Positions 1-64,000 of a stretch of 64,000 nucleotides of DNA are shown here, piece after piece. Positions within the stretch are counted from its first letter, which is position 1. Each line of letters opens with the position of its first letter. This DNA is from Sulfolobus sp. A20 (lineage in GTDB: Archaea > Thermoproteota > Thermoprotei_A > Sulfolobales > Sulfolobaceae), in NCBI RefSeq assembly GCF_001719125.1, contig NZ_CP017006.1:930001-994000 (forward strand), read 5' to 3'. The notes under the pieces were generated by a model, which made no database searches, was not told the origin of the DNA, and saw nothing but the letters and a program-made list of their open reading frames with translations. The position numbers and the translations under genes are program-made.

Positions 1-187
1 AGTTAGAGAAATTTTTTGAGATTAAACCTCTTAGGTTTGGGTGAACTAATGATATTGGTTTACCGGCATATTCCCTAGAAGTCACTAAACTTATTTCAGT
101 TTTCGGATGAGTTACTAGTATTCTTAGTAACTCTCCTCCCGTATATCCTGAACCGCCTACTACTGCAACTCTAACTTTGTCTTTCAT
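1..187 (-). CDS. lysY: LysY/ArgC-type amino-acyl-phosphate reductase, 5' part only
   Basis: The gene runs off the left edge, so only the first 62 codons are visible. They begin with a Rossmann nucleotide-binding strand and the family signature GGSGYTGGE at residues 11-19, followed by LLRIL and a HP-N-LRG segment typical of N-acetyl-gamma-glutamyl-phosphate reductases. In Sulfolobales this enzyme reduces LysW-bound aminoadipyl phosphate (lysine branch) and probably LysW-bound glutamyl phosphate (arginine branch) with NADPH. The ATG at 187 is preceded by AT-rich DNA and fits the family N-terminus. The lysine/arginine cluster presumably continues to the left. The lysY-cedB proximity matches my memory of the S. 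solfataricus order. Confidence 0.85.
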   Translation of the reverse strand, partial: MKDKVRVAVVGGSGYTGGELLRILVTHPKTEISLVTSREYAGKPISLVHPNLRGLISKNFSN

Positions 188-240
188 TACTTTATGATTA
201 ATAGTTTAGGTTATAAATAGTTTAATGCATATAGATATTT

Positions 241-672
241 GTGATGAGTGTAAACATTGATGAGCTAAAGAAATTTTTAGAAAGTAAAATATCTGCTCTA
301 CGAAAAGAGCTTGAATTCTATGAGTACTTGTTAAGTATATTAGAGTCTGGCTATGTTACATCTATCAAAGGTAATAAAGGTAGTATTGAATATATTAAGA
401 ATAAAAGAGGTGAGGTGATAGCAGAAGTATACTATACCCCTCCAATGGCAAAATTTGTTATAAAGACTAGAATTACACTTAACAAATCCTATCTATCTGC
501 TTTAAGTAAAATACTTGAATCCGAGAAAGATTTAAGTAAGATTGATTATACAATTGAAATGGATAAAAATGATATAAAAGAAATAGTTATAAAAAATGTT
601 ACAAGTGAAATAGTCTATAATAAAATAAAAACTGGCGTCCAAACTATTCTAGAAAGGGCTTCTCAATTATAA
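241..672 (+). CDS. Conserved hypothetical protein (143 aa)
   Basis: I do not recognise this protein. It starts with an amphipathic, possibly coiled-coil helix rich in Lys, Glu and Leu (residues 5-38), followed by alternating strand-like segments and a C-terminal helix. There is no signal peptide, membrane segment or cysteine. GTG at 241 and ATG at 244 are both possible starts. It is divergent from lysY (53 bp gap) and convergent with cedB, overlapping its stop by 6 bp. The lysine- and glutamate-rich codon use resembles its neighbours, so it is likely a real gene. Confidence 0.6.
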   Translation: MMSVNIDELKKFLESKISALRKELEFYEYLLSILESGYVTSIKGNKGSIEYIKNKRGEVIAEVYYTPPMAKFVIKTRITLNKSYLSALSKILESEKDLSKIDYTIEMDKNDIKEIVIKNVTSEIVYNKIKTGVQTILERASQL

Positions 673-2451
673 TAAATCAAGTTTCATTAAAATTGGTCTA
701 GGATCTCCTAAGAACCTTATCAAAGCTTCACCTTTATTCAAGTACATTAATCTATTTCCTATTAGCTCATCATCTATCGAGGTGAACCTTTTAACTTCTT
801 CCCAGAATTTTCTATCTCCATTATTCATGAATAATGCTAGACCTACGTTGTCTAAATAAATATTAGCTAACTCTCCTAAATCCTCTATGTTTTGGGTCGC
901 CATAATTATTGATATGCCATGACCTCTTCCTCTCTTTATCAGATCTGCTACTATTGGGTAATCTTCGTTCTCTGCCTTAAGTATAGTCCATGCTTCATCA
1001 AGTACAATAAACACCTTAGGTATATCAAATACGTTATCTAACGAAATTTTATTATATATTTCATATAAGAAAGTATAAATTATGAGCCTTCTAATTTCTT
1101 CGTTTTTTATGGTTGTTAAATCAACTACATTAATCTCCTTCTCGTTAATGCTATTAACTAGTGGTATAAGATCTAGATCATCGAGAGCTGAAAGAATGTT
1201 TACAATTTTACTAATATAATATCTTAATTGAATGTCATCTATTTCATTAAAATACTTTTCCAAATCTTTCCATCTTAATCTATATCTTAATAGTCTGTTT
1301 TCTAATAATCTATTCAGATATGTATAAATTACGGATGATTGTAATTTAGTTAATCTGAACGAATTGTACAAAATTCTCTCTATTTGTAATAATCTTGCTG
1401 TAATAGGAATTACACCTTCATATAATAATCCCAATTTATACATCAAAGGATTTATAATATTAATTGGTACTCTATATTTTAAAAGCCTATACTTAATATC
1501 GCCTTTAATATCAAATAGTATTATTGTTCTATCATAAATTATGTTTAAAAGAGTGGAAAGGCGTATTAAGAACTCAGTTTTACCTGAGCCAGTTGGCCCA
1601 GTAACTAAAATATGAGTATTTTCACTCTCTGTTAAATTCCATAAAATTAAACTATTATTATCCAAATCCTTTCCCAATAGAACTCCATGATTCATCAAAA
1701 CGTGTTTAGGCTGTTTCTCTATAGAGAAAGGAGTGATATATGGTAATTGTAAAGGTAAAGCTACTTTAGTAGATAGGATCTTTTTGTCGAAAAAATTCTT
1801 CGTGAGTCCCTTTATCTCATTTATGCTGGCAAATCTACTTTTTATACCTAGACCTTCTAAACCTTGTTTGATAGTATTGGCAAGTGCTAATGCTTCCGAT
1901 TTATTTTTGGCGTTGATTATAACATATAATTCATATTTAAACGGGATTTCCTCTTTTTCTACTCTAGAGATTATATTCTGTATTAGTTCCAATTTTCTTT
2001 TAGCTTTTTCATTTGAAGGGTCATTCTCTATCACTATTCTCAACGATTGAGCTCTTTGAGACAAGCTTTCTAAATAGTTATTTTTGTCTATATGCTCCTT
2101 TCTCAATAAAATAGTTACATCTTTAGCTATATCTAATATTTTGTAAAAAGATACTATTTGTGACTTAAGGTATACATCATTATAGTCTCTATAGTTAGTT
2201 AAAATATCATCTATTATGAGTACAGCATTAGCCTTTTTATCGTCATAAAAAACTCCATTATCTATCACATAATATGAAGAAGTTTGAGAGACATAACCTT
2301 TGAAAACGTAGAAAATTCTATCATGAAATTGTATTATTAGTAATATCATTAGTAAAACCACGATTAAATATAAGGCTCTGTAGATGATAATAAGACCTAC
2401 TAGAAATATTATTACTAATAATATAGACAATTTTGTAACGTCAAGTCTCAT
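667..2451 (-). CDS. cedB: CedB-type HerA/VirB4 ATPase of the crenarchaeal DNA import system
   Basis: This 594-aa membrane-anchored ATPase is read as CedB, which powers DNA uptake between Sulfolobus cells with the CedA membrane proteins. Two hydrophobic helices lie at about residues 8-41. The P-loop GPTGSGKT is at 285-292, the Walker B motif FIVLDEAW near 481-488, and the sensor-like stretch RGRGHGISIIMATQ at 507-520, all as in HerA/VirB4 motors. Published CedB proteins have the same plan, and in S. solfataricus the gene lies beside lysY, as here. Its promoter carries the UV-type hexamer (see 2489-2494). A generic HerA/FtsK-like ATPase is the alternative, but the N-terminal helices and gene order favour CedB. 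Confidence 0.82.
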   Translation of the reverse strand: MRLDVTKLSILLVIIFLVGLIIIYRALYLIVVLLMILLIIQFHDRIFYVFKGYVSQTSSYYVIDNGVFYDDKKANAVLIIDDILTNYRDYNDVYLKSQIVSFYKILDIAKDVTILLRKEHIDKNNYLESLSQRAQSLRIVIENDPSNEKAKRKLELIQNIISRVEKEEIPFKYELYVIINAKNKSEALALANTIKQGLEGLGIKSRFASINEIKGLTKNFFDKKILSTKVALPLQLPYITPFSIEKQPKHVLMNHGVLLGKDLDNNSLILWNLTESENTHILVTGPTGSGKTEFLIRLSTLLNIIYDRTIILFDIKGDIKYRLLKYRVPINIINPLMYKLGLLYEGVIPITARLLQIERILYNSFRLTKLQSSVIYTYLNRLLENRLLRYRLRWKDLEKYFNEIDDIQLRYYISKIVNILSALDDLDLIPLVNSINEKEINVVDLTTIKNEEIRRLIIYTFLYEIYNKISLDNVFDIPKVFIVLDEAWTILKAENEDYPIVADLIKRGRGHGISIIMATQNIEDLGELANIYLDNVGLALFMNNGDRKFWEEVKRFTSIDDELIGNRLMYLNKGEALIRFLGDPRPILMKLDLL

Positions 2452-2488
2452 GAGATGTTGTAAAACTATTAATTAGAGTGAGGTGACA

Positions 2489-2494
2489 GAAAAT
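2489..2494 (-). promoter_or_regulatory. UV-response hexamer ATTTTC before cedB
   Basis: On the minus strand ATTTTC matches the ANTTTC hexamer described for UV-inducible Sulfolobus promoters. It lies 38-43 bp before the cedB start codon and about 15 bp before a TTAATA-type TATA box. The same motif at similar distance precedes upsE and upsA in this window. Control by this motif is inferred from position and family knowledge. Confidence 0.5.
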
Positions 2495-2553
2495 AATAAA
2501 AATAAAAGACTAACTTTTACCTTAAAAAGTATTAGTAAAAATGTGTAATTTAT

Positions 2554-3183
2554 CTATAATTCGATATTAGCGTGAACTACTCTCAAATCTTCCTCTGTTT
2601 TCTTCAACCTTATCATTAATTCCGCTACTACCCCATCAAGAAATATTTGAACAGTATCTTCAAAAAGTGTGCCCAAAGGAGCAAGTGGCTCTGTTATCCC
2701 TAAAATTTGTCTCGCAAAATAATCTTCGTTTTGAGAGTATTTAGTTCTTCCAGGGACCTCAACTACTATATCAGCTATCTTAGAAAGTGGACTATCGTTA
2801 TAACTTGTTATTGCGATTAGCTTTGCTCCAGCTTCCTTAGCAGCTTCGGCAGCCGTTAATATTAATTTAGTTCTCCCTGAACCAGAAATCGCGATAACTA
2901 TATCGTTTTTACCTATAGCTGGTACAATTGTCTCACCTAATACATAAGAATTATATCCTAAGTGTAGAAGCCTCATTGCAAATGCTCTACCAACTAATCC
3001 GCTTCGCCCAGCTCCCATCACTAAAACTTTACCTGCGCGATTATTTTTATAGAAATTTTCAAGCTCAGATATCATTTTATTGACTTGCTCTGCCCTTATG
3101 GCTCTAGTAGCCCTAATAATAAATTCTGCAATATCGTACATGGTTTTAAGAGAAAGAGGATAGTCATCAAGTGATGATGACAA
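2554..3183 (-). CDS. hxlB: 6-phospho-3-hexuloisomerase (PHI), SIS domain
   Basis: The 209-aa protein is a single SIS (sugar isomerase) domain. The signature [17 protein letters not shown] begins near residue 56, and the second phosphosugar-binding loop AISGSGRTK is near residue 98. Length and layout fit archaeal PHI, which interconverts 3-hexulose-6-phosphate and fructose-6-phosphate. With hexulose-phosphate synthase it supplies ribulose-5-phosphate in archaea lacking the oxidative pentose phosphate route. No synthase gene is next to it here. It is probably transcribed alone: 102 bp separate it from cedB and 271 bp lie upstream. Confidence 0.85.
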
Positions 3184-3357
3184 TATTATACCGCCAAGAT
3201 AATCTTCTTTCTTAAGATTATTTAAACATTTCTATCTGATGAGAGATATGTTGATACAAATCTTATCACCATTCGGAAAATATATGATACTATTAAACTT
3301 GTATAAATAATTAACAATGGTATTATATAATCGAAGGATAAAGTAACTTATTATACG

Positions 3358-3411
3358 CTCGTGCGATTTCTCCTAAGTAAAGCATTATATATAAGTCCTA
3401 TTACTCACGAG
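3358..3411. repeat. Short inverted repeat in the intergenic region before 3455
   Basis: CTCGTG (3358-3363) and CACGAG (3406-3411) are perfect inverted copies around 42 bases. They stand out because the surrounding 271-bp spacer is very AT-rich. This could be a protein-binding site, the closing stem of a small RNA, or chance. Confidence 0.25.
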
Positions 3412-3454
3412 GCCCAATAATATATATTTTATAACAATATATAACATTATAATA

Positions 3455-3748
3455 ATGTCGTCAAGATGGTTGCCTAAATGGAAAAAATTAGACATAGAAG
3501 TCAATAGCAAGAAGATTGACGTGTGTTTTGATGAGATTACCAAACTTTATGCTTGTCCTCTATGCTCTCCGTCTTGTTTAAAGGGAGGGTTACAAGACTA
3601 TAGCACGTACTTTTTTAATTTAGATGATTTAAAACGGCATATTATTTCTCACAAGGAGGCTTTCTGGCTAAAGAAGAAAAGAGTCTTAGAAGAGGAAGAA
3701 GAGGAAGGTAAAATATCAGTTGGTGAGGAGGAAAGTGAGGAAGAGTAA
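3455..3748 (+). CDS. Small C2H2-like zinc-finger protein with acidic tail
   Basis: This 97-aa protein has a CPLC motif near residues 34-37 and an H-x3-H pair (HIISH) near 69-73, spaced like a single C2H2-type zinc finger. A second cysteine pair (SPSCLKGG) lies between them. The tail is a long run of glutamates. Small single-finger proteins of this kind are common in Sulfolobales; the target is unknown. TATA-like DNA lies just upstream of ATG 3455. The end overlaps the next gene, so the two are probably co-transcribed. Confidence 0.65.
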   Translation: MSSRWLPKWKKLDIEVNSKKIDVCFDEITKLYACPLCSPSCLKGGLQDYSTYFFNLDDLKRHIISHKEAFWLKKKRVLEEEEEEGKISVGEEESEEE

Positions 3749-4529
3749 AATTAAAGTGCTTATAGTTGGAGGTCTCACAATAGACGAGATTAATGGTAAT
3801 AATAAACCAGGTGGGTCACTTATATATTCTTCGTTAGGTGTGTTAAGAGCCGGTGGAGTTCCTAGCTTGTACGGTTTAATAGGTAAGGATTTGGATTTGA
3901 AGCAATTGAATTTTATATCTGATTTTGAAAAATATTTTCTTATAGATGATTACACAATAAAATTTAGAATCCTGCTTATGCCAAATAGTAACAAAAGTTT
4001 AGTATTATTAAGGAAGCCTAAAGTGCAAATAAGTAATCTTGGTAATATTAATGCAGACGGTGTGATAGTAAATCCGGTTTGTAAGGAAGTCGATCTAAAT
4101 AATCTAAATACGAGTTTACCTGTTGCACTAGATATACAAGGTCTAATAAGGAATTGTATAGAGAACGAATATATCAAGTACGAGAGTGATGTAAAAATAC
4201 CTTATAATAAAAATTATATGATAATACATCTAAATTATGAGGAGTTTACCTCAAGCAAATTGACGTTAGATTCTCTATTCAAAACTGGTTTTAAGGAGGT
4301 AATCATTTCAGATGGTTATAATGGTTTTGTAGTTTATACTAACACTGGAGAAAGCCATACCTTCAAACCTAGTAAAATAGGTAATAATAATGTAGGAAAT
4401 GGAGATTTTCTTTTAGGATCTTACTTTACATTAAGGTTAAGTGGATTAAATATTAGTCAAGCTACCGAAATTGCGGGTAAATTAACAGAGGAATTCAGCA
4501 GCTCTGAATTCTCTTTATCGTTTCAATAA
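3735..4529 (+). CDS. PfkB/ribokinase-family sugar or nucleoside kinase
   Basis: The protein of about 264 aa has PfkB features: an N-terminal strand with VGGLTIDEI, a GG-containing substrate-binding segment (KPGGSLIYSSLGVLRAGG), and the C-terminal anion hole/catalytic base region as NVGNGDF, where GNGD replaces the usual GAGD; the Asp is kept. The substrate cannot be told from sequence. I prefer GTG 3735 over TTG 3720 because GGTGAG (3722-3727) lies 7 nt before it as a Shine-Dalgarno site. It overlaps the zinc-finger gene upstream by 14 bp and is convergent with the flavoprotein gene, overlapping it by 35 bp. Confidence 0.65.
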   Translation: MRKSKIKVLIVGGLTIDEINGNNKPGGSLIYSSLGVLRAGGVPSLYGLIGKDLDLKQLNFISDFEKYFLIDDYTIKFRILLMPNSNKSLVLLRKPKVQISNLGNINADGVIVNPVCKEVDLNNLNTSLPVALDIQGLIRNCIENEYIKYESDVKIPYNKNYMIIHLNYEEFTSSKLTLDSLFKTGFKEVIISDGYNGFVVYTNTGESHTFKPSKIGNNNVGNGDFLLGSYFTLRLSGLNISQATEIAGKLTEEFSSSEFSLSFQ

Positions 4530-5397
4530 TGCTATAATTTTTCCATTCCCCTAATCTTCCACAATTTATAATATTATTTTCTATATTATCAGGGAATTCG
4601 CCGAGTAATATAGCTTCTGAAATTAATTTAGATCTAATTATCACTATATCATTAGGATGTATTATTTGCCTCCTCTTTACATCTAATAATACCCTCTCAA
4701 TATCTATCTGCTTGATCTTGTTTTCATCAAAAAACGAATAAATATAGTATGCATCATAGTTATTTATAATGTCATTAAACTTGATTATCATCGAGAACGA
4801 ATCAGCGTAATCTCCCGATAAATATATGTTCCATTTACTATCGCTAGATTTCCTAGGAGTGACAGCTAAAATAACTAACGCAGATATAAATCTTAGAGAA
4901 GTTATGTTATGATTCAATGCTTTTAGCAATCTCCTTAATGATGTTGTATTATATAATATATCATATTTTAGTGTATTGCCTTTATTAGTTATAACTTTTG
5001 AATTATTTATCCTTATGGGATACTCCTTAATTATCTTAAATTTCTTTGAAATATTCTCAAATATTTCCCATAAATTTTCTATAAGATATATTTTTCTAGT
5101 TTTCTCAAACATCATAATCCAATGTGGTAATTCATTACATTTCTCACAGATTTTATCCTTATAATGTTCATATTTTCTGTAGTATATATCTAAATCGTAT
5201 TCTTTAAACATTAAATTAAAATTATTCAGACTAATAGTCTCATCAACTAATGGTGGAACTAAATGAATTTTAACTCCAAATACATCTTCAAAAGAATGAG
5301 TTCCCCCAATTATTGGTTGTTCTTCAAGTATAACATCTGGTTTAATCCTTTCACTGATTAATAAACCCGTTAGACCACTTCCTATTACTATCCTCAT
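4495..5397 (-). CDS. FAD-dependent amine-oxidase-like flavoprotein
   Basis: The 300-aa protein begins directly with a dinucleotide-binding strand and a GSGLTGLL loop (residues 6-13), followed by an acidic strand end and GGTHSFED, as in flavin-containing amine oxidases, protogens and UDP-galactopyranose mutase-like enzymes. Near the end INCGRLGEWKNYSI resembles the second FAD-contacting motif. A C-x2-C pair (CEKC) near residue 92 could bind a metal. It is shorter than most family members and the substrate is unknown. Its end overlaps the PfkB gene on the other strand. It may share a transcript with the gene starting near 5738. Confidence 0.6.
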   Translation of the reverse strand: MRIVIGSGLTGLLISERIKPDVILEEQPIIGGTHSFEDVFGVKIHLVPPLVDETISLNNFNLMFKEYDLDIYYRKYEHYKDKICEKCNELPHWIMMFEKTRKIYLIENLWEIFENISKKFKIIKEYPIRINNSKVITNKGNTLKYDILYNTTSLRRLLKALNHNITSLRFISALVILAVTPRKSSDSKWNIYLSGDYADSFSMIIKFNDIINNYDAYYIYSFFDENKIKQIDIERVLLDVKRRQIIHPNDIVIIRSKLISEAILLGEFPDNIENNIINCGRLGEWKNYSIIETIKRIQSC

Positions 5398-5423
5398 TTT
5401 TATATATGAAAAGTATCAAATGC

Positions 5424-5738
5424 TCAAATTAAAACTTCTGACAGTCCGGCATTTGGAGGAGTATCCCTGTGATAGAATTGAAAAAGTTCTACTTGATTAT
5501 CTTTACCTTCAATAACGTTCTTATTATTAAATATATTTTTCAAGATGTCTTGTATTTGCTCATCCGAGTATCCCTCAAGCTGTATATACTTATCCTCTAT
5601 TTGTATAAGTGGATAATACGAACCATATAGTATATCAAACTCCATATCAACGCTAAACTTATACATTTTTTGAAAATCATATATTGTCTTTAAAACTCCC
5701 ATATCGCCATTTGGACCAAATATCACTTTGACGTTCAT
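5424..5738 (-). CDS. Small thioredoxin-fold-like protein without a CxxC motif
   Basis: From ATG 5738 the product has about 104 residues with a strand/helix/strand pattern, a YYPLIQIEDKYIQLEGYS segment like the cis-Pro strand and final hairpin of glutaredoxins, and a last helix. Where a thioredoxin would have CxxC it has GPNGDMG, so no redox activity is expected. The fold call is inference. The frame is open up to GTG 5807 (127 aa), but that start would leave only 2 bp to the divergent gene and no room for a promoter. It sits 26 bp upstream of the flavoprotein gene and may be co-transcribed with it. Confidence 0.5.
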   Translation of the reverse strand: MNVKVIFGPNGDMGVLKTIYDFQKMYKFSVDMEFDILYGSYYPLIQIEDKYIQLEGYSDEQIQDILKNIFNNKNVIEGKDNQVELFQFYHRDTPPNAGLSEVLI

Positions 5739-5774
5739 TTTATGATCTCTAAAATATGACTTAGGGCTCAGAAT

Positions 5775-5784
5775 AATATAAAAT
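5775..5784. promoter_or_regulatory. Shared AT-rich TATA region between divergent genes
   Basis: AATATAAAAT lies about 26-35 bp before ATG 5810 on the plus strand. Its complement TTTATATT lies about 40 bp before ATG 5738 on the minus strand. One AT-rich core may serve both genes, giving a nearly leaderless mRNA to the right and a short leader to the left. Confidence 0.4.
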
Positions 5785-5809
5785 CCTTTAGAATTAGTAT
5801 TACTCACGT

Positions 5810-6055
5810 ATGAAATCTTATCTAGGTACGTTAACAGCTTTACAAGAAGCAGGAGTGTACTTTTTTACTAATGATCTTGATGAAGCTAAAGTAGCGCTTC
5901 AAGAAGCTAGTATTTTATATAAAGGCTTAAAAGTGAAAATCCTTAACTTAGCAAACACTGAAGAACGGTTAGAAATAGTGGAAATTGATCCGGATATGGC
6001 ATCAGAGAAAAGTGGATATGCAGTAGTAGTAAAGGTACCAGATATGCCAGTATAA
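5810..6055 (+). CDS. Small conserved hypothetical protein (81 aa)
   Basis: I do not recognise this protein. It has a helical first half (residues 5-37), then two strand-rich segments (LKVKILNLAN and LEIVEID), and ends with another strand, VVVKVPDMPV. It has no cysteine, signal peptide or membrane segment. ATG 5810 follows a TATA box by about 26 bp, which supports a leaderless real gene. It is divergent from the thioredoxin-like gene and stands alone, followed by a 374-bp spacer and a tRNA gene. Confidence 0.55.
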   Translation: MKSYLGTLTALQEAGVYFFTNDLDEAKVALQEASILYKGLKVKILNLANTEERLEIVEIDPDMASEKSGYAVVVKVPDMPV

Positions 6056-7023
<968 letters not shown>

Positions 7024-7123
7024 GCTGAAAAGTAGTAGTGAGAGTTGGTTAATTAATTTTTCTTCACTTTTTGTGGGATGAAGAAGTCATAAATTAGCTT
7101 GTATTCTAATGTATTAAGGTAGG

Positions 7124-8380
7124 GTGTTGAACTTGCTATCACAAGTTTTTGCATTAATTATAATGATAGTCACATATGGGCTTATAATAGCAAGAGGAAT
7201 TACGAAAATTCCGCCGTGGGCGTCCATGTTTTTTGGAGGTATATTAATGATAGTATTTAACGTTATAACTCCAATCGAAGCATTAGAAGCAATAAATATG
7301 GACGTAATATTATTTTTAATAACACTGTTTACTTTTGCATCTGCATTAGAGGTTTCTGGTTTTTTAAAATTTTTAGCATATAAAATTATTGAAAGATATA
7401 AGGAACCAAATAAAATCCTTTTCTATATTTTACTATACTCTGGCATATTGTCAAATCTGGTAACGAATGATGGAATATCGGCAAGCTGGACTCCAGTAAT
7501 CTTAGAAGTAAGTAACATGACAGGAATTAATGAAATACCTTTTTTATACGCATTAGCAGTAGGAGTGACGATCGGAAGTGTCATAATGCCAACCGGGAAT
7601 CCTCAAAATCTATTGATTGCATTAGAATCTGGAATTAAAAATCCCTTCACAACATTTGCCAAATTCCTACTAATCCCTACTATTATTAGCATTTTTATCG
7701 CTTATTTAATACTTAATCGTCTTTTCAAAAATTTCCTAAAAGATAATGGAATAAATATAACGATTATAAAAGATAGTGATATAAATTTTGATAAAAAGCT
7801 AGGATACCTCTCCTTATCATTACTTGGTATTACTGTTATTCTATTTTTTACACTAAGCTTATTTAAAATTGACATCATCTTAGGTTCTTTATTGACATCA
7901 TCAATCTTAATTTTAATCTCAGCCAAAAGGCGAGAAATAGTAAGACGAATGGATTGGTCAACTATATTATTTTTTATAGGTTTATTTATGTTTACTGAAG
8001 GAATAGTAAAGTCTGGAGTAATAAATTACCTTTATAATATTCTTCCATCACCTACTAATATAGGGAATATAATGATAGTTAGCATAGTGTTAAGTCAAGT
8101 TTTAAGTAACGTGCCTCTTGTAGCAATATATATACCGCTAATGGTTTCACATGGTGCAAATTCGGTAATTGATTGGATAGCACTAGCTGCAGGAAGCACT
8201 ATAGCTGGTAATTTTACACTTTTGGGTGCGGCTAGCAATGTAATAATTTCTGAAGCATCAGAAAGCAGAGGTGGAAAAGGTTTTAATTTTATCGAATTTA
8301 TGAAATATACGATTCCAATTCTCATACCTAATGCTATAATTATTTATTTGTTTTTGATATTTTTTAATAGATTTATATAA
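7124..8380 (+). CDS. ArsB/NhaD/CitM-type ion transporter
   Basis: The 418-aa protein is almost entirely hydrophobic, with about 10-12 membrane helices, and belongs to the ion transporter superfamily of ArsB, NhaD and CitM. Family features are the two repeat halves and conserved loops: NLVTNDGIS in the first half with MPTGNPQN following, and LSNVPLVAIYIPLM with ASNVIISEASE in the second. The substrate (arsenite, Na+/H+ or a carboxylate) cannot be decided; no arsR or arsenate gene is adjacent. GTG 7124 is the first start in frame. A small inverted repeat (CTACAGT/ACTGTAAG) follows the stop at 8394-8424. Confidence 0.75.
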   Translation: MLNLLSQVFALIIMIVTYGLIIARGITKIPPWASMFFGGILMIVFNVITPIEALEAINMDVILFLITLFTFASALEVSGFLKFLAYKIIERYKEPNKILFYILLYSGILSNLVTNDGISASWTPVILEVSNMTGINEIPFLYALAVGVTIGSVIMPTGNPQNLLIALESGIKNPFTTFAKFLLIPTIISIFIAYLILNRLFKNFLKDNGINITIIKDSDINFDKKLGYLSLSLLGITVILFFTLSLFKIDIILGSLLTSSILILISAKRREIVRRMDWSTILFFIGLFMFTEGIVKSGVINYLYNILPSPTNIGNIMIVSIVLSQVLSNVPLVAIYIPLMVSHGANSVIDWIALAAGSTIAGNFTLLGAASNVIISEASESRGGKGFNFIEFMKYTIPILIPNAIIIYLFLIFFNRFI

Positions 8381-8466
8381 TCATTAAAAGGCCTACAGTG
8401 TTCTTGGACTGTAAGCAATATAAGGTTTAGCGAAGAATTTAAGTATTAGCGTGGATAATGAAATAA

Positions 8467-8529
8467 TGAAGGGGTATCTAGTCCCTTGACTGCCCCGAAG
8501 TCGGGTTCGTATGAGAGGGACGTCCTGCC
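8467..8529 (+). ncRNA. GC-rich folded RNA element directly before pibD
   Basis: In an AT-rich setting this stretch folds as GTCCC (8481-8485) with GGGAC (8517-8521), an asymmetric inner loop, and a top stem CCCG (8494-8497)/CGGG (8502-8505) with loop AAGT. A TATA-like TTTAAGTA (8438-8445) would start transcription near 8465. It may be a structured pibD leader or a separate small RNA; the stem/pocket/stem shape resembles an H/ACA guide but no ACA box is seen. Confidence 0.4.
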
Positions 8530-9243
8530 GTGATAGGAATCTATTATTATATACAAGTTTCCCTAACTTTGATAATGCTAATTCATACATCAATTCTAGA
8601 TTTAAAGTATAGGGAAGTAGATCCAAAAATATGGTTATATTATGTTCCGCTTTGTGTGTTTATCGTATTTGATTATCATTATTTATTTCTTCCATTATAT
8701 CTATACTCTTTCGCTATTGTAAATGTACTTTTCTACTTACTATATAGATTTTCCTTAATAGGTGGGGCTGATGTTTTCCTTAATGTCATCCTAGGTTTAT
8801 CAAATTCAACAGTTTTTCCTTTAGTAAGATCTCCTCTTTCAGTAATAGGATTAGAACCTCTGCTGATAGTGCTTTACGCTTCAGTTCTTATCCTCTTAGC
8901 TAGCGTTTTCAATTTTATTAAGCAATACAAATTTACTAGAAACTTACCGTTTTTAAAGAGGATAATCTTCGCACTATCTGCTAGAAGAATAAAGGTAAGA
9001 GATTTTATTAATTCCAAATTTTTATTTCCATTAACTACTATAAACGAAAAAGGTGAAGTTACAATAAGGGATTATTTCTCCATAGAGGAAGACGATAAGT
9101 ACTGGAGAGATAAATATAGAAAATTAGTAGAAGAGGGTAAGGTTTCAGAGGACGATTATATATGGGTAGCCTGGGGAATACCCGTAATTCCATTTGTTCT
9201 TTTAGGCTATTTTCTATCAATAACTGTAGGCTTTCCTATTTAA
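8530..9243 (+). CDS. pibD: PibD, archaeal class III signal (prepilin/prearchaellin) peptidase
   Basis: The 237-aa membrane protein is a GXGD-type aspartic protease. It cuts class III signal peptides from pilins, archaellins and sugar-binding proteins at the inner face of the membrane. The first catalytic Asp lies in SILDLKYREVD (residue 24) and the second in IGGADVFL (residue 81), one off from the Asp23/Asp80 known for S. solfataricus PibD. Membrane helices surround these loops, and a charged cytoplasmic segment at about 138-210 precedes the last helix. It should process UpsA and UpsB, encoded 14 kb to the right. GTG 8530 starts just after the RNA-like hairpin. Confidence 0.88.
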   Translation: MIGIYYYIQVSLTLIMLIHTSILDLKYREVDPKIWLYYVPLCVFIVFDYHYLFLPLYLYSFAIVNVLFYLLYRFSLIGGADVFLNVILGLSNSTVFPLVRSPLSVIGLEPLLIVLYASVLILLASVFNFIKQYKFTRNLPFLKRIIFALSARRIKVRDFINSKFLFPLTTINEKGEVTIRDYFSIEEDDKYWRDKYRKLVEEGKVSEDDYIWVAWGIPVIPFVLLGYFLSITVGFPI

Positions 9244-9282
9244 ATAAAACTATAAAAGACATATTTGAAATAGTATATTGCT

Positions 9283-10145
9283 TTGTATGTATCAAGAATA
9301 TTAGTGGAGGGGTCAAACAAAGAATTAGTTAGACAACTTAAAGAACTATTTAATGAACTAGGATATTTTATTGTAGAAAAAGAGCCGGATGTAATAATTT
9401 CAGTTGGTTCCATTTATAGAACTTTAAATAAGTATTACACAAAATATAAGGACATTATTATAATAAATGTAACGGAGGATGGCAATAACGTGATCCCAAT
9501 TTCAAGAGAATTAAGCGGAGGATCTTTTATAGGAGGTATAGTAGCGGATTCTTTGGGGGCAAATCTGACCTTAACGTCCTCAACTTCTATAAGAGGCTTG
9601 TATAGTATACAAGAATTTAGTTGGTTAAATGGATTTAATATTATAAAAAAATATAATAAGCTATTAAATTATATTAACCACAAACTAATAAAAAATGGTG
9701 TTATTAATATATATTCTGAAATATCAAGCTTAAAATATGTTCTTTATGACGGCTATACAGCTGTGAAAACTAAGGAAGAGGCAGATGTTATAATATCTAA
9801 TAATAATTTAAATGATTCTCAGAAGTTAATTCTAAAACCATTTAAAATTTATGTAGGTATAAAGTATATTCCATCTATCCCTTTTGAGGTGCTAGTGTAC
9901 TCTGTTAAGATGACTCTTAAGTCATTATATTTGATGAGTAATAGAATAGACTATATATAGTAGTTCCATCAAAATATGATGATAACATAAAAGATTTATC
10001 CAGATACTACTTGTCTAATATAATATATCTGCAAGAGAATATCGAAACATCTTGTCAAGATTTATTGAGACAAATTGATGTTAGAGTAATATTAAAGGAA
10101 ACTAGGAGAGCTTTTGGTGTACTTACATGTTTAGGGATAAGATGA
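9283..10145 (+). pseudogene. cbiG: CbiG-like cobalt-precorrin-5A hydrolase gene, frameshifted
   Basis: The first frame (9283-9960, 225 aa) resembles CbiG: after a PDVIISVGS strand it has SRELSGGSFIGG, then VADSLGANLTLTSSTS like the CbiG core, and later IYVGIKYIPS like the start of the C-terminal domain. It stops inside TATATATA (9952-9959). Removing one TA joins it to a frame that continues VVPSKYDD and ends at 10145 with AFGVLTCLGIR, like the CbiG C-terminus. So the intact protein would have about 286 aa. CbiG opens the ring during anaerobic cobalamin synthesis. The break could be real, a sequencing slip or a recoding site. A cobalamin-type binding protein follows. Confidence 0.62.
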
Positions 10146-10171
10146 AAATATATATGTATAATAGTTAAGAT

Positions 10172-11008
10172 GTGAATATTAGTCGTATGCAAATGAAGGT
10201 ATATAATCCTCTTCTAGACGACTATATTATTATCCCTAAGCCTATAAACAGAATTGTTAGTATTGATCCTGCGTCGACTGAGACGATATTTTTGCTCGGG
10301 TATGGAGATAAAATAGTAGCTACTGATGCTTTTAGCTATAGGCCAGCTGAAGCAAAAAAGAAAATAAAGATAGGAAGTTATACTCATGTCAATCTAGAAC
10401 TTTTAGAATCTCTTAAGCCTGATATAATTTTCTCCACAAATGGTGCTCAAAAGATATTAACTAAGAAGTTACTAGATTTAGGATATAACGTATATCCTAT
10501 ACCCTTACCTACTAGTGTATCAAGTATCTTATCTAATGTTCTTCAAATAGGCAACGTATTAGGGGAGTACGAAGGATCGAGGAAACTGTATATAAGTTTA
10601 CTTAACACTATGCTTTCAAACATTGTCTATAGCTCTCTTAAGAAACCTAAAATCTACGTAGAATTTGATTTAGGCGGACCTATTACTATTGGGTTCCCTA
10701 CACATATAAGTGACGCTATTAGTTTATTGGGCGGTAAGAATATATTTGATGATAATTCAGAGGCTTATTTCACACCCAAGGAAGAGGAAATATTGGAAAG
10801 AGATCCCGACATAATAATATATGAACCTAAAAAGTTATCTGAGTACGAGAAGGCAAGGTTTTACGATAGTATAAGAAGTAGGGGATTATCTAGCCTATTA
10901 AAAAAGCCTATATATTTTACTGTTGGCGATTATTTGGCTCATATGGGACCTAGTTTTGTGACAGATTCCATAAAGTGGCTTAAGTCAGTTATACTATCAA
11001 CAACCTAA
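10172..11008 (+). CDS. BtuF/FhuD-type substrate-binding protein lacking a signal peptide
   Basis: The 278-aa protein has the cobalamin/siderophore binding-protein fold: PINRIVSIDPASTETIFLLG (residues 21-40), GSYTHVNLELLESLKPDII, a long linking helix (residues 114-148), and a C-terminal half with GGKNIFDD and ERDPDIIIYEP. Such proteins normally feed an ABC importer, but no signal peptide, lipobox or membrane helix is visible and no permease or ATPase gene is nearby. It may be cytoplasmic or start elsewhere. It lies 26 bp after the broken cbiG-like gene, suggesting a cobalamin link. GTG 10172 is the called start; an ATG at 10187 is the alternative. Confidence 0.68.
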   Translation: MNISRMQMKVYNPLLDDYIIIPKPINRIVSIDPASTETIFLLGYGDKIVATDAFSYRPAEAKKKIKIGSYTHVNLELLESLKPDIIFSTNGAQKILTKKLLDLGYNVYPIPLPTSVSSILSNVLQIGNVLGEYEGSRKLYISLLNTMLSNIVYSSLKKPKIYVEFDLGGPITIGFPTHISDAISLLGGKNIFDDNSEAYFTPKEEEILERDPDIIIYEPKKLSEYEKARFYDSIRSRGLSSLLKKPIYFTVGDYLAHMGPSFVTDSIKWLKSVILSTT

Positions 11009-11233
11009 ATTCCATTTTACGTTATCTAAGATTTTGCAGTGCAGTTATAAGATATGGATTGAGTCGGAATATTCTGAGATGTTGAATAACTTGGATATTG
11101 CCATTAAACTTTGATTTTTCTATATATATATGATAGCATTATATAAGATTTATTTAATTTAATATTTTTATTATTAATATTATTTATTTAATTTTCCTTA
11201 TTTAATTAAATTGGCAAAAGTAAGAATTATGCC

Positions 11234-11773
11234 CTATCTTCTAAAGAAACCTTTTATCGCTGAATATATAGCCAAAATAAGAGTTATAGCCATGATTATT
11301 TCGTAAACTTCTCTTAACAAATTTATTCCAGAGTAAAATGAAGATATAAAGTTATAATTGAAAATTCCATAGTCAAATTTAGTATACTGTGACATATTAT
11401 TTGAGTTTACTAGAAAAACTTTATAAAATCCTGGATTTAACTTTACTCCTATATACTCTTCTTGATTTGAGATTATTCTACCATCACTACTCACTATCGT
11501 GATATTCATATTAGATGAATTTTTGACAAATGCTATTAAAGTATTATTATATTGATTTATTGTAATGTTTATAACATTAATTCCAGTGTTAGCCGGAATT
11601 ACGTCACTTTTCAAGTTTTTCAAATATACGTTACTAACGTATTTATAACCTGGATAGTAGTTTGGAATTTCTAAAAACAATCCTAGTACTATTAAAAAGA
11701 TTATTAAGAGTATCACACTAAAAATGAAATATGATTTATCTTTATTTCCATTAAAACTTTTAATCCTTACCAC
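11234..11773 (-). CDS. Two-helix membrane protein with an extracellular domain (179 aa)
   Basis: I do not recognise this protein. It has one membrane helix at residues 15-36 and a second at about 153-173, with a cationic tip (KGFFRR) at the end. Between them lies a strand-rich domain of about 110 residues with many asparagines, including several N-x-S/T sites, as expected for a surface-exposed glycosylated Sulfolobus protein. GTG 11773 is the start and lies 19 bp from the divergent cimA start. The 225-bp spacer downstream (11009-11233) is AT-rich and empty. Confidence 0.55.
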   Translation of the reverse strand: MVRIKSFNGNKDKSYFIFSVILLIIFLIVLGLFLEIPNYYPGYKYVSNVYLKNLKSDVIPANTGINVINITINQYNNTLIAFVKNSSNMNITIVSSDGRIISNQEEYIGVKLNPGFYKVFLVNSNNMSQYTKFDYGIFNYNFISSFYSGINLLREVYEIIMAITLILAIYSAIKGFFRR

Positions 11774-11792
11774 TTTTTTTCACCTATGTCCG

Positions 11793-13373
11793 GTGTTCAA
11801 GAAATCTGTTGAGGTACTAGATACTACATTAAGAGATGGTTCGCAGGGAGCAAATATATCCTTTACTCTTAATGATAAAATCAAGATAGCATTAGTCTTG
11901 GATGAGTTGGGTGTAGACTATATAGAAGGGGGATGGCCAGGATCTAACCCTAAAGATGAGGAATTCTTTAAAGAGATTAAAAAATATTCCTTAACTAAAT
12001 CCAAGATAGCAGCTTTCGGTAGTACAAGAAGAAAGGATATTAAGGTAAATGAAGATGTGAGCCTTAATAGTATCATAAAAGCTGATGTTGACGTGGCAGT
12101 ATTGTTTGGAAAGTCGTGGTCTCTACATGTTACTGAAATTCTTAAGGCTACAAAAGACGAAAACTTGGAAATAGTTTATGATAGTATAAGTTATCTTAAG
12201 TCTCATGGACTTAAAGTAATATTTGATGCTGAACACTTTTATCAAGGCTTTCTAGAAGATTCGGAGTATGCAGTAAAAGTAATCAAGACCGCGGAAGAAG
12301 CTGGCGCTGATGTTATAGCTTTAGCTGATACGAATGGTGGTACTCCTCCATATGCGATATATGAGGTAACTAAAAAAGTCAAGGAACTAATCAAAACTAA
12401 GCTAGGAATACATGCACATAATGACATAGGATGTGCTGTGGCAAACTCTATAATGGCTGTAAAAGCAGGGGCGAGACATGTTCAAGGTACTATTAATGGT
12501 ATCGGTGAAAGAACCGGTAACGCTGATCTAGTACAGATAATTCCTACGTTATTGCTTAAAATGAATTTAAATGTGCTGAAAGGATATGAAAGTTTAAAGA
12601 AATTAAGATACGCCTCTAGAATTATTTACGAAATATTAGGCCTAACCCCTAACCCATATCAGCCCTATGTTGGAGATAATGCATTCGCCCATAAGGCAGG
12701 CGTTCATGTGGATGCTGTAATGAAAGTTCCGAGAGCATATGAACACGTAGACCCATCATTATTAGGTAACGAGAGAAAGTTTGTAGTATCAGAACTATCA
12801 GGTACTGCTAATCTATTATATTATTTACAAAAGTTAGGTATCGAGATAGATAAGAGAGATGAAAGGTTAAAGAAGGCACTAAATACCATAAAACAGTTAG
12901 AGGCTAAAGGTTATAGTTTCGATGTAGGGCCAGCATCAGCTACTCTCATCGCACTAAAAGAACTAGGAATGTATGAGAAATTTATTCAGTTAGATTATTG
13001 GAAGGTAATAAATGAGAGTAATGGTCTCTCAATAGGTATAGTTAAGGTTAACTCTCAATTAGAAGTTGCTGAAGGTGTAGGTCCAGTTAATGCAATAGAT
13101 AAAGCACTAAGGATGGCTCTACAGAAAGTTTATCCGGAAATAAGTGAAGTAAAGTTAATCGACTATAGGGTTATATTACCGGGGGAGGTAAAGAATACTG
13201 AGAGTGTAGTTAGAGTTACTATTGAATTTTCTGATGGTAAAAACAATTGGAGAACTGAAGGCGTATCTAAGAGTGTTGTTGAAGCATCGATTATGGCTTT
13301 GATAGATGGACTAGATTACTACTTACAACTGAAGAAGAAATTAAAAATATCAAATAGTATGTTTAATATGTGA
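11793..13373 (+). CDS. cimA: (R)-citramalate synthase, LeuA family
   Basis: The product of about 526 aa has the alpha-isopropylmalate synthase TIM barrel, starting VEVLDTTLRDGSQG, with EGGWPGSNPKD, the metal-binding HAHNDIGCA and the GTINGIGERTGN loop. A linker (DNAFAHKAGVHVDAV) leads to a C-terminal LeuA-type regulatory domain that usually binds isoleucine. The layout matches the longer citramalate synthase group, which condenses pyruvate and acetyl-CoA for isoleucine synthesis. 2-isopropylmalate synthase is the alternative. I place the start at GTG 11793, because the upstream frame overlaps the divergent gene and adds a non-family tail. Its stop overlaps ubiA. Confidence 0.8.
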   Translation: MFKKSVEVLDTTLRDGSQGANISFTLNDKIKIALVLDELGVDYIEGGWPGSNPKDEEFFKEIKKYSLTKSKIAAFGSTRRKDIKVNEDVSLNSIIKADVDVAVLFGKSWSLHVTEILKATKDENLEIVYDSISYLKSHGLKVIFDAEHFYQGFLEDSEYAVKVIKTAEEAGADVIALADTNGGTPPYAIYEVTKKVKELIKTKLGIHAHNDIGCAVANSIMAVKAGARHVQGTINGIGERTGNADLVQIIPTLLLKMNLNVLKGYESLKKLRYASRIIYEILGLTPNPYQPYVGDNAFAHKAGVHVDAVMKVPRAYEHVDPSLLGNERKFVVSELSGTANLLYYLQKLGIEIDKRDERLKKALNTIKQLEAKGYSFDVGPASATLIALKELGMYEKFIQLDYWKVINESNGLSIGIVKVNSQLEVAEGVGPVNAIDKALRMALQKVYPEISEVKLIDYRVILPGEVKNTESVVRVTIEFSDGKNNWRTEGVSKSVVEASIMALIDGLDYYLQLKKKLKISNSMFNM

Positions 13374-14278
13374 GCTGGGATCCTGGCGGTTTAAATAAAA
13401 ACTCAAAGAGCAGATTTTATGTATTTATGAGATTTTTAAGAATTGAACAAGTTTTATTTAGCTTGCCCATGGCATACTTAGGAGCTTTCGTAGCTATTAA
13501 GAAAGTCCCGTCAATATCTCTTTTGGTGCTCATGTTCTTGGCATTATTCTTCCTAAGAACTGCAGGTATGACCAACGACAATTTAGCAGATTTGGATATA
13601 GATTCAAAAAATCCAAGGACTAAGAATAGGCCTTTGGTCACTGGTGCAATAAAAGTTTGGGAAGCTAAATTGTTAATAATTTTATCAATAATATTTTTCT
13701 TTTTAGTAACATATTTCATAAATATATGGGCATTGATATTTTCTCCATTTGTAGCATTAATAGTACTCTCATATCCTTATATGAAGAGATATACAGCATT
13801 CGCTAACTATCATTTAGCGTCTATTCAAGGTTTAGCAGTTTTTAGTGGGGCTGTTGCGGTATTGGGTATTTACTATCATAACATTGTCTCTATAGTTTTA
13901 AGAATACCTTGGTTTTTCGTAGTCGCAACAATATTATGGGCAGTTGGTTTCGATTTATATAATCATATACCAGATGCAAACTTTGATAAACAGATGGGTT
14001 TACATAGTTTTGCCGTATTATTAGGTAATAGAGCATTGTTATTTATAGGGCTAAATCAATTATTTTCAGTAATTTTAGATTTTCTAGGTGATATATATTA
14101 TGGATTAGGAATAATGGCTATTATAGCAACCTTAATTCATGGCTTGATAATGGCTTATGCATATTATTTAGCTGCTAGGAAAGGAGATTTTGGAAAAGCT
14201 TTCATATATAACATATATTCCTCAGTAGTGCTAGGGCTAGGCGTCGATTTAGATGTAATTTTAGGGATTCCGTTTTAG
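13370..14278 (+). CDS. UbiA-family prenyltransferase
   Basis: The 302-aa protein has about 8-9 membrane helices. Its first Asp-rich motif, NDNLADLDIDSKNPRTKNRP (residues 67-86), is the UbiA metal/diphosphate-binding loop, and a second (YNHIPDANFDKQMG) lies near residue 200. These enzymes add polyprenyl chains to aromatic acceptors in quinone, heme or lipid synthesis. Its overlap with cimA (GTGA) suggests co-transcription. An ATG at 13427 gives a more typical N-terminus (MRFLRIEQVLF). The nearby NDH-2-like and MqnA-like genes point to quinone metabolism, but this is inference. Confidence 0.78.
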   Translation: MSWDPGGLNKNSKSRFYVFMRFLRIEQVLFSLPMAYLGAFVAIKKVPSISLLVLMFLALFFLRTAGMTNDNLADLDIDSKNPRTKNRPLVTGAIKVWEAKLLIILSIIFFFLVTYFINIWALIFSPFVALIVLSYPYMKRYTAFANYHLASIQGLAVFSGAVAVLGIYYHNIVSIVLRIPWFFVVATILWAVGFDLYNHIPDANFDKQMGLHSFAVLLGNRALLFIGLNQLFSVILDFLGDIYYGLGIMAIIATLIHGLIMAYAYYLAARKGDFGKAFIYNIYSSVVLGLGVDLDVILGIPF

Positions 14279-14316
14279 CAAAAAATTAAAATCCCCTTAA
14301 AGTATAGAAAATGTAG

Positions 14317-14384
14317 AGGTATCCAGGGACCTTAGGAAAATGAGAGGAGCCCCTTGATCTCCCCCCGAGGTCCCTGGATATCCT
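14317..14384. ncRNA. Long GC-rich hairpin in a convergent spacer
   Basis: AGGTATCCAGGGACCT (14317-14332) pairs with 14368-14384 (AGGTCCCTGGATA then TCCT, one extra T). The loop contains GGAG (14346-14349)/CTCC (14359-14362). The stem is far stronger than its AT-rich surroundings need. A TATA-like CTTAAAGT lies about 22 bp before the left arm on the plus strand. It may be a small structured RNA or a two-way transcription end point. Sulfolobus terminators are usually plain T-runs, so an RNA seems somewhat more likely. Confidence 0.4.
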
Positions 14385-15282
14385 AAATGTAATACAAGAA
14401 TCCCATCTTACCTTTTCTTAAAATATAATATTTTTCAAGGAATCCTTTCATAAATGCTCTCAATCTAGAAAGTTTTACACTTACCAGGCTTCCGTTCCAC
14501 GGCTTATTTGACCTTATATGAATTGCTTCACCCATTCCAGTATCTATAATATTTATAAATATTGGATTGAAAGAATTCCTAATTTTGCCAGACAAGTATT
14601 TTCCAACGTAGATACCTTGTCTCATTGCTAATTCTCCAAGTTTGGGATAGCCTTTTATCATGTCTCCTATTGCAAATACGCGGCTTTTGTATTCTAAATT
14701 ACTTTTAACTTGTAAAAACTCGCCTAATACTTGATTCGGTTTACACGTCGGTAATATATGTTCAGCCTTTTCCTTACTCTTAATCCCGTACTTTTCCATT
14801 AAATTCTCTAAGTTACTTGAAACATTGTCACCTAACCAACTGAGATAGGAACCAGAGTAATATATTTCTTTATCTAGTTTTTTCAAGTAAAACGCTAATT
14901 GAATAGCAAGATATTCATCAAAAGGATCTTCAACTCCAAGTATTATCCTTTGTTCATGAGTAATCTTTTGGATAAAACTTATCTGCTCACTTCTATTACA
15001 TCCTAATGCTAATACGAGATAATCGCCTTGATACTCTTCATTATTATTAGTTTTAACTGCTATTCTTTCTGTATCTATTTCCTTCACTCTATCAAGAAGA
15101 TTAATCTTCACTCTCGTCTTATAATTAATATTCTTATTGAACAACATATTCTTTAAAAATAAAGTATAATAAATGAAATGGTCACTATCAGATATTAGTA
15201 ATTTGTCCATATTTCCTTTAGTTTCATAAAACGCGTTTAGTCCAGCATAACCGGAGCCAACAATTATTACTCTTTCCATCAC
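14383..15282 (-). CDS. NDH-2/sulfide:quinone-reductase-like flavoprotein, short form
   Basis: The 299-aa protein starts VIIVGSGYAGLNAF (residues 5-18), an FAD-binding Rossmann loop, and later has YLVLALGCN and RVFAIGDM near residue 210, the second FAD-contacting motif. This order is that of type II NADH dehydrogenases and sulfide:quinone reductases. It is about 100 residues shorter than usual and its middle NAD(P)-binding domain is poorly conserved: YYSGSYLSW lacks the GGG-x-G loop. The C-terminal region has basic, aromatic stretches that could touch the membrane. Substrate and acceptor are unknown. It ends at the hairpin shared with ubiA. Confidence 0.62.
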   Translation of the reverse strand: MMERVIIVGSGYAGLNAFYETKGNMDKLLISDSDHFIYYTLFLKNMLFNKNINYKTRVKINLLDRVKEIDTERIAVKTNNNEEYQGDYLVLALGCNRSEQISFIQKITHEQRIILGVEDPFDEYLAIQLAFYLKKLDKEIYYSGSYLSWLGDNVSSNLENLMEKYGIKSKEKAEHILPTCKPNQVLGEFLQVKSNLEYKSRVFAIGDMIKGYPKLGELAMRQGIYVGKYLSGKIRNSFNPIFINIIDTGMGEAIHIRSNKPWNGSLVSVKLSRLRAFMKGFLEKYYILRKGKMGFLYYI

Positions 15283-15348
15283 TGATCTATTAATTATCCC
15301 CTTTTATAAGATAAACTAAAATATCTGCTTAAATCAAATGTATAACAC

Positions 15349-16011
15349 GTGGATCTAAGTTTAGCATACATCGATAAGAGAGAACTATCGTCCTTAAAGC
15401 CAATTATTAACAAATCCTTAAGTAAAAATTTGATACTAAATATTATAAATGTAAAAGAAGATGAGCTAAAGTTTAGATTGAATGAATTCGACCTAGCGTT
15501 TATTCCACTTCCTTTGCTTAATTTCATCCAAGGAATAAAATTAATAAGTAATGGTGCCTTTGTTATTGAAAAATTAGGGATAAAATTGCATAGAGACATT
15601 ATTAACAAAATATGTGTGAAGGGTTCAAACTCAACTGAGTACTATCTATTTAAGGCATTGACAAATTTTAAACATCATATTGAAGTAGTTAAGGGGGAAG
15701 ATTGTCAAGGTGCTGACGCGATGATAGATTATGATGGTTATAACATTTCTCTAGGTGAATTATGGAGACAAGAGTGTGGGGATTTACCAATTGTAATAAG
15801 CCTAATAGGATCGACAAGACTCTCAGAAGGTGAGCTTTTAAAAATCAAGGCAATCATAAGGGAATCCGCTTCAATTCAAGAGAATAATAAGGAGATTTTG
15901 TCATATAGTAAGGAACTAGGACTAAAGGGCAGAAAGGCTATAGAATGCTTCTTTCAAATTTGCGAAAATAGAGGATTATGTAAAAAGAACATAAAACCTT
16001 ATATTTTATGA
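15349..16011 (+). CDS. MqnA/MqnD-like protein (menaquinone-pathway fold)
   Basis: The 220-aa protein resembles the MqnA (chorismate dehydratase)/MqnD family. It has a two-lobed binding-protein layout with LNEFDLAFIPLPLLNF in the first lobe, a hinge, GADAMIDYDGYNISLGELW in the second (compare the LLIGDxAL/DLGxxW region of MqnA), then GDLPIVISL where MqnA has TGLPFVFA. The final 50 residues are helical and contain three cysteines. Sulfolobales make sulfur-containing quinones rather than menaquinone, so a different role is possible. GTG 15349 lies about 20 bp after a TTAAAT box. It overlaps the small minus-strand gene by 13 bp. Confidence 0.5.
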   Translation: MDLSLAYIDKRELSSLKPIINKSLSKNLILNIINVKEDELKFRLNEFDLAFIPLPLLNFIQGIKLISNGAFVIEKLGIKLHRDIINKICVKGSNSTEYYLFKALTNFKHHIEVVKGEDCQGADAMIDYDGYNISLGELWRQECGDLPIVISLIGSTRLSEGELLKIKAIIRESASIQENNKEILSYSKELGLKGRKAIECFFQICENRGLCKKNIKPYIL

Positions 16012-16172
16012 ATTTTTCTGGAGATCTTCAATATTTTTACCATCTCTAAGAGAAATGGTAATGATAAAGCTAATAGAAAGCTCTCAATAATCTGGCTCTG
16101 AATCTTAACTATTACAATGGAAGCAAATATGATCATAACCGTTATCAATACTAAATAATACATGCCATTCAT
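15999..16172 (-). CDS. Small two-helix membrane protein (57 aa)
   Basis: A minus-strand frame from ATG 16172 to TAA 15999 encodes two hydrophobic helices (residues 5-22 and about 30-46) with a short polar turn between (KIQSQ) and a basic tail (KISRKIHK), a typical positive-inside layout. TTATATTTG sits about 27 bp before the ATG, so the mRNA would be leaderless. The frame overlaps the end of the MqnA-like gene. I do not recognise a family. Confidence 0.45.
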   Translation of the reverse strand: MNGMYYLVLITVMIIFASIVIVKIQSQIIESFLLALSLPFLLEMVKILKISRKIHKI

Positions 16173-16469
16173 AAGGGATATTTATCCCTATCAAATATAA
16201 TGTATTTGAAAATAATCTTCAATACTACCCGATTAAAAGTGATATCATTATTACCCAAGATTAAACGATATAATGCAATTAAAGGTCTGAATAATACTCT
16301 TAGCTATTTTAGTATGAGCAATATCTCTCCTTTTTCTTATTTTTTCTTATCTACTAGAACAAAGTTAGCTAAAAACTATTCTCTATATACTTACCCTCAA
16401 TATTTTCCATTCTTCATTTAAAGTTTGAATAATATTATTATTCTTTACTTGAATAGAATAGTCGTTATG

Positions 16470-16960
16470 CTTATATGGCTATAGTTCATTCTCATAGCCA
16501 CAACTAGGATAGCGATAATACCTAAAAGAGATTTCTTCCATATCTTTGCCACATTTAGAGCAATGGATATGAGAATAATTATGATCTACATAGACAACTC
16601 TCAACCTATGTTTCTTATCCTTCTATTCAGTCGAATACTACACATGATGATACTGTGTTAAGTACAATTTATCACTAAAAATAATCTCTTAAAACTTCCT
16701 TATCATGTTGTACAAATCCTCTAAGGAGATTGTTTAAACGTTAAGTGATTTGGCTATACCATAAAATTAACTTACCAATCTTCCTAGCTAAGTCTTCTAA
16801 TATACTCTTAACCTTCTTGTGAAAATGCCAATCATATTCAATATCCTCTAGTCCCTTTTACCGCTTAAGTTTTCTTTTTTGAAGGGATTCGTCTAAATAA
16901 TAATGCAACCATAGCCTGAGTTTGTATATTATATGGAATCACAATATCTTTTTATAATGC
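16470..16960 (-). pseudogene. Decayed TnpB/OrfB-type (IS200/IS605 family) transposase
   Basis: Minus-strand pieces in several frames match the C-terminal part of TnpB. They include HFHKKVKSILEDLARKIGKL, the conserved helix, and later LRVVYVDHNYSHIHCSKCGK (about 16555-16610), the strand leading into the zinc ribbon, then a ribbon end YPSCGYENEL where a cysteine has been lost. Stops and frame changes interrupt it throughout. No terminal hairpins or target repeats could be assigned. It marks an old insertion just upstream of the ups locus. Confidence 0.68.
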
Positions 16961-17201
16961 TGAATGTAAACGGAATGGGTAATGAGACGAATTTAAACGT
17001 TTTTTATTTATAGTTAATATTCAAATTCATTATTTTGTATATTGTGTCGTTATAAGGATATAAAAATCTTAACTAACCTATTTACGCATGGGATTTTCCT
17101 AATTTTTAAATACTCATGACTAGACTATATTTACAAATTTTATAAATTATTTTGTACCATCAAAATGGCACTATATTTTTCATTGTGGGATAATCACTAT
17201 T

Positions 17202-17207
17202 TGTTTC
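17202..17207 (+). promoter_or_regulatory. Near-match to the UV-response hexamer before upsX
   Basis: TGTTTC differs from ANTTTC only at its first base and lies 38-43 bp before the upsX ATG, the same distance as the cedB hexamer. A TATA box (TTTTAT, 17225-17230) follows. Confidence 0.3.
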
Positions 17208-17244
17208 AAAAACCTCTGACTAGATTTTATAGCATAACTAAGGA

Positions 17245-19305
17245 ATGAAATTACCTAAATTTACCTTAATTCAAAAAATAGATTTACCCGGAGATGTTAA
17301 CTGTAACTTCGATTATGATTCGAAGGGAAATCCAGAACTGCTATGTGATGCCATTAAACAGCCGACAATTAATATTGAAAATAATCAAATAAATCAGTCC
17401 GATGATGAATGGATAATAAAAAGAGGTAACAAAGCAATTTCATTATACAAGGGAAATGAGAATGTAGTCATAGATGAGAGTTCCAATAATGTAATAGATT
17501 ATGTTTTCTTTGATAATAAGATCTATCCAATCTATTTCAAAAATGGGAAATATATATTTAATGGCAATGAATATGAAAAATATATTTTTTATAATGCTAG
17601 AAAGATATTTCTAAATAAAGATAAAGTGGAAATATATTACAAGGGTAATAGAATTGAAATAGAAAATGGGAGAAAACTCTATTTATCAAAAAACTATATT
17701 TCTATAGTAAGAGATAATTTAACTGTCATAATAGATAAATTTAGTAATATAAATAAATTAAATATCACAGGGAAGTATCTGGGATATAATGAAATTTATG
17801 GGGATATTTTTTGGGAAGAAAAAGGGATCATAAAATCAGCTAGGAAGGGTACCTTAGGTATTTGTGTTGATGAGGTCCATCTAATTGGGGAATTTCAAGG
17901 TGGCTTGTTAATTATTTGTGGAGATAAACTGAAGTATTATTATAATTATGGTTGGAGAGAACTAAATTATTATGTGGAATCAGAGTTTTTTATCGCGTTA
18001 AGCAAAAGCTACATAGGTCTATTGGATAGCAACGGTAAATTAGCTATATATGATAATAGTTTTAGTAAGTTAATTGAATTCTCCAATGTAAGCAGTTTTA
18101 CTGTTGATAATAAAAAAATTTATATGATGTCAAAGAATGGAGTAATTGCATCAAGCCTATTATTAGAAAATTATAAACCATTTAGGGTCATAAACTCACA
18201 TAACTCCTTCCAATCCCCGGTAACTATCAATATAGATAATGGATATTGGCAGGATATCCATATTGAAAACGGTCAGATAATTAACATCAAAGATGAAGAG
18301 GGCAGTTCAAAACTAATTTATATTGAGCCATATGAATTTAGGAAAGGAAATCTAAATCTACATCTAGGAAATTTGTTCTTTTCTACTTCCCTCATACTTA
18401 ACTATTCTTCTGATGAACCACATATAGAGTTTGTAGATGGGAAAATTTTTTTGGCTACCAAAGGTGGCAAATTAATTAAGTATCCAGATAAAAATGCAAT
18501 ATTAGTCGGTGTTATAAGGTTTGCAATTCCAACTAAGGTTGAAGCTAATATCTCCATAAACGTAGCAGACGTAGTATATAATATTAAGTTAGAGGATGAA
18601 AAGGTAGGAGAGAAAAAGGTTGAAATCCCATTGAATTTATATCAAAGTATGGATAAATTACCGATAAAGATAAATGTCTATGTTTGGCGCAAATTAATCG
18701 ACTCTTTTGAATTTTTGTTACCAATAGTAGTCATAAGCGATAATGACCATAATAAACTTGTAGAAGAAGTAAGAATTATTGATAATAGCCTATATAAGCG
18801 AGTATTGTTGAAACGAAATCAGTTTTTCGAATGGGAAGAGATATACGTGCATCCAGCTGATTATAAAGGTGTAATAGTGGAAAAAGAGGGGAATGTTATT
18901 GATCTCGATGGTAGCAAAATAGCAGTTGAAAAGGGTTATAAAATACATAAGGTTCAAAAAAATAATTATAGCAGAGAGTATTTAATATTCGGTATAGAGA
19001 ATCCTATTGAGGAAATAACATTGAATTATAATAAACATTCACTACTAATTCATGCTCAAATTAAAAAGGGCGTCCCGTTTGAAATAATATATGGAGTACA
19101 TTCTTATAGGGGAGTATCTGAAGGGGTTAGTAAGATATCGTTTCCAATAGAACCTACCTATAATTGTATAAAGATTAGAGCCTACTATTGGGGTTTTACA
19201 TGGGAAAAAGAATACTATTTCAACTCCTTACATACTTCTTTAATCTTAGGTTATAGAATCTCTAATCACTTAAAGGAAATTTTGCGTACTTTCGGCATTC
19301 AGTGA
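17245..19305 (+). CDS. upsX: UpsX, protein of the UV-inducible pilus locus
   Basis: The 686-aa protein is placed as UpsX by its position directly before the pilus ATPase gene. It has no signal peptide or clear membrane segment. The first 400 residues are strand-rich with repeated short units (for example IYYKGNRIEI), suggesting a beta-propeller-like fold, and are unusually rich in Asn, Lys and Ile. The C-terminal third has sandwich-like strands. Known UpsX proteins have no recognised homologue outside Sulfolobales and their role is unclear. ATG 17245 follows a TATA box closely. The next gene starts 28 bp after its stop. Confidence 0.78.
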   Translation: MKLPKFTLIQKIDLPGDVNCNFDYDSKGNPELLCDAIKQPTINIENNQINQSDDEWIIKRGNKAISLYKGNENVVIDESSNNVIDYVFFDNKIYPIYFKNGKYIFNGNEYEKYIFYNARKIFLNKDKVEIYYKGNRIEIENGRKLYLSKNYISIVRDNLTVIIDKFSNINKLNITGKYLGYNEIYGDIFWEEKGIIKSARKGTLGICVDEVHLIGEFQGGLLIICGDKLKYYYNYGWRELNYYVESEFFIALSKSYIGLLDSNGKLAIYDNSFSKLIEFSNVSSFTVDNKKIYMMSKNGVIASSLLLENYKPFRVINSHNSFQSPVTINIDNGYWQDIHIENGQIINIKDEEGSSKLIYIEPYEFRKGNLNLHLGNLFFSTSLILNYSSDEPHIEFVDGKIFLATKGGKLIKYPDKNAILVGVIRFAIPTKVEANISINVADVVYNIKLEDEKVGEKKVEIPLNLYQSMDKLPIKINVYVWRKLIDSFEFLLPIVVISDNDHNKLVEEVRIIDNSLYKRVLLKRNQFFEWEEIYVHPADYKGVIVEKEGNVIDLDGSKIAVEKGYKIHKVQKNNYSREYLIFGIENPIEEITLNYNKHSLLIHAQIKKGVPFEIIYGVHSYRGVSEGVSKISFPIEPTYNCIKIRAYYWGFTWEKEYYFNSLHTSLILGYRISNHLKEILRTFGIQ
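19288..19293 (+). promoter_or_regulatory. UV-response hexamer ACTTTC before upsE
   Basis: ACTTTC lies inside the last codons of upsX, 41-46 bp before the upsE start, and is followed by an AT-rich stretch (CTTTTATTATAA, 19312-19323). It matches ANTTTC exactly, so upsE may have its own UV-responsive promoter besides read-through from upsX. Confidence 0.5.
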
Positions 19306-19333
19306 GTCTAACTTTTATTATAACATATATCTG

Positions 19334-20755
19334 ATGAAAATTCTTCAAGAGTACTCAGTCCTAAACGCGAAGGTAATTATATATGAGGAGAACGGTATTG
19401 GGTATTATAAAGTAATTGAGCCAAGTCTAAATGAAAATGAGATTAGATTATTACAAGAGGTAATAGATTACATTTATTCATTTCCAACAGTCTCTAGCGC
19501 AGAAGATATATTACTAAAATTCTTCAAAGAAAAGGGGGTAGATGATCAAAACGTAATAGAAAGGATAATGTACTTTATAAGAAAAAAGATAACTTATGAG
19601 GATCTCCTGGTTCCCATGTCAGACCCTTACGTCGAGGAAATTGAGTGTAAGGGTTTCTCATATCCTATAACTATAGTTCATAGAGAGGTAACACGGTTCC
19701 CAAGGCTTTATACAAACATTGTTTTTAAAACTGAAGACGAAGTCATTAGGATAATAGAGAAGTTAGCAAGTAAAGCAGATCGTTCAGTCAATATTGCTAG
19801 GCCATATTTAGAATTCTCTTTACCAGAAGGACATAGGGTTGCTGTGACCGTTTCTAGGGAAATATCCTTGCCAGGCTCAACGATAGACATAAGAAAATTC
19901 CCGTTGAAGCCTATAAGTCCTATTTCACTAGTTAAAAATAATTCTATGAGTCCACTTCTATTATCATATATATGGTTTTTACTGGACTATAAGCCTTTTA
20001 TTCTAATAACAGGATCTACCGGATCTGGAAAAACTACGCTATTAAACGCAATATTAAGTATGGTTAACCCTTTTTATAAGATAATTACTATTGAAGATAC
20101 ACCAGAAATCAATCTGTTTCATGATAACTGGATAAGACTTTTTGCTAGACAGTCACTATTTTCACAATTTGAAGTATCATTAATGGATTTGGCTAAGCTT
20201 TCACTAAGATATAGACCGGATTATCTAGTTATAGGTGAAGTAAGAGGTAAAGAAATTGAAGCTCTAGTCCATGCTTCAGCTTCCGGCCATGGCTCACTAG
20301 CTACTTTCCATGCAGGAAGTCCTCAAGAAACCTTAACTAGGCTGACTAGCCTTCTTAATAAGGACATAACTAAACTTTTTATTCAGAATTTGTGGAATAT
20401 AATAGTTCTTGGTTCAATAAGAGATGAAAATAATAACATAAGGAGGATAGTTAAGGCAGTTTATGAGTTAGAATATAATAATAACAAATTGAAATTCTTG
20501 AAAATTTTTAAGTGGTCTTATATAAATAATTCATTTATTCCTATGAATGCAGAAGAGCTGTTTAAAAGATCATACAAGTTAAAGTATATTTCTAAAGTTT
20601 ATGAGATACACTCGAAAGAGATAATTAATGAGATAAGCCGTAGAGCTCAATTCATTAATAATTTAGTAAATGAAGAGGTTTTTGATTTAGAAGAATTAAA
20701 TTCTTATTTGAGAAAATTCTATATAGGTGACGAGAATGAAATTGAAAATAAATAA
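19334..20755 (+). CDS. upsE: UpsE, pilus assembly secretion ATPase (GspE/VirB11 family)
   Basis: The 473-aa cytoplasmic ATPase drives assembly of UV-induced type IV pili. In order it shows an N-terminal helical domain, an Asp box ITIEDTPE (residues 251-258), the Walker A motif GSTGSGKT (227-234), Walker B YLVIGEVRG (297-305) and the His box HASASGHGSLATFHA (313-327). All catalytic motifs are intact. Length is typical for archaeal pilus ATPases. Its end overlaps upsF, so the two are surely co-transcribed. It works with the membrane protein UpsF on pilins UpsA and UpsB. Confidence 0.93.
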   Translation: MKILQEYSVLNAKVIIYEENGIGYYKVIEPSLNENEIRLLQEVIDYIYSFPTVSSAEDILLKFFKEKGVDDQNVIERIMYFIRKKITYEDLLVPMSDPYVEEIECKGFSYPITIVHREVTRFPRLYTNIVFKTEDEVIRIIEKLASKADRSVNIARPYLEFSLPEGHRVAVTVSREISLPGSTIDIRKFPLKPISPISLVKNNSMSPLLLSYIWFLLDYKPFILITGSTGSGKTTLLNAILSMVNPFYKIITIEDTPEINLFHDNWIRLFARQSLFSQFEVSLMDLAKLSLRYRPDYLVIGEVRGKEIEALVHASASGHGSLATFHAGSPQETLTRLTSLLNKDITKLFIQNLWNIIVLGSIRDENNNIRRIVKAVYELEYNNNKLKFLKIFKWSYINNSFIPMNAEELFKRSYKLKYISKVYEIHSKEIINEISRRAQFINNLVNEEVFDLEELNSYLRKFYIGDENEIENK

Positions 20756-22265
20756 TATAAGTAAAATTTTTGATAAATTATCTATAATATATCTATATTA
20801 TAATAAAATTAATCAGAATATTTTATATTATGGTGATGATATCAACAAGACTAGTAAAAATTATAGAAAGCTTCTATTCTTAATTCCACTTATCACTATA
20901 ATTTCCATTTTAATTTCTATGAAAATTAGTATTTATTTTATTTTGATCAATTTTATAAATATATTTATTTATCTGTATCCAATAATCATTACCGAAGTAA
21001 AGAAGAATGAGCAAAAAAAGGCCATAGAAGACGAGCTGATAGTGTTTCTATTATTTGCATATATAAACAGCTTCTTAGGAAAAAGCTTGTATAAGACTTT
21101 TGAAGAAATAAGTAACTCAGTGGTCTTTAAAGGACTTAAAAAGGAGGCAGCACTATTAGTCAAAGAAGTAGAGGTCTTAGGCAAGTCGTCCATTTTAGCT
21201 ATCGAGAGTAGGGCTAGGGTTCATAAGAACGATTCCTTAGGAAAAGTTTACTCCACATACTTAGCTGGTGAAAACATAGGAATATCATTGCAGGAAAGGA
21301 TTAGGGATCTTATTGAGGAGAGTTTAGATAATCTAAAATCCTCCCTTGAAAGTTATGTTAATAGAGCTAACGACATTGTTGAAATATTATTTATGTTATA
21401 TTTGGTTACTCCCATGGTATTACTAGCATTTCAATTTATATCATCATCAATTAATTTATTTATGTTGTTAATACCATTATTCTTTTCACCGGGTATTTAT
21501 TTGATGATAACTTTGTCACAACCCAATGTGGGATATAACGTGGCTTTAACAACCAAGGAGAAGCTTATACTTTTGTGTCTTCCGTTAGCGATAGGTCTTC
21601 TACTCTTACGTATAAATCTACTTTATGATATTATTATAGTTTATGCATTATTTACTATATTTACATTTTTCGTGTATAATCGTATAAAAAGTAGCGATGA
21701 TATACTTCATACTATGCCGAATATTTTATCTGATATTGCGGATTATGTCAAATTAGGCTATGGTGTAAGAAATTCTCTGCTTAAATTAAATGAGAAGAAC
21801 TTAGACACTAAAACGACTAAATTTATTGGGAAGGTAAAGGAATTAGTAAAAAGAGATCTGCCCTTAACTCGCCTTAACACTAACAGCTGGGTTTTGAATG
21901 CCGTGCTAGAATTCTTAGATAATTTAGAAAAGAAAGGATATGCTGATAGTTTTATCTTTAAGGAGATTTCAATTCTTATAGGTAATTATATAACGTTAAG
22001 AGAGAAGATATTACGAAATCTTCAACTGTTTAATTCATTATCCATAGCTACACCATTTTTACTCTATTTTGCTTTTGACGTTTTATCTAAAATAAAGAGT
22101 GTGGGTAATCTTGATCCAATAGTTGCGATATATAGTATAGTATTAGGTATAATATATGCTAAATTATCTAGGTTTACTATATTTAATTTCCCATTATTTC
22201 TTCTCTTGGCAATATCTTTATCTATAATAATATTTTTAGGTGGTCTATTCATGAATTTTTTATAG
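20736..22265 (+). CDS. upsF: UpsF, pilus assembly membrane protein (TadC/GspF family)
   Basis: The product of about 509 aa is the membrane platform of the ups pilus. It has an N-terminal hydrophobic pair (residues 40-85), a cytoplasmic helical T2SF domain, a central group of helices (about 215-310), a second cytoplasmic domain, and C-terminal helices (from about 425). This duplicated layout is usual for archaeal TadC-like proteins. GTG 20727 and ATG 20736 are both possible; I use the ATG. It overlaps upsE by 20 bp. Confidence 0.9.
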   Translation: MKLKINNISKIFDKLSIIYLYYNKINQNILYYGDDINKTSKNYRKLLFLIPLITIISILISMKISIYFILINFINIFIYLYPIIITEVKKNEQKKAIEDELIVFLLFAYINSFLGKSLYKTFEEISNSVVFKGLKKEAALLVKEVEVLGKSSILAIESRARVHKNDSLGKVYSTYLAGENIGISLQERIRDLIEESLDNLKSSLESYVNRANDIVEILFMLYLVTPMVLLAFQFISSSINLFMLLIPLFFSPGIYLMITLSQPNVGYNVALTTKEKLILLCLPLAIGLLLLRINLLYDIIIVYALFTIFTFFVYNRIKSSDDILHTMPNILSDIADYVKLGYGVRNSLLKLNEKNLDTKTTKFIGKVKELVKRDLPLTRLNTNSWVLNAVLEFLDNLEKKGYADSFIFKEISILIGNYITLREKILRNLQLFNSLSIATPFLLYFAFDVLSKIKSVGNLDPIVAIYSIVLGIIYAKLSRFTIFNFPLFLLLAISLSIIIFLGGLFMNFL

Positions 22266-22285
22266 ATCGGGATTACTTCGACAAT

Positions 22286-22291
22286 ACTTTC
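22286..22291 (+). promoter_or_regulatory. UV-response hexamer ACTTTC before upsA
   Basis: ACTTTC is 50-55 bp before the upsA ATG. TATAAAAT (22312-22319) lies between, at the right place for a leaderless upsA transcript. The hexamer fits separate strong UV induction of the pilin genes. Confidence 0.5.
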
Positions 22292-22340
22292 ACTTTACTG
22301 ACTATAATTAATATAAAATTATAGTGTTAGGTGCAGTATA

Positions 22341-22784
22341 ATGTATAGGAGGACTAAGACTAAAAAAGCTCTTTCCTCTATCCTAGGAACTGTAATAGTG
22401 TTAGCGATAACTCTAGTTTTAGGAAGTCTACTTTATGCATATGCTAGTGGGATGTTTAGCTCTTTGACACAAAATGCAAATCTTCAAGCACAGCTAAATA
22501 TACTAGTAAATCCTAGCAATAATGAAGCTTACTTACAATATTATATAACTAATGTAGGAAATACTCAAATATATATTGAAAGTATAAGTATTATAAACGG
22601 CTCTACTAAGTTTTCTCCATCATTCGCCCCGACACTTTTGCAACCTGGTCAATCTATACAAAACGTAACCCTAATTGATGGACAAATAATAGCAGGTCAA
22701 TATTATACTGTGGTTATTAGCGGGCATTTACCTAATGGTAAACCATACAGTATAGTTCAGAACGTATTGGCCTCTATTGCTTAG
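22341..22784 (+). CDS. upsA: UpsA, major pilin subunit
   Basis: The 147-aa prepilin starts with a basic class III signal peptide, MYRRTKTKKA, cut by PibD before LSSILG, followed by the hydrophobic assembly helix (about residues 12-34) that forms the pilus core. The rest is a strand-rich, Asn/Ser/Thr-rich head with several N-x-S/T glycosylation sites. UpsA and UpsB form the UV-induced pili that aggregate cells of one species. A TATA box and UV hexamer lie upstream. UpsB follows after 9 bp. Confidence 0.9.
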   Translation: MYRRTKTKKALSSILGTVIVLAITLVLGSLLYAYASGMFSSLTQNANLQAQLNILVNPSNNEAYLQYYITNVGNTQIYIESISIINGSTKFSPSFAPTLLQPGQSIQNVTLIDGQIIAGQYYTVVISGHLPNGKPYSIVQNVLASIA

Positions 22785-22799
22785 CAAGGTAGATTGGAA

Positions 22800-23195
22800 A
22801 TGAAAGCTATTTCATCTATTTTTTCTACAATTATAGTCATTGTTATTACTTTATCACTTCTTTTGCCGTTATATTTGTATTTTTATAACGTATATAACAT
22901 AAATAAATCAAGTATAAATGTGAATTATGGCAATCTAGTTAATGAAATACAGACTAAAATTTCAGTAATTCCATTGAACTACACTTCTAGCGGAATATTG
23001 ATTTATAACTATGGCAACGTTCCAGCTATTATTACTGGTATAACTATTATGAATAGAACATATAACGTTAAATATACTGTTTATCCAGGAGAAATTGTAC
23101 GGTTTTCTTCAATATTGGGATCATCTTTTTATGTAGAGCCTAATTCGACTATTATTTTGCAAATTAATGATAATTATTACTACTACCAGATATAA
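22800..23195 (+). CDS. upsB: UpsB, second pilin subunit
   Basis: The product of about 131 aa has a very short class III signal (MKA before ISSIF) and an assembly helix (residues 5-27), then a small head with N-x-S/T sites (for example NYTSSG, NRTYN). ATG 22800 gives a better signal peptide than TTG 22794. It shares the upsA transcript. A T-rich stretch (AGTTTTTTATTTTT, from about 23208) just after the stop looks like a Sulfolobus terminator. Confidence 0.88.
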   Translation: MKAISSIFSTIIVIVITLSLLLPLYLYFYNVYNINKSSINVNYGNLVNEIQTKISVIPLNYTSSGILIYNYGNVPAIITGITIMNRTYNVKYTVYPGEIVRFSSILGSSFYVEPNSTIILQINDNYYYYQI

Positions 23196-23206
23196 TACAC
23201 TAATAA

Positions 23207-23220
23207 GTTTTTTATTTTTA
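23207..23220 (+). terminator. T-rich transcription end after upsB
   Basis: Runs of T after a weakly structured region are the usual archaeal termination signal. This one separates the pilin genes from the repair genes, whose own TATA-like DNA lies near 23300. Confidence 0.4.
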
Positions 23221-23329
23221 AAATTGGTACAACTTCGTATTGATAAAAAGTGTTTGATAGTAATGTATGCTAAAGACAGTTTTATCAAAGAATATATCAT
23301 TATTATCATTGAGTGTTTAGTGTATAAAT

Positions 23330-24031
23330 ATGACTTGTAAAGCCGATTTTGTATATTATAAATTGGAACGAGAATATACAATTAAGCCGGAAGAATATAT
23401 AGCGTATTATGTATGGCTTAAATATAAGGATTGTTTCAAAGTGCTTGTCTCGACTATACTTTCACAAAACTCCACTGATAAGTCTGCTCTAAAAGCCTAC
23501 ATGAATCTAGAAACGAACATAGGTGTTAATGTAATTAATTTAGCTGAATCTCCATTGAATTCGATAGAAGAATCAATAAAGGTTTCAGGTTTATACAAGA
23601 GCAAAGCTAAAAGGATAAAGGAGATCTCTAGCATATTATTAAATCAATATAAAGGAGATATCAATATCATTTTAGCTTCGCCTAACGCTAGAGAAGTTCT
23701 ATTAAGCTTCAATGGTATAGGGGAAAAAACTGCAGATGTTGTCTTGTTGACTTGTAAAGGAGAAAGAGTTTTTCCTGTAGATACTCATATTTCTAGAGTA
23801 ACTAAAAGGCTAGGTCTAGTCTCTATCAGTTCAAAATATAGAGAAATATCACAGGCCTTAATGAATTACTTCTCCAATTATGATTTTTTAAAGCTTCATC
23901 ATTTGTTAATAGCTCATGGTAGAACAGTTTGTAAGGCGAAAAAACCTTTATGTCAGATATGCGTAATTAAGGAATGCTGTGAATACTACTCGAATAGAGC
24001 CAGAAAATCCGAAAAATCTAGTACCACATGA
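23330..24031 (+). CDS. nth: Endonuclease III-type DNA glycosylase
   Basis: The 233-aa enzyme removes oxidised bases and cuts the abasic site. The helix-hairpin-helix FNGIGEKTADVVLL (about residues 127-140) contains the catalytic Lys, and the catalytic Asp lies in FPVDTHISRV. The C-terminal Cys pattern CKAKKPLCQICVIKECC fits the C-x6-C-x2-C-x5-C iron-sulfur cluster. Endonuclease III genes follow the ups pilin genes throughout Sulfolobales, implying repair during DNA exchange. It overlaps the ParB-like gene by 53 bp. Confidence 0.88.
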   Translation: MTCKADFVYYKLEREYTIKPEEYIAYYVWLKYKDCFKVLVSTILSQNSTDKSALKAYMNLETNIGVNVINLAESPLNSIEESIKVSGLYKSKAKRIKEISSILLNQYKGDINIILASPNAREVLLSFNGIGEKTADVVLLTCKGERVFPVDTHISRVTKRLGLVSISSKYREISQALMNYFSNYDFLKLHHLLIAHGRTVCKAKKPLCQICVIKECCEYYSNRARKSEKSSTT

Positions 24032-24563
24032 GGATGTTCTCGTCGAGAAAGTGATGAACATAACACTTAGCATACGAAAATTCAGAGTGATCAAACCAAT
24101 CATCGTAGATGAGAATACTTATGTAATATTAGATGGACATCATAGGCATAAAGCGTCTCTATTAATTTCATTAAGAAGAATACCTGTAATATATGTGAAA
24201 TATAATTCTCCCGGCATTAATGTAGATATTTGGTATAGAAGGTTCTCAAACCCGTCATTAGCTAAAAGCATAATTTCTTCATTAGCATCTGAAGGGAAGG
24301 TCTGCGCAAAATTTGATAATATCAGAGTGTGTGATAACTCTACTTATAAATTGTATTGGAAATTAGAATCAATAGAGAGGTTCATTTTTAATTTGGGAAT
24401 AAGAACAGAAAAGGGAATATCTGGTGATTTAATACCACCTCCATTAGAGAAAGAAGAGATAATTAATATTGCTAATAAAGGATTAAGATTTCCTCCTAAG
24501 ACATCAAGACATACGTATGCATTTATTATACCCCAGTTTCATCTATCTATAGATGATATTTGA
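23979..24563 (+). CDS. ParB/SerK-like protein of the ups locus
   Basis: The 194-aa protein has a ParB-N/sulfiredoxin-like domain: PKNLVPHEDVLVEKV, then KPIIVDENTYVILDGHHRHKAS (residues 42-63), with the DGHHR motif shared by ParB nucleases and archaeal free-serine kinase SerK. The second half is helical with GISGDLIPPPLEKEE. Named ParB-like in ups literature; kinase activity toward serine is a fair alternative. GTG 23979 is kept because later starts would remove the first domain strand. It overlaps its neighbours on both sides, so the four genes form one transcript. Confidence 0.72.
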   Translation: MNTTRIEPENPKNLVPHEDVLVEKVMNITLSIRKFRVIKPIIVDENTYVILDGHHRHKASLLISLRRIPVIYVKYNSPGINVDIWYRRFSNPSLAKSIISSLASEGKVCAKFDNIRVCDNSTYKLYWKLESIERFIFNLGIRTEKGISGDLIPPPLEKEEIINIANKGLRFPPKTSRHTYAFIIPQFHLSIDDI

Positions 24564-25947
24564 TATTATCATTAACGTAGTAGTACTTATAATACCGTTT
24601 TTAGTGATATTAAATCAGATTATCCTATATATTTTTGGAAGAAGCTATCCAGATCTAGGAGATATAATTAGTAATAGTGATACAAATAGTTCTGTCTCCC
24701 TACCTAAATTATCAATAATAGTACCTACGAAAGGTGAGAAGATTGATATAATACAAGGTCTTATAGACAATTTGTATAAGGCGAACTGGGATAAGAATAA
24801 ACTAGAAATTATTATTGTATCCGATGATAATGAGCAATATTTTGAAGAGTTAGTTTCAAAGTTGTACGTGCCGAAAGGGCTAGAAGTCAAACTGTATAGA
24901 AGGGAAGAAAGACTTGGTTATAAGAGTGGTGCCCTTTTATATGGATTTAGAAAAAGTACTGGCGACCTAATTTTAACATTAGATGTTGATGCTAGGATAA
25001 GCGAGGACTCATTAATAAAAGCCTATTATCAGATGTTAAAGTTTGGCTGTGACGCAATAACGATGGAATGGCACGGTTATTCAGAGAATAAGAATTCTTC
25101 TTTAGCTAGAGCTTTAATGGTTTCTACGGTTATAACTAGTAAATCTATCCTCAGAGGAAGGGATAGACTTGGCTTAAAAGTTATGCCTATTGGATGCGGT
25201 ACAATTTATAAGAGAAAAATTCTAGAAGACGTAGGAGGATGGGATTATAGAATGATTCAAGACGATTACGAGCTAGGAGCTAGGTTAATTAAATTAGGAT
25301 GTAAAATATGTTCTTCATCCTCTCCGGTTTTTGTAGAAGTCCCCGATAATTTAATCTCATTTTATATTCAACAGACACGATGGGCTATGGGCACTATGGA
25401 GGTTCTAGTAAATAGGTTTTATCATATCATAAATAGCAAGGCTAAACTATATCAAAAAATAGAAATAATAATTTATCTATCGCAATATATTCCAATAATA
25501 CTAACATTCATTGGTGGTTTAGCACTGGCTATCGCTTCTTTTACGAATTTCAACATAAATCTTAGTTTGCCTATCTTAGCAATATGGGTTTCAGCCTTAG
25601 TAGCTTATGCTTACATATTTATTAAAGCGTCGGTTAAAATGGGAATCAGTATCGTAAAAAGCCTTCAAGCATTAGGAAGACTATCTGCTTATACTGTAGG
25701 AATATCTCCGTATTTATTGGTAAGTACTATTAAAGCATTTAGCAAGTCCAGGACATACGTGGTTACGCCTAAAGGTACACGAGTTAGGAATAATAAGATA
25801 GGATTACCTATTTTATTCTTCGGAATCATATTTATATTTTCCTCCATAATATACTTCATGAGAGGAGATATAATAAACTCTATTTGGTTACTTTATTATT
25901 CTATAGGATATCTATATACGTTCATAGCATTTGTAAAGGGATTATGA
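24553..25947 (+). CDS. GT2-family membrane glycosyltransferase
   Basis: The 464-aa enzyme has an N-terminal membrane helix, a GT-A domain with IIVPTKGE (residues 55-62), the DxD-type LTLDVDARIS near residue 139, IQDDYELGARL, and QTRWAMG (about 276-282, a Q/RxxRW motif), then about four C-terminal helices. These are features of processive or dolichol-linked GT2 enzymes. It is conserved with the ups cluster and could modify the pilins or the surface glycans used for species recognition. Substrate not shown. The gene overlaps the ParB-like gene by 11 bp. Confidence 0.82.
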   Translation: MIFDIIINVVVLIIPFLVILNQIILYIFGRSYPDLGDIISNSDTNSSVSLPKLSIIVPTKGEKIDIIQGLIDNLYKANWDKNKLEIIIVSDDNEQYFEELVSKLYVPKGLEVKLYRREERLGYKSGALLYGFRKSTGDLILTLDVDARISEDSLIKAYYQMLKFGCDAITMEWHGYSENKNSSLARALMVSTVITSKSILRGRDRLGLKVMPIGCGTIYKRKILEDVGGWDYRMIQDDYELGARLIKLGCKICSSSSPVFVEVPDNLISFYIQQTRWAMGTMEVLVNRFYHIINSKAKLYQKIEIIIYLSQYIPIILTFIGGLALAIASFTNFNINLSLPILAIWVSALVAYAYIFIKASVKMGISIVKSLQALGRLSAYTVGISPYLLVSTIKAFSKSRTYVVTPKGTRVRNNKIGLPILFFGIIFIFSSIIYFMRGDIINSIWLLYYSIGYLYTFIAFVKGL

Positions 25948-25987
25948 AAGAAGTGTTTTTAAAGGTCCGAATGAATTTCATAACAAG

Positions 25988-28618
25988 TTGAGTACGACCT
26001 ATTTTTATGCTGATGAAGAAATATATAAATTGCTAAGACCCTATGTAGCTGAGTGGTTCAAGAACAAATATGGTACGTTTACTCCCCCACAAAGAGCGTC
26101 AATTCCTCTAATAAAGAGTGGCTTTAATGTTTTGGTATCTAGTCCTACCGGAAGCGGAAAAACGTTAGCTGCATTCCTTGGAATTCTTGATTCTCTCTTT
26201 GAGATGGCTGAGAATAACATGCTAGAAGATAAGGTTTATGCAATTTACATTTCTCCGCTTAGAGCTCTTAATAACGATATGCAGAGAAACTTATTGGAAC
26301 CGTTAAATGAGTTAAAACAACTATATCCTAATTTGCCTAATATAAGAATCGGAATAAGAACAAGTGATACAACATCCTATGAAAAACAGAAAATGCTACG
26401 TGTACCTCCTCATATATTAATTACTACTCCGGAATCTTTTGCCATTTCGATTACATCTCCTAAATTTAGCCAAAAGCTGGCAGACGTTAAATGGGTTATA
26501 GTAGATGAAATACATGAATTAGCTAATAACAAGCGAGGAGCATATCTATCTGGTATGTTGGAACTATTTAGAACGTTAATAACCAAAAAAGAGTTTATAA
26601 GAGTAGGTTTAAGTGCAACAGTCTCTCCATTAGAAGAGGTTGCACAATATCTAGTTGGTAAAAACAGAGAATGCAGAATAATAGATGCTAGATTCGTAAA
26701 GCCGGTCGATATTAAGGTTATAACACCAGTTAGAGACCTTATACACTCTTCTGAGCAGGAAGTTGAAGAAGGTATATATAAAACTTTAATAAACGAAATT
26801 AAAAAACACAGAACTACTTTAATTTTCACTAATACGAGACATGCTGCTGAAAGAGTCTCTTTTAAGCTTAGGAAAATAGCCGAAAAAGAAGGTGTTCTAG
26901 ATGTTAATCAGATTGAAGCGCATCACAGTAGTTTAAGTAGAAATGTTAGACTTGAGGTAGAGGATAAGTTGAAGAGAGGGCTCTTGAAAGTAGTTGTCTC
27001 TTCTACAAGTTTAGAATTAGGTATAGACATAGGTTATATCGATCTAGTAATTTTGCTAAGTAGCCCTAAGAGTGTTAGTAGGCTTTTACAAAGGATAGGA
27101 AGGGCTGGGCACCACATTAGAAATATTAGTAAAGGTAGGATAGTGGTTGTAGATAGGGATGATCTAGTAGAGTGTACTGTGTTAACTAAACTAGCGGTTG
27201 ATAGAAAGATTGATAATATTAATATACCTAAAAAACCATTAGATGTCCTTTCACAATTAATAGTAGCCTCCAGCTTGATTTCGAATATTGAGAAAGAAGA
27301 ATTATATAATATCTTAAGGAATTCCTACAATTTTCAAGATCTCACAAATGAAGAATATGAGTCTGTGATTAGATACCTTAATGGTGAGCTATTTGGGCTG
27401 GAATTAAAAAATGTTTATTCTAAAATTAGACTAAAAGAGGATAAACTAATTTATCCTAAAAGAGGTAGTAGAATGATATTCTTTATGAATAGTGGTACCA
27501 TACCAGACGAAGCTATGATTGAGGTTATTACAGATTATGGTAAATATGTAGGTAATTTGGAAGAAGAATTTGTAGAGATCCTATCTCCCGGGGATATTTT
27601 TGTATTAGGCGGTAGAACTTATGAGTTCCTAAGTAGTAAAGGTTCTAAGGTAGTAGTAAAAGATGCAGCTGGGCAGAGACCTACAGTGCCCAGTTGGTTT
27701 TCAGAGATGTTGCCATTATCCTACGAATCAGCCCTTGAAATTGGAAAGTTTAGAAGAACTGTTGCAGAGATGTTGAGTAAAGGAAATAATAAAGAAGAAA
27801 TAATAGAGTGGATTTCAAAAGAGTATAGTATTTCGAAATCTGCTTCATCAACAATTTACAATTATATATTGGAACAATATTTATTTACAAATGGAATAAT
27901 ACCATCAGATAAATTAATAATGATCGAAATTTATGACGATGAGGAAGGCATTAGAAACTATATATTTCATGCACTTTTTGGCAGAAGAGCACTCGATGCT
28001 TTATCTAGAGCTTTAGCTTATGCTTTAAGTGAGGATCTAAATATAGATGTGAAGATATCAGTTACAGATAATGGTTTCTCTCTAAGTGTTAGTAAGGTTT
28101 CTAATTTGGATAGCTATAATGTTTTGAGACTATTCGATAAGGTTAAATCATCAAATATTTATGATATATTGAGCAAAGCGATTATGAGGACTGAAATGTT
28201 AAAAAGGAGGTTTAGACATTGTGCGGAGAGATCGTTTATGATATTAAGAAGATACAAGGGAAGAGAAACCAATTTAGAGAGAAGAGAACTTAACTCAGAA
28301 ATACTTTTAAATTCTATAAAGGAGTTTCCAGACTTCCCAGTTCTCAAAGAGACAATAAGGGAAATATTAGAAGATCATATGGACGTAATTAGAGCTAAAG
28401 AGATACTGAAGAAAATAGAAGGTAGTGAAATAAGGCTGGTTATATTTGGTCCTACTACTATTCCAAGTCCGTTTTCCCATAGTATTATAATTAAGGGACA
28501 TTCAGATGTAGTTCTAGCTGAAGATAAGAGAGAATTAATGAAGAAGCTTCACGATAAGGTCATAGACTTCTTGAGGCAAAAGGGAGTTAATATCGACCTC
28601 GCTTATACTTCCGTTTAA
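25988..28618 (+). CDS. Lhr-type superfamily 2 DNA helicase (Hel112)
   Basis: The 876-aa helicase starts with a Q-motif-like FTPPQRASIPL, then Walker A SPTGSGKT (residues 52-59), TPESFAI, the DEIH box in VDEIHELAN, SAT, and the second RecA domain with STSLELGIDIG and QRIGRAGHH. The long C-terminal part (DUF4145-like/winged region, from about 440) matches Lhr-core helicases; the ups literature calls it RecQ-like. It probably remodels forked or joint DNA during repair. TTG 25988 is the only upstream start that keeps the N-terminus. Its end overlaps the JAMM gene by 84 bp. Confidence 0.88.
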   Translation: MSTTYFYADEEIYKLLRPYVAEWFKNKYGTFTPPQRASIPLIKSGFNVLVSSPTGSGKTLAAFLGILDSLFEMAENNMLEDKVYAIYISPLRALNNDMQRNLLEPLNELKQLYPNLPNIRIGIRTSDTTSYEKQKMLRVPPHILITTPESFAISITSPKFSQKLADVKWVIVDEIHELANNKRGAYLSGMLELFRTLITKKEFIRVGLSATVSPLEEVAQYLVGKNRECRIIDARFVKPVDIKVITPVRDLIHSSEQEVEEGIYKTLINEIKKHRTTLIFTNTRHAAERVSFKLRKIAEKEGVLDVNQIEAHHSSLSRNVRLEVEDKLKRGLLKVVVSSTSLELGIDIGYIDLVILLSSPKSVSRLLQRIGRAGHHIRNISKGRIVVVDRDDLVECTVLTKLAVDRKIDNINIPKKPLDVLSQLIVASSLISNIEKEELYNILRNSYNFQDLTNEEYESVIRYLNGELFGLELKNVYSKIRLKEDKLIYPKRGSRMIFFMNSGTIPDEAMIEVITDYGKYVGNLEEEFVEILSPGDIFVLGGRTYEFLSSKGSKVVVKDAAGQRPTVPSWFSEMLPLSYESALEIGKFRRTVAEMLSKGNNKEEIIEWISKEYSISKSASSTIYNYILEQYLFTNGIIPSDKLIMIEIYDDEEGIRNYIFHALFGRRALDALSRALAYALSEDLNIDVKISVTDNGFSLSVSKVSNLDSYNVLRLFDKVKSSNIYDILSKAIMRTEMLKRRFRHCAERSFMILRRYKGRETNLERRELNSEILLNSIKEFPDFPVLKETIREILEDHMDVIRAKEILKKIEGSEIRLVIFGPTTIPSPFSHSIIIKGHSDVVLAEDKRELMKKLHDKVIDFLRQKGVNIDLAYTSV

Positions 28619-28882
28619 TTTTCTAAATGCTTTTATACAACTATTTGAAACAATTATCCAAGTCACGTTCCATATTTCCATGGAAATTAAGTCTCTAGAG
28701 CTAGGGAAACAATCTAACATATGTGTATGAACTATTGCTTTAACGTCTCCTCCACATTTAATTAGTATCCTATACAATGCTTCAGCATTACAAGTAAATT
28801 CCATCGTCGAGTTACTAGAGTTTTCAATTTCATAGAACTTATCGTTGCATATGATTCCGCATCTTTCTCTCAAGTTACCCAT
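28535..28882 (-). CDS. JAMM/MPN+ metalloprotease-like protein
   Basis: The 115-aa protein carries HTHMLDCFPSSRDLIS (residues 53-68), a JAMM zinc site (HxH then S-x2-D), preceded by the usual strand KAIVHTH. The glutamate that completes the site is probably in the first strand-helix region. Archaeal JAMM proteins remove ubiquitin-like SAMP/Urm modifiers. It is short for the family. Its last 28 codons are antisense to the helicase 3' end. It overlaps the CBS gene by 13 bp and is probably co-transcribed with it. Confidence 0.72.
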   Translation of the reverse strand: MGNLRERCGIICNDKFYEIENSSNSTMEFTCNAEALYRILIKCGGDVKAIVHTHMLDCFPSSRDLISMEIWNVTWIIVSNSCIKAFRKLNGSISEVDINSLLPQEVYDLIVKLLH

Positions 28883-29772
28883 AGACCTTCAAGACCAGCA
28901 ATAGATCTTAAAATGTCAGTTCTAGTAACAATTCCTATTGCCTTGCTGTCAGAGTCAATAACTAATAGTCTTCCTACATTATATATTATCATTTTCCTTA
29001 TAGCTTCCAAAATATCATCATTTTCTTTAATAGTTATTACATTTGTCTTCATGTAGTCAGTTACTTTAGCATCATAGTTTCCTTCAAAGAAAGCTTTTAT
29101 AATATCAGCAGTAGTTAAGATCCCAATTACTTTTTCATCATGATCTATTACTGGAGCTCCTCTTATAGATTCTTTGTAAAATATCATTGATGCTTCTCTG
29201 AGGCTAGTCTCTGGTTTTAGGGCAATCAGTTTCTTTGATATCAAGTTTCTAACTTTTTCTTTAGGGATACTTATCATTCTTTTCACGTCTACAACCACCT
29301 CCTTACTAGCTTCATCTAGATGTAATATTAGTCCTTCTATAACTAATCTACTATATGGCGTTGGTCCTAGTCTGACTGGGTCTCCTACTTTTAATTTTCT
29401 TAAGTCACCCTCTACTTTAAGAAGAACACGATTAGCGGAAGGATTAGTTATGTCTATAATTTCTATATTCTCTATCTTGATATCTGTTTCTATCATACCT
29501 TTATATAGACTTAACTTGTCGAGAATAGGGGTTATTGTTGGATTGTTTATAATTTCGTAAGCTTTTAAAGTAGGTATGTAACCACCATTAGGACCTGGTT
29601 TAGATTCAATTAGACCTAGCACTTTTAAACTTAAGATTATGTTCCTTACTGTACCTTCATCCTTATTTATAACGTCAGCTACTTCCTTGCTTTTTATCAT
29701 CCTTTTATGCTTATTATATAAATCTGTAAGTGCAAGTAATATTTCCCTTTGGGTGGGTGAAAGATTCTGCAT
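28870..29772 (-). CDS. Winged-helix/CBS-domain regulator
   Basis: The 300-aa protein has an N-terminal winged helix (residues 4-58, with KSKEVADVINKDEGTVRNII), a linker strand domain (about 95-165), and a pair of CBS domains (about 170-295, with DHDEKVIGILTTADIIKAF and DSDSKAIGIVTRTDILRSI). CBS pairs sense adenosine nucleotides, so it likely links energy state to transcription. Proteins of this plan are common in crenarchaea, mostly unassigned. It is upstream of and overlapping the JAMM gene. Confidence 0.78.
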   Translation of the reverse strand: MQNLSPTQREILLALTDLYNKHKRMIKSKEVADVINKDEGTVRNIILSLKVLGLIESKPGPNGGYIPTLKAYEIINNPTITPILDKLSLYKGMIETDIKIENIEIIDITNPSANRVLLKVEGDLRKLKVGDPVRLGPTPYSRLVIEGLILHLDEASKEVVVDVKRMISIPKEKVRNLISKKLIALKPETSLREASMIFYKESIRGAPVIDHDEKVIGILTTADIIKAFFEGNYDAKVTDYMKTNVITIKENDDILEAIRKMIIYNVGRLLVIDSDSKAIGIVTRTDILRSIAGLEGLWVT

Positions 29773-29818
29773 ACTCTAAATTATAATTTAAAATTAGTAG
29801 TTAAAAATATCTATGCTT

Positions 29819-30514
29819 TTATAACTTAGAACCTAGGACTCTTGTTAAGATTTTTTTATTTAGGTTAAATACCTCTTTCGCTATTAGATCAACATAACTA
29901 AGCTTAGGCAGTGGATAATCTATCCCAATAGATATTGCTATCGATTTTTTCATTGCTATATAAGTTAACTTATCCCGTATGCTCCCTTCGGCTATTCCCT
30001 CAGCTAGCTTAAAAGCAGTGTAAAATCTGGAAAAGCTTTTAGCAGTGTGCTTGATCTGATCATTATCAGATGCGTTCAAGTTTCTAAGTGATCTGTATAA
30101 TTTTTCATCCGGTTCAAAGGAGAATATTACTTCAGTAAATGTCATCCTTAAAGCTTTAGCTAAATTATCCTTACTGCTTTCAGCAAGATCAAATGCTTCT
30201 CTTACCTTTCCATCTAGGATTAGATTAGATATATACTCATACTTCTCTTCCTTATCTAACAATTTGTCGAAAATATTCTTATTTTCATCAAAAAGACCTA
30301 AACCATGCTTTCCTATAACGTATAAGCTAACTAATTCCTTTTCATATAAGTTATTAGCGTTAAATCCCCTGAAAGGCTTTATATTTCTCTTTATGTATGC
30401 GTTTTTCAGTATTTCTACTAGATCATCTCTAGTGATAGAATCCCAGCTGGCCGTGATTAGCCCCCATATTTCAGTAAGTACCTTAACCCTTTCCTTGTAT
30501 ATTTCCTTTACCAT
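29819..30514 (-). CDS. Conserved archaeal protein, probably DUF2192 family
   Basis: The 231-aa protein is mainly helical, with a conserved-looking start ([13 protein letters not shown]-type), [20 protein letters not shown] and a C-terminal basic helix. I place it with DUF2192 from memory; no function is known. There is no membrane segment or cysteine. It lies 46 bp upstream of the CBS regulator on the same strand and divergent from 30581. Confidence 0.5.
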
Positions 30515-30580
30515 CCTTGCTTACCTCTTAAGTTTATGTGTCAATTTCTTTTTAAGACATACTAGATTAAGTACTTTATC

Positions 30581-30973
30581 ATGAGTACTTCTATAGAGGA
30601 AAACTTAAAGCCAAATATAGTTGTACTCTCCACATCAGATCTAGAGGAAGAAATAAAAGGGATTGTTGAAGAGTTCAAGAAATATAAGTTGGATAACGAA
30701 GAAGAGCACAAGAAAATAGGTGAAGTTCTATCAACAATAGTTAAGTTAACTAGTTGGATAAATCTTGCGAAATCTCAAGGAGTATGGAAATCTAAGACAT
30801 GCAAGCACTCAATTAATTTTGTTTGTGAAGCTTGGAACATAAGCGATCCGGAAAAACTTGGAATTCCATTAGACGCTATAAGCACGACTCAAGATGGTAA
30901 TAAAAAAGTAATAGTAGGCAAGTTCCCAGATATATGCATAGTATGTCCTTTATACGAAGGTAGAAGAAGTTGA
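30581..30973 (+). CDS. Small protein with conserved Cys pattern (130 aa)
   Basis: I do not recognise this family. Residues 10-75 are helical and Glu/Lys-rich. The second half holds four cysteines: C-x9-C (CKHSINFVCEAW) and, after 35 residues, C-x2-C (ICIVCPLYEGRR). The pattern suggests a zinc site or an iron-sulfur cluster. ATG 30581 follows TTAAGTAC. The stop overlaps the convergent regulator gene by 24 bp. Confidence 0.6.
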   Translation: MSTSIEENLKPNIVVLSTSDLEEEIKGIVEEFKKYKLDNEEEHKKIGEVLSTIVKLTSWINLAKSQGVWKSKTCKHSINFVCEAWNISDPEKLGIPLDAISTTQDGNKKVIVGKFPDICIVCPLYEGRRS

Positions 30974-31318
30974 ATATTCTTGATTATATATTTTGTTAAG
31001 ATAATTATACAGCTTTTTTAATGACTCGTTTTGTAAGATATATTCAGCATCTATATCATTTATTAATTCTTCAACTGCACTTGATAAGTCTGAAATTATT
31101 ATATCTATTATTTGTTTATATTCTTCTTCATTTGAAATTTCGATACATTTCTTAATGATCTCATCGCTCGGATGAGTAATTCCCTTTAAGTATTTGGTTA
31201 TTAATGCGGGTGATACTTCTAACTCATCAGCAAGCTCCTTCTTGCTTCTGTTTTGGAGTAAAATGTAAATGATACTAAGTCTAGACTCTTTACCTAAATC
31301 ATGAATATATCTAACCAC
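30950..31318 (-). CDS. Helix-turn-helix transcription regulator
   Basis: The 122-aa protein has an XRE-like helix-turn-helix (residues 10-55, with KKELADELEVSPALITKYLKG) and a helical C-terminal half that may dimerise. It resembles small crenarchaeal regulators that act near their own gene. It is divergent from the dehydrogenase-like gene at 31374 (55 bp), which is a possible target, and convergent with the Cys-pattern gene. Confidence 0.68.
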   Translation of the reverse strand: MVRYIHDLGKESRLSIIYILLQNRSKKELADELEVSPALITKYLKGITHPSDEIIKKCIEISNEEEYKQIIDIIISDLSSAVEELINDIDAEYILQNESLKKLYNYLNKIYNQEYSTSSTFV

Positions 31319-31373
31319 GATTATTTACTTTAAGATTGTAAACTTTAATAAGGTATAGGTATATGTCCTTAAC

Positions 31374-32240
31374 GTGAAGGGAATAATATTTAATCTAGGT
31401 ATTACCAAGGCTGAATTATCAGAAAGAGAATTAAATAAAGACTTCGTAGCCCTCACCCCGTTCAGAGTATTAATTGATGGGATAGAGAACGCTATATACG
31501 TAGGATTATTGTGGGTAGAGCCGGGGAGAATCTTGGGCTCAATAGGGCTAGGAAGAATAACGAATGTAGGTTTGGATATTGATAAATCGCTAGAGGGAAA
31601 ACTTGTCCTAGTATTACCTTATTCTCAAACATACGGAGGAATTGGCACAGAGATAGATGGAGTGTTATGCGAAAAAGCGAATGTTCCATTTGATAGTATA
31701 GTTGTAATTCCGCAATCAGAATTTAATGAAAAATTTTTATTATATCCTTATGTTAGCTTCGCTCTTCAATTACCTGCTATAATAACCAGTGGAAGTACAT
31801 TGATCGTAGGGGGAGGACTTTATGGAACAATTTCCGCTCTATATCTGAAAAATTATGTAAGTAAAGTAAGTATTTATAGAGAAGATGGAATAAATCCTAA
31901 GTTAATAGGAGTAGAGGAGGTTAAGGAATTATCGAATGATTGGGACAACGTTATAATAGCTACATATAGGTCATGGATTAGAGCTTTTATAGACGTTTTT
32001 TCTAAATCTAACACAAAAATAGTAATGCCTAGGATATTAAATACATGGCCTATAATTTCTTCTCATAAGGTTCATTATATACAGCCAAAGGAAATGGATG
32101 GAGTGCTAGATTTTATAAAAACAAAAATTTCAAATAAACTCTTTGAAGAGCTAATAAGTTTCTCAGATAATATAGAAACTTCCCTTCCAGTACCAAAAGC
32201 TGGTGTAATTATAAATACTGAAAAACTTTTTAAACATTGA
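31374..32240 (+). CDS. Divergent zinc-alcohol-dehydrogenase-like (MDR) protein
   Basis: The 288-aa protein has a GroES-like first half ([19 protein letters not shown], residues 26-44) with a G-I-G loop pattern, and a Rossmann part with [16 protein letters not shown] near residue 144, as in medium-chain dehydrogenases. It is about 60 residues shorter than usual and I see no Cys/His set for the catalytic zinc, so activity is uncertain. GTG 31374 starts the frame. It may be regulated by the adjacent divergent regulator gene. Confidence 0.5.
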
Positions 32241-33435
32241 GTTCTTGTTTTATCGTTTCACCTAACCTCTTTATTCCCTCTACTAGCTGTTCTTTACTTG
32301 GATAGCTGAAATTAAGTCTCATAGTGTTCTTACCACTATAATCCGCATAGAAGCTTGAACCAGGCACATATGCAACACCTTTTTGTAAAGCTTTTTCTAA
32401 CATTTTCGTAGTATCAATTTTCTCTGGCAGCCAAGCAAATACAAACATTCCGCCAATCGGCTTACTCCATCTAGCGTCTTTGGGGAAGTATTCTTGAATA
32501 GCCTCTAACATTACGTTCCTCTTTTCCTTGTATATTCTTCTTATTTTAGGTAAATTATTCTGTATCACTCCCCTTCTTATCGCTTCCATTGCAATAAATT
32601 GTGACAATGACGGAGTATGTAAATCGATGTTTTGCTTATATAGTTCTAGTTCTCTAATTACATCTTCATGAGCTACTACCCATCCTAACCTAAGTCCCGG
32701 TGTTAAGATTTTGCTAAATGTCCCAGTATATATTACTCTTCCTTCCTTATCCAACGCCTTTATAGCCGGTGGACTATCTCCCTCAAATACAAGAAAACCA
32801 TAAGCATCATCTTCCACTACTAAGAAGTCATACTTACTTGCAATTTCCAAGAGTCTTTTCCTATTGTCCAAGTTCATGGTAGTTCCAGCGGGATTCTGTG
32901 CTGTGGGAATCACATAAATTAATTTAATCTTCTTACCATCGCTTACTTTTTCTCTCACCTTTTTTTCTAGCTCGTCTAGATCTGGTCCATTATCGTTTAC
33001 ATTAATTGAGTTAAAATTAGGTCTTCTTGTTCTCATTACATTTAGTGCAGCTAAATATGTAGGTGCCTCTACTATAACTTCATCTCCGGGATCTACTAGA
33101 ATGTTAAAGAGCATAAATAGTGCTTCTTGGCTTCCAACGGTAACGAATATATTTTTTTCACTAATGTTAGATATTCCTCTTAGTCTCGATAGATTTACCA
33201 GTTCTTTTCTAAATTCGAAAATTCCCGCTGTAGTACTATATTGAAGTGCTCTATCATAATAGTTAGTTAAAATATCGTTTACTATCTTTTTAATCTCCTC
33301 TACTGGAAAAGTTTGAGGATCTGGCAAACCTCCTGCTAAGCTAATTACATCTCTACCCTCAGTAAGCTTTAATAGATCTCGTATTTCAGAAGTTCTCAAA
33401 TAACTAGTTTCTTTCGAAAAGAACTTTTCGAGCAT
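32230..33435 (-). CDS. lysN: PLP-dependent 2-aminoadipate aminotransferase (LysN-type)
   Basis: The 401-aa fold type I aminotransferase has [11 protein letters not shown] (residues 34-44), TVGSQEALF, the Asn/Asp/Tyr cofactor set (QNPAGT, EDDAYGF), and the cofactor lysine in [17 protein letters not shown] (about residue 240). The GGLPDP start is typical of the LysN/KAT II group. It probably makes 2-aminoadipate for the lysW-dependent lysine pathway, whose lysY lies at the other end of this window, but these enzymes have broad specificity. It is convergent with the dehydrogenase-like gene by 11 bp. Confidence 0.8.
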
Positions 33436-33471
33436 AAGGGGTCAAGTTTTATTTTCGAGTTAATAGTTAAT

Positions 33472-34272
33472 ATGTTTATGGATTACTGGTTTGCTGAAAT
33501 AATAACTATCGGAAACGAGATATTAAGCGGAAAAACCGTAAATACTAATGCTTCGCACATAGGAAGAAGACTCACTTCATTAGGTTTTACAGTGAGAAGA
33601 ATTACTGTAGTCATGGACGAGATAAATGAGATTGCTAATGCCTTTAAGGATGCTATTAACCGTAGACCGAAAGTTATTATTTCCTCTGGTGGGTTAGGTC
33701 CAACATGGGATGATAGAACTGCAGAAGGTTTAGCCAAAGCATTAGGAGTTGAACTAGAACTAAATAATTCTGCGTTTGAAATGATAGTTAATAAATATAA
33801 CAAGATGAATATACCTTTAACTGAAGAAAGGAAAAAAATGGCATTTTTACCCAATGGGGCATATCCTGTTGAAAACTATGAGGGCATTGCCCCAGGAATA
33901 TACATTTATTATCAGAATATTGATATACTAGCTACTCCAGGTGTTCCTAGAGAAATGGAAAACGTATTAGAAAATTTTGTAACGAGATATTTGAGAAATA
34001 GACCTAATTTAAGATACTACGAAGAGTATTTATATACTCAAGGTGTTATGGAATCAGCTATTGCCCCTTACATAAAGACGTTAGTCAAGAAATATGATGT
34101 TTACATTAAGACACACCCCAAGAGTTATGAATTAACAAATCCGATTCTAGAAATACAGATAGCCACTAGTGGAACTAATGAGGAAGAGGTTAAAAATAAA
34201 GTCAAGGGCGTAAAGGCTGAACTAGAAAATATAGTAAGAAGTTTGAATGGCATCATAAAAAGTTCTTTATGA
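33472..34272 (+). CDS. CinA/MoaB-like molybdopterin-binding domain protein
   Basis: The 266-aa protein is the CinA N-terminal (COG1058) type: [20 protein letters not shown] (residues 9-28), then [23 protein letters not shown] and [12 protein letters not shown]. The fold binds molybdopterin-like or nucleotide ligands; bacterial relatives hydrolyse ADP-ribose or carry NMN deamidase on a C-terminal domain that is missing here. The cellular role in archaea is unknown. It is divergent from lysN and convergent with the hydrolase gene, overlapping it by 20 bp. Confidence 0.82.
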
Positions 34273-35017
34273 ACTTCACTAGTGTCTCTGGATCCTCAAA
34301 ATTTGGAAAATGTCCACAATCATCTATGATTTTTGTTTCAATATCTTTCATATTATTCTTAAATACTGACAAATTCGAAATCAATCCATCATTGTTTCCA
34401 TAAATTAATAGCGTTTTACTGCTTATCTTTTTAAGATCTTCAGAGTAGTCTTTTGCCATTAGAAGTCCTTCCACAGCGTATTTATATCCTAAGACATTGG
34501 TTTCTTCATATACTTCTAATAATGAATTCCAAGCTGTATAATTATTTATTAATTTTTCTGAAAATTCTTTATAAATTCTTCTATATTCAGCTAGTGCCCT
34601 CATGCCAAAATTTTGTGCTACCCTTAAATACTTTTCATATGCTTGTGCTGATGGCGATTTATATAAAGCTCCAATCAGAATAAGTTTCTCTGTATTATAC
34701 TTTAAAGCGTAGTCTATTGCAACTAAAGATCCAATAGAATGTCCTACTAAAATTGGACTTTCCAATCTCAATTGTAAAATTAGTGACCGTAAATCTTGAG
34801 AGTGATCTTCTATATAGTATGGTCCAAAAGGTATTGAAGATCTACCATGACCTCTGAGATCATAGACTAATATTAGGTTTTCCTCAGCTAATTTAGGCGA
34901 AACAAATTTCCAACTCTTATAACTTCCAGCTAGATGATGAATTAATACTATCGGTTTTCCACTACCTGCCATATTGAAAAAAAGTCCTATATTACCATTC
35001 ACGTATTTAAAAGGCAT
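34253..35017 (-). CDS. Alpha/beta hydrolase
   Basis: The 254-aa protein has the full hydrolase triad: nucleophile [10 protein letters not shown] (Ser near residue 94), the acid in [11 protein letters not shown], and the His in [12 protein letters not shown]. The oxyanion loop is [11 protein letters not shown] and DLRGHGRS precedes the lid helices. Such enzymes are esterases, lactonases or epoxide/haloalkane hydrolases; the substrate is not readable. No signal peptide is seen. Confidence 0.83.
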
Positions 35018-35540
35018 ACAAGATCTAATTATATTTCCTTTAATTTTTATTTATTTTTTACCTACACAATAAGATTTATCACCTCTAGGTATTTCCTTTA
35101 GTACTTATCAAGAAAACTGAATAGATTTAGGAAACATGATTACAATTATACTGTAGTTGATGTTGAATATATTATAATTTTTAATTACTTTAATTCTTAT
35201 TGAGCTAAAGCTAGTAAGGTATAAATCTATAAATCTTTTTATGAAAGCAATAACTATAGTAAAAACATAATTAATTTTATTATTAAATATTTTTATATTA
35301 TACCATTTTTCCTTACTTTTTGATAATAAGATCATTATTATTCTTTTAATTCTTTAATATATTTATACTAAGATAGGAGATAAACAAGTAATGTATTATA
35401 TATTTTATAAGGGTATGAAGTATAATGACTCAAATATTTAATAAACCTTGTAAGATTCTGAGCTCAACTCTATGAATAAATTCTTACTTACAATAAAATG
35501 GTATATATTAAAAACTCTATATGAATAAAAATCAAAATAA
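35018..35540. other. 523-bp AT-rich spacer with no supported gene
   Basis: The stretch is extremely AT-rich. One 75-codon minus frame (35108-35335) is low-complexity (Ile, Asn, Tyr, Lys) and probably chance. No repeats, RNA fold or transposon ends were found by eye. Confidence 0.55.
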
Positions 35541-37148
35541 TCAGTATTTTAATCTCCTAAGATACACTTCGCCTAGAACTACGGGGTATTCTATCTTAAA
35601 TTTATTTAATACTAAGGGATTAACTTCACCTAATATTCCAATTACTTTATTCATATGTTTTATTTGTGCTACTCTTCCTTCCATAAATATATTATCAGTA
35701 ACCTCTTCATAAATAGGCTCTATACCCAACGTCTTTAGTATGTAATGTAATGGAGATTGCAGTTCTTCAAAACTTACTCTGCTATCCATTATTGCATATC
35801 CTATTCTCTTATCATTAGTGTAACCAACGTCCGTATCGTTAGACCTAATTACAACATCTCCTATTTCAAAGACTCTCACAGGGAATCTAGCGTGTTGATT
35901 CCTCGAGAGGAAATCTAACAAGACTGGCAATAGCGAGTTTCTGATAGCATTGTACTCAACTGAGATAGGATTAACTATTTTAACATAGTCGTTCTCTAAT
36001 AATTTACTATCCTTAATTAGTACAAAATTAAACACTTCTGTGAAATTAGCACCAATACTTAAATCCCTAATTTTTCTCTCTAATAGGCTCAATTCATCAT
36101 ATTCTCCATAACTCGTTGCAGAATATTTGGGTATTCCAAGATTGTTATAGCCAATTCCCATTGCAACATCCTCAACTAGATCGATCTCCTTCTTTACGTC
36201 AATTCTGTATGGTGGTGTGAGTACCTTAATAACCTTACCATCATCTTCACAATTCATTCTCATCCTCATAATTTGAGGACAGATCTCGGTATTAAAGCCC
36301 AATATATTACTGATGTAATCCTTGTTTGTTTGAACCAGATTATGAATTAATAATGGCGAGGATATGACATTTTCGCCTATCTTAGTTTCAACTATTCCTA
36401 TAGTTCCACCGGCTTCAGCTAAGTTAGTTACGATAAGGTCTAACGTTTGAGCAACAGCATCAAACGATGTTCCAGTTACGTCAATGAATAAGTTTTTAGT
36501 CTTTTCAGTAAGTTTAGTTTTCTCGCTATTTATTATAGGTGGTAAACTTAATATTTGACCATCATTTTGAATTATAGCGGGAGATCTTTCGTCTAAAATT
36601 GATATTTCTCCATAGAGTTTACCCTGCTCAGTTTTTATGATTACGTCTTTTACGCTCATCTCTTCAGAGTAATTTAGGGGCACAAATTTGTGATTTAAGC
36701 TTACGTATTTATACAATATTTCTTTGCTATCAATTTTATCTAGATTATGTATACCTATCGCAACCTTCTTTCTTTTCCTGCCAATAGTCGAATGTAATTT
36801 CTCTTGGAACTGAATTAATTCTTGTAAATCAAGATTTTCTAAACCATAGACTATAGCACCTAGTGCATAAGGTCTAGATTTCACATCATTAACAATCAAT
36901 TTATAATCTGTCTTAACTACCTTATATTTGGATTCTCCAACTTCTATATTTAATAGACCTTTAATTGCTCTTATAATCCCAGCGGAATGCAATAAATCCA
37001 ATCTATCCGCATTTATTTCTATTTCAACACTGTTTTCGTCTAATGGTTTCATTTCTGATTTCAAATTAAATAATAACTCTTCTAATTCACTTTCAGATAT
37101 CTTTAATGGGTTTAGTAATTTATACTTATTTAGTACTATTGTTACCAT
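35541..37148 (-). CDS. pheT: Phenylalanyl-tRNA synthetase beta subunit
   Basis: The product of about 535 aa is the archaeal PheT, partner of PheS in the (alpha-beta)2 enzyme. It has the B1-type N-terminus (SVEIEINADRLDLLHSAGIIRA), a B3/4 editing region, the B5 domain (PPYRIDVKKEIDLVEDVAMGIGY) and a synthetase-like C-terminus (PVRVFEIGDV). ATG 37148 begins MVTIVLNKYKLL and is preferred over GTG 37157, which overlaps pheS. It directly follows pheS. Confidence 0.93.
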   Translation of the reverse strand: MVTIVLNKYKLLNPLKISESELEELLFNLKSEMKPLDENSVEIEINADRLDLLHSAGIIRAIKGLLNIEVGESKYKVVKTDYKLIVNDVKSRPYALGAIVYGLENLDLQELIQFQEKLHSTIGRKRKKVAIGIHNLDKIDSKEILYKYVSLNHKFVPLNYSEEMSVKDVIIKTEQGKLYGEISILDERSPAIIQNDGQILSLPPIINSEKTKLTEKTKNLFIDVTGTSFDAVAQTLDLIVTNLAEAGGTIGIVETKIGENVISSPLLIHNLVQTNKDYISNILGFNTEICPQIMRMRMNCEDDGKVIKVLTPPYRIDVKKEIDLVEDVAMGIGYNNLGIPKYSATSYGEYDELSLLERKIRDLSIGANFTEVFNFVLIKDSKLLENDYVKIVNPISVEYNAIRNSLLPVLLDFLSRNQHARFPVRVFEIGDVVIRSNDTDVGYTNDKRIGYAIMDSRVSFEELQSPLHYILKTLGIEPIYEEVTDNIFMEGRVAQIKHMNKVIGILGEVNPLVLNKFKIEYPVVLGEVYLRRLKY

Positions 37149-37149
37149 A

Positions 37150-38544
37150 CTACTCACTTTCTTTCATTTCTCTTATATATTCAATATTATTCGAATAAAG
37201 TAATCTAATATCATTTATATTTAAGAAATGCATGGCTATTCTTTCTAATCCCATTCCCCAAGCTCCGGCTCTACTTTTAATGTTTACGGCTTCAAGAATT
37301 TCCGGTCTTAATAGCCCAGCTCCACACATTTCTACCCAACCTAATTTTCCTAAATATCCATAAACTTCTACACTTGGTTCTGTAAAGGGGAAATAAGCTG
37401 GCTTAAACTTTACTTCTTTTATATTTAATCTGTAAAAGATTTCTTTTAGCACCCCCAATAGATCTCTAAAAGTAAAATTATCATCAATAATTAGACCATC
37501 CAATTGATGAAATTCTATTAGATGTGTAGCATCTATTGAGTCTGGTCTGAATACTTTACCTATTGTGAAGGATTTAAGAGGAGCCTTGGGCCTTGATGCG
37601 AGCACCCTTGCAGTAGTTGCAGTAGCTTGGCTTCTTAGCATTAATCTTAATGATATTTCTTGGCTCCACGTATAATTCCATGACTGTTCATGAATTCTCT
37701 TGACGTTTTCTAATAGTTCTTTATCAGTTAATTTACCTTTGCCTTCAACGGAAAAACTATCATGTATTTCTCTAGCGGGATGATCTTGTGGCTGAAATAG
37801 AAGATCAAAATTATAAAATTCCATTTCTATATAATTTGTGTTAACCTCCTTAAATCCTAAACTAATCATTACATCCTTTACTTTTTCAAGAAATTCCTTG
37901 AAGTAATGTTTTTTAGCTAATGGATAAAATGGAGGAAAAGCTCTAACATTGTATTTCCTAAACTTATATTTCGTCCAATCACCTGTTACTAATAATTCAT
38001 GTGTGAGATAAGTAATTCCTATATCATTCGCTTGGGGCTCTCTAATTAGTTCAACTTGTAGTATGGCTCTTTGCTTTCTTATAATTAGCCCCCTCCTTTC
38101 CAACAACGCTAATGTCTCCTTATCGGCATTTTCTAAGCTAATTAAAGCTTCGAATTCCTTAGATCTATATTCATTAAATTTAGGTATTACTTTACCTTGT
38201 TCTATCTTAATGAGTCCCTTTCTCCTAGCCCAACTGATTGCTATGTTATAATCGTCCCGCAATAGTTCTTTTATCTCATCTAGACTTTTCTCCTTACCTT
38301 TCAAAATATTTATGAGTATATCCTCTGGTAATCCCTCTTCTTTTCTTTTCTTTCCTTCTTCTGTCAATTCATATTGCTCTACGTTAATTCTCTCTATCCT
38401 AACATAACCCTTGCTAGCTAGAAGTTCTAATAGGCTAAGAACAGAATTTGTTTCCAGACCTGTTCGTTTAGCTATCTCATCAGAATTAGATTTTTTAACA
38501 CTTTTTAAAAACTCAAGTATCTTTAATTCATTTTCACTTAACAT
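37150..38544 (-). CDS. pheS: Phenylalanyl-tRNA synthetase alpha subunit
   Basis: The 464-aa PheS has an N-terminal winged-helix DNA/RNA-binding region (residues 5-62) typical of archaeal and eukaryotic forms, then the class II core with FQPQDHPAREIHDSF, the arginine-containing motif 2 region (LRSQATATTARVL) and motif 3 GMGLERIAMHFLNI. It charges tRNA-Phe together with PheT, whose gene starts 1 bp after its stop. Upstream, the MBL-fold gene begins on the same strand only 5 bp away, so the three form one operon. Confidence 0.94.
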   Translation of the reverse strand: MLSENELKILEFLKSVKKSNSDEIAKRTGLETNSVLSLLELLASKGYVRIERINVEQYELTEEGKKRKEEGLPEDILINILKGKEKSLDEIKELLRDDYNIAISWARRKGLIKIEQGKVIPKFNEYRSKEFEALISLENADKETLALLERRGLIIRKQRAILQVELIREPQANDIGITYLTHELLVTGDWTKYKFRKYNVRAFPPFYPLAKKHYFKEFLEKVKDVMISLGFKEVNTNYIEMEFYNFDLLFQPQDHPAREIHDSFSVEGKGKLTDKELLENVKRIHEQSWNYTWSQEISLRLMLRSQATATTARVLASRPKAPLKSFTIGKVFRPDSIDATHLIEFHQLDGLIIDDNFTFRDLLGVLKEIFYRLNIKEVKFKPAYFPFTEPSVEVYGYLGKLGWVEMCGAGLLRPEILEAVNIKSRAGAWGMGLERIAMHFLNINDIRLLYSNNIEYIREMKESE

Positions 38545-38549
38545 TTAAA

Positions 38550-39242
38550 TCACAACTCGATTGACTGTCCAGGCTTCAGTAATATCGGATTATATCCCTT
38601 ACTCCTCACCAGTTTCACAAACTCGTTTTCATCAACCTTTATTAAATCCCATGTGTTGAAATGAATTGGAATAGCTCCTTTCTTGGGCTTTAAGTATTCG
38701 ACAGCTATAGATGCTTGATAAGGATCCATTGTAAATCTTCCACCTATTGGTAATAAAACATAATCTGGCTTGAAGACTTCTCCTATTATTTTCATATCCT
38801 CAAATAAACCAGTATCACCTGCATGATATATTGTGATTCCATCAGCAGATACTATGGCCCCAGTAGGATCACTGTGAGTACTAGAATGTACAGCTTTAGT
38901 TAACGCTAAATTAACGTTGTCTACTTTTATTAATCCTCCTACGTTAGCAGGGATAACGTTATCCCATGGGATCTTATAGGTTTCTGCTAGATATGCTTCC
39001 AGATCATAAGTTGCAAATAACAGTGCTTTAGGATTTTCTTTGATCAGTTGTACTGCATCCCCTAGATGGTCATAGTGGTCATGTGTTACTATTATTATGT
39101 CTAAGTTGTTTTTGAAGTAGTCTAACTTAAAAGGACACGAGGGATTATCTTTAATGAACGGATCTATTATAATATTTTTTCCACCTATTTGCAGTAATGT
39201 TGCCGCGTGACCTAACCATCTTAGTTGAGCCATATACAACAT
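38550..39242 (-). CDS. Metallo-beta-lactamase-fold hydrolase (UPF0173 type)
   Basis: The 230-aa protein has [21 protein letters not shown], the metal-binding [11 protein letters not shown] (near residue 54), the acidic HAGDTGLF and a final HFNTWDLI. This is the layout of the conserved UPF0173 metal-dependent hydrolases of unknown substrate. The start may be ATG 39233 (MAQLRWLG) rather than ATG 39242. It lies just upstream of pheS. Confidence 0.82.
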
Positions 39243-39287
39243 TTTAGTAGGAAAAAATTAAAGCTTACATATCACTAGATTACATTC

Positions 39288-40193
39288 ATGAATGAAGATG
39301 AAGTTGAAAAATTGCTATTAGCTGGAAGAATCGCAGCTAAGGCTAGAGATGAAGCCTCAAAAGATATTAAACCCAATACAAAAGTAATAGATATTTGTGA
39401 GGAAGTTGAAAATATTATTATAGAAAATAAAGCGTTTCCGGCATTTCCTTGTAATTTATCCATAAACTTTGAAGCAGCTCATTATAGCCCTACTATAAAT
39501 GACGAAAAAAGAATACCTGAAGGTGGAGTAGTTAAATTAGATTTAGGTGCTCATATTGATGGATATATAAGTGATACTGCAGTGACAGTAAGTTTGGACA
39601 ATAAGTTTCAGCGTCTTTTAGATGCTTCTAGAATAGCGTTAGAGGCTGCTATAGCTAACTTAAGAGTTGGAGAAAGTATAGGTGAGATAGGTAAGATAAT
39701 TGAAAGAAACATTAAATCTCAAGGGTATAAGCCTATTAGAAACCTAGGCGGTCACTTAATTAGGAGATATGAGTTGCATGCTGGAGTATTTATTCCTAAC
39801 ATTTATGAAAGAGGTCTAGGCGTAATTCAATCTAATTCAGTTTATGCCATAGAACCCTTTGCAACAGATGGTGGAGGAGAAGTTATTGAAGGAAAAGATA
39901 TAACGATATACTCATTAAGAAATTACAGTATTAAGAACCTTTCTGATAAGGAGAAAGATTTATTAAACTATATTTATAATCATTTCAATTACTTGCCATT
40001 TTCTGAGCGATGGCTTAAGGAGTTTACTTCGAATATTGATGAACTAAGAAATATTATGAGAGCGTTAGTAAAAAAAGGTAATTTGAGAGCTTATCCTATA
40101 TTAATCGAGGTAAAAAAGGGCATAGTTTCCCAATTTGAGCATACGGTTATTGTTAAAGACAATTCTATTATGGTCACAACAAAATCTGCTTAA
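39288..40193 (+). CDS. map: Methionine aminopeptidase, type II
   Basis: The 301-aa enzyme removes the first Met from new proteins. The metal ligands are readable: [18 protein letters not shown] (two Asp), [18 protein letters not shown] (His), EPFATDG (Glu) and the final Glu in QFEHTVIV. The inserted helical domain of type II enzymes is present (about residues 180-245). It is divergent from the hydrolase gene. Its end overlaps the extended frame of the next gene but not the preferred start. Confidence 0.93.
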
Positions 40194-40236
40194 AAAAAGT
40201 TTAATTAATTCTGATCATATAAGGTTATCGGAGAAT

Positions 40237-41367
40237 ATGAGTTTAATTGCTATTGCCCAAACGAGTGCAAATCAGATTAACTCCTTATATTACATATTAT
40301 ACACTGTAATCTTCTTTGTCTTGCTGTTCCTTCTATACTTGCCGGGCGTTAATACAAGATTAACAGTTTCCATGTTATCTAGAGGTATTGAGGCGCAGCT
40401 AGGAATGATTGAAAAGTATTTAAACGATTCCAAAGCTAAGATGGAACAATTGCTTAAAGAGAGAGGAGTACAAGATCCTAAGCCTTTAATAGATAGGATT
40501 TCCGAAATGTTCATCATTGACCCTGTGAGTGTAGAACCTACCGATATAATAGGTAGAATGAGACTATTATTAAGGACTGGAGAGGATAAAATTAGAGATT
40601 TAATAACTTTAGCTGTGCCTAATATAGATGCGGTAAATAGAAGTAAAATTGAGGTAGCAGCGGAAGTTGTTAATTCTCTAAATCTTATCTATAAGGTTAT
40701 AAGGCATTACTTAATAATGGCAAAGAAATTGAATAGTGTTATATTATTATATCAGTTACAATTTATAGTCCCTCAACTTGTTAAGATATCTGAAGCTTAT
40801 TCCAAAGCTGTTAATACTTTTGTGAGAGGAATACCTGTAGGAGACTCCTTAGGTCCTCTAGTAGCTTCCTATTTATTCATGAAGGCTGATAAGAAATGGA
40901 ATCCAAGTAGAGACACTATTGCAGGCGAATTAGATTTTGAAGGAAGAAAAATAATTGTAGTAAAAGCTGAGGGTCCAATGGCTACTGTAGGTAGACCTGG
41001 TGAGGCCGTAAGCAACGTTATTGAGGAGTATAAGGGGAAAGTATCTAGAATAATAACTATTGATGCAGCGTTAAAGCTTGAGGGCGAAAAAACCGGCTCG
41101 ATTGCTGAAGGTACGGGAGTAGCTATGGGAGATCCTGGTCCAGAAAAGATAAGTATAGAAAGGGTTGCTGTAAAGTATAATATACCGATAGATGCTGTAA
41201 TTGTTAAGATGAGTATGGAAGAAGCTATAACAGAAATGAGAAAAGAAATATATCAATCTGCCTCAAAAGCTTTAGAATTAGTAAAGAAGATTATTCTAGA
41301 AAGAACTAAGGCCGGAGATATAGTAGTTGTAGTAGGCGTTGGAAATACTGTAGGGGTGGCACAATAA
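40237..41367 (+). CDS. Conserved archaeal membrane-anchored protein (DUF1512-like)
   Basis: From ATG 40237 the product has 376 aa: one N-terminal membrane helix (residues 17-35), a helical stretch, then an alpha/beta domain with [41 protein letters not shown] and [13 protein letters not shown] place it with DUF1512 from memory; no function is established. The glycine-rich loops suggest nucleotide or phosphate binding. Upstream in-frame codons back to 40135 overlap map and are less likely. Its stop overlaps the next start (TAATG). Confidence 0.7.
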
Positions 41368-41567
41368 TGTCTTCAACTCAACAGCAGCAACAAAACGTTA
41401 GTGTATATACTGTGATAAAATGTGCAAATAATGATTACGAAGTGGAGAGGACATTTCAAGAGGGAGATTACGTACTTAAAGTAGTAGGGACTTGTCCCAA
41501 AGATGGAGGAACCTTGTATATAGCTGGAATATATGCCGTAGTACCTACGTCAGAAAAAGAGGGTTAA
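41367..41567 (+). CDS. Small protein with a Cys pair (66 aa)
   Basis: The protein has a Gln-rich start (STQQQQQN) and a compact strand-rich body with Cys at about residues 19 and 43 (IKCANND and GTCPKDGG), which could form a disulfide or part of a metal site. Its ATG overlaps the upstream stop, so translation is coupled to the DUF1512-like protein and the two may act together. I do not recognise a family. Confidence 0.6.
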   Translation: MSSTQQQQQNVSVYTVIKCANNDYEVERTFQEGDYVLKVVGTCPKDGGTLYIAGIYAVVPTSEKEG

Positions 41568-41598
41568 CTTTTTATACGATAATCTGCCATTTTATTAT

Positions 41599-41723
41599 GT
41601 CCACCCGGCCATAGTGGGCGGGAAACACCCGGACTCGTTTCGAACCCGGAAGTTAAGCCGCCCACGTTAGGAGGGCAGTGGACACCGAGAGGGTCCGCAG
41701 CCCTCCTAAGCTGGGATGGACTT
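41599..41723 (+). rRNA. 5S ribosomal RNA
   Basis: The stretch contains the 5S core: CACCCGG near the start, the loop with CGAACCCGGAAGTTAAGCC (41641-41659), GAGGGTCCGCAG, and a terminal helix GTCCA (41599-41603) with TGGAC (41717-41721). It is unlinked from 16S/23S, as in Sulfolobales, and sits between a small-protein gene and an HD-domain gene. Exact ends are uncertain by a few bases. Confidence 0.93.
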
Positions 41724-41755
41724 TATATTCTTCTTTTTCCATATTTATTGCCTAG

Positions 41756-42958
41756 TTGAAGTCCATGAAGAAAATTTATGATGAAATTTATGGCTATATT
41801 AACTTAAGCGATAAGGAAGTTAAAATAGTAGATCTACCAGAATTTCAAAGGCTAAGGAGAATAAAGCAAACCAGTTTAGCCTACTTAGTATACCCTGATG
41901 CTATGCATACTAGATTTAGTCATTCATTAGGTACTTTTCATTTATCGAGTATTATAGGTGAGAAGTTCGTCCAAATGGGTGTAATAACATCAGAGGAATT
42001 AAAATATTTGAAATTAGCCTCTTTACTACATGATATAGGGCAATTTCCCTTTACACATAGTTTAGAGCCATTATACATTAGGCATGGTATATCCACTAGG
42101 GATTTACGTAGAATGATAATTCTCAAGTCACCCAATTTTCAAGAGATTTTCGATGAAGAATCAATAGATAAAGAGAAAATTTTGGATATTTTAGATGGAA
42201 GATCTATAATTTCCTCGATAATTGATAGTGATGCTGACGTCGATAGAATGGATTACTTAGTCAGAGACTCTAGGCATACAGGGGTCCAACTAGGTAATAT
42301 CGATCTTTATAGACTGTTAGATACAATCTTTTATGGGAGTAATGGTGAAATCGTTATTCAAAATAAAGGAATTTACAGCCTAGAGAATTTTTATATTTCT
42401 AGATTGCACATGTATCAAGCCGTTTACTATCACAAAACTATAATAGGATATGAGTTGTTATTAAGAGAGATACTTAGGTTAATATCGGAATGTTGTGATT
42501 ATTCTATATTAGATCCAAAAGTTATAAAAGAATTAGTTAATAGTGGTAGTATAGCATATTGGGATGATAATTGGGCCTTTAGTGTACTTTATGACTATCT
42601 TTATTCTACGAACTCACCTGAACACTTAAGGCTAAAGATAAAAAGTTTCTTGGATAGAAAAGGTCCTAAGGTGGTTTACGAAAAAATAGTATATGGTCAT
42701 GAGGAAAGAGATAATAAACTAGAAGATATTAGAATTTTATTAGAAAAATCTCAAATACCACCAGATTCTATTTACCCATTAGAGGAGAAGATTAGAATAA
42801 TAGATAAAGCTAAAATAAAGATTTTAGATGAAAATAGAGAAAAGAGCATTAAGGATTTTGAATCAACATTGATTTCTAATGTACCGGAAATTTTAACTAT
42901 AAGAAGGGTCTATATTGACTACGAATACGTTAAGAGAGCTAGAGAGGTTTTAGCATGA
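41756..42958 (+). CDS. HD-domain phosphohydrolase (dNTPase-like)
   Basis: The 400-aa protein has the HD signature: HTRFSHSLGTFHL (residues 51-63), LLHDIGQFPFTHSLE (about 90-104) and SDADVDRMDYLVRD (about 160-173), the four metal ligands of the HD superfamily. It is closest in layout to archaeal and SAMHD1-like dNTP hydrolases. TTG 41756 or ATG 41765 can start it. It overlaps the next gene by 4 bp (ATGA) and heads a three-gene operon. Confidence 0.83.
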   Translation: MKSMKKIYDEIYGYINLSDKEVKIVDLPEFQRLRRIKQTSLAYLVYPDAMHTRFSHSLGTFHLSSIIGEKFVQMGVITSEELKYLKLASLLHDIGQFPFTHSLEPLYIRHGISTRDLRRMIILKSPNFQEIFDEESIDKEKILDILDGRSIISSIIDSDADVDRMDYLVRDSRHTGVQLGNIDLYRLLDTIFYGSNGEIVIQNKGIYSLENFYISRLHMYQAVYYHKTIIGYELLLREILRLISECCDYSILDPKVIKELVNSGSIAYWDDNWAFSVLYDYLYSTNSPEHLRLKIKSFLDRKGPKVVYEKIVYGHEERDNKLEDIRILLEKSQIPPDSIYPLEEKIRIIDKAKIKILDENREKSIKDFESTLISNVPEILTIRRVYIDYEYVKRAREVLA

Positions 42959-43638
42959 TAAGACTCTTATTATTAGATTTAGACGGTACTCTTACAGAAG
43001 ATAGAAATGTAACCAATTTGGACATACATGCTATAGAATCTATACGGGAACTTCAGAAAACAGGAATAAAAGTAGGTCTAGTTAGCGGAAATTCTTATCC
43101 TGTACTTAGAGGACTTTATACCTACTTAGGCTTAAATGGAGGTCTAGTGGCCGAAAACGGTTGTATCGTTTTCTTCAAAGGAGAAAAACATATACTTTGT
43201 AGGAAATTAGAGGCAGATATTATACAACAATTTAAAATAACTTTTGGTGTTAAAGACACTTGGCAGAATGAATTTAGATATTGCGATTTCGGCTTTACTC
43301 CACCTAAACTCACTGAGGAAATGGTTAAATGGGCAAAGGATAGGGGATTATATATTAAAAGCAGTGGATACGCTGTACATATAGCTTTCGAACCGGCAGG
43401 GAAGGGAATTGGTGTAAAAAAATTAATAGAATTTCATAACGTTGATAGGAAAGAGGTTGCTGCTATAGGTGATTCTTCTACGGATATAGAATTATTTAAT
43501 GAAGTTGGACTTAAGATAGCAGTAGGCAATGCAGATGAAGAGTTGAAAAAAATCGCGGATTACATCACACACGATAAAAGTGGGAAAGGTGTAAAGGAGT
43601 TTATAACAAAACTACTTGAGGGGGTTAGATTAAGATGA
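42955..43638 (+). CDS. Phosphoglycolate phosphatase, archaeal HAD type
   Basis: The 227-aa HAD hydrolase has motif [12 protein letters not shown] (residues 6-16), the motif II Ser in VSGNS, a Cof-like cap, and motif [15 protein letters not shown] (about 173-185). It matches archaeal phosphoglycolate phosphatase, which removes 2-phosphoglycolate arising from DNA damage ends or oxygenase activity. A general sugar phosphatase is possible. It overlaps the neighbours on both sides by 4 bp. Confidence 0.82.
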
Positions 43639-45335
43639 GTGAGGAGGAAGTATATAACTTAATTTATAAATACGCATTACAGAACGCATATAGATACAAC
43701 GGTAAAGCTGATGCAAAAGCAGTAGTAGGGAAGATTTTTGCAGAGAGACCAGATCTAAGAGGAAATAAGAATATACTTGAATTAGTTAAGCAGATTGTTG
43801 AGAAAGTAAATTCTATGACATTTGAAGATCAGAAGAAGGAGATAAGTCAGAAGTTCCCTGAATTATTAGTGGAAAGAAAAACTGAGCAGGCTAAGAAAAC
43901 CCTTAAAGTGGATAGTAAAGGAGAAATCGTAACACGTTTCGCTCCGAATCCAGATGGTCCTTTACATCTAGGGAATGCTAGGGCTGCCATATTATCTTAT
44001 GAATATGCGAGAAATGGCAAGTTTATTCTAAGGTTTGATGACACTGACCCCAAAGTTAAAAAACCTATAAAGGAGGCTTATGAGTGGATTAAGGAAGACT
44101 TAAGATGGTTAGGTATAAAGTGGGACGCGGAAATATACGCTTCAGATAGATTAGAAATATACTATAATTATGCTAGGCATTTACTTAGTAAAGGTTATGC
44201 ATACGTTGATACTTGCAGGAATGAGGATTTTAAAAAATTTAGAGATAGTAAAGGTAAGATTAAAGAACCGGAATGTTTACATCGTAACTCCCCCATAGAG
44301 AAGAATTTGGAATTGTTTGATAGTATGTTAAGCGGTAAGTTTAGGGAAGGTGAAGCGGTAGTAAGGATAAAAACTGATCTAAGTAGCGAGGATCCTTCTC
44401 AAATAGATTGGGTCATGCTTAGGATAATTAATACTGAGAAGAATCCTCACCCTAGAGTTGGAAGTAAATATATTGTATGGCCTACTTACAATTTTGCTAG
44501 TGCCATAGATGATCATGAGCTTGGAATTACTCATGTTTTGAGAGCTAAAGAACATATGACAAACACTGAAAAACAAAAATGGATTTATAATTACTTTGGT
44601 TGGGAATTACCTAAAGTTCTACAATTCGGCAGATTAAAATTAGAAGGTTTTATGATGAGTAAGTCTAAAATCAGAGGAATTATAGAGAAAGGTTCTACTA
44701 TAGACGATCCTAGACTACCTACGTTAGCAGCTCTCAGAAGGAGAGGAATATTACCAGAAACTGTTAAAGAAATTATTTTAGATGTAGGAATTAAAATGAA
44801 TGATGCTACCATAAGCTTTGATAATATTGCAGCTATAAATAGGAAAAAGTTAGATCCAATAGCTAAAAGGTTAATGTTTGTTCATGATTGGGAAGAGTTT
44901 ATCATCGAATTACCATATACGATCACAGCAAAGATTCCCTTAATACCATCAAAGGATTTGTATAGAGAAATAATCGTAAATCCTGGTGATAAAATCTTAC
45001 TGGAGAAGAACGATGTAAGAGGTGGAGATGTAGTAAGATTGTTAGAGTTATGTAACGTTAAAATAGAAGGTCAAAAACTAATATTTCACAGTAAGGAAAT
45101 ATCTGAGGCTAGAAGGGTTAACGCAAGAATAATCCATTGGGTTAAATATGATGATAAGGTCAAAGTAAAAGTACTGAAAGCTGAAGGAGACAAGCTAGAG
45201 AAAATTGAGGGTTATGGAGAAAAAATAGTACGAGAATTGAAAGAAGGCGAAATAGTACAATTTATGAGGTTTGGGTTTGTAAGAATTGATAAGATAGATA
45301 ATGAAGAAATCGACGCGGTTTTTTCGCATGAGTAA
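43635..45335 (+). CDS. gltX: Glutamyl-tRNA synthetase, archaeal type
   Basis: The 566-aa class I synthetase has a helical N-terminal extension (residues 1-85), the HIGH-type motif [15 protein letters not shown] (about 98-112), FDDTDPK, and the KMSKS-type MMSKSKIRG (near 340), then a beta-barrel anticodon domain as in GlnRS, the archaeal form. It makes Glu-tRNA for both Glu and Gln codons, the latter by later amidation. It is the last gene of the HD/phosphatase operon. Confidence 0.94.
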
Positions 45336-45399
45336 ACTTTTTAGCTGAGTTAACTCTTAGTCAAATGCGGGACGAAGATAAGAGAGGAGGATGAACGCT

Positions 45400-45786
45400 A
45401 TGTCTAAACCAGTTTATGTAAAATTTGAAGTACCTCAAGATTTAGCAGATAAGGTTCTAGATTTAATAAGAAAGGCTAAAGATTCGGGGAAAATAAAGAA
45501 GGGAACTAACGAGGTTACAAAAGCTGTAGAAAGAGGTCAAGCTAAATTAGTTGCAATTGCTGAGGATGTTCAGCCGGAGGAGATAGTAGCACATTTACCA
45601 GCGTTGTGTGATGAGAAGAAAGTTCCTTATGTTTACGTCTCCTCCAAGAAAGCACTTGGTGAAGCTGCTGGTCTTCAAGTAGCTGCTGCTTCTGTTGCAA
45701 TAATTGAGCCAGGCGAGGCTAAAGAAATATTGGATGAAGTTATAAAGAGAGTAAACGAAATAAGAGGAAAAGCTACATCAAGTTAA
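45400..45786 (+). CDS. rpl7ae: Ribosomal protein L7Ae
   Basis: The product of about 128 aa matches L7Ae: [21 protein letters not shown] (20 residues of the RNA-binding region follow), [19 protein letters not shown] and the loop [13 protein letters not shown]7Ae binds kink-turns in 23S rRNA, C/D and H/ACA guide RNAs and RNase P. GAGGAGG at 45382-45388 fits ATG 45400 best; ATG 45391 is too close. Alone in its transcript. Confidence 0.93.
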
Positions 45787-45844
45787 TTCTAATGCCTTTT
45801 TTATACATTAAATTTATTTTCTTTCCAGTTCTAAATTAAACCGT

Positions 45845-45981
45845 GGGCCCGTAGCTTAGCAAGGTAGAGTGCTGGGCTCCAGATATGTGCTATACATTGG
45901 GTCAGCCGACCTTTCCTAGGGATGAGGTATATCTGGAGAGGAGAGACCCAGTGGTCCGGGGTTCAAGTCCCCGCGGGCCCA
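45845..45981 (+). tRNA. tRNA-Trp (anticodon CCA) with an intron of about 63 nt
   Basis: Acceptor GGGCCCG (45845-45851) pairs with CGGGCCC (45974-45980), with discriminator A. The anticodon stem is CTGGG/CCCAG around CTCCAGA (anticodon CCA at 45879-45881). The exon 1/exon 2 join at position 37/38 leaves an intron at about 45883-45945. Exon CTCC can pair with intron GGAG, leaving AGA bulges on both sides, a bulge-helix-bulge core. Long tRNA-Trp introns are typical of Sulfolobales. Confidence 0.92.
45883..45945 (+). other. Intron of tRNA-Trp
   Basis: An intron of about 63 nt at position 37/38. Besides the splice-site pairing, ATATCTGGAG (about 45929-45938) is the exact complement of CTCCAGATAT (45877-45886), which spans the anticodon and the 5' splice site, so an alternative 10-bp fold is possible. 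No canonical C/D boxes are seen in it. Confidence 0.8.
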
Positions 45982-46215
45982 TACATTTTGATGGTCGTTA
46001 ATTTTTAACTATTTGACTTTTCGGTATATAATTTTTAACATAATCCTAGACTAAGCGATTAGCTCAAAATCATTTTTAACCGTTTATTCCTTAAAAAGGG
46101 TTATTGGTGATGATCTTCAATGTAAAAGTGATAATAAAAGTTAATGGCTTCAAATAAGGTTATTCATCTTGTAAGAGAAGACAGACTTTAATTTTCGTAA
46201 AGTAATTTATTGCCG

Positions 46216-47694
46216 ATGAATTGGGACGAAAGGAGAGTAAAAATCATTGAAGAACTTAGAAAATTGGGTATAGAGCCTTATCCAGCTAAATATGAGATTA
46301 CACATACTATTAAGGATATAAAAAATCTTGCCCTTTCTTACGATTCAAAGTCACATGAACCATTCGTGTTTAACATCTCTACCGCTGGAAGAGTGGCTAA
46401 TATAAGGAGACACGGTAAAGCTTCCTTTGTAGATATTTTTGATGAAGGAGAGAAACTACAATTATATCTAAGAGTAAATGAGCTTAATGAAAAGTATGAA
46501 GATTTCTTTAAGTATATAGATAGAGGGGATATAATAGGAGTTAAAGGCGATGTGTTTTATACCATGAAAGGAGAGTTAAGCCTACTTGTAAAAGATTATA
46601 AATTATTGTCGAAGGCATTAGTAGAACCGCCGGACTGGTCTAAACTATCCCCAGAATTCAGATATGCTCATCGTTATGTCGATTTCCTATATAATGATAA
46701 CGCCAGAAGAGCAATGGAGATAAGGTATAGTGCAATTAGAAGCATTAGGGAATACTTATATTCTAAGGGCTTCATTGAGGTAGAGACTCCAGTGGTTCAA
46801 CCAGTATATGGTGGAGCTTTAGCTAGACCTTTTAGAACTCATGTTAATTATCTAAATGAGGATTGGTACCTAAGAATAGCGCTTGAATTATATCTTAAAA
46901 GGTATATTATTGGAGGATTTAATAAAGTATTTGAAATTGGAAAAGTTTTTAGAAATGAAGATATAGATGTGACTCATAATCCGGAGTTTACTTTACTCGA
47001 GCTATATTGGGCTTACGCTGACTATAATGATATCATGAATCTAACTGAAGATTTAATAAGAACAGTCGCTAAAAGAGTTCTCAACACCACAAAAATCACT
47101 TATAGTAAATATGAAATAGACTTAGAGAAACCATTCAGAAGAGTTTCCATGTTTGAGGCTTTATCAGAAGCTTTAGGAAAGAACGTAGAAGGTATGACCG
47201 ATGAAGAGTTAACAGAATTAATGAAGAAGTATGGTCTTATTCCTAGAGGGAATAAGTACATAAGAGGACTAATGATAGAGAAACTCTTTGATAAGTTAGT
47301 AGTGCCTAATATTGTAGATCCTACATTTATAACTGACTATCCTATAGAGACTACTCCATTATGCAAACCTCATAGAAGTAAACAAGGATTAGTAGAGAGA
47401 TTTGAGCTATTTATTGCAGGAATGGAGTTTGCTAATGCGTATACGGAGCTTAATGATCCGATACTTCAAGATAAATTATTTAAAGAGGAGCAAGAGATGT
47501 TCAAGCGTGGGGATGAGGAGGCACATCCATATGATAAAGACTTTATAAGGGCGTTAAGTTATGGGATGCCTCCTACTGGGGGTTTAGGAATAGGAATTGA
47601 TAGATTAATAATGTTGTTAACTAATAATTATAGTATAAAAGAAGTAATTCCATTTCCTATGATAAGTAGTAAAGTTATCCTGGAGGACGATTAG
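46216..47694 (+). CDS. lysS: Lysyl-tRNA synthetase, class II
   Basis: The product of about 492 aa has an OB-fold anticodon-binding domain (residues 55-135, with [18 protein letters not shown]), motif 2 with [32 protein letters not shown], and motif 3 [13 protein letters not shown]. Sulfolobales use this class II enzyme rather than the class I form of many archaea. ATG 46216 is preferred over TTG 46210; TTTAATTTT lies about 27 bp upstream, giving a leaderless mRNA. It ends by overlapping the protease gene by 20 bp. Confidence 0.93.
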
Positions 47695-48766
47695 AAACAA
47701 ATATTGCAAATATAAAAGTTAACAAGAATATTGACTGCAAGTAAAAGGACACTTTTTCACCGTTTTCCCCTAGAAATCTCTTTAAAGCTTCAGTTAATAG
47801 TTTCCCTCCATCGGTAATTATTAAAGGCGCTGCGTTGAAAAGTGATAGGCTGAAATTTACTATGAACATCCAAGTGAAAAATGTTAATATTGATATTAAA
47901 GGTCCCGGTATATAATATGTAACGTAAACACCTAACAAATGGTTGGGAATGTAAACTGATATATTATGAAAAGTATGATTAGGCAACAACAATGTTATTG
48001 AAACGTTAGTGTAGTTAGTGAGGAATTCATGCAACTGTTGAAAAGTAGTAATAGGATGACCGTTTATGGCATATATTATATCTCCTGCAGTTATTGAAGA
48101 ATTATAAGCTACGCTATTTTTTAGCACACCCACTATCTGTATACCATGAGATAATGCGCTTGGTAAATATGGTAGTTCAAAGGATAGTGGTAATGCAATA
48201 AGTGCTAATATTAAATTTATCACTATACCAGCACTTATTATCTTTATCTTACTAGTTGTTGATGAAGAGTTAAACTCGTTATCGTCTGGCTCTACAAATG
48301 CACCTGGGAATATTGCCAATAGCAAAATTCCACCATTTTTTACTCTAACATTATTTGAAGTAGCTGATAGCGCATGAAAAATTTCGTGTACTGCAACCGA
48401 GATTCCGATAGCTAGTAAGAGGTATGGAACTTGTGACAATCCTATAGTAACGCCAGGGATGATCGGTTTAAGTGCAATAGAAGGTGTTTGATTAGGTTTT
48501 ATTGTAAACATTTCAACTATTATATAAAATATTAGTGATATTCCCCCAATCATTAATATAAAGCCTAGAAACATTGATATTCTCTCATAGATTTTGTATA
48601 TTTTGGATTTAGAAACTCTAGGAAACCAATATTCCCTAGATTTTTTTCTCCACATTATAAAGAAAGGATAAACAGTTATATTGTATTTTTTAAGTTTATC
48701 TTTTAATAAATAAATTATTATCCAAGATGCTAGAAATGTCACTAATGTTAAGTAAATAATATCCAT
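47675..48766 (-). CDS. Site-2-type intramembrane zinc protease with PDZ domain
   Basis: The 363-aa M50 protease has several membrane helices, the zinc site [12 protein letters not shown] (HExxH near residue 127), a PDZ-like domain (about residues 210-275, with [14 protein letters not shown]), and [15 protein letters not shown], the NxxPxxxxDG motif with the third zinc ligand. Such enzymes cut membrane-bound regulators. The extra-membrane loops contain N-x-S/T sites. It is divergent from the nucleotidyltransferase gene (13 bp) and convergent with lysS. Confidence 0.88.
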
Positions 48767-48779
48767 AAGTCTAAATACA

Positions 48780-49457
48780 GTGATAGTGAATATAAAAACT
48801 ATGCAAGTAGAGTATACAGATGCTCATTGGAGACTATTAACAAAGAAAAGGAAAATGGCTTTAGACCTTTTATATAACTTAAAAAAATTAGGGCTTATAG
48901 GCTTTGTTTATGGATCAGTAGCTAGGGGGGATGTAAATGAGAAAAGTGATATAGATATCGTAATTTTTGAACCTAACTATATTTTGTTAGATACGTTGAA
49001 CGTTCATCATAAATATATTATTCAGCCTACACCTTGGTCAACACCAAAAGCTTATTTATCGCTAGATGAGGACGAGAAAGTAGTAATCTCATTTCCTCTT
49101 GGAAAGCTAAAGCGAGATGAAGTTGAATTCTATAACTTTGGAGGGTTAGTGGGTATAGAGGATCTAGAGAATAATAAGAGAGTGCCCGGAGTAAACAAGA
49201 AATTGTACATAATTGAACCTACAGATTACGGACATATGGAAATCTCTCTGCAGGGAAATGAGGACTACGCGTCTAAACTATTAAAGATTTCAGTTAATAC
49301 TATAAGGGAAAGAGAAGCGTTATTAATGAAAAGGAAAGAAAGTGGTCACTCTGGTATATACCTTAGATATGATATTAGTGGAGATGATACTATTTATGAT
49401 GTAATAAATAAGTTATATAAGACCAATAAATATTTTAGGAGAATGATAAATGTTTAA
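48780..49457 (+). CDS. Pol-beta-fold nucleotidyltransferase
   Basis: The 225-aa protein has GFVYGSVARGDVNEKSDIDI (residues 41-60), the GS-x10-DxD core of the Pol-beta nucleotidyltransferase superfamily, followed by an archaeal-specific region (VGIEDLENNKRVPGVNKK, HSGIYLRYD). Substrate unknown: it could adenylate RNA, protein or a small molecule. The true start may be ATG 48801 (MQVEYTDAH). It overlaps the next gene by 8 bp and heads a three-gene operon with a radical SAM enzyme. Confidence 0.72.
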   Translation: MIVNIKTMQVEYTDAHWRLLTKKRKMALDLLYNLKKLGLIGFVYGSVARGDVNEKSDIDIVIFEPNYILLDTLNVHHKYIIQPTPWSTPKAYLSLDEDEKVVISFPLGKLKRDEVEFYNFGGLVGIEDLENNKRVPGVNKKLYIIEPTDYGHMEISLQGNEDYASKLLKISVNTIREREALLMKRKESGHSGIYLRYDISGDDTIYDVINKLYKTNKYFRRMINV

Positions 49458-50031
49458 CATAGACAATTTATATTTAGATAAAAACTTGAAATTAAATGTA
49501 ATAAATGTAAAACGCTCTCATATAAAGGAGTTAATAACTTTTGATTTAATGCTAGGGACTCAGATTATTGGTAGGTGCAATTATTTTGAGGGCAGAGAGT
49601 ATTATACTCCTTGGTTAGAAATTGATTATTATCCAGTTTTAAGATATATGTCAGAAAAGCTTGAAGTAAATTTATTTAAACGCATCTACAACTTATTGTG
49701 TCCTGCATCTAAGTTGTTTGTTACTTATATCAGAGATAAGGAGACTATGGAAATGCTATATAAAGGTCAGCATCCAGCTGAAACCCCCTTAGGTTTCTCG
49801 ATTCTTTCAGCTGGTTTTACGTGGTTTAAGAATTGGTATTTTCCTGAAGGTGGTAATGAAGGTTTCCCTAAACTCCAAGCTAATAAACCTCTTAATTTAT
49901 CTGATGCTATAAGGCAACTGACAGAATTAAAGAGAGAAGTTAAAAGTGAAAAAGTGAGAGATAAAGTGGAGGAATTAATTGACCATTATAGGAAATCCGG
50001 AGATAAGCTTATACAATGGGAAATTACCTAA
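49450..50031 (+). CDS. Conserved archaeal protein, DUF1122-like
   Basis: The 193-aa protein has a strand-rich N-terminal half (IGRCNYFEGREYYTPWLEID), then KGQHPAETPLGFSILSAGF (about residues 104-122) and a helical, basic C-terminus. I place it with DUF1122 from memory; function unknown. It is locked between the nucleotidyltransferase (8 bp overlap) and the radical SAM gene (53 bp overlap), so all three should be co-expressed and may act in one pathway. Confidence 0.6.
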   Translation: MFNIDNLYLDKNLKLNVINVKRSHIKELITFDLMLGTQIIGRCNYFEGREYYTPWLEIDYYPVLRYMSEKLEVNLFKRIYNLLCPASKLFVTYIRDKETMEMLYKGQHPAETPLGFSILSAGFTWFKNWYFPEGGNEGFPKLQANKPLNLSDAIRQLTELKREVKSEKVRDKVEELIDHYRKSGDKLIQWEIT

Positions 50032-51025
50032 AGGATGTGAACTCTGCAGATTAGGAAGCAAGTTAGTATTATACATAACTGGATATTGTGATGATAACTG
50101 TTATTATTGCCCCGTTAGTGAGGAACGTTTTAATAAGGATAGAATTTTTGCCAATGAGATGGAAGTTGTTGCAGATCTCTTTAACATAATCTATGAGGCT
50201 TATAGAATGAAGGCATTAGGTGCCGGGATTACCGGAGGAGACCCCATTCTTAAAATTGATAGAGTAGTTGAAGCAATAAGGTTACTTAAGGACGAGTTTG
50301 GTCAAAGTTTTCACGTTCACTTGTATACAACTGGTCGTTATGTAAATGATGATGTGATGATAGAGTTGGTCAATGCTGGATTGGATGAAATTAGATTTCA
50401 TCCAGTTAAGGAGATATATTTAAATGCGATAAAGACGGCATTGAAATATGATATAGATGTAGGTATGGAAATACCAGCAGTTCCTAATGATAATGAGAAA
50501 GTAGAGAAGCTAATAAAGTGGGCAATAGAAAACAACGTTAAGTTTATAAATTTAAATGAATTAGAATTAAATTCAAGAAATTATACAAATCTTAATAGTA
50601 AAGGGTTTCGCGTAGGTCATGGTATAACTGGCGTATCGGGTAGTTTTGAAACTGCATACGATATTATCAAGAAATTTGAGAATGAGAAGAGGTTGACCTT
50701 ACATTATTGCAGTTCAGTTTATAAGGACGTTGTTGAGACTAGAACTAGGTTCTTTAGAACAATAAAATATAGTGCTAAAGCCTATGAAGATTATACCAAT
50801 GAGGGAACTGTTGTAAGAGCAATAATAAGGACCGAGAAACCTATTTACGAGATGGAAGATTTCGGTGAGAGAATAAGTGAAAATGAGTATTCAATTTCTC
50901 CAACTGTAGTTGAGAATCTTAAGAAAAAATATATGGGAGTAATAAAGGAAATATACATCGTTGAAGAGCATCCCGATTTCAGAAGATTAAGGGTAAACCA
51001 AAATTTAATTTATACTAAATCTTAA
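49979..51025 (+). CDS. Radical SAM protein of an uncharacterised archaeal family
   Basis: The 348-aa enzyme has the cluster motif [15 protein letters not shown] (residues 33-47, CxxxCxxC), preceded by GCELCRLG, and the GITGGDPIL loop near residue 80 that binds SAM. It looks like COG2108-type proteins, related to pyruvate-formate-lyase activase but of unknown function. The C-terminal part has a small added domain. TTG 49979 overlaps the upstream gene; no later start keeps the GCELC segment. It is convergent with pelota by 21 bp. Confidence 0.8.
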
Positions 51026-52036
51026 AATTCCTAGTATTCCAGTAAGGCTCTTAAGTTGGTAATAAATAGGAGATTCCTTAGGTACTAATATAACTTCTCC
51101 GCGCTTATTCTCGACATCCTCGAGAATTTTTTCTATCTCTATCCTTTTCTCCTCGTCAGTATTTGATATCATATCTTCTATAACTAAGATTATATCTATT
51201 GCCCCCATCTCAGAGGCATTCTTTACATGTTCCACACCGTAAACTACTAAATTGGGTTGTTTTGTTAATAACTCTAAAGCCTTTTCCATGTATTTTATTC
51301 CCTTTGATATCTCATAGTCACTCATTATCTTGTCTATTATATCTCTTCTGAGTATTTCATTTAATCCAGCTCTGGTAGCTGAGGATACGCTATCAATATA
51401 GATGTTAACGTTTTTTAAATTAAGCTTTTTAGCTATAATTTCTTTAAAAAATCCAGGTCCAGCTATCAAAATTGCGTTAGGGTGATATTGATCTGTGAAA
51501 GATTGGATCTCATTAACTACTTCCTCTGCGTTTCTTTCAACTGTAATTTCATCGTCACTTATTGATTTTAAGTTTTTTTCAGAAAGTATTTTTATCCCTT
51601 GTTCGTACGGTATAGCAATTATATACTCATCAAAATCTACGATAACTATTAAAATATTGTTTTTACTCTTAGCTTGTTTGTATATTCTATCAACTGCATA
51701 TTTAGACCAATGATCTTTTATTATAACTATTTCGTCCCCTATATCCAGATTAACAGTGTGATGAGCTCCTTTTATACCAAATCTCTCTGGTGCATCTTCT
51801 ATTATTCCATGAATTCGTAATCTATTTGTAAATTCTTGAAATTCTGTATGCTCTACCTTAAGTATTATCGTCATCGGTATACGTCTACTCTCTTTCCCTA
51901 ATCCTACGTCTCTTGAAGTACGCGCGATTATTTTATCTCCATTTTGTAAAATTATATGTAAAGTCCAAAGATCGTCTTCTGTCTCCACGTGTAACCTCAT
52001 TAACTGTCTTTTCTCGTCAAACTCTAATATTCTCAC
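51005..52036 (-). CDS. pelA: Pelota (aPelota), ribosome rescue factor
   Basis: The 343-aa protein matches archaeal pelota/Dom34: an N-terminal Sm-like domain starting [46 protein letters not shown], and eRF1-like central and C-terminal domains (with GPGFFKEI and [15 protein letters not shown]). Without a GGQ motif it splits stalled ribosomes with aEF1-alpha and ABCE1 rather than releasing peptide. Divergent from the acetyltransferase gene by 20 bp. Confidence 0.93.
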
Positions 52037-52056
52037 ATCTCATATATTACTCAAGG

Positions 52057-52512
52057 ATGATACTTATATCTGATGCATCAGAGAATGATCTAGATGAGAT
52101 ATATCGAATAGAAGTTAATAGTTTTGAAAAGCCTTATCCTTATTCTCTTTTACGGGCATATTTAGTTTTAGCAGATGGCTTATATCTCACTGCTAAGTAC
52201 GATGGAAAAATAATTGGATACGTTATTGGGATAATTCAGAACGGATACAGAGGTCATATAGTATCGATAGCCGTAGATAAGGCATACAGAAAGAGGGGAA
52301 TAGGCTCTATTCTTCTAAAATCAATTGAAGAAAAATTTAAGATGAAAAATGCTAAATATTCTTATCTAGAAGTAGATCTAAGGAATCGTGAAGCTATTTC
52401 TCTATATTGGAAAAATGGATATATTTCTACATATTTGCGAAAAAATTACTATGGTAGAGGTAAGCATGCATTAATCATGGTGAAAAATTTATATAATATC
52501 AATATTGATTAA
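52057..52512 (+). CDS. GNAT-family N-acetyltransferase (RimI-like)
   Basis: The product of 151 aa has the GNAT core: VSIAVDKAYRKRGIGSILLKS (coenzyme A loop R-x2-G-x-G within residues 72-85), YSYLEVDLRNREAISLYWKNGY, the RimI-type second half. It probably acetylates protein N-termini. The upstream frame to 51913 is antisense to pelota, so I start at ATG 52057 after TCAAGG. It stands before the polymerase gene with a 51-bp gap. Confidence 0.85.
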   Translation: MILISDASENDLDEIYRIEVNSFEKPYPYSLLRAYLVLADGLYLTAKYDGKIIGYVIGIIQNGYRGHIVSIAVDKAYRKRGIGSILLKSIEEKFKMKNAKYSYLEVDLRNREAISLYWKNGYISTYLRKNYYGRGKHALIMVKNLYNINID

Positions 52513-52563
52513 TTTTCAAAAATTCTAAATAGGTTCAAAAGCCCGAATATCTTACTAAATATC

Positions 52564-54825
52564 ATGATTAGGAATTTCTTTATACTTGACGTATCATATG
52601 AGGTAAAGAACAACTCACCATTAATTTATATCTGGGGCATAGACCAAAATAATGAAAGAGTACTATTAATAGAGAAGAGTTTCAAGCCTTATTTCTATGC
52701 ATCCTTCGAGGGTAACAAAGAGAAAATTATAGAAGAAATAAGAGCTATAAGTAGACAAGAATCGCCAATAGAGAGCATTGAGACTGTCATGAGAAAAGCT
52801 CCAAATAACATGAATATTGACGTCTTATTAATTAAAACCAGAATCCCTACCTACGTAAGGATTTATAGAAATCTAGTCACCAAGATAAAAGGTATTAAGG
52901 AGGTTTATGAAGCTGACATAAGGTTTTCTATGCGATATCTAATCGATAATGATCTAAAACCTTTTTCTTGGATAGAGGCTGAGGTAGAGGAAATAGGCTC
53001 TAACGAAGGTATTAGAGTTAATAAAATATATGAGTTAAAAAAGATTATTTCGAGATATGAGGATAAAAGACCAGATTTAAGAACTTTAGCATTTGACATA
53101 GAGGTCTACACAAGATACGGATATCCAAACCCAAGACGAGATCCTCTTATACTTATAGGGTTGTGGACAAATCAAGGAGGTTTCCAAATTAGTTCAGATG
53201 ATGAATTAAAAGTTTTCAGAAGTTTTGTGGACTTCATACTAAAGTATGACCCTGATATAATAGTGGGATATAACAGCAATGAGTTCGCTTGGCCCTATAT
53301 GTTAGAAAGGGCTAAGACGCTTGGGGTAAGGATTGAAATAGGCAGAAAGCCAGAGGTAGAGGTTTCACAAGGAACTTATGGCCATTATTCTATATCTGGA
53401 AGACTTAACGTTGATCTAGAGGGTACTCTAAAACTTCTTTCTAGAAATTATATAGAAGATATTTGTAAATCTGCAGAATATTTTAATTTATCTGAATGTA
53501 AAAATAAAATGTTAAAATGGTATGAAATTCGAAAATATTGGGATAATGTTAAGGAAAAAGATCTTGTCAAAGAATATAATATGGAGAAAGTAAAACTGAT
53601 TTATTTATTAAGCCAAAAAATTCTTCCAATAAGTGAACAAATATCAGAGATAACTGGCTTTCCCTTAGACCATTTGCCAGCAGCTAATATTACTAGTAGT
53701 GTTGAATGGTTGCTAATTAGAGAGGCATATAAAATGCAGCATTTGGTACCGAATAAGCGTGATCAAGATAAGGAAAAGAATAGGAGTGATGTTGTAGTAC
53801 CTCCTATGCCCGGTATACATGAAAATGTATATGTTTTAGACATAACACCTATATTTATTTCAAAAATCTTAGAATATAATATATCACCAGATACTTTAGT
53901 GAATGAGGAATGTGAAGTTTGTAAACAGGTCTTCAATTATCGATTTAGAACCGAGCCAAAAGGTATTTACCCAAGTGTATTAAGTAGGTTACTAGGGCTA
54001 AGTGATAGGGATAGAGCTATCAGTATTATTTTACGCACATTTCTTCTTTATCTAAGACGGATGGGTTCTAGGTGGTATAATAAGGAAATTAATGAACTAA
54101 TAGATACTCTGGGCAAGGACATAGTAAGTAATATTATGAAGATGCTTGAAGGAACTGATGTAAAGGTGATTTATGCAGATCTTACGTCCGTCTTCTTAAA
54201 GGGTAAAGCAGAAAATGTAAGCGAATTAGTAAGAAATATTAATCAATTATACAGATCTAATATAAATATTGAGAAAAACTATAGGAAAATAATATTTTTG
54301 GAAAACAATAACGCATTTATAGGTTTATTGGAAAATGGAAAGATAGAAATATTTGGGCTGAAAAGATTTCGTGAAAATTTATGCAATTTGGCTAGAGATT
54401 TACAAGATCAAGTTATCAATTCTATATTCTATTCCAACAATATTAAGGAGGTTATAAAACTTATCAGAACATCCATAGCTAAGCTTAAAAGAGGTGAGTA
54501 TAAAGTTGAAGATCTAGCCATTTGGGGAGTCGTCGATTCATTTTCTAATCCTAAGCCACCTCAAGTAGTAGCTGCAGAAAAAGCTAACAAGTCAGGTTAC
54601 TTGGTCGCAAAAGGAGATAAGATAGGTTATGTAATTATTAAAGGTTCAAGTAATGTTTCCAATAGAGCTGAGCCATTTTTCATGGTTAAGGAAAAGAATA
54701 AGATAGATGTTGAATACTATCTTAACAACCAAATTATTCCCTCGTTGATGATAGTACTAAAATATTTTGGAATAAAAGAAAAAGACTTAAAGATGCTTGG
54801 AGCCGATATTCTTGACCTATTTTAG
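52564..54825 (+). CDS. dpo3: Family B DNA polymerase paralogue (PolB3/Dpo3-like), motifs degenerate
   Basis: The 753-aa protein keeps the B-family layout but most catalytic residues have changed. Exo I FDIE is present (D178, E180), Exo II reads GYNSNEFAWP with Ala242 where Asp is expected, and Exo III YNMEK has Lys342 for Asp. Polymerase motif A is DITPIF (D426); motif B lacks its Lys, Asn and Tyr-Gly (SIILRTFLLY, 487-496); motif C is YADLTS, with D539 kept and the second Asp replaced by Thr541. So nuclease and polymerase activity are unlikely from this sequence. Known Sulfolobus Dpo3 was reported as a weak polymerase. A structural role in replication or repair is possible. Convergent with dnaG (4 bp). 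Confidence 0.8.
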   Translation: MIRNFFILDVSYEVKNNSPLIYIWGIDQNNERVLLIEKSFKPYFYASFEGNKEKIIEEIRAISRQESPIESIETVMRKAPNNMNIDVLLIKTRIPTYVRIYRNLVTKIKGIKEVYEADIRFSMRYLIDNDLKPFSWIEAEVEEIGSNEGIRVNKIYELKKIISRYEDKRPDLRTLAFDIEVYTRYGYPNPRRDPLILIGLWTNQGGFQISSDDELKVFRSFVDFILKYDPDIIVGYNSNEFAWPYMLERAKTLGVRIEIGRKPEVEVSQGTYGHYSISGRLNVDLEGTLKLLSRNYIEDICKSAEYFNLSECKNKMLKWYEIRKYWDNVKEKDLVKEYNMEKVKLIYLLSQKILPISEQISEITGFPLDHLPAANITSSVEWLLIREAYKMQHLVPNKRDQDKEKNRSDVVVPPMPGIHENVYVLDITPIFISKILEYNISPDTLVNEECEVCKQVFNYRFRTEPKGIYPSVLSRLLGLSDRDRAISIILRTFLLYLRRMGSRWYNKEINELIDTLGKDIVSNIMKMLEGTDVKVIYADLTSVFLKGKAENVSELVRNINQLYRSNINIEKNYRKIIFLENNNAFIGLLENGKIEIFGLKRFRENLCNLARDLQDQVINSIFYSNNIKEVIKLIRTSIAKLKRGEYKVEDLAIWGVVDSFSNPKPPQVVAAEKANKSGYLVAKGDKIGYVIIKGSSNVSNRAEPFFMVKEKNKIDVEYYLNNQIIPSLMIVLKYFGIKEKDLKMLGADILDLF

Positions 54826-56039
54826 GAAGTGATTAAGTCTGAAAAAGTCAGTATGTCTACGTTTTGTGGCCTCTTTCCAATTCCTCCTATTCTCGCTCCT
54901 ATTATCATTTTAATATTTTTTTGTGAAGCAAGGTCAAGTAATCTCTGTGTTATTACTCCATCAAATACTATATATGTTACTTTGTTTTCTTGATAATTTT
55001 CTAATTTAGGTATAATGTCTCTCACTTGCACTCTTTCAATTATGTTCCAATTTTCATCATAAAGTATTCCTTCTAGAGTGCCGGGAAGCTTTTTGACCTC
55101 TTCCACAATGTTTTGGGGTAATGCTATTTGAACGGCTCTTTCTTGAACTTGTTTTACTTCAGCTTGAGCTGGTTTTTCTACAATTGCCATAGCGTTTTCA
55201 GCTATGATTTGCTGGGTCTCTTGTAACTTCTTGAGATACTGTGATAAGGGTATCATATTGGACAAAGCCTTGGCTATTTCCTTGTTTGTTAATTCCTCTA
55301 CTTCTCTTCCAACGGGAGCTCTTGCCACAAAGTCTATTTTAACATTATTGTTCAGCAATTCTTTAAGTATTAGATCTCCTCCGTGGTCTCCATCTACAAA
55401 GGCAATAACTGTTTTCTTCTTCTTAGATAAGTTAACTATTGAATCTGGTATCTTTGACGTAGCTCCCTCAATAGCTATTACGTTCTTATAACCATATCTT
55501 AATAAATTCAATACATCGGCTCTTCCCTCAACTATTATCAGATTAGGATCTTTTTCTACATCTGGACCCGCCGGCAATCTCTCCTCTCCGTATTCGATTA
55601 TCTCTGCAGTTTTTACTGCGCTACTAATCTCATATATTACTTCCTTTATATCCAAGGCTCTTTCTTTATTCCAGTTAGTTAGTATTCCTTTAGCCCTCTC
55701 AATTATTTTCTTTAATTTCTCTGCCCTTATATCTTCTATTTCAACTAGTTCAAATTTGGAATTATAAGGACCTACTTTATCAACGCTTTCAATCATTGCT
55801 GCAATTAACGCTGTTTCAATCCTGTCTAGGTTTGACGGAATTATTACCTCTCCTTCACTCCTATTCGACTTAGTCTTAATTTCAACTATAATTCTTCCTA
55901 ATCTTCCCTTATCTTGTAATTCTCTTAGGTCAAATTCATCCCCAAATAAGTTTTCAGTCTGACCGAATATTGCACCTATAACGTCAGTCTTCTCTACTAT
56001 TCCGTCTACCTCAAACCTTATCCTAACATTGTATTTCAT
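54822..56039 (-). CDS. dnaG: Archaeal DnaG-type protein with Toprim domain
   Basis: The 405-aa protein has a basic/helical N-terminal domain, the Toprim domain NLIIVEGRADVLNLLRYG (about residues 166-184), IAFVDGDHGGDLI with the DxD, and a helical C-terminal region. Archaeal DnaG is part of the RNA exosome and has been reported to have primase activity. Its stop overlaps the polymerase stop on the other strand. It is probably in one transcript with tyrS (14 bp upstream). Confidence 0.92.
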   Translation of the reverse strand: MKYNVRIRFEVDGIVEKTDVIGAIFGQTENLFGDEFDLRELQDKGRLGRIIVEIKTKSNRSEGEVIIPSNLDRIETALIAAMIESVDKVGPYNSKFELVEIEDIRAEKLKKIIERAKGILTNWNKERALDIKEVIYEISSAVKTAEIIEYGEERLPAGPDVEKDPNLIIVEGRADVLNLLRYGYKNVIAIEGATSKIPDSIVNLSKKKKTVIAFVDGDHGGDLILKELLNNNVKIDFVARAPVGREVEELTNKEIAKALSNMIPLSQYLKKLQETQQIIAENAMAIVEKPAQAEVKQVQERAVQIALPQNIVEEVKKLPGTLEGILYDENWNIIERVQVRDIIPKLENYQENKVTYIVFDGVITQRLLDLASQKNIKMIIGARIGGIGKRPQNVDILTFSDLITS

Positions 56040-56053
56040 TTATTTCACCTGTT

Positions 56054-57151
56054 TTATCTAGATACACTTTTACTTATGATTTGAATTAAATCTTTATATT
56101 CCGATTTTTTATCTAGACCTCTTCTTATAGGATCTAATATTTCATTTAATTTTTTTGCTGTCGCCTTCTTTAAATCCATCGGATGTATTTTGCCATCTAT
56201 GTACATCTTCTCTAGCTCCTCATAGCTCTTAAATTCTATGTCTCCTCCATATTTTATATCTCTCTCTATTTTAAAACTATTATATTTAGTAAAGATTATA
56301 TATTTAATTATCTGAATAATTGGATTATTTTCTACAACTCCCTTGGGACAATAAGCACCCATTATTTTTCTTTCAACGTCTTCTGGAGGATCATTCACGA
56401 ACACGGCAGACTCGGGTTTCGACTTACTCATTTTTATCTCTGCTTGTATGTCGTCTTCTTCTAAACCTTCTATCGTATTCATTCTCTGCCCTCCTTGTAA
56501 TCCTACAAGCAACGGAGTGTGAATAGATATGACCTTCTTTTTGCCTAATTTTTCAGCTACGTCTCTAGCTAACATATGCGCTTTTCTTTGGTCAGTTCCG
56601 CCAAGTGCTAGATCTAAATCTAAATAGAATATATCACTTACCTGCATTGCGGGATATATCAATTTAGAGGCATCAATCTCAGCCTCTTCAGCCTTTCTAC
56701 CCATAATCGTCAAAGCTCTCTTTATTCTGGCTAAGCTTGCGCTTTTAGCTACCTTTAAAACTAGGCTCCAATAATTCTTATCCTCAACTAATTCTTCGGC
56801 ATCTATTACTTTTAATTTAGTGGTGTCTATTCCAAAATTCCTTAAGACTTCTATTGTATAATCAGCTGCCAGCTTTATTAAATTCATATCTCCTCCTAAC
56901 TTATCGTTTATCCATGCGTGCCATGTTGCTCTCAATATACTCATTTCCACTCCAGCATCGATCAAGTCTTTAAGCTTTTGAGCCCATATTAGCCATCCAA
57001 TATGAAATAGACCACTAGGTTCGAATCCTATATAACCCTTTAACTGTTGATTACTATCTAATTTATCCTTTAACTCATCTATAGTTATTACTTCTGCTAC
57101 ATTACGTGTTATAAGCTGTAATCGATGATTGCTCATTATCAGTTTCCCCAA
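56054..57151 (-). CDS. tyrS: Tyrosyl-tRNA synthetase
   Basis: The 365-aa class I synthetase has GYIGFEPSGLFHIGWLIWAQ (HIGH-type motif HIGW), the YLDLDLALGGTDQRKAH substrate pocket and KMSKSKPESAVFVND, with a short archaeal C-terminal domain. Length is typical of archaeal TyrRS. The start is ATG 57151 or ATG 57136 (MSNHRLQLI). It lies between dnaG and the small gene at 57182, all on one strand. Confidence 0.93.
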   Translation of the reverse strand: MGKLIMSNHRLQLITRNVAEVITIDELKDKLDSNQQLKGYIGFEPSGLFHIGWLIWAQKLKDLIDAGVEMSILRATWHAWINDKLGGDMNLIKLAADYTIEVLRNFGIDTTKLKVIDAEELVEDKNYWSLVLKVAKSASLARIKRALTIMGRKAEEAEIDASKLIYPAMQVSDIFYLDLDLALGGTDQRKAHMLARDVAEKLGKKKVISIHTPLLVGLQGGQRMNTIEGLEEDDIQAEIKMSKSKPESAVFVNDPPEDVERKIMGAYCPKGVVENNPIIQIIKYIIFTKYNSFKIERDIKYGGDIEFKSYEELEKMYIDGKIHPMDLKKATAKKLNEILDPIRRGLDKKSEYKDLIQIISKSVSR

Positions 57152-57181
57152 AGATAAAAAAGAAGTTTGAGTAAAAAAGTG

Positions 57182-57535
57182 CTAATCATCTCTAAATTGT
57201 TTTAGAAAGAGAACTACTGGATGCAGAGGACCTAGTCTTTTTTCCAAATCATTAATTACGTATTCGAAATCTATATCGATATCTATGATTCTTCTTAGCA
57301 AGACTTTAATAAACAAATAAGTGTTAAGTATGAATTTTTCATCTAGGATAGACTTATCTTCATCTATTTCTTCTCTAACTAATTTAAATGGGCTGGTAGT
57401 GTTTCCTTTCATTAACTCGTTTAGATAATCATCAACTAGCCTCTGAACGCAGTACTCATTTTCACAATCATATAGTTTATCAAAAGAAGCCTTAATATTA
57501 GGTGGCAATTCAGACCCTATATTCACTATTTTCAA
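57182..57535 (-). CDS. Small helical hypothetical protein (117 aa)
   Basis: I do not recognise this protein. It is acidic and mainly helical, with cysteines near residues 24 and 29 (CENEYC), a hydrophobic helix TYLFIKVLLRRIID near residues 73-86, and a basic C-terminus KQFRDD. Position upstream of tyrS on the same strand (30 bp) suggests a shared transcript. Size and composition are protein-like and it is likely a real gene. Confidence 0.55.
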   Translation of the reverse strand: MKIVNIGSELPPNIKASFDKLYDCENEYCVQRLVDDYLNELMKGNTTSPFKLVREEIDEDKSILDEKFILNTYLFIKVLLRRIIDIDIDFEYVINDLEKRLGPLHPVVLFLKQFRDD

Positions 57536-57690
57536 GTGGTAAAAAAGTTATAGTATTTTTACAATTTTACGGTAAATCGCTCTCATTTACGTTTATAAAT
57601 CTTTTTTGAGTTTCTGAAATAATTACTGTAATCTTTTTACAATGCATACAAACAAGCTTATTATTTATAAATATTATTTCTATGGTAAAG

Positions 57691-58968
57691 ATGGACCTAG
57701 AGGGTATTGTACGTAAACTATATCCTGACTTAGAAAGAGCTAGAGAAAAACTCATTGAAGAACTAAGATTTTACAAAGGAGTTAATTACAATGCTGAGGA
57801 AGTGAGTAAGATAATTATACGTGAGGTTATTAACTCGCTTAAAGCCGACAAGTTGTACTCGTTTCCTAAAACTGGTATAACAGCTGGAGAAGCTGGTTTA
57901 GGTTCGAGAGGAGTGGGGGATAATTTAATTCATTTGAAATTATTTGAACTAACTGGTAAGAAAAAAGAGGAATTCGACGATGCTGGAGTTAAAGACAATA
58001 TTGTAATAGCAGTCGACGGTATACATTCTAGATTATCATATTTCCCTTTTTTAGCGGGTTTTTATGCAACTAAAGCAACGCTTAGAGATATATTAGTAAA
58101 GGGAGCTTATCCGATAGGTTTACTAGTTGACATACATCTTTCAGATGATAGCGATGTTGGAATGCTGATTGACTTCGAAGCAGGAGTAAATACTGTAAGT
58201 TTAGCATTAAACGTACCAATTCTTGCAGGAAGTACATTAAGAATAGGAGGGGATTTAGTAATAGGGGAAAGAATAAGTGGCGGAGTTGGTGCTGTAGGAA
58301 TATTAAAATCCCGCGATTTCTCTAGGAAGAATATAAGGAAAGGCATGAAGATAATTATGACTGAAGGAAATGGGGGAGGAACTATCGCAACAACAGCAAT
58401 ATTTAACGGTATTCCTGAAGTTGTTACAGAAACATTTAGTTTCTCTGACCTCTTGACATGTAGTTTAGTTAGAGATAGTCTAGCCGATTACGTTTACTCT
58501 ATGACTGATGTGACAAACGGAGGGATAAGGGGAGATGCTTTGGAAATCTCTAGAATGAATAATCTAAGTCTAGTAATAGACGATAAAAAATTCATTTCAC
58601 TAATAAATTCAAGAGTATATGATATGTTAAAAATGCTTGATATTGATCCATTTGGAATTTCAATAGATTCTATTTTAATTTTTACTTATAAAGAAGATAT
58701 TGTAATCGATAAGCTAAGAGAACATGGAATAAGAAGTGATGTAATAGGATATGTAGATGATCTTAAAAAATACCCTATAATAACTATTGATGGAAGAGAA
58801 CTAAATCCCCAATTCAGAGAAAGTCCTTATACTCCTATAAAGAAATATATTGGAAATAATACGAAGTTTTCAGTTGAAGAAATCTCTAAAAGGCTAGACT
58901 ACGCGATAGAAGAAGCTAAAAGGAAAATAGATGATATATTGAAAAACTTAAAAGCCAGTTTTACATAG
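57691..58968 (+). CDS. AIR-synthase/PurM-like (selenophosphate-synthetase-related) protein
   Basis: The product of about 425 aa has the PurM-like ATP-binding plan: GEAGLGSRGVGDN, VAVDGIHSRLSYFPFLAG (about residues 105-122), DIHLSDDSDVG, GSTLRIGGDLVIGERISGGVGAVG and TDVTNGGIRGDALEIS. It belongs with uncharacterised archaeal selenophosphate-synthetase-related proteins and lacks the Cys/Sec loop of SelD. ATG 57691 lies 24 bp after TTTATAAA, fitting a leaderless start better than ATG 57682. The next gene begins the ribosomal operon. Confidence 0.78.
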   Translation: MDLEGIVRKLYPDLERAREKLIEELRFYKGVNYNAEEVSKIIIREVINSLKADKLYSFPKTGITAGEAGLGSRGVGDNLIHLKLFELTGKKKEEFDDAGVKDNIVIAVDGIHSRLSYFPFLAGFYATKATLRDILVKGAYPIGLLVDIHLSDDSDVGMLIDFEAGVNTVSLALNVPILAGSTLRIGGDLVIGERISGGVGAVGILKSRDFSRKNIRKGMKIIMTEGNGGGTIATTAIFNGIPEVVTETFSFSDLLTCSLVRDSLADYVYSMTDVTNGGIRGDALEISRMNNLSLVIDDKKFISLINSRVYDMLKMLDIDPFGISIDSILIFTYKEDIVIDKLREHGIRSDVIGYVDDLKKYPIITIDGRELNPQFRESPYTPIKKYIGNNTKFSVEEISKRLDYAIEEAKRKIDDILKNLKASFT

Positions 58969-58988
58969 ACCATACAAGTTGATAGTTA

Positions 58989-59474
58989 ATGAGTCAGCAG
59001 TTTAAATACGTTGTTAGAATTTTCGGTCAAGACGTAGATGGTACTATGAAACTGCCTTATGCCTTAGCAATGGTAAAGGGTATAGGATATAATACGGCAA
59101 AAGCTATAATATATAAGCTGGGATTAGATCAAAACGCGAGACTAGGTGAACTCTCTGATGCTGATTTGAAGAAGATTGAGAGTGCTTATGCTGAACACTT
59201 AATAAAGGGTTTACCAAGCTGGATATATAATAGAAGAAGGGATTATGATACTGGCATTGATCTACATTTAGTTACCTCAGACTTGATATTCTACGTTAGG
59301 AATGATATTGAAAGAGAGAAAAGAAATAAGAGTTGGAGAGGAGTGAGACATTCACTAGGATTAAAAGTTAGAGGACAGAGAACTAGAACTACAGGTAGAA
59401 CCGGAATGACAATAGGAGTAAGCAAAAAGAAAACCGCGCAACCACAACAACAGTCCAAATCACAACAAGGGTGA
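58989..59474 (+). CDS. rps13: Ribosomal protein S13
   Basis: The 161-aa protein matches S13 of the small subunit: [12 protein letters not shown], the helix-two-turn-helix with [11 protein letters not shown], and [20 protein letters not shown], the rRNA-binding tail, then a Gln-rich end ([11 protein letters not shown]). It is the first gene of the S13-S4-S11-RpoD operon. 20 bp separate it from the PurM-like gene, so read-through is possible. Confidence 0.95.
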
Positions 59475-59480
59475 AAATAA

Positions 59481-60023
59481 ATGGGAGATCCTAAAAAGAG
59501 CAGGAAGAAATGGGAAACTCCCGGTCATCCTTGGATTAAAGATAGATTAAGGCATGAGCAAGAATTACTTGGAAGATATGGATTAAGAAACAAGCGTGAA
59601 ATTTGGATTGCCCAAACTATAATAAGGAATTTTAGGCATCAAGCTAGATCTTTACTTGCATTACCTCCGGCAGAGAGACTAGTTAGGGAGAAGCAATTAG
59701 TAGGTAAGTTAGCTAAAATTGGACTGCTTAAAGGTGAAAACTCTACTGTTGATGATATTCTAAGTTTAACCGAAGAGAATCTCTTAGAGAGAAGATTACA
59801 AACATTAGTTTACAAAAAGGGTTTAGCTAATACTGTATATCAAGCAAGGCAATTGATAGTTCATGGTCATATAGCGATAGGGGGAAAGAGAGTAACATCT
59901 CCGGGTTATATTGTTAGTGTAGATGAGGAAGATTTAATAGATTATTACGCAACTTCTCCATTCAAGTCAAATCCACCCGTAACTCAGAAACAGATTGGTG
60001 AGGCAAATGTCGAGCAGGCGTGA
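59481..60023 (+). CDS. rps4: Ribosomal protein S4
   Basis: The 180-aa protein has the S4 RNA-binding domain: [27 protein letters not shown] (about 110-136), the S4-type loop and a final [15 protein letters not shown]. The N-terminus ([15 protein letters not shown]) is the archaeal/eukaryotic S9-like form. It organises assembly of the 30S body and overlaps rps11 by 17 bp. Confidence 0.95.
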
Positions 60024-60405
60024 AATTAGATGGGGCGTAGCTCACATCTACGCTTCTCAAAATAACACGATAATATCTATAACTGACATTAGTGGAGCTG
60101 AAATGATAGCTAAGGCAAGTGGTGGAATGGTAGTAAAGGCTGATAGAGAAAAACCATCTCCCTACGCAGCAATGCTAGCTGCAAATAAGGCTGCTAGTGA
60201 AGCACTAGAAAGAGGTATAATGGCACTTCACATAAAGGTAAGAGCTCCGGGAGGATATGGGAGTAAGACCCCTGGGCCTGGTGCTCAACCAGCTATAAGG
60301 GCATTAGCTAGGGCAGGATTCATAATTGGTAGGATAGAAGATGTTACACCTATACCTCATGACAGCATTAGAAGACCTGGAGGAAGAAGAGGAAGAAGAG
60401 TCTAA
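60007..60405 (+). CDS. rps11: Ribosomal protein S11
   Basis: The product of about 132 aa has S11 features: [40 protein letters not shown], and the C-terminal [23 protein letters not shown] 60007 is preferred to TTG 59995; GGTGAGGC just before it is a Shine-Dalgarno site inside rps4. It lies 15 bp before rpoD. Confidence 0.94.
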
Positions 60406-60420
60406 AGGGGAATTGTTTTT

Positions 60421-61218
60421 ATGCCAATAAAATTAGTTTATAAGGATGATAGAAGAGTTCATTTAATATTTGAAAAATATCCTTTAGAATTCGTTAATGC
60501 ATTAAGAAGAGCTTCTATGTTATATGTGCCTGTAATGGCTGTTGATGAGGTGTATTTCATAGAGAACACGAGTCCTTTATATGATGAAATTTTAGCCCAT
60601 AGACTTGGGCTAATTCCTTTCAACTCTAATGAGGCAATAGATCATTATAGACCACCAGAGGAATGCATAGAATGTACTGAAAATTGTGAAAACTGTTATG
60701 CAAAGATATACATTGAAGTAGAGGCTACGAATGGTCCATTAATGTTATATACTAAGGATATAAAGACGGAAGACCCTAGTGTTACGCCAATTTCTAATGA
60801 AATTCCAATAGTCCTTCTAGGGCCTAACCAAAAGATCTCACTAGAGGCGAGATTAAGATTAGGTTACGGAAGAGAACATGCAAAGTTTATACCAGTAAGC
60901 CAAGCTGTTTCTAGGTATTATCCAAAAGTAGAAATAATAGGTAATTGTGAGGAAGCAGTAAAGGTTTGCCCAGAAGGAGTCTTTGAAATGAAAGAAGGCA
61001 AATTAGAAGTAAAGAACGAAATGGCTTGTACCCTATGTGAAGAATGTATAAAACGTTGTAACGGTCAAATTAGAATTTCAGCAGTAGAAGATAAGTATAT
61101 TTTGGAAATTGAGAGTGTGGGATCGCTTAAACCAGAGAGAATTTTAATAGAGGCTGGCAAAAGCATTATTAAAAAGATTGAAGAATTTGAGAGGAAGTTC
61201 AAAGAGGTGGTTAAGTGA
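60421..61218 (+). CDS. rpoD: RNA polymerase subunit D (Rpo3) with iron-sulfur domain
   Basis: The 265-aa subunit D heads assembly of RNA polymerase with L, N and P. Alpha-type dimerisation parts ([21 protein letters not shown]) flank an insert, and a ferredoxin-like domain (about residues 170-220) carries Cys176, 183, 203, 206, 209 and 213. A second cysteine group is Cys82, 85, 89 and 92. In S. solfataricus the domain holds a 3Fe-4S cluster and matters for assembly. The cysteines are all retained here. Overlaps rpl18e. Confidence 0.95.
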
Positions 61219-61577
61219 TGAATAAAACTGGAAGTACTAATATTACGATCAGAAAGCTTGTTAGTAAGCTAAAAAAGGAGAAGAAAGCAATTTGGAGAAA
61301 GGTAGCTGAGGAGTTATCCCTGCCTTCGAGAAAGAGACCTTATATAAATATATATAAAATAAATAAGTATACTAAGCCCAATGAGATAGTTGTTGTTCCA
61401 GGTAAGGTTTTAGGTATAGGAAAGCTGGACCATCCAGTAACTGTTATAGCATTAGATTTCTCCTCTTCTGCTTTAAGGAAAATTAAGGAAGCTGGAGGAC
61501 AAGTTATGAGTTTTAATAAAGCATTAGAAACTTTTAAAGACTTTAAGGGTAAGAGTGTGAGGTTGATGAAACAATGA
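61218..61577 (+). CDS. rpl18e: Ribosomal protein L18e
   Basis: The product of about 119 aa matches L18e/L15-type proteins: [25 protein letters not shown] and [18 protein letters not shown], with a final [11 protein letters not shown] 61218 is used; GTG 61215 is in frame just before it. It belongs to the large subunit and overlaps rpl13 by 4 bp. Confidence 0.92.
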
Positions 61578-62032
61578 GCCAAACGCAAGTGCAACACCAA
61601 AATGATATTGTGATTATAAATGCGGAAGGGCAGATATTAGGTAGGATGGCTAGTATGATTGTGAGGTTATTAAAGGATGGAAAGAAAGTGGTTATTGTTA
61701 ATACAGAAAAAGCGATTATAAGTGGAGAAAAAACCCGAGTAGTTGAATCCTATAGGTTACTCTTTAACGTAAGAACGTTATTTAATCCATATAAAAACGG
61801 GATAAGAAGACCTAGATCACCTATAAACATTGTTAAGAGAACTATTAGGGGAATGTTGCCTAAAAGTGGCAAAGGTCGTAGAATGTTGAAGAATGTTAAG
61901 GCTTATATTGGAGTGCCAAGAGAATTTGAGGGGAAGCAGTTTATTAAATTCCCTGAAGCAGATATAAGTAGACTTAAAGGTAAGTATGTCACAGTAGAGG
62001 TTGTGGCAAAAGAATTAGGGTGGTCTGGATGA
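61574..62032 (+). CDS. rpl13: Ribosomal protein L13
   Basis: The 152-aa protein starts with a Gln-rich tail and then has [36 protein letters not shown] and [20 protein letters not shown], the L13 RNA-binding loop, and ends at GW. It overlaps rps9 (ATGA). Confidence 0.95.
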
Positions 62033-62442
62033 GTCAACAAGAGCAAGTGATTATAACGAGCGCTAGAAGGAAGATGGCCAGAGCTACATGTTATTTATAT
62101 CCCGGCAAAGGTAGGGTGTACGTAAATAAGACTCCTATAGAATTAGTTCCAATAGAGATGGTTAGATTAAAAATAATGGAGCCGTTACTACTCGCTGGTG
62201 AAAACGTTAGATCTAAAATTGATTGCTGGATATTTACTAGCGGAGGAGGAATCATGGGTCAAGCGGATGCTGCTAGAATGGCACTAGCTAGGGCAATTCT
62301 TAAGTATACAAATAGTGATGAATTAGCTAAAATTTATAGATCATATGATAGGACTATGTTAGCCGGAGATCCAAGACAAACAGAATCAGAGAAGTGGATG
62401 AGATACAGTGCAAGAAGGTGGAGGCAAAAGTCATATAGGTGA
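62029..62442 (+). CDS. rps9: Ribosomal protein S9
   Basis: The product of about 137 aa has VIITSARRKMARATCYLYPGKG, SGGGIMGQADAARMALARAIL and the C-terminal tail RRWRQKSYR whose last residues touch P-site tRNA. ATG 62029 overlaps the rpl13 stop and is preferred over GTG 62020. Confidence 0.95.
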   Translation: MSQQEQVIITSARRKMARATCYLYPGKGRVYVNKTPIELVPIEMVRLKIMEPLLLAGENVRSKIDCWIFTSGGGIMGQADAARMALARAILKYTNSDELAKIYRSYDRTMLAGDPRQTESEKWMRYSARRWRQKSYR

Positions 62443-62448
62443 TATGGT

Positions 62449-62649
62449 ATGATCATACCTATAAGATGTTTTACATGTGGTTCGTTAATAGCAGATAAGT
62501 GGGAAATCTTTATCAATAGAGTGAATACGGGAGAAGATCCCGGGAAAGTTTTAGACGATCTAGGCGTTAAAAGATATTGTTGTAGGAGGATGTTCCTCTC
62601 ACATGTAGATATAATACACGAAATCATACACTATACTAGACCTATTTAG
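62449..62649 (+). CDS. rpoN: RNA polymerase subunit N (Rpo10)
   Basis: The 66-aa subunit starts [18 protein letters not shown] and ends with the CCRRM motif, giving the four-Cys zinc site (Cys7, 10, 44, 45) of the zinc-bundle Rpb10 family. It contacts subunits B and D. It lies 6 bp after rps9 and 11 bp before rps2. Confidence 0.96.
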
Positions 62650-62660
62650 GGGGAGATGAG

Positions 62661-63341
62661 TTGGCTGAAAAGGAAGAAAAAGAAGGAGAATTGACAGAAG
62701 CTGAAAAAGAAGAACTTAGAAAGTCAGAGAAAGGAGCCATAATTGAATTATTAGTTCCAGTAGATACTTACCTATCAGCTGGAGTTCATATAGGTACTCA
62801 TAGTTGTACTAAAAATATGGAAAAATTCATTTATAGGGTAAGACCGGAAGGACTATATGTACTAGATGTAAGGAAGATAGATGAACGTATTAGGGTAGCG
62901 GGTAGGTTCTTGGCTAGGTATGAGCCTCAAGACGTAGTTGCTGTAGCAGCTAGACCTTATGCTTATAGACCAGTTCAGAAATTTGCGGAAGTAATTGGAG
63001 GTAAGGCATTAGTAGGCAGAGTAATACCTGGTACGTTTACAAACCCCTATTTATCGACGTACTTAGAACCTAAGGTATTATTAGTCTCTGATCCAAGAAC
63101 AGATGTTCAAGCAATAAAGGAGGCGTCAAAAGTAGGAATACCTATAGTAGCCTTTGCCGATACTGATGCTAAAGTTGACTTTGTAGATTTAATAATCCCG
63201 GCTAATAACAAAGGAAGAAAGTCATTAGCCTTACTGTATTGGCTTTTAGCTAGACAAGTACTTAGAGAAAGAAGAGTTATCCCGCCAGATGGAGATCTGG
63301 CCGTACAAGTGAATGAGTTCGAGATGAGGTTATCTGAATGA
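62661..63341 (+). CDS. rps2: Ribosomal protein S2
   Basis: The 226-aa protein has a Glu/Lys-rich start and then [61 protein letters not shown] and [20 protein letters not shown], the archaeal/eukaryotic SA form. TTG 62661 starts it after AGGGGGAGATGA. Its stop overlaps the MEMO gene (ATGA). Confidence 0.94.
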
Positions 63342-64000
63342 AAAGATTACCGGCAGTTGCTGGCTCGTTCTATGAGGCTGACCCAGTTAAGTTAAAAGCA
63401 CAAATAGAGTGGTCTTTTAAGCATCAAGTTGGACCAGGATACTTACCTAAAATACCACAAAAAAAGGGACCTAGAGATAATTTATTTTTTGTTGTTCCTC
63501 ACGCGGGTTATATTTATAGTGGGCCAGTAGCTGCTTATTCATATTATCATTTAGCATCAGAAGGAAAGCCAGATACTGTGATAATTTTAGGCCCTAATCA
63601 TTCTGGTCTAGGTTCTTACGTTTCTGCTTGGCCTAAGGGAGAATGGATAACTCCTTTAGGTAATGTAACGATCGATGAAGACATATTGCTTCAGTTAGTT
63701 AAGGAGTCTGAAGTAATAGATTTGGAGGAGGAAGCTCATATATACGAACATTCCATAGAAGTTCAAATACCGTTCTTGCAATACTTTTTTGGAGATCAAT
63801 TTAAAATTGTTCCTATTGCGATACTAATGCAAACTCCAGAGATATCAGAAATGCTAGCTCAAGCAATTTATAATGTAATGACCAAAAACAACGATAAAGA
63901 TATAGTAGTTTTGGCAAGTAGTGACATGAATCACTATGATCCTCATGAGGTGACTTTAAAGAAAGATGAGCATGCAATTGAGAAGATAAAAGATCTTGAT
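63338..64000 (+). CDS. MEMO-family protein, cut by the window end
   Basis: The visible 221 codons match the MEMO (mediator of ErbB2-driven motility)/LigB-like family: [51 protein letters not shown] and SSDMNHYDP, with the metal ligands of a class III dioxygenase-like site. MEMO proteins are conserved from archaea to humans; archaeal function is unknown. The 3' end lies outside the window. It overlaps rps2 and continues this operon. Confidence 0.93.

Follow-up and report, generated by a model that had tools for sequence, protein, structure and literature searches.

Gene organization of the locus

Which function, if any, is shared by three overlapping genes of the archaeon Sulfolobus sp. A20, situated among genes for translation, and do all three belong together? 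The window analyzed here is a stretch of 64,000 nucleotides from this genome (2.69 Mb, a single contig), and the nearest relatives sharing the locus are Sulfolobaceae. At positions 48780-51025, the listing of open reading frames gave three intact frames on the plus strand (48780-49457, 225 aa; 49450-50031, 193 aa; 49979-51025, 348 aa), which bears out an earlier note's description of three same-strand genes overlapping by 8 and 53 bp. The genes of the cluster and its surroundings are as follows.

46210-47694, plus strand: class II lysyl-tRNA synthetase (LysRS), identified by sequence; adjoins the cluster in 8/8 Sulfolobaceae loci
47675-48766, minus strand: M50 (site-2-protease type) membrane peptidase with a PDZ domain; divergent neighbor, kept beside the NTase in Thermoproteota and Asgard
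48801-49457, plus strand: nucleotidyltransferase of the pol-beta type (NTase), from an NTP_transf_2 match, a structural model and invariant residues
49450-50031, plus strand: DUF1122 protein, the lineage-specific third gene (Sulfolobaceae); PF06557, E 3.6e-52
49979-51025, plus strand: radical SAM enzyme (rSAM) with a TTG start, from a PF04055 match and conserved cysteine motifs
51005-52036, minus strand: Pelota/Dom34 (eRF1 domains 1-3); convergent neighbor, kept after rSAM
52060-52512, plus strand: RimI-type GNAT acetyltransferase; conserved neighbor further along

Chance reading frames are ruled out by identities of 45-65% within the families, together with intact active-site motifs. Since the NTase homologues begin at the position of the ATG at 48801 and not at the GTG at 48780, the ATG is the more likely start, the GTG being also possible. 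For rSAM, the TTG at 49979 is the only start codon 5' of a conserved CxxC, and most close relatives have their start at a TTG in the same place, so that the 53-bp overlap is real.

Distribution of the three genes

Of 300 Thermoproteota genomes, 200 had NTase matches and 160 had rSAM matches, about 100 of the latter strong. Among the matches listed, the two genes lay within 5 kb of each other in 43 of the 50 Thermoproteota genomes with both on one contig, and in 41 of these 43 close pairs the two shared a strand, the NTase lying upstream. The two were adjacent in all five Asgard loci. Thermoproteota also hold NTase-only and rSAM-only families, and in some families the NTase sits between M50 and Pelota with rSAM absent. 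The Thermoplasmatota genomes tested have rSAM and no such NTase, and in Halobacteriota, where rSAM occurs in 89 and NTase in 27 of 120 genomes, the two are usually apart. rSAM is mostly single-copy and was found in most of the archaeal groups sampled. Judged from gene content and order, NTase and rSAM are the ancient core of the cluster. The proposal that a nucleotidyltransferase plus a radical SAM enzyme points to an undescribed modification system is thereby supported for these two genes, in that the pair is kept across Thermoproteota and Asgard amid tRNA and translation genes.

The third gene has a different history. DUF1122, whose match to its Pfam family is full-length (176.8 bits, cut-off 25), was found in 57 of the 300 Thermoproteota genomes, including 15/15 of the source's own, Sulfolobaceae-type family. 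Among the loci inspected, those of Sulfolobaceae are the only ones where it sits between NTase and rSAM; elsewhere its neighbors vary and are unrelated, which rules it out as an equal partner of the two. Moreover, two Sulfolobaceae genomes (G119 and G250) keep DUF1122 and rSAM and lack the NTase. Because of these two genomes and the varied neighbors elsewhere, DUF1122 is treated here as a Sulfolobaceae-specific addition to the cluster, presumably either a passenger or an accessory. The idea of the trio as one coupled unit is thus not upheld, the Thermoplasmatota rSAM without an NTase also speaking against it. As for the separation of the genes across genomes, which the earlier note had raised, DUF1122 is apart from the others in most genomes, whereas NTase and rSAM stay together in Thermoproteota and Asgard and are separated in Halobacteriota. 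DUF1122 belongs to the same family as Aquifex aq_1966 (2arh), a solved relative labelled hypothetical, and no kinship with GNAT proteins was apparent at the level of profiles (hhalign to the RimI profile, probability 0.2%). Outside Sulfolobaceae, DUF1122 adjoins genes identified by sequence as 2-oxoacid:ferredoxin oxidoreductase subunits in three loci (L192, L193 and L197).

Translation genes in the neighborhood

NTase and rSAM belong to a recurring block, which consists of an NcsA-like thiolase, the M50 peptidase, NTase, rSAM, Pelota and RimI. The NcsA-like proteins, whose top matches are NcsA and, in the PDB, the U34 thiolase 6scy, score under the NcsA equivalog cut-off. Their genes were found in the flanks of 5/5 Asgard, 13/54 other TACK, 9/51 Thermoplasmatota-like and 0/8 Sulfolobaceae loci, tallies in which the loci share descent, and hence are not independent, and in which some group labels are approximate. 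As a yardstick, in a genome of 2 Mb a single gene would lie no more than 5 kb from a chosen site in about 0.5% of cases. In Sulfolobus sp. A20 itself, the NcsA-like gene is far from the cluster.

Lysyl-tRNA synthetase is another recurrent neighbor, and two non-homologous types share the neighborhood: the class II enzyme in Sulfolobaceae and the class I enzyme in euryarchaea, the latter near rSAM in 5 of the 27 loci from Halobacteriota and other euryarchaea. Pelota, aRF1, RimI and L7Ae recur as well. One locus (L274) has the order NcsA, M50, CutA1 (by reading), NTase, class I LysRS, rSAM, DUF2551, cis-prenyltransferase and aRF1. The recombined adjacency with the thiolase, two LysRS types, Pelota/aRF1 and ribosomal genes favors a substrate linked to translation, and the NTase fold together with the thiolase neighbor favors RNA. 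We tentatively propose that NTase and rSAM are the core of an uncharacterized archaeal pathway modifying translation RNA, most likely tRNA, a reading with a real, if somewhat less than even, chance of being correct.

The main rival that remains is ancestral synteny without a functional link, i.e. that NcsA, M50, NTase, rSAM, Pelota and RimI are an inherited housekeeping block in which NTase and rSAM have unrelated functions. This account, which we regard as unlikely though deserving serious weight, is favored by the M50-NTase-Pelota order, which survives where rSAM has been lost, and by the phyletic distributions of the two genes, which coincide in part only. Each gene is often found without the other, and ancestral gene order, not function, may explain the links to NcsA, M50 and Pelota; both points count against the proposed RNA pathway. 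However, the inheritance of one order does not lead one to expect the rearranged pairs that recur, namely NcsA-rSAM, NTase-NcsA, RimI-rSAM and LysRS-rSAM. For example, the NcsA-like gene lies directly before rSAM, with the NTase not adjacent, in L236 and L237, and beside the NTase in L182, L183 and L187, from genomes without rSAM. The retention of strand and order in the 41 of 43 close pairs, among the matches listed, also argues against a mere relic.

Halobacteriota present a different picture, as the commonest rSAM neighbors there are DUF2551 and cis-prenyltransferase genes and not tRNA genes, a further point against an RNA pathway. Most loci from L256 to L268 show a conserved trio of rSAM, DUF2551 and cis-prenyltransferase (UppS), in that order. 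The prenyltransferase gene raises the thought of a polyprenyl or membrane lipid as the rSAM substrate, and elsewhere M50 and a small membrane protein adjoin; the similarity of rSAM to Tes is weak. No prenyltransferase was seen near rSAM in the Thermoproteota, Asgard and Thermoplasmatota loci, however, and we give a lipid substrate only a slight chance.

The nucleotidyltransferase

The NTase matches NTP_transf_2 (PF01909) with 29.4 bits (cut-off 21), and the same match was obtained for 45/45 homologues. Its active site is that of the pol-beta type, GS-x10-DxD, and the invariant residues in the 45 homologues are G38, S39, D44, D50, D52 and E107 (218-aa numbering). Candidates for the third carboxylate, from the alignment, are the invariant E107 and the nearly invariant D89. 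The predicted structure (pLDDT 95) contains a pol-beta palm, which is closest, weakly, to RNA terminal nucleotidyltransferases (Cid1, CutA) and the CCA enzyme. These matches are weak in absolute terms, with Z about 5 for the palm and about 6 at best, which also counts against the RNA pathway. NTase shares with pol-beta nucleotidyltransferases a palm bearing GS...DxD and, beyond this motif, an acidic residue, whereas a length of about 220-240 aa and a conserved C-terminal half of its own set it apart from Cid1/CutA, the CCA-adding enzyme and the MNT antitoxin. The model of the type VII antitoxin MntA scored 19.2 bits, below its cut-off of 60. Winged-helix matches in the C-terminus are weak and confined to a minority of members, so a winged helix-turn-helix there is possible. 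An apparent NTase fusion in one genome (G098, an open frame of 653 aa) was rejected, its extra length being merely unused upstream frame.

The radical SAM enzyme

With 48.7 bits to Radical_SAM (PF04055; cut-off 29.5), rSAM is by sequence a member of the radical SAM superfamily, for which cleavage of SAM is predicted. The cysteines of its CX3CX2C motif, C37, C41 and C44, are invariant in 42 homologues. An extra CxxC near the N-terminus occurs in 150/150 distinct sequences, and a late HxC motif in 138/150; four inspected sequences without HxC keep the late cysteine and have lost the histidine. In rSAM of the haloarchaeal type (L269, L270, L271 and L272), CX4CX2C replaces CX3CX2C, and two inspected sequences of this type retain the late cysteine and lack the histidine of HxC. 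The conservation pattern suggests that the three extra cysteines, C20, C23 and C244, are ligands of another Fe-S cluster that has an open site, presumably a single cluster shared by all three.

The predicted structure of rSAM (pLDDT 95) is a partial TIM barrel. This fold, the CX3CX2C motif and about 200 structurally matched residues are common to rSAM and PFL-AE, viperin, NifB, MoaA and Tes, from which it differs by an identity of 11-20%, the extra N-terminal CxxC, the late cysteine and a C-terminal region of its own. The highest-scoring structural match is viperin (Z 17.3, 3.0 Å over 211 residues), and the alignments to viperin and MoaA reach into the C-terminal part. This brings in the alternative that NTase and rSAM make or modify a nucleotide or nucleotide-derived cofactor, as viperin and MoaA act on free NTPs. 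By analogy with MoaA, the three extra cysteines of rSAM could bind a nucleotide. Nevertheless, viperin, NifB and PFL-AE have Z scores of 16-17, too close for ranking (NifB is within 1 Z unit of viperin, PFL-AE just beyond), and the gene context is that of translation and not of cofactor synthesis; a nucleotide or cofactor product thus seems very unlikely.

Neither NTase nor rSAM attained any named NCBIfam equivalog, and Elp3, TYW1 and RaSEA models were not among the matches listed for the two. MoaA models (TIGR02666/02668) gave 24-26 bits, with cut-offs of 231-325. The best NCBIfam match of rSAM was the peptide maturase HxsC (TIGR03977), far below threshold with 40.3 bits against a cut-off of 267.9. 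It is nonetheless in line with a protein or peptide target, e.g. a translation protein such as a ribosomal protein, aRF1 or Pelota, in a pathway to which M50 may also belong; M50 is a constant neighbor, and Pelota, aRF1 and L7Ae are nearby. We consider such a target rather improbable, given that the Pfam and NCBIfam scans gave no SPASM match, that no conserved gene for a precursor peptide was seen, and that M50 stays beside the NTase where rSAM is missing. As regards the proposed RNA pathway, no RNA-binding domain was recognized in rSAM, which weighs against it.

A possible RNA modification pathway

If NTase and rSAM do modify translation RNA, SAM would be cleaved at the CX3CX2C cluster of rSAM, and the 5'-deoxyadenosyl radical would act on RNA or its nucleoside; the three extra cysteines would probably carry another Fe-S cluster. 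From an NTP, the NTase would move a nucleotidyl group (e.g. AMP), either to prepare a moiety for the reaction that follows or to add to the RNA. We infer this joint action, the RNA substrate, the ligation of the clusters and every chemical step, whereas the structure of the genes, their superfamilies, the intact motifs, the deep conservation and the neighborhood are observed.

One of the nearest known systems is the archaeal NcsA/Elp3 wobble-uridine pathway, given that NcsA-like genes recur beside NTase and rSAM, whereas these two match neither NcsA nor Elp3 models. For side chains of archaeal U34, cnm5U and cnm5s2U among them, the biosynthesis is described as unknown (PMC7694415; PMC11323500). 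It is conceivable, at long odds, that the steps lacking for such a side chain (e.g. that of 5-cyanomethyl-2-thiouridine) are carried out by rSAM and NTase beside NcsA, with tRNA-Lys among the tRNAs modified and adenylylation of a carboxylate intermediate as the task of the NTase; this link to cnm5U/cnm5s2U is speculation. Among archaea, cnm5s2U34 is present in Thermococcus and Methanocaldococcus. Our literature search found nothing relevant on the NTase-rSAM pair or on DUF1122. A conserved archaeal radical SAM enzyme with extra cysteines and without an assigned function represents a gap in archaeal biochemistry, and the context of the two genes could help to find the source of orphan RNA modifications in archaea, a number of them known only as structures without enzymes.

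Lastly, two further genes accompany the pair in certain lineages. Several lineages have, between NTase and rSAM, a gene for a probable membrane protein of only ~105-130 aa, and in others this gene is beside rSAM (L084:1117-1449, L130:4572-4913, L087:1115-1426, L224:5957-6265 and L225:4561-4881). The protein gave no clear match to a known family, and its identification as the conjugation pilin TedC/CedA1 was rejected, as there was no clear PDB or Pfam support. In one lineage, a second, different radical SAM gene (L243:6066-7094) is found between the NTase and RimI-rSAM.
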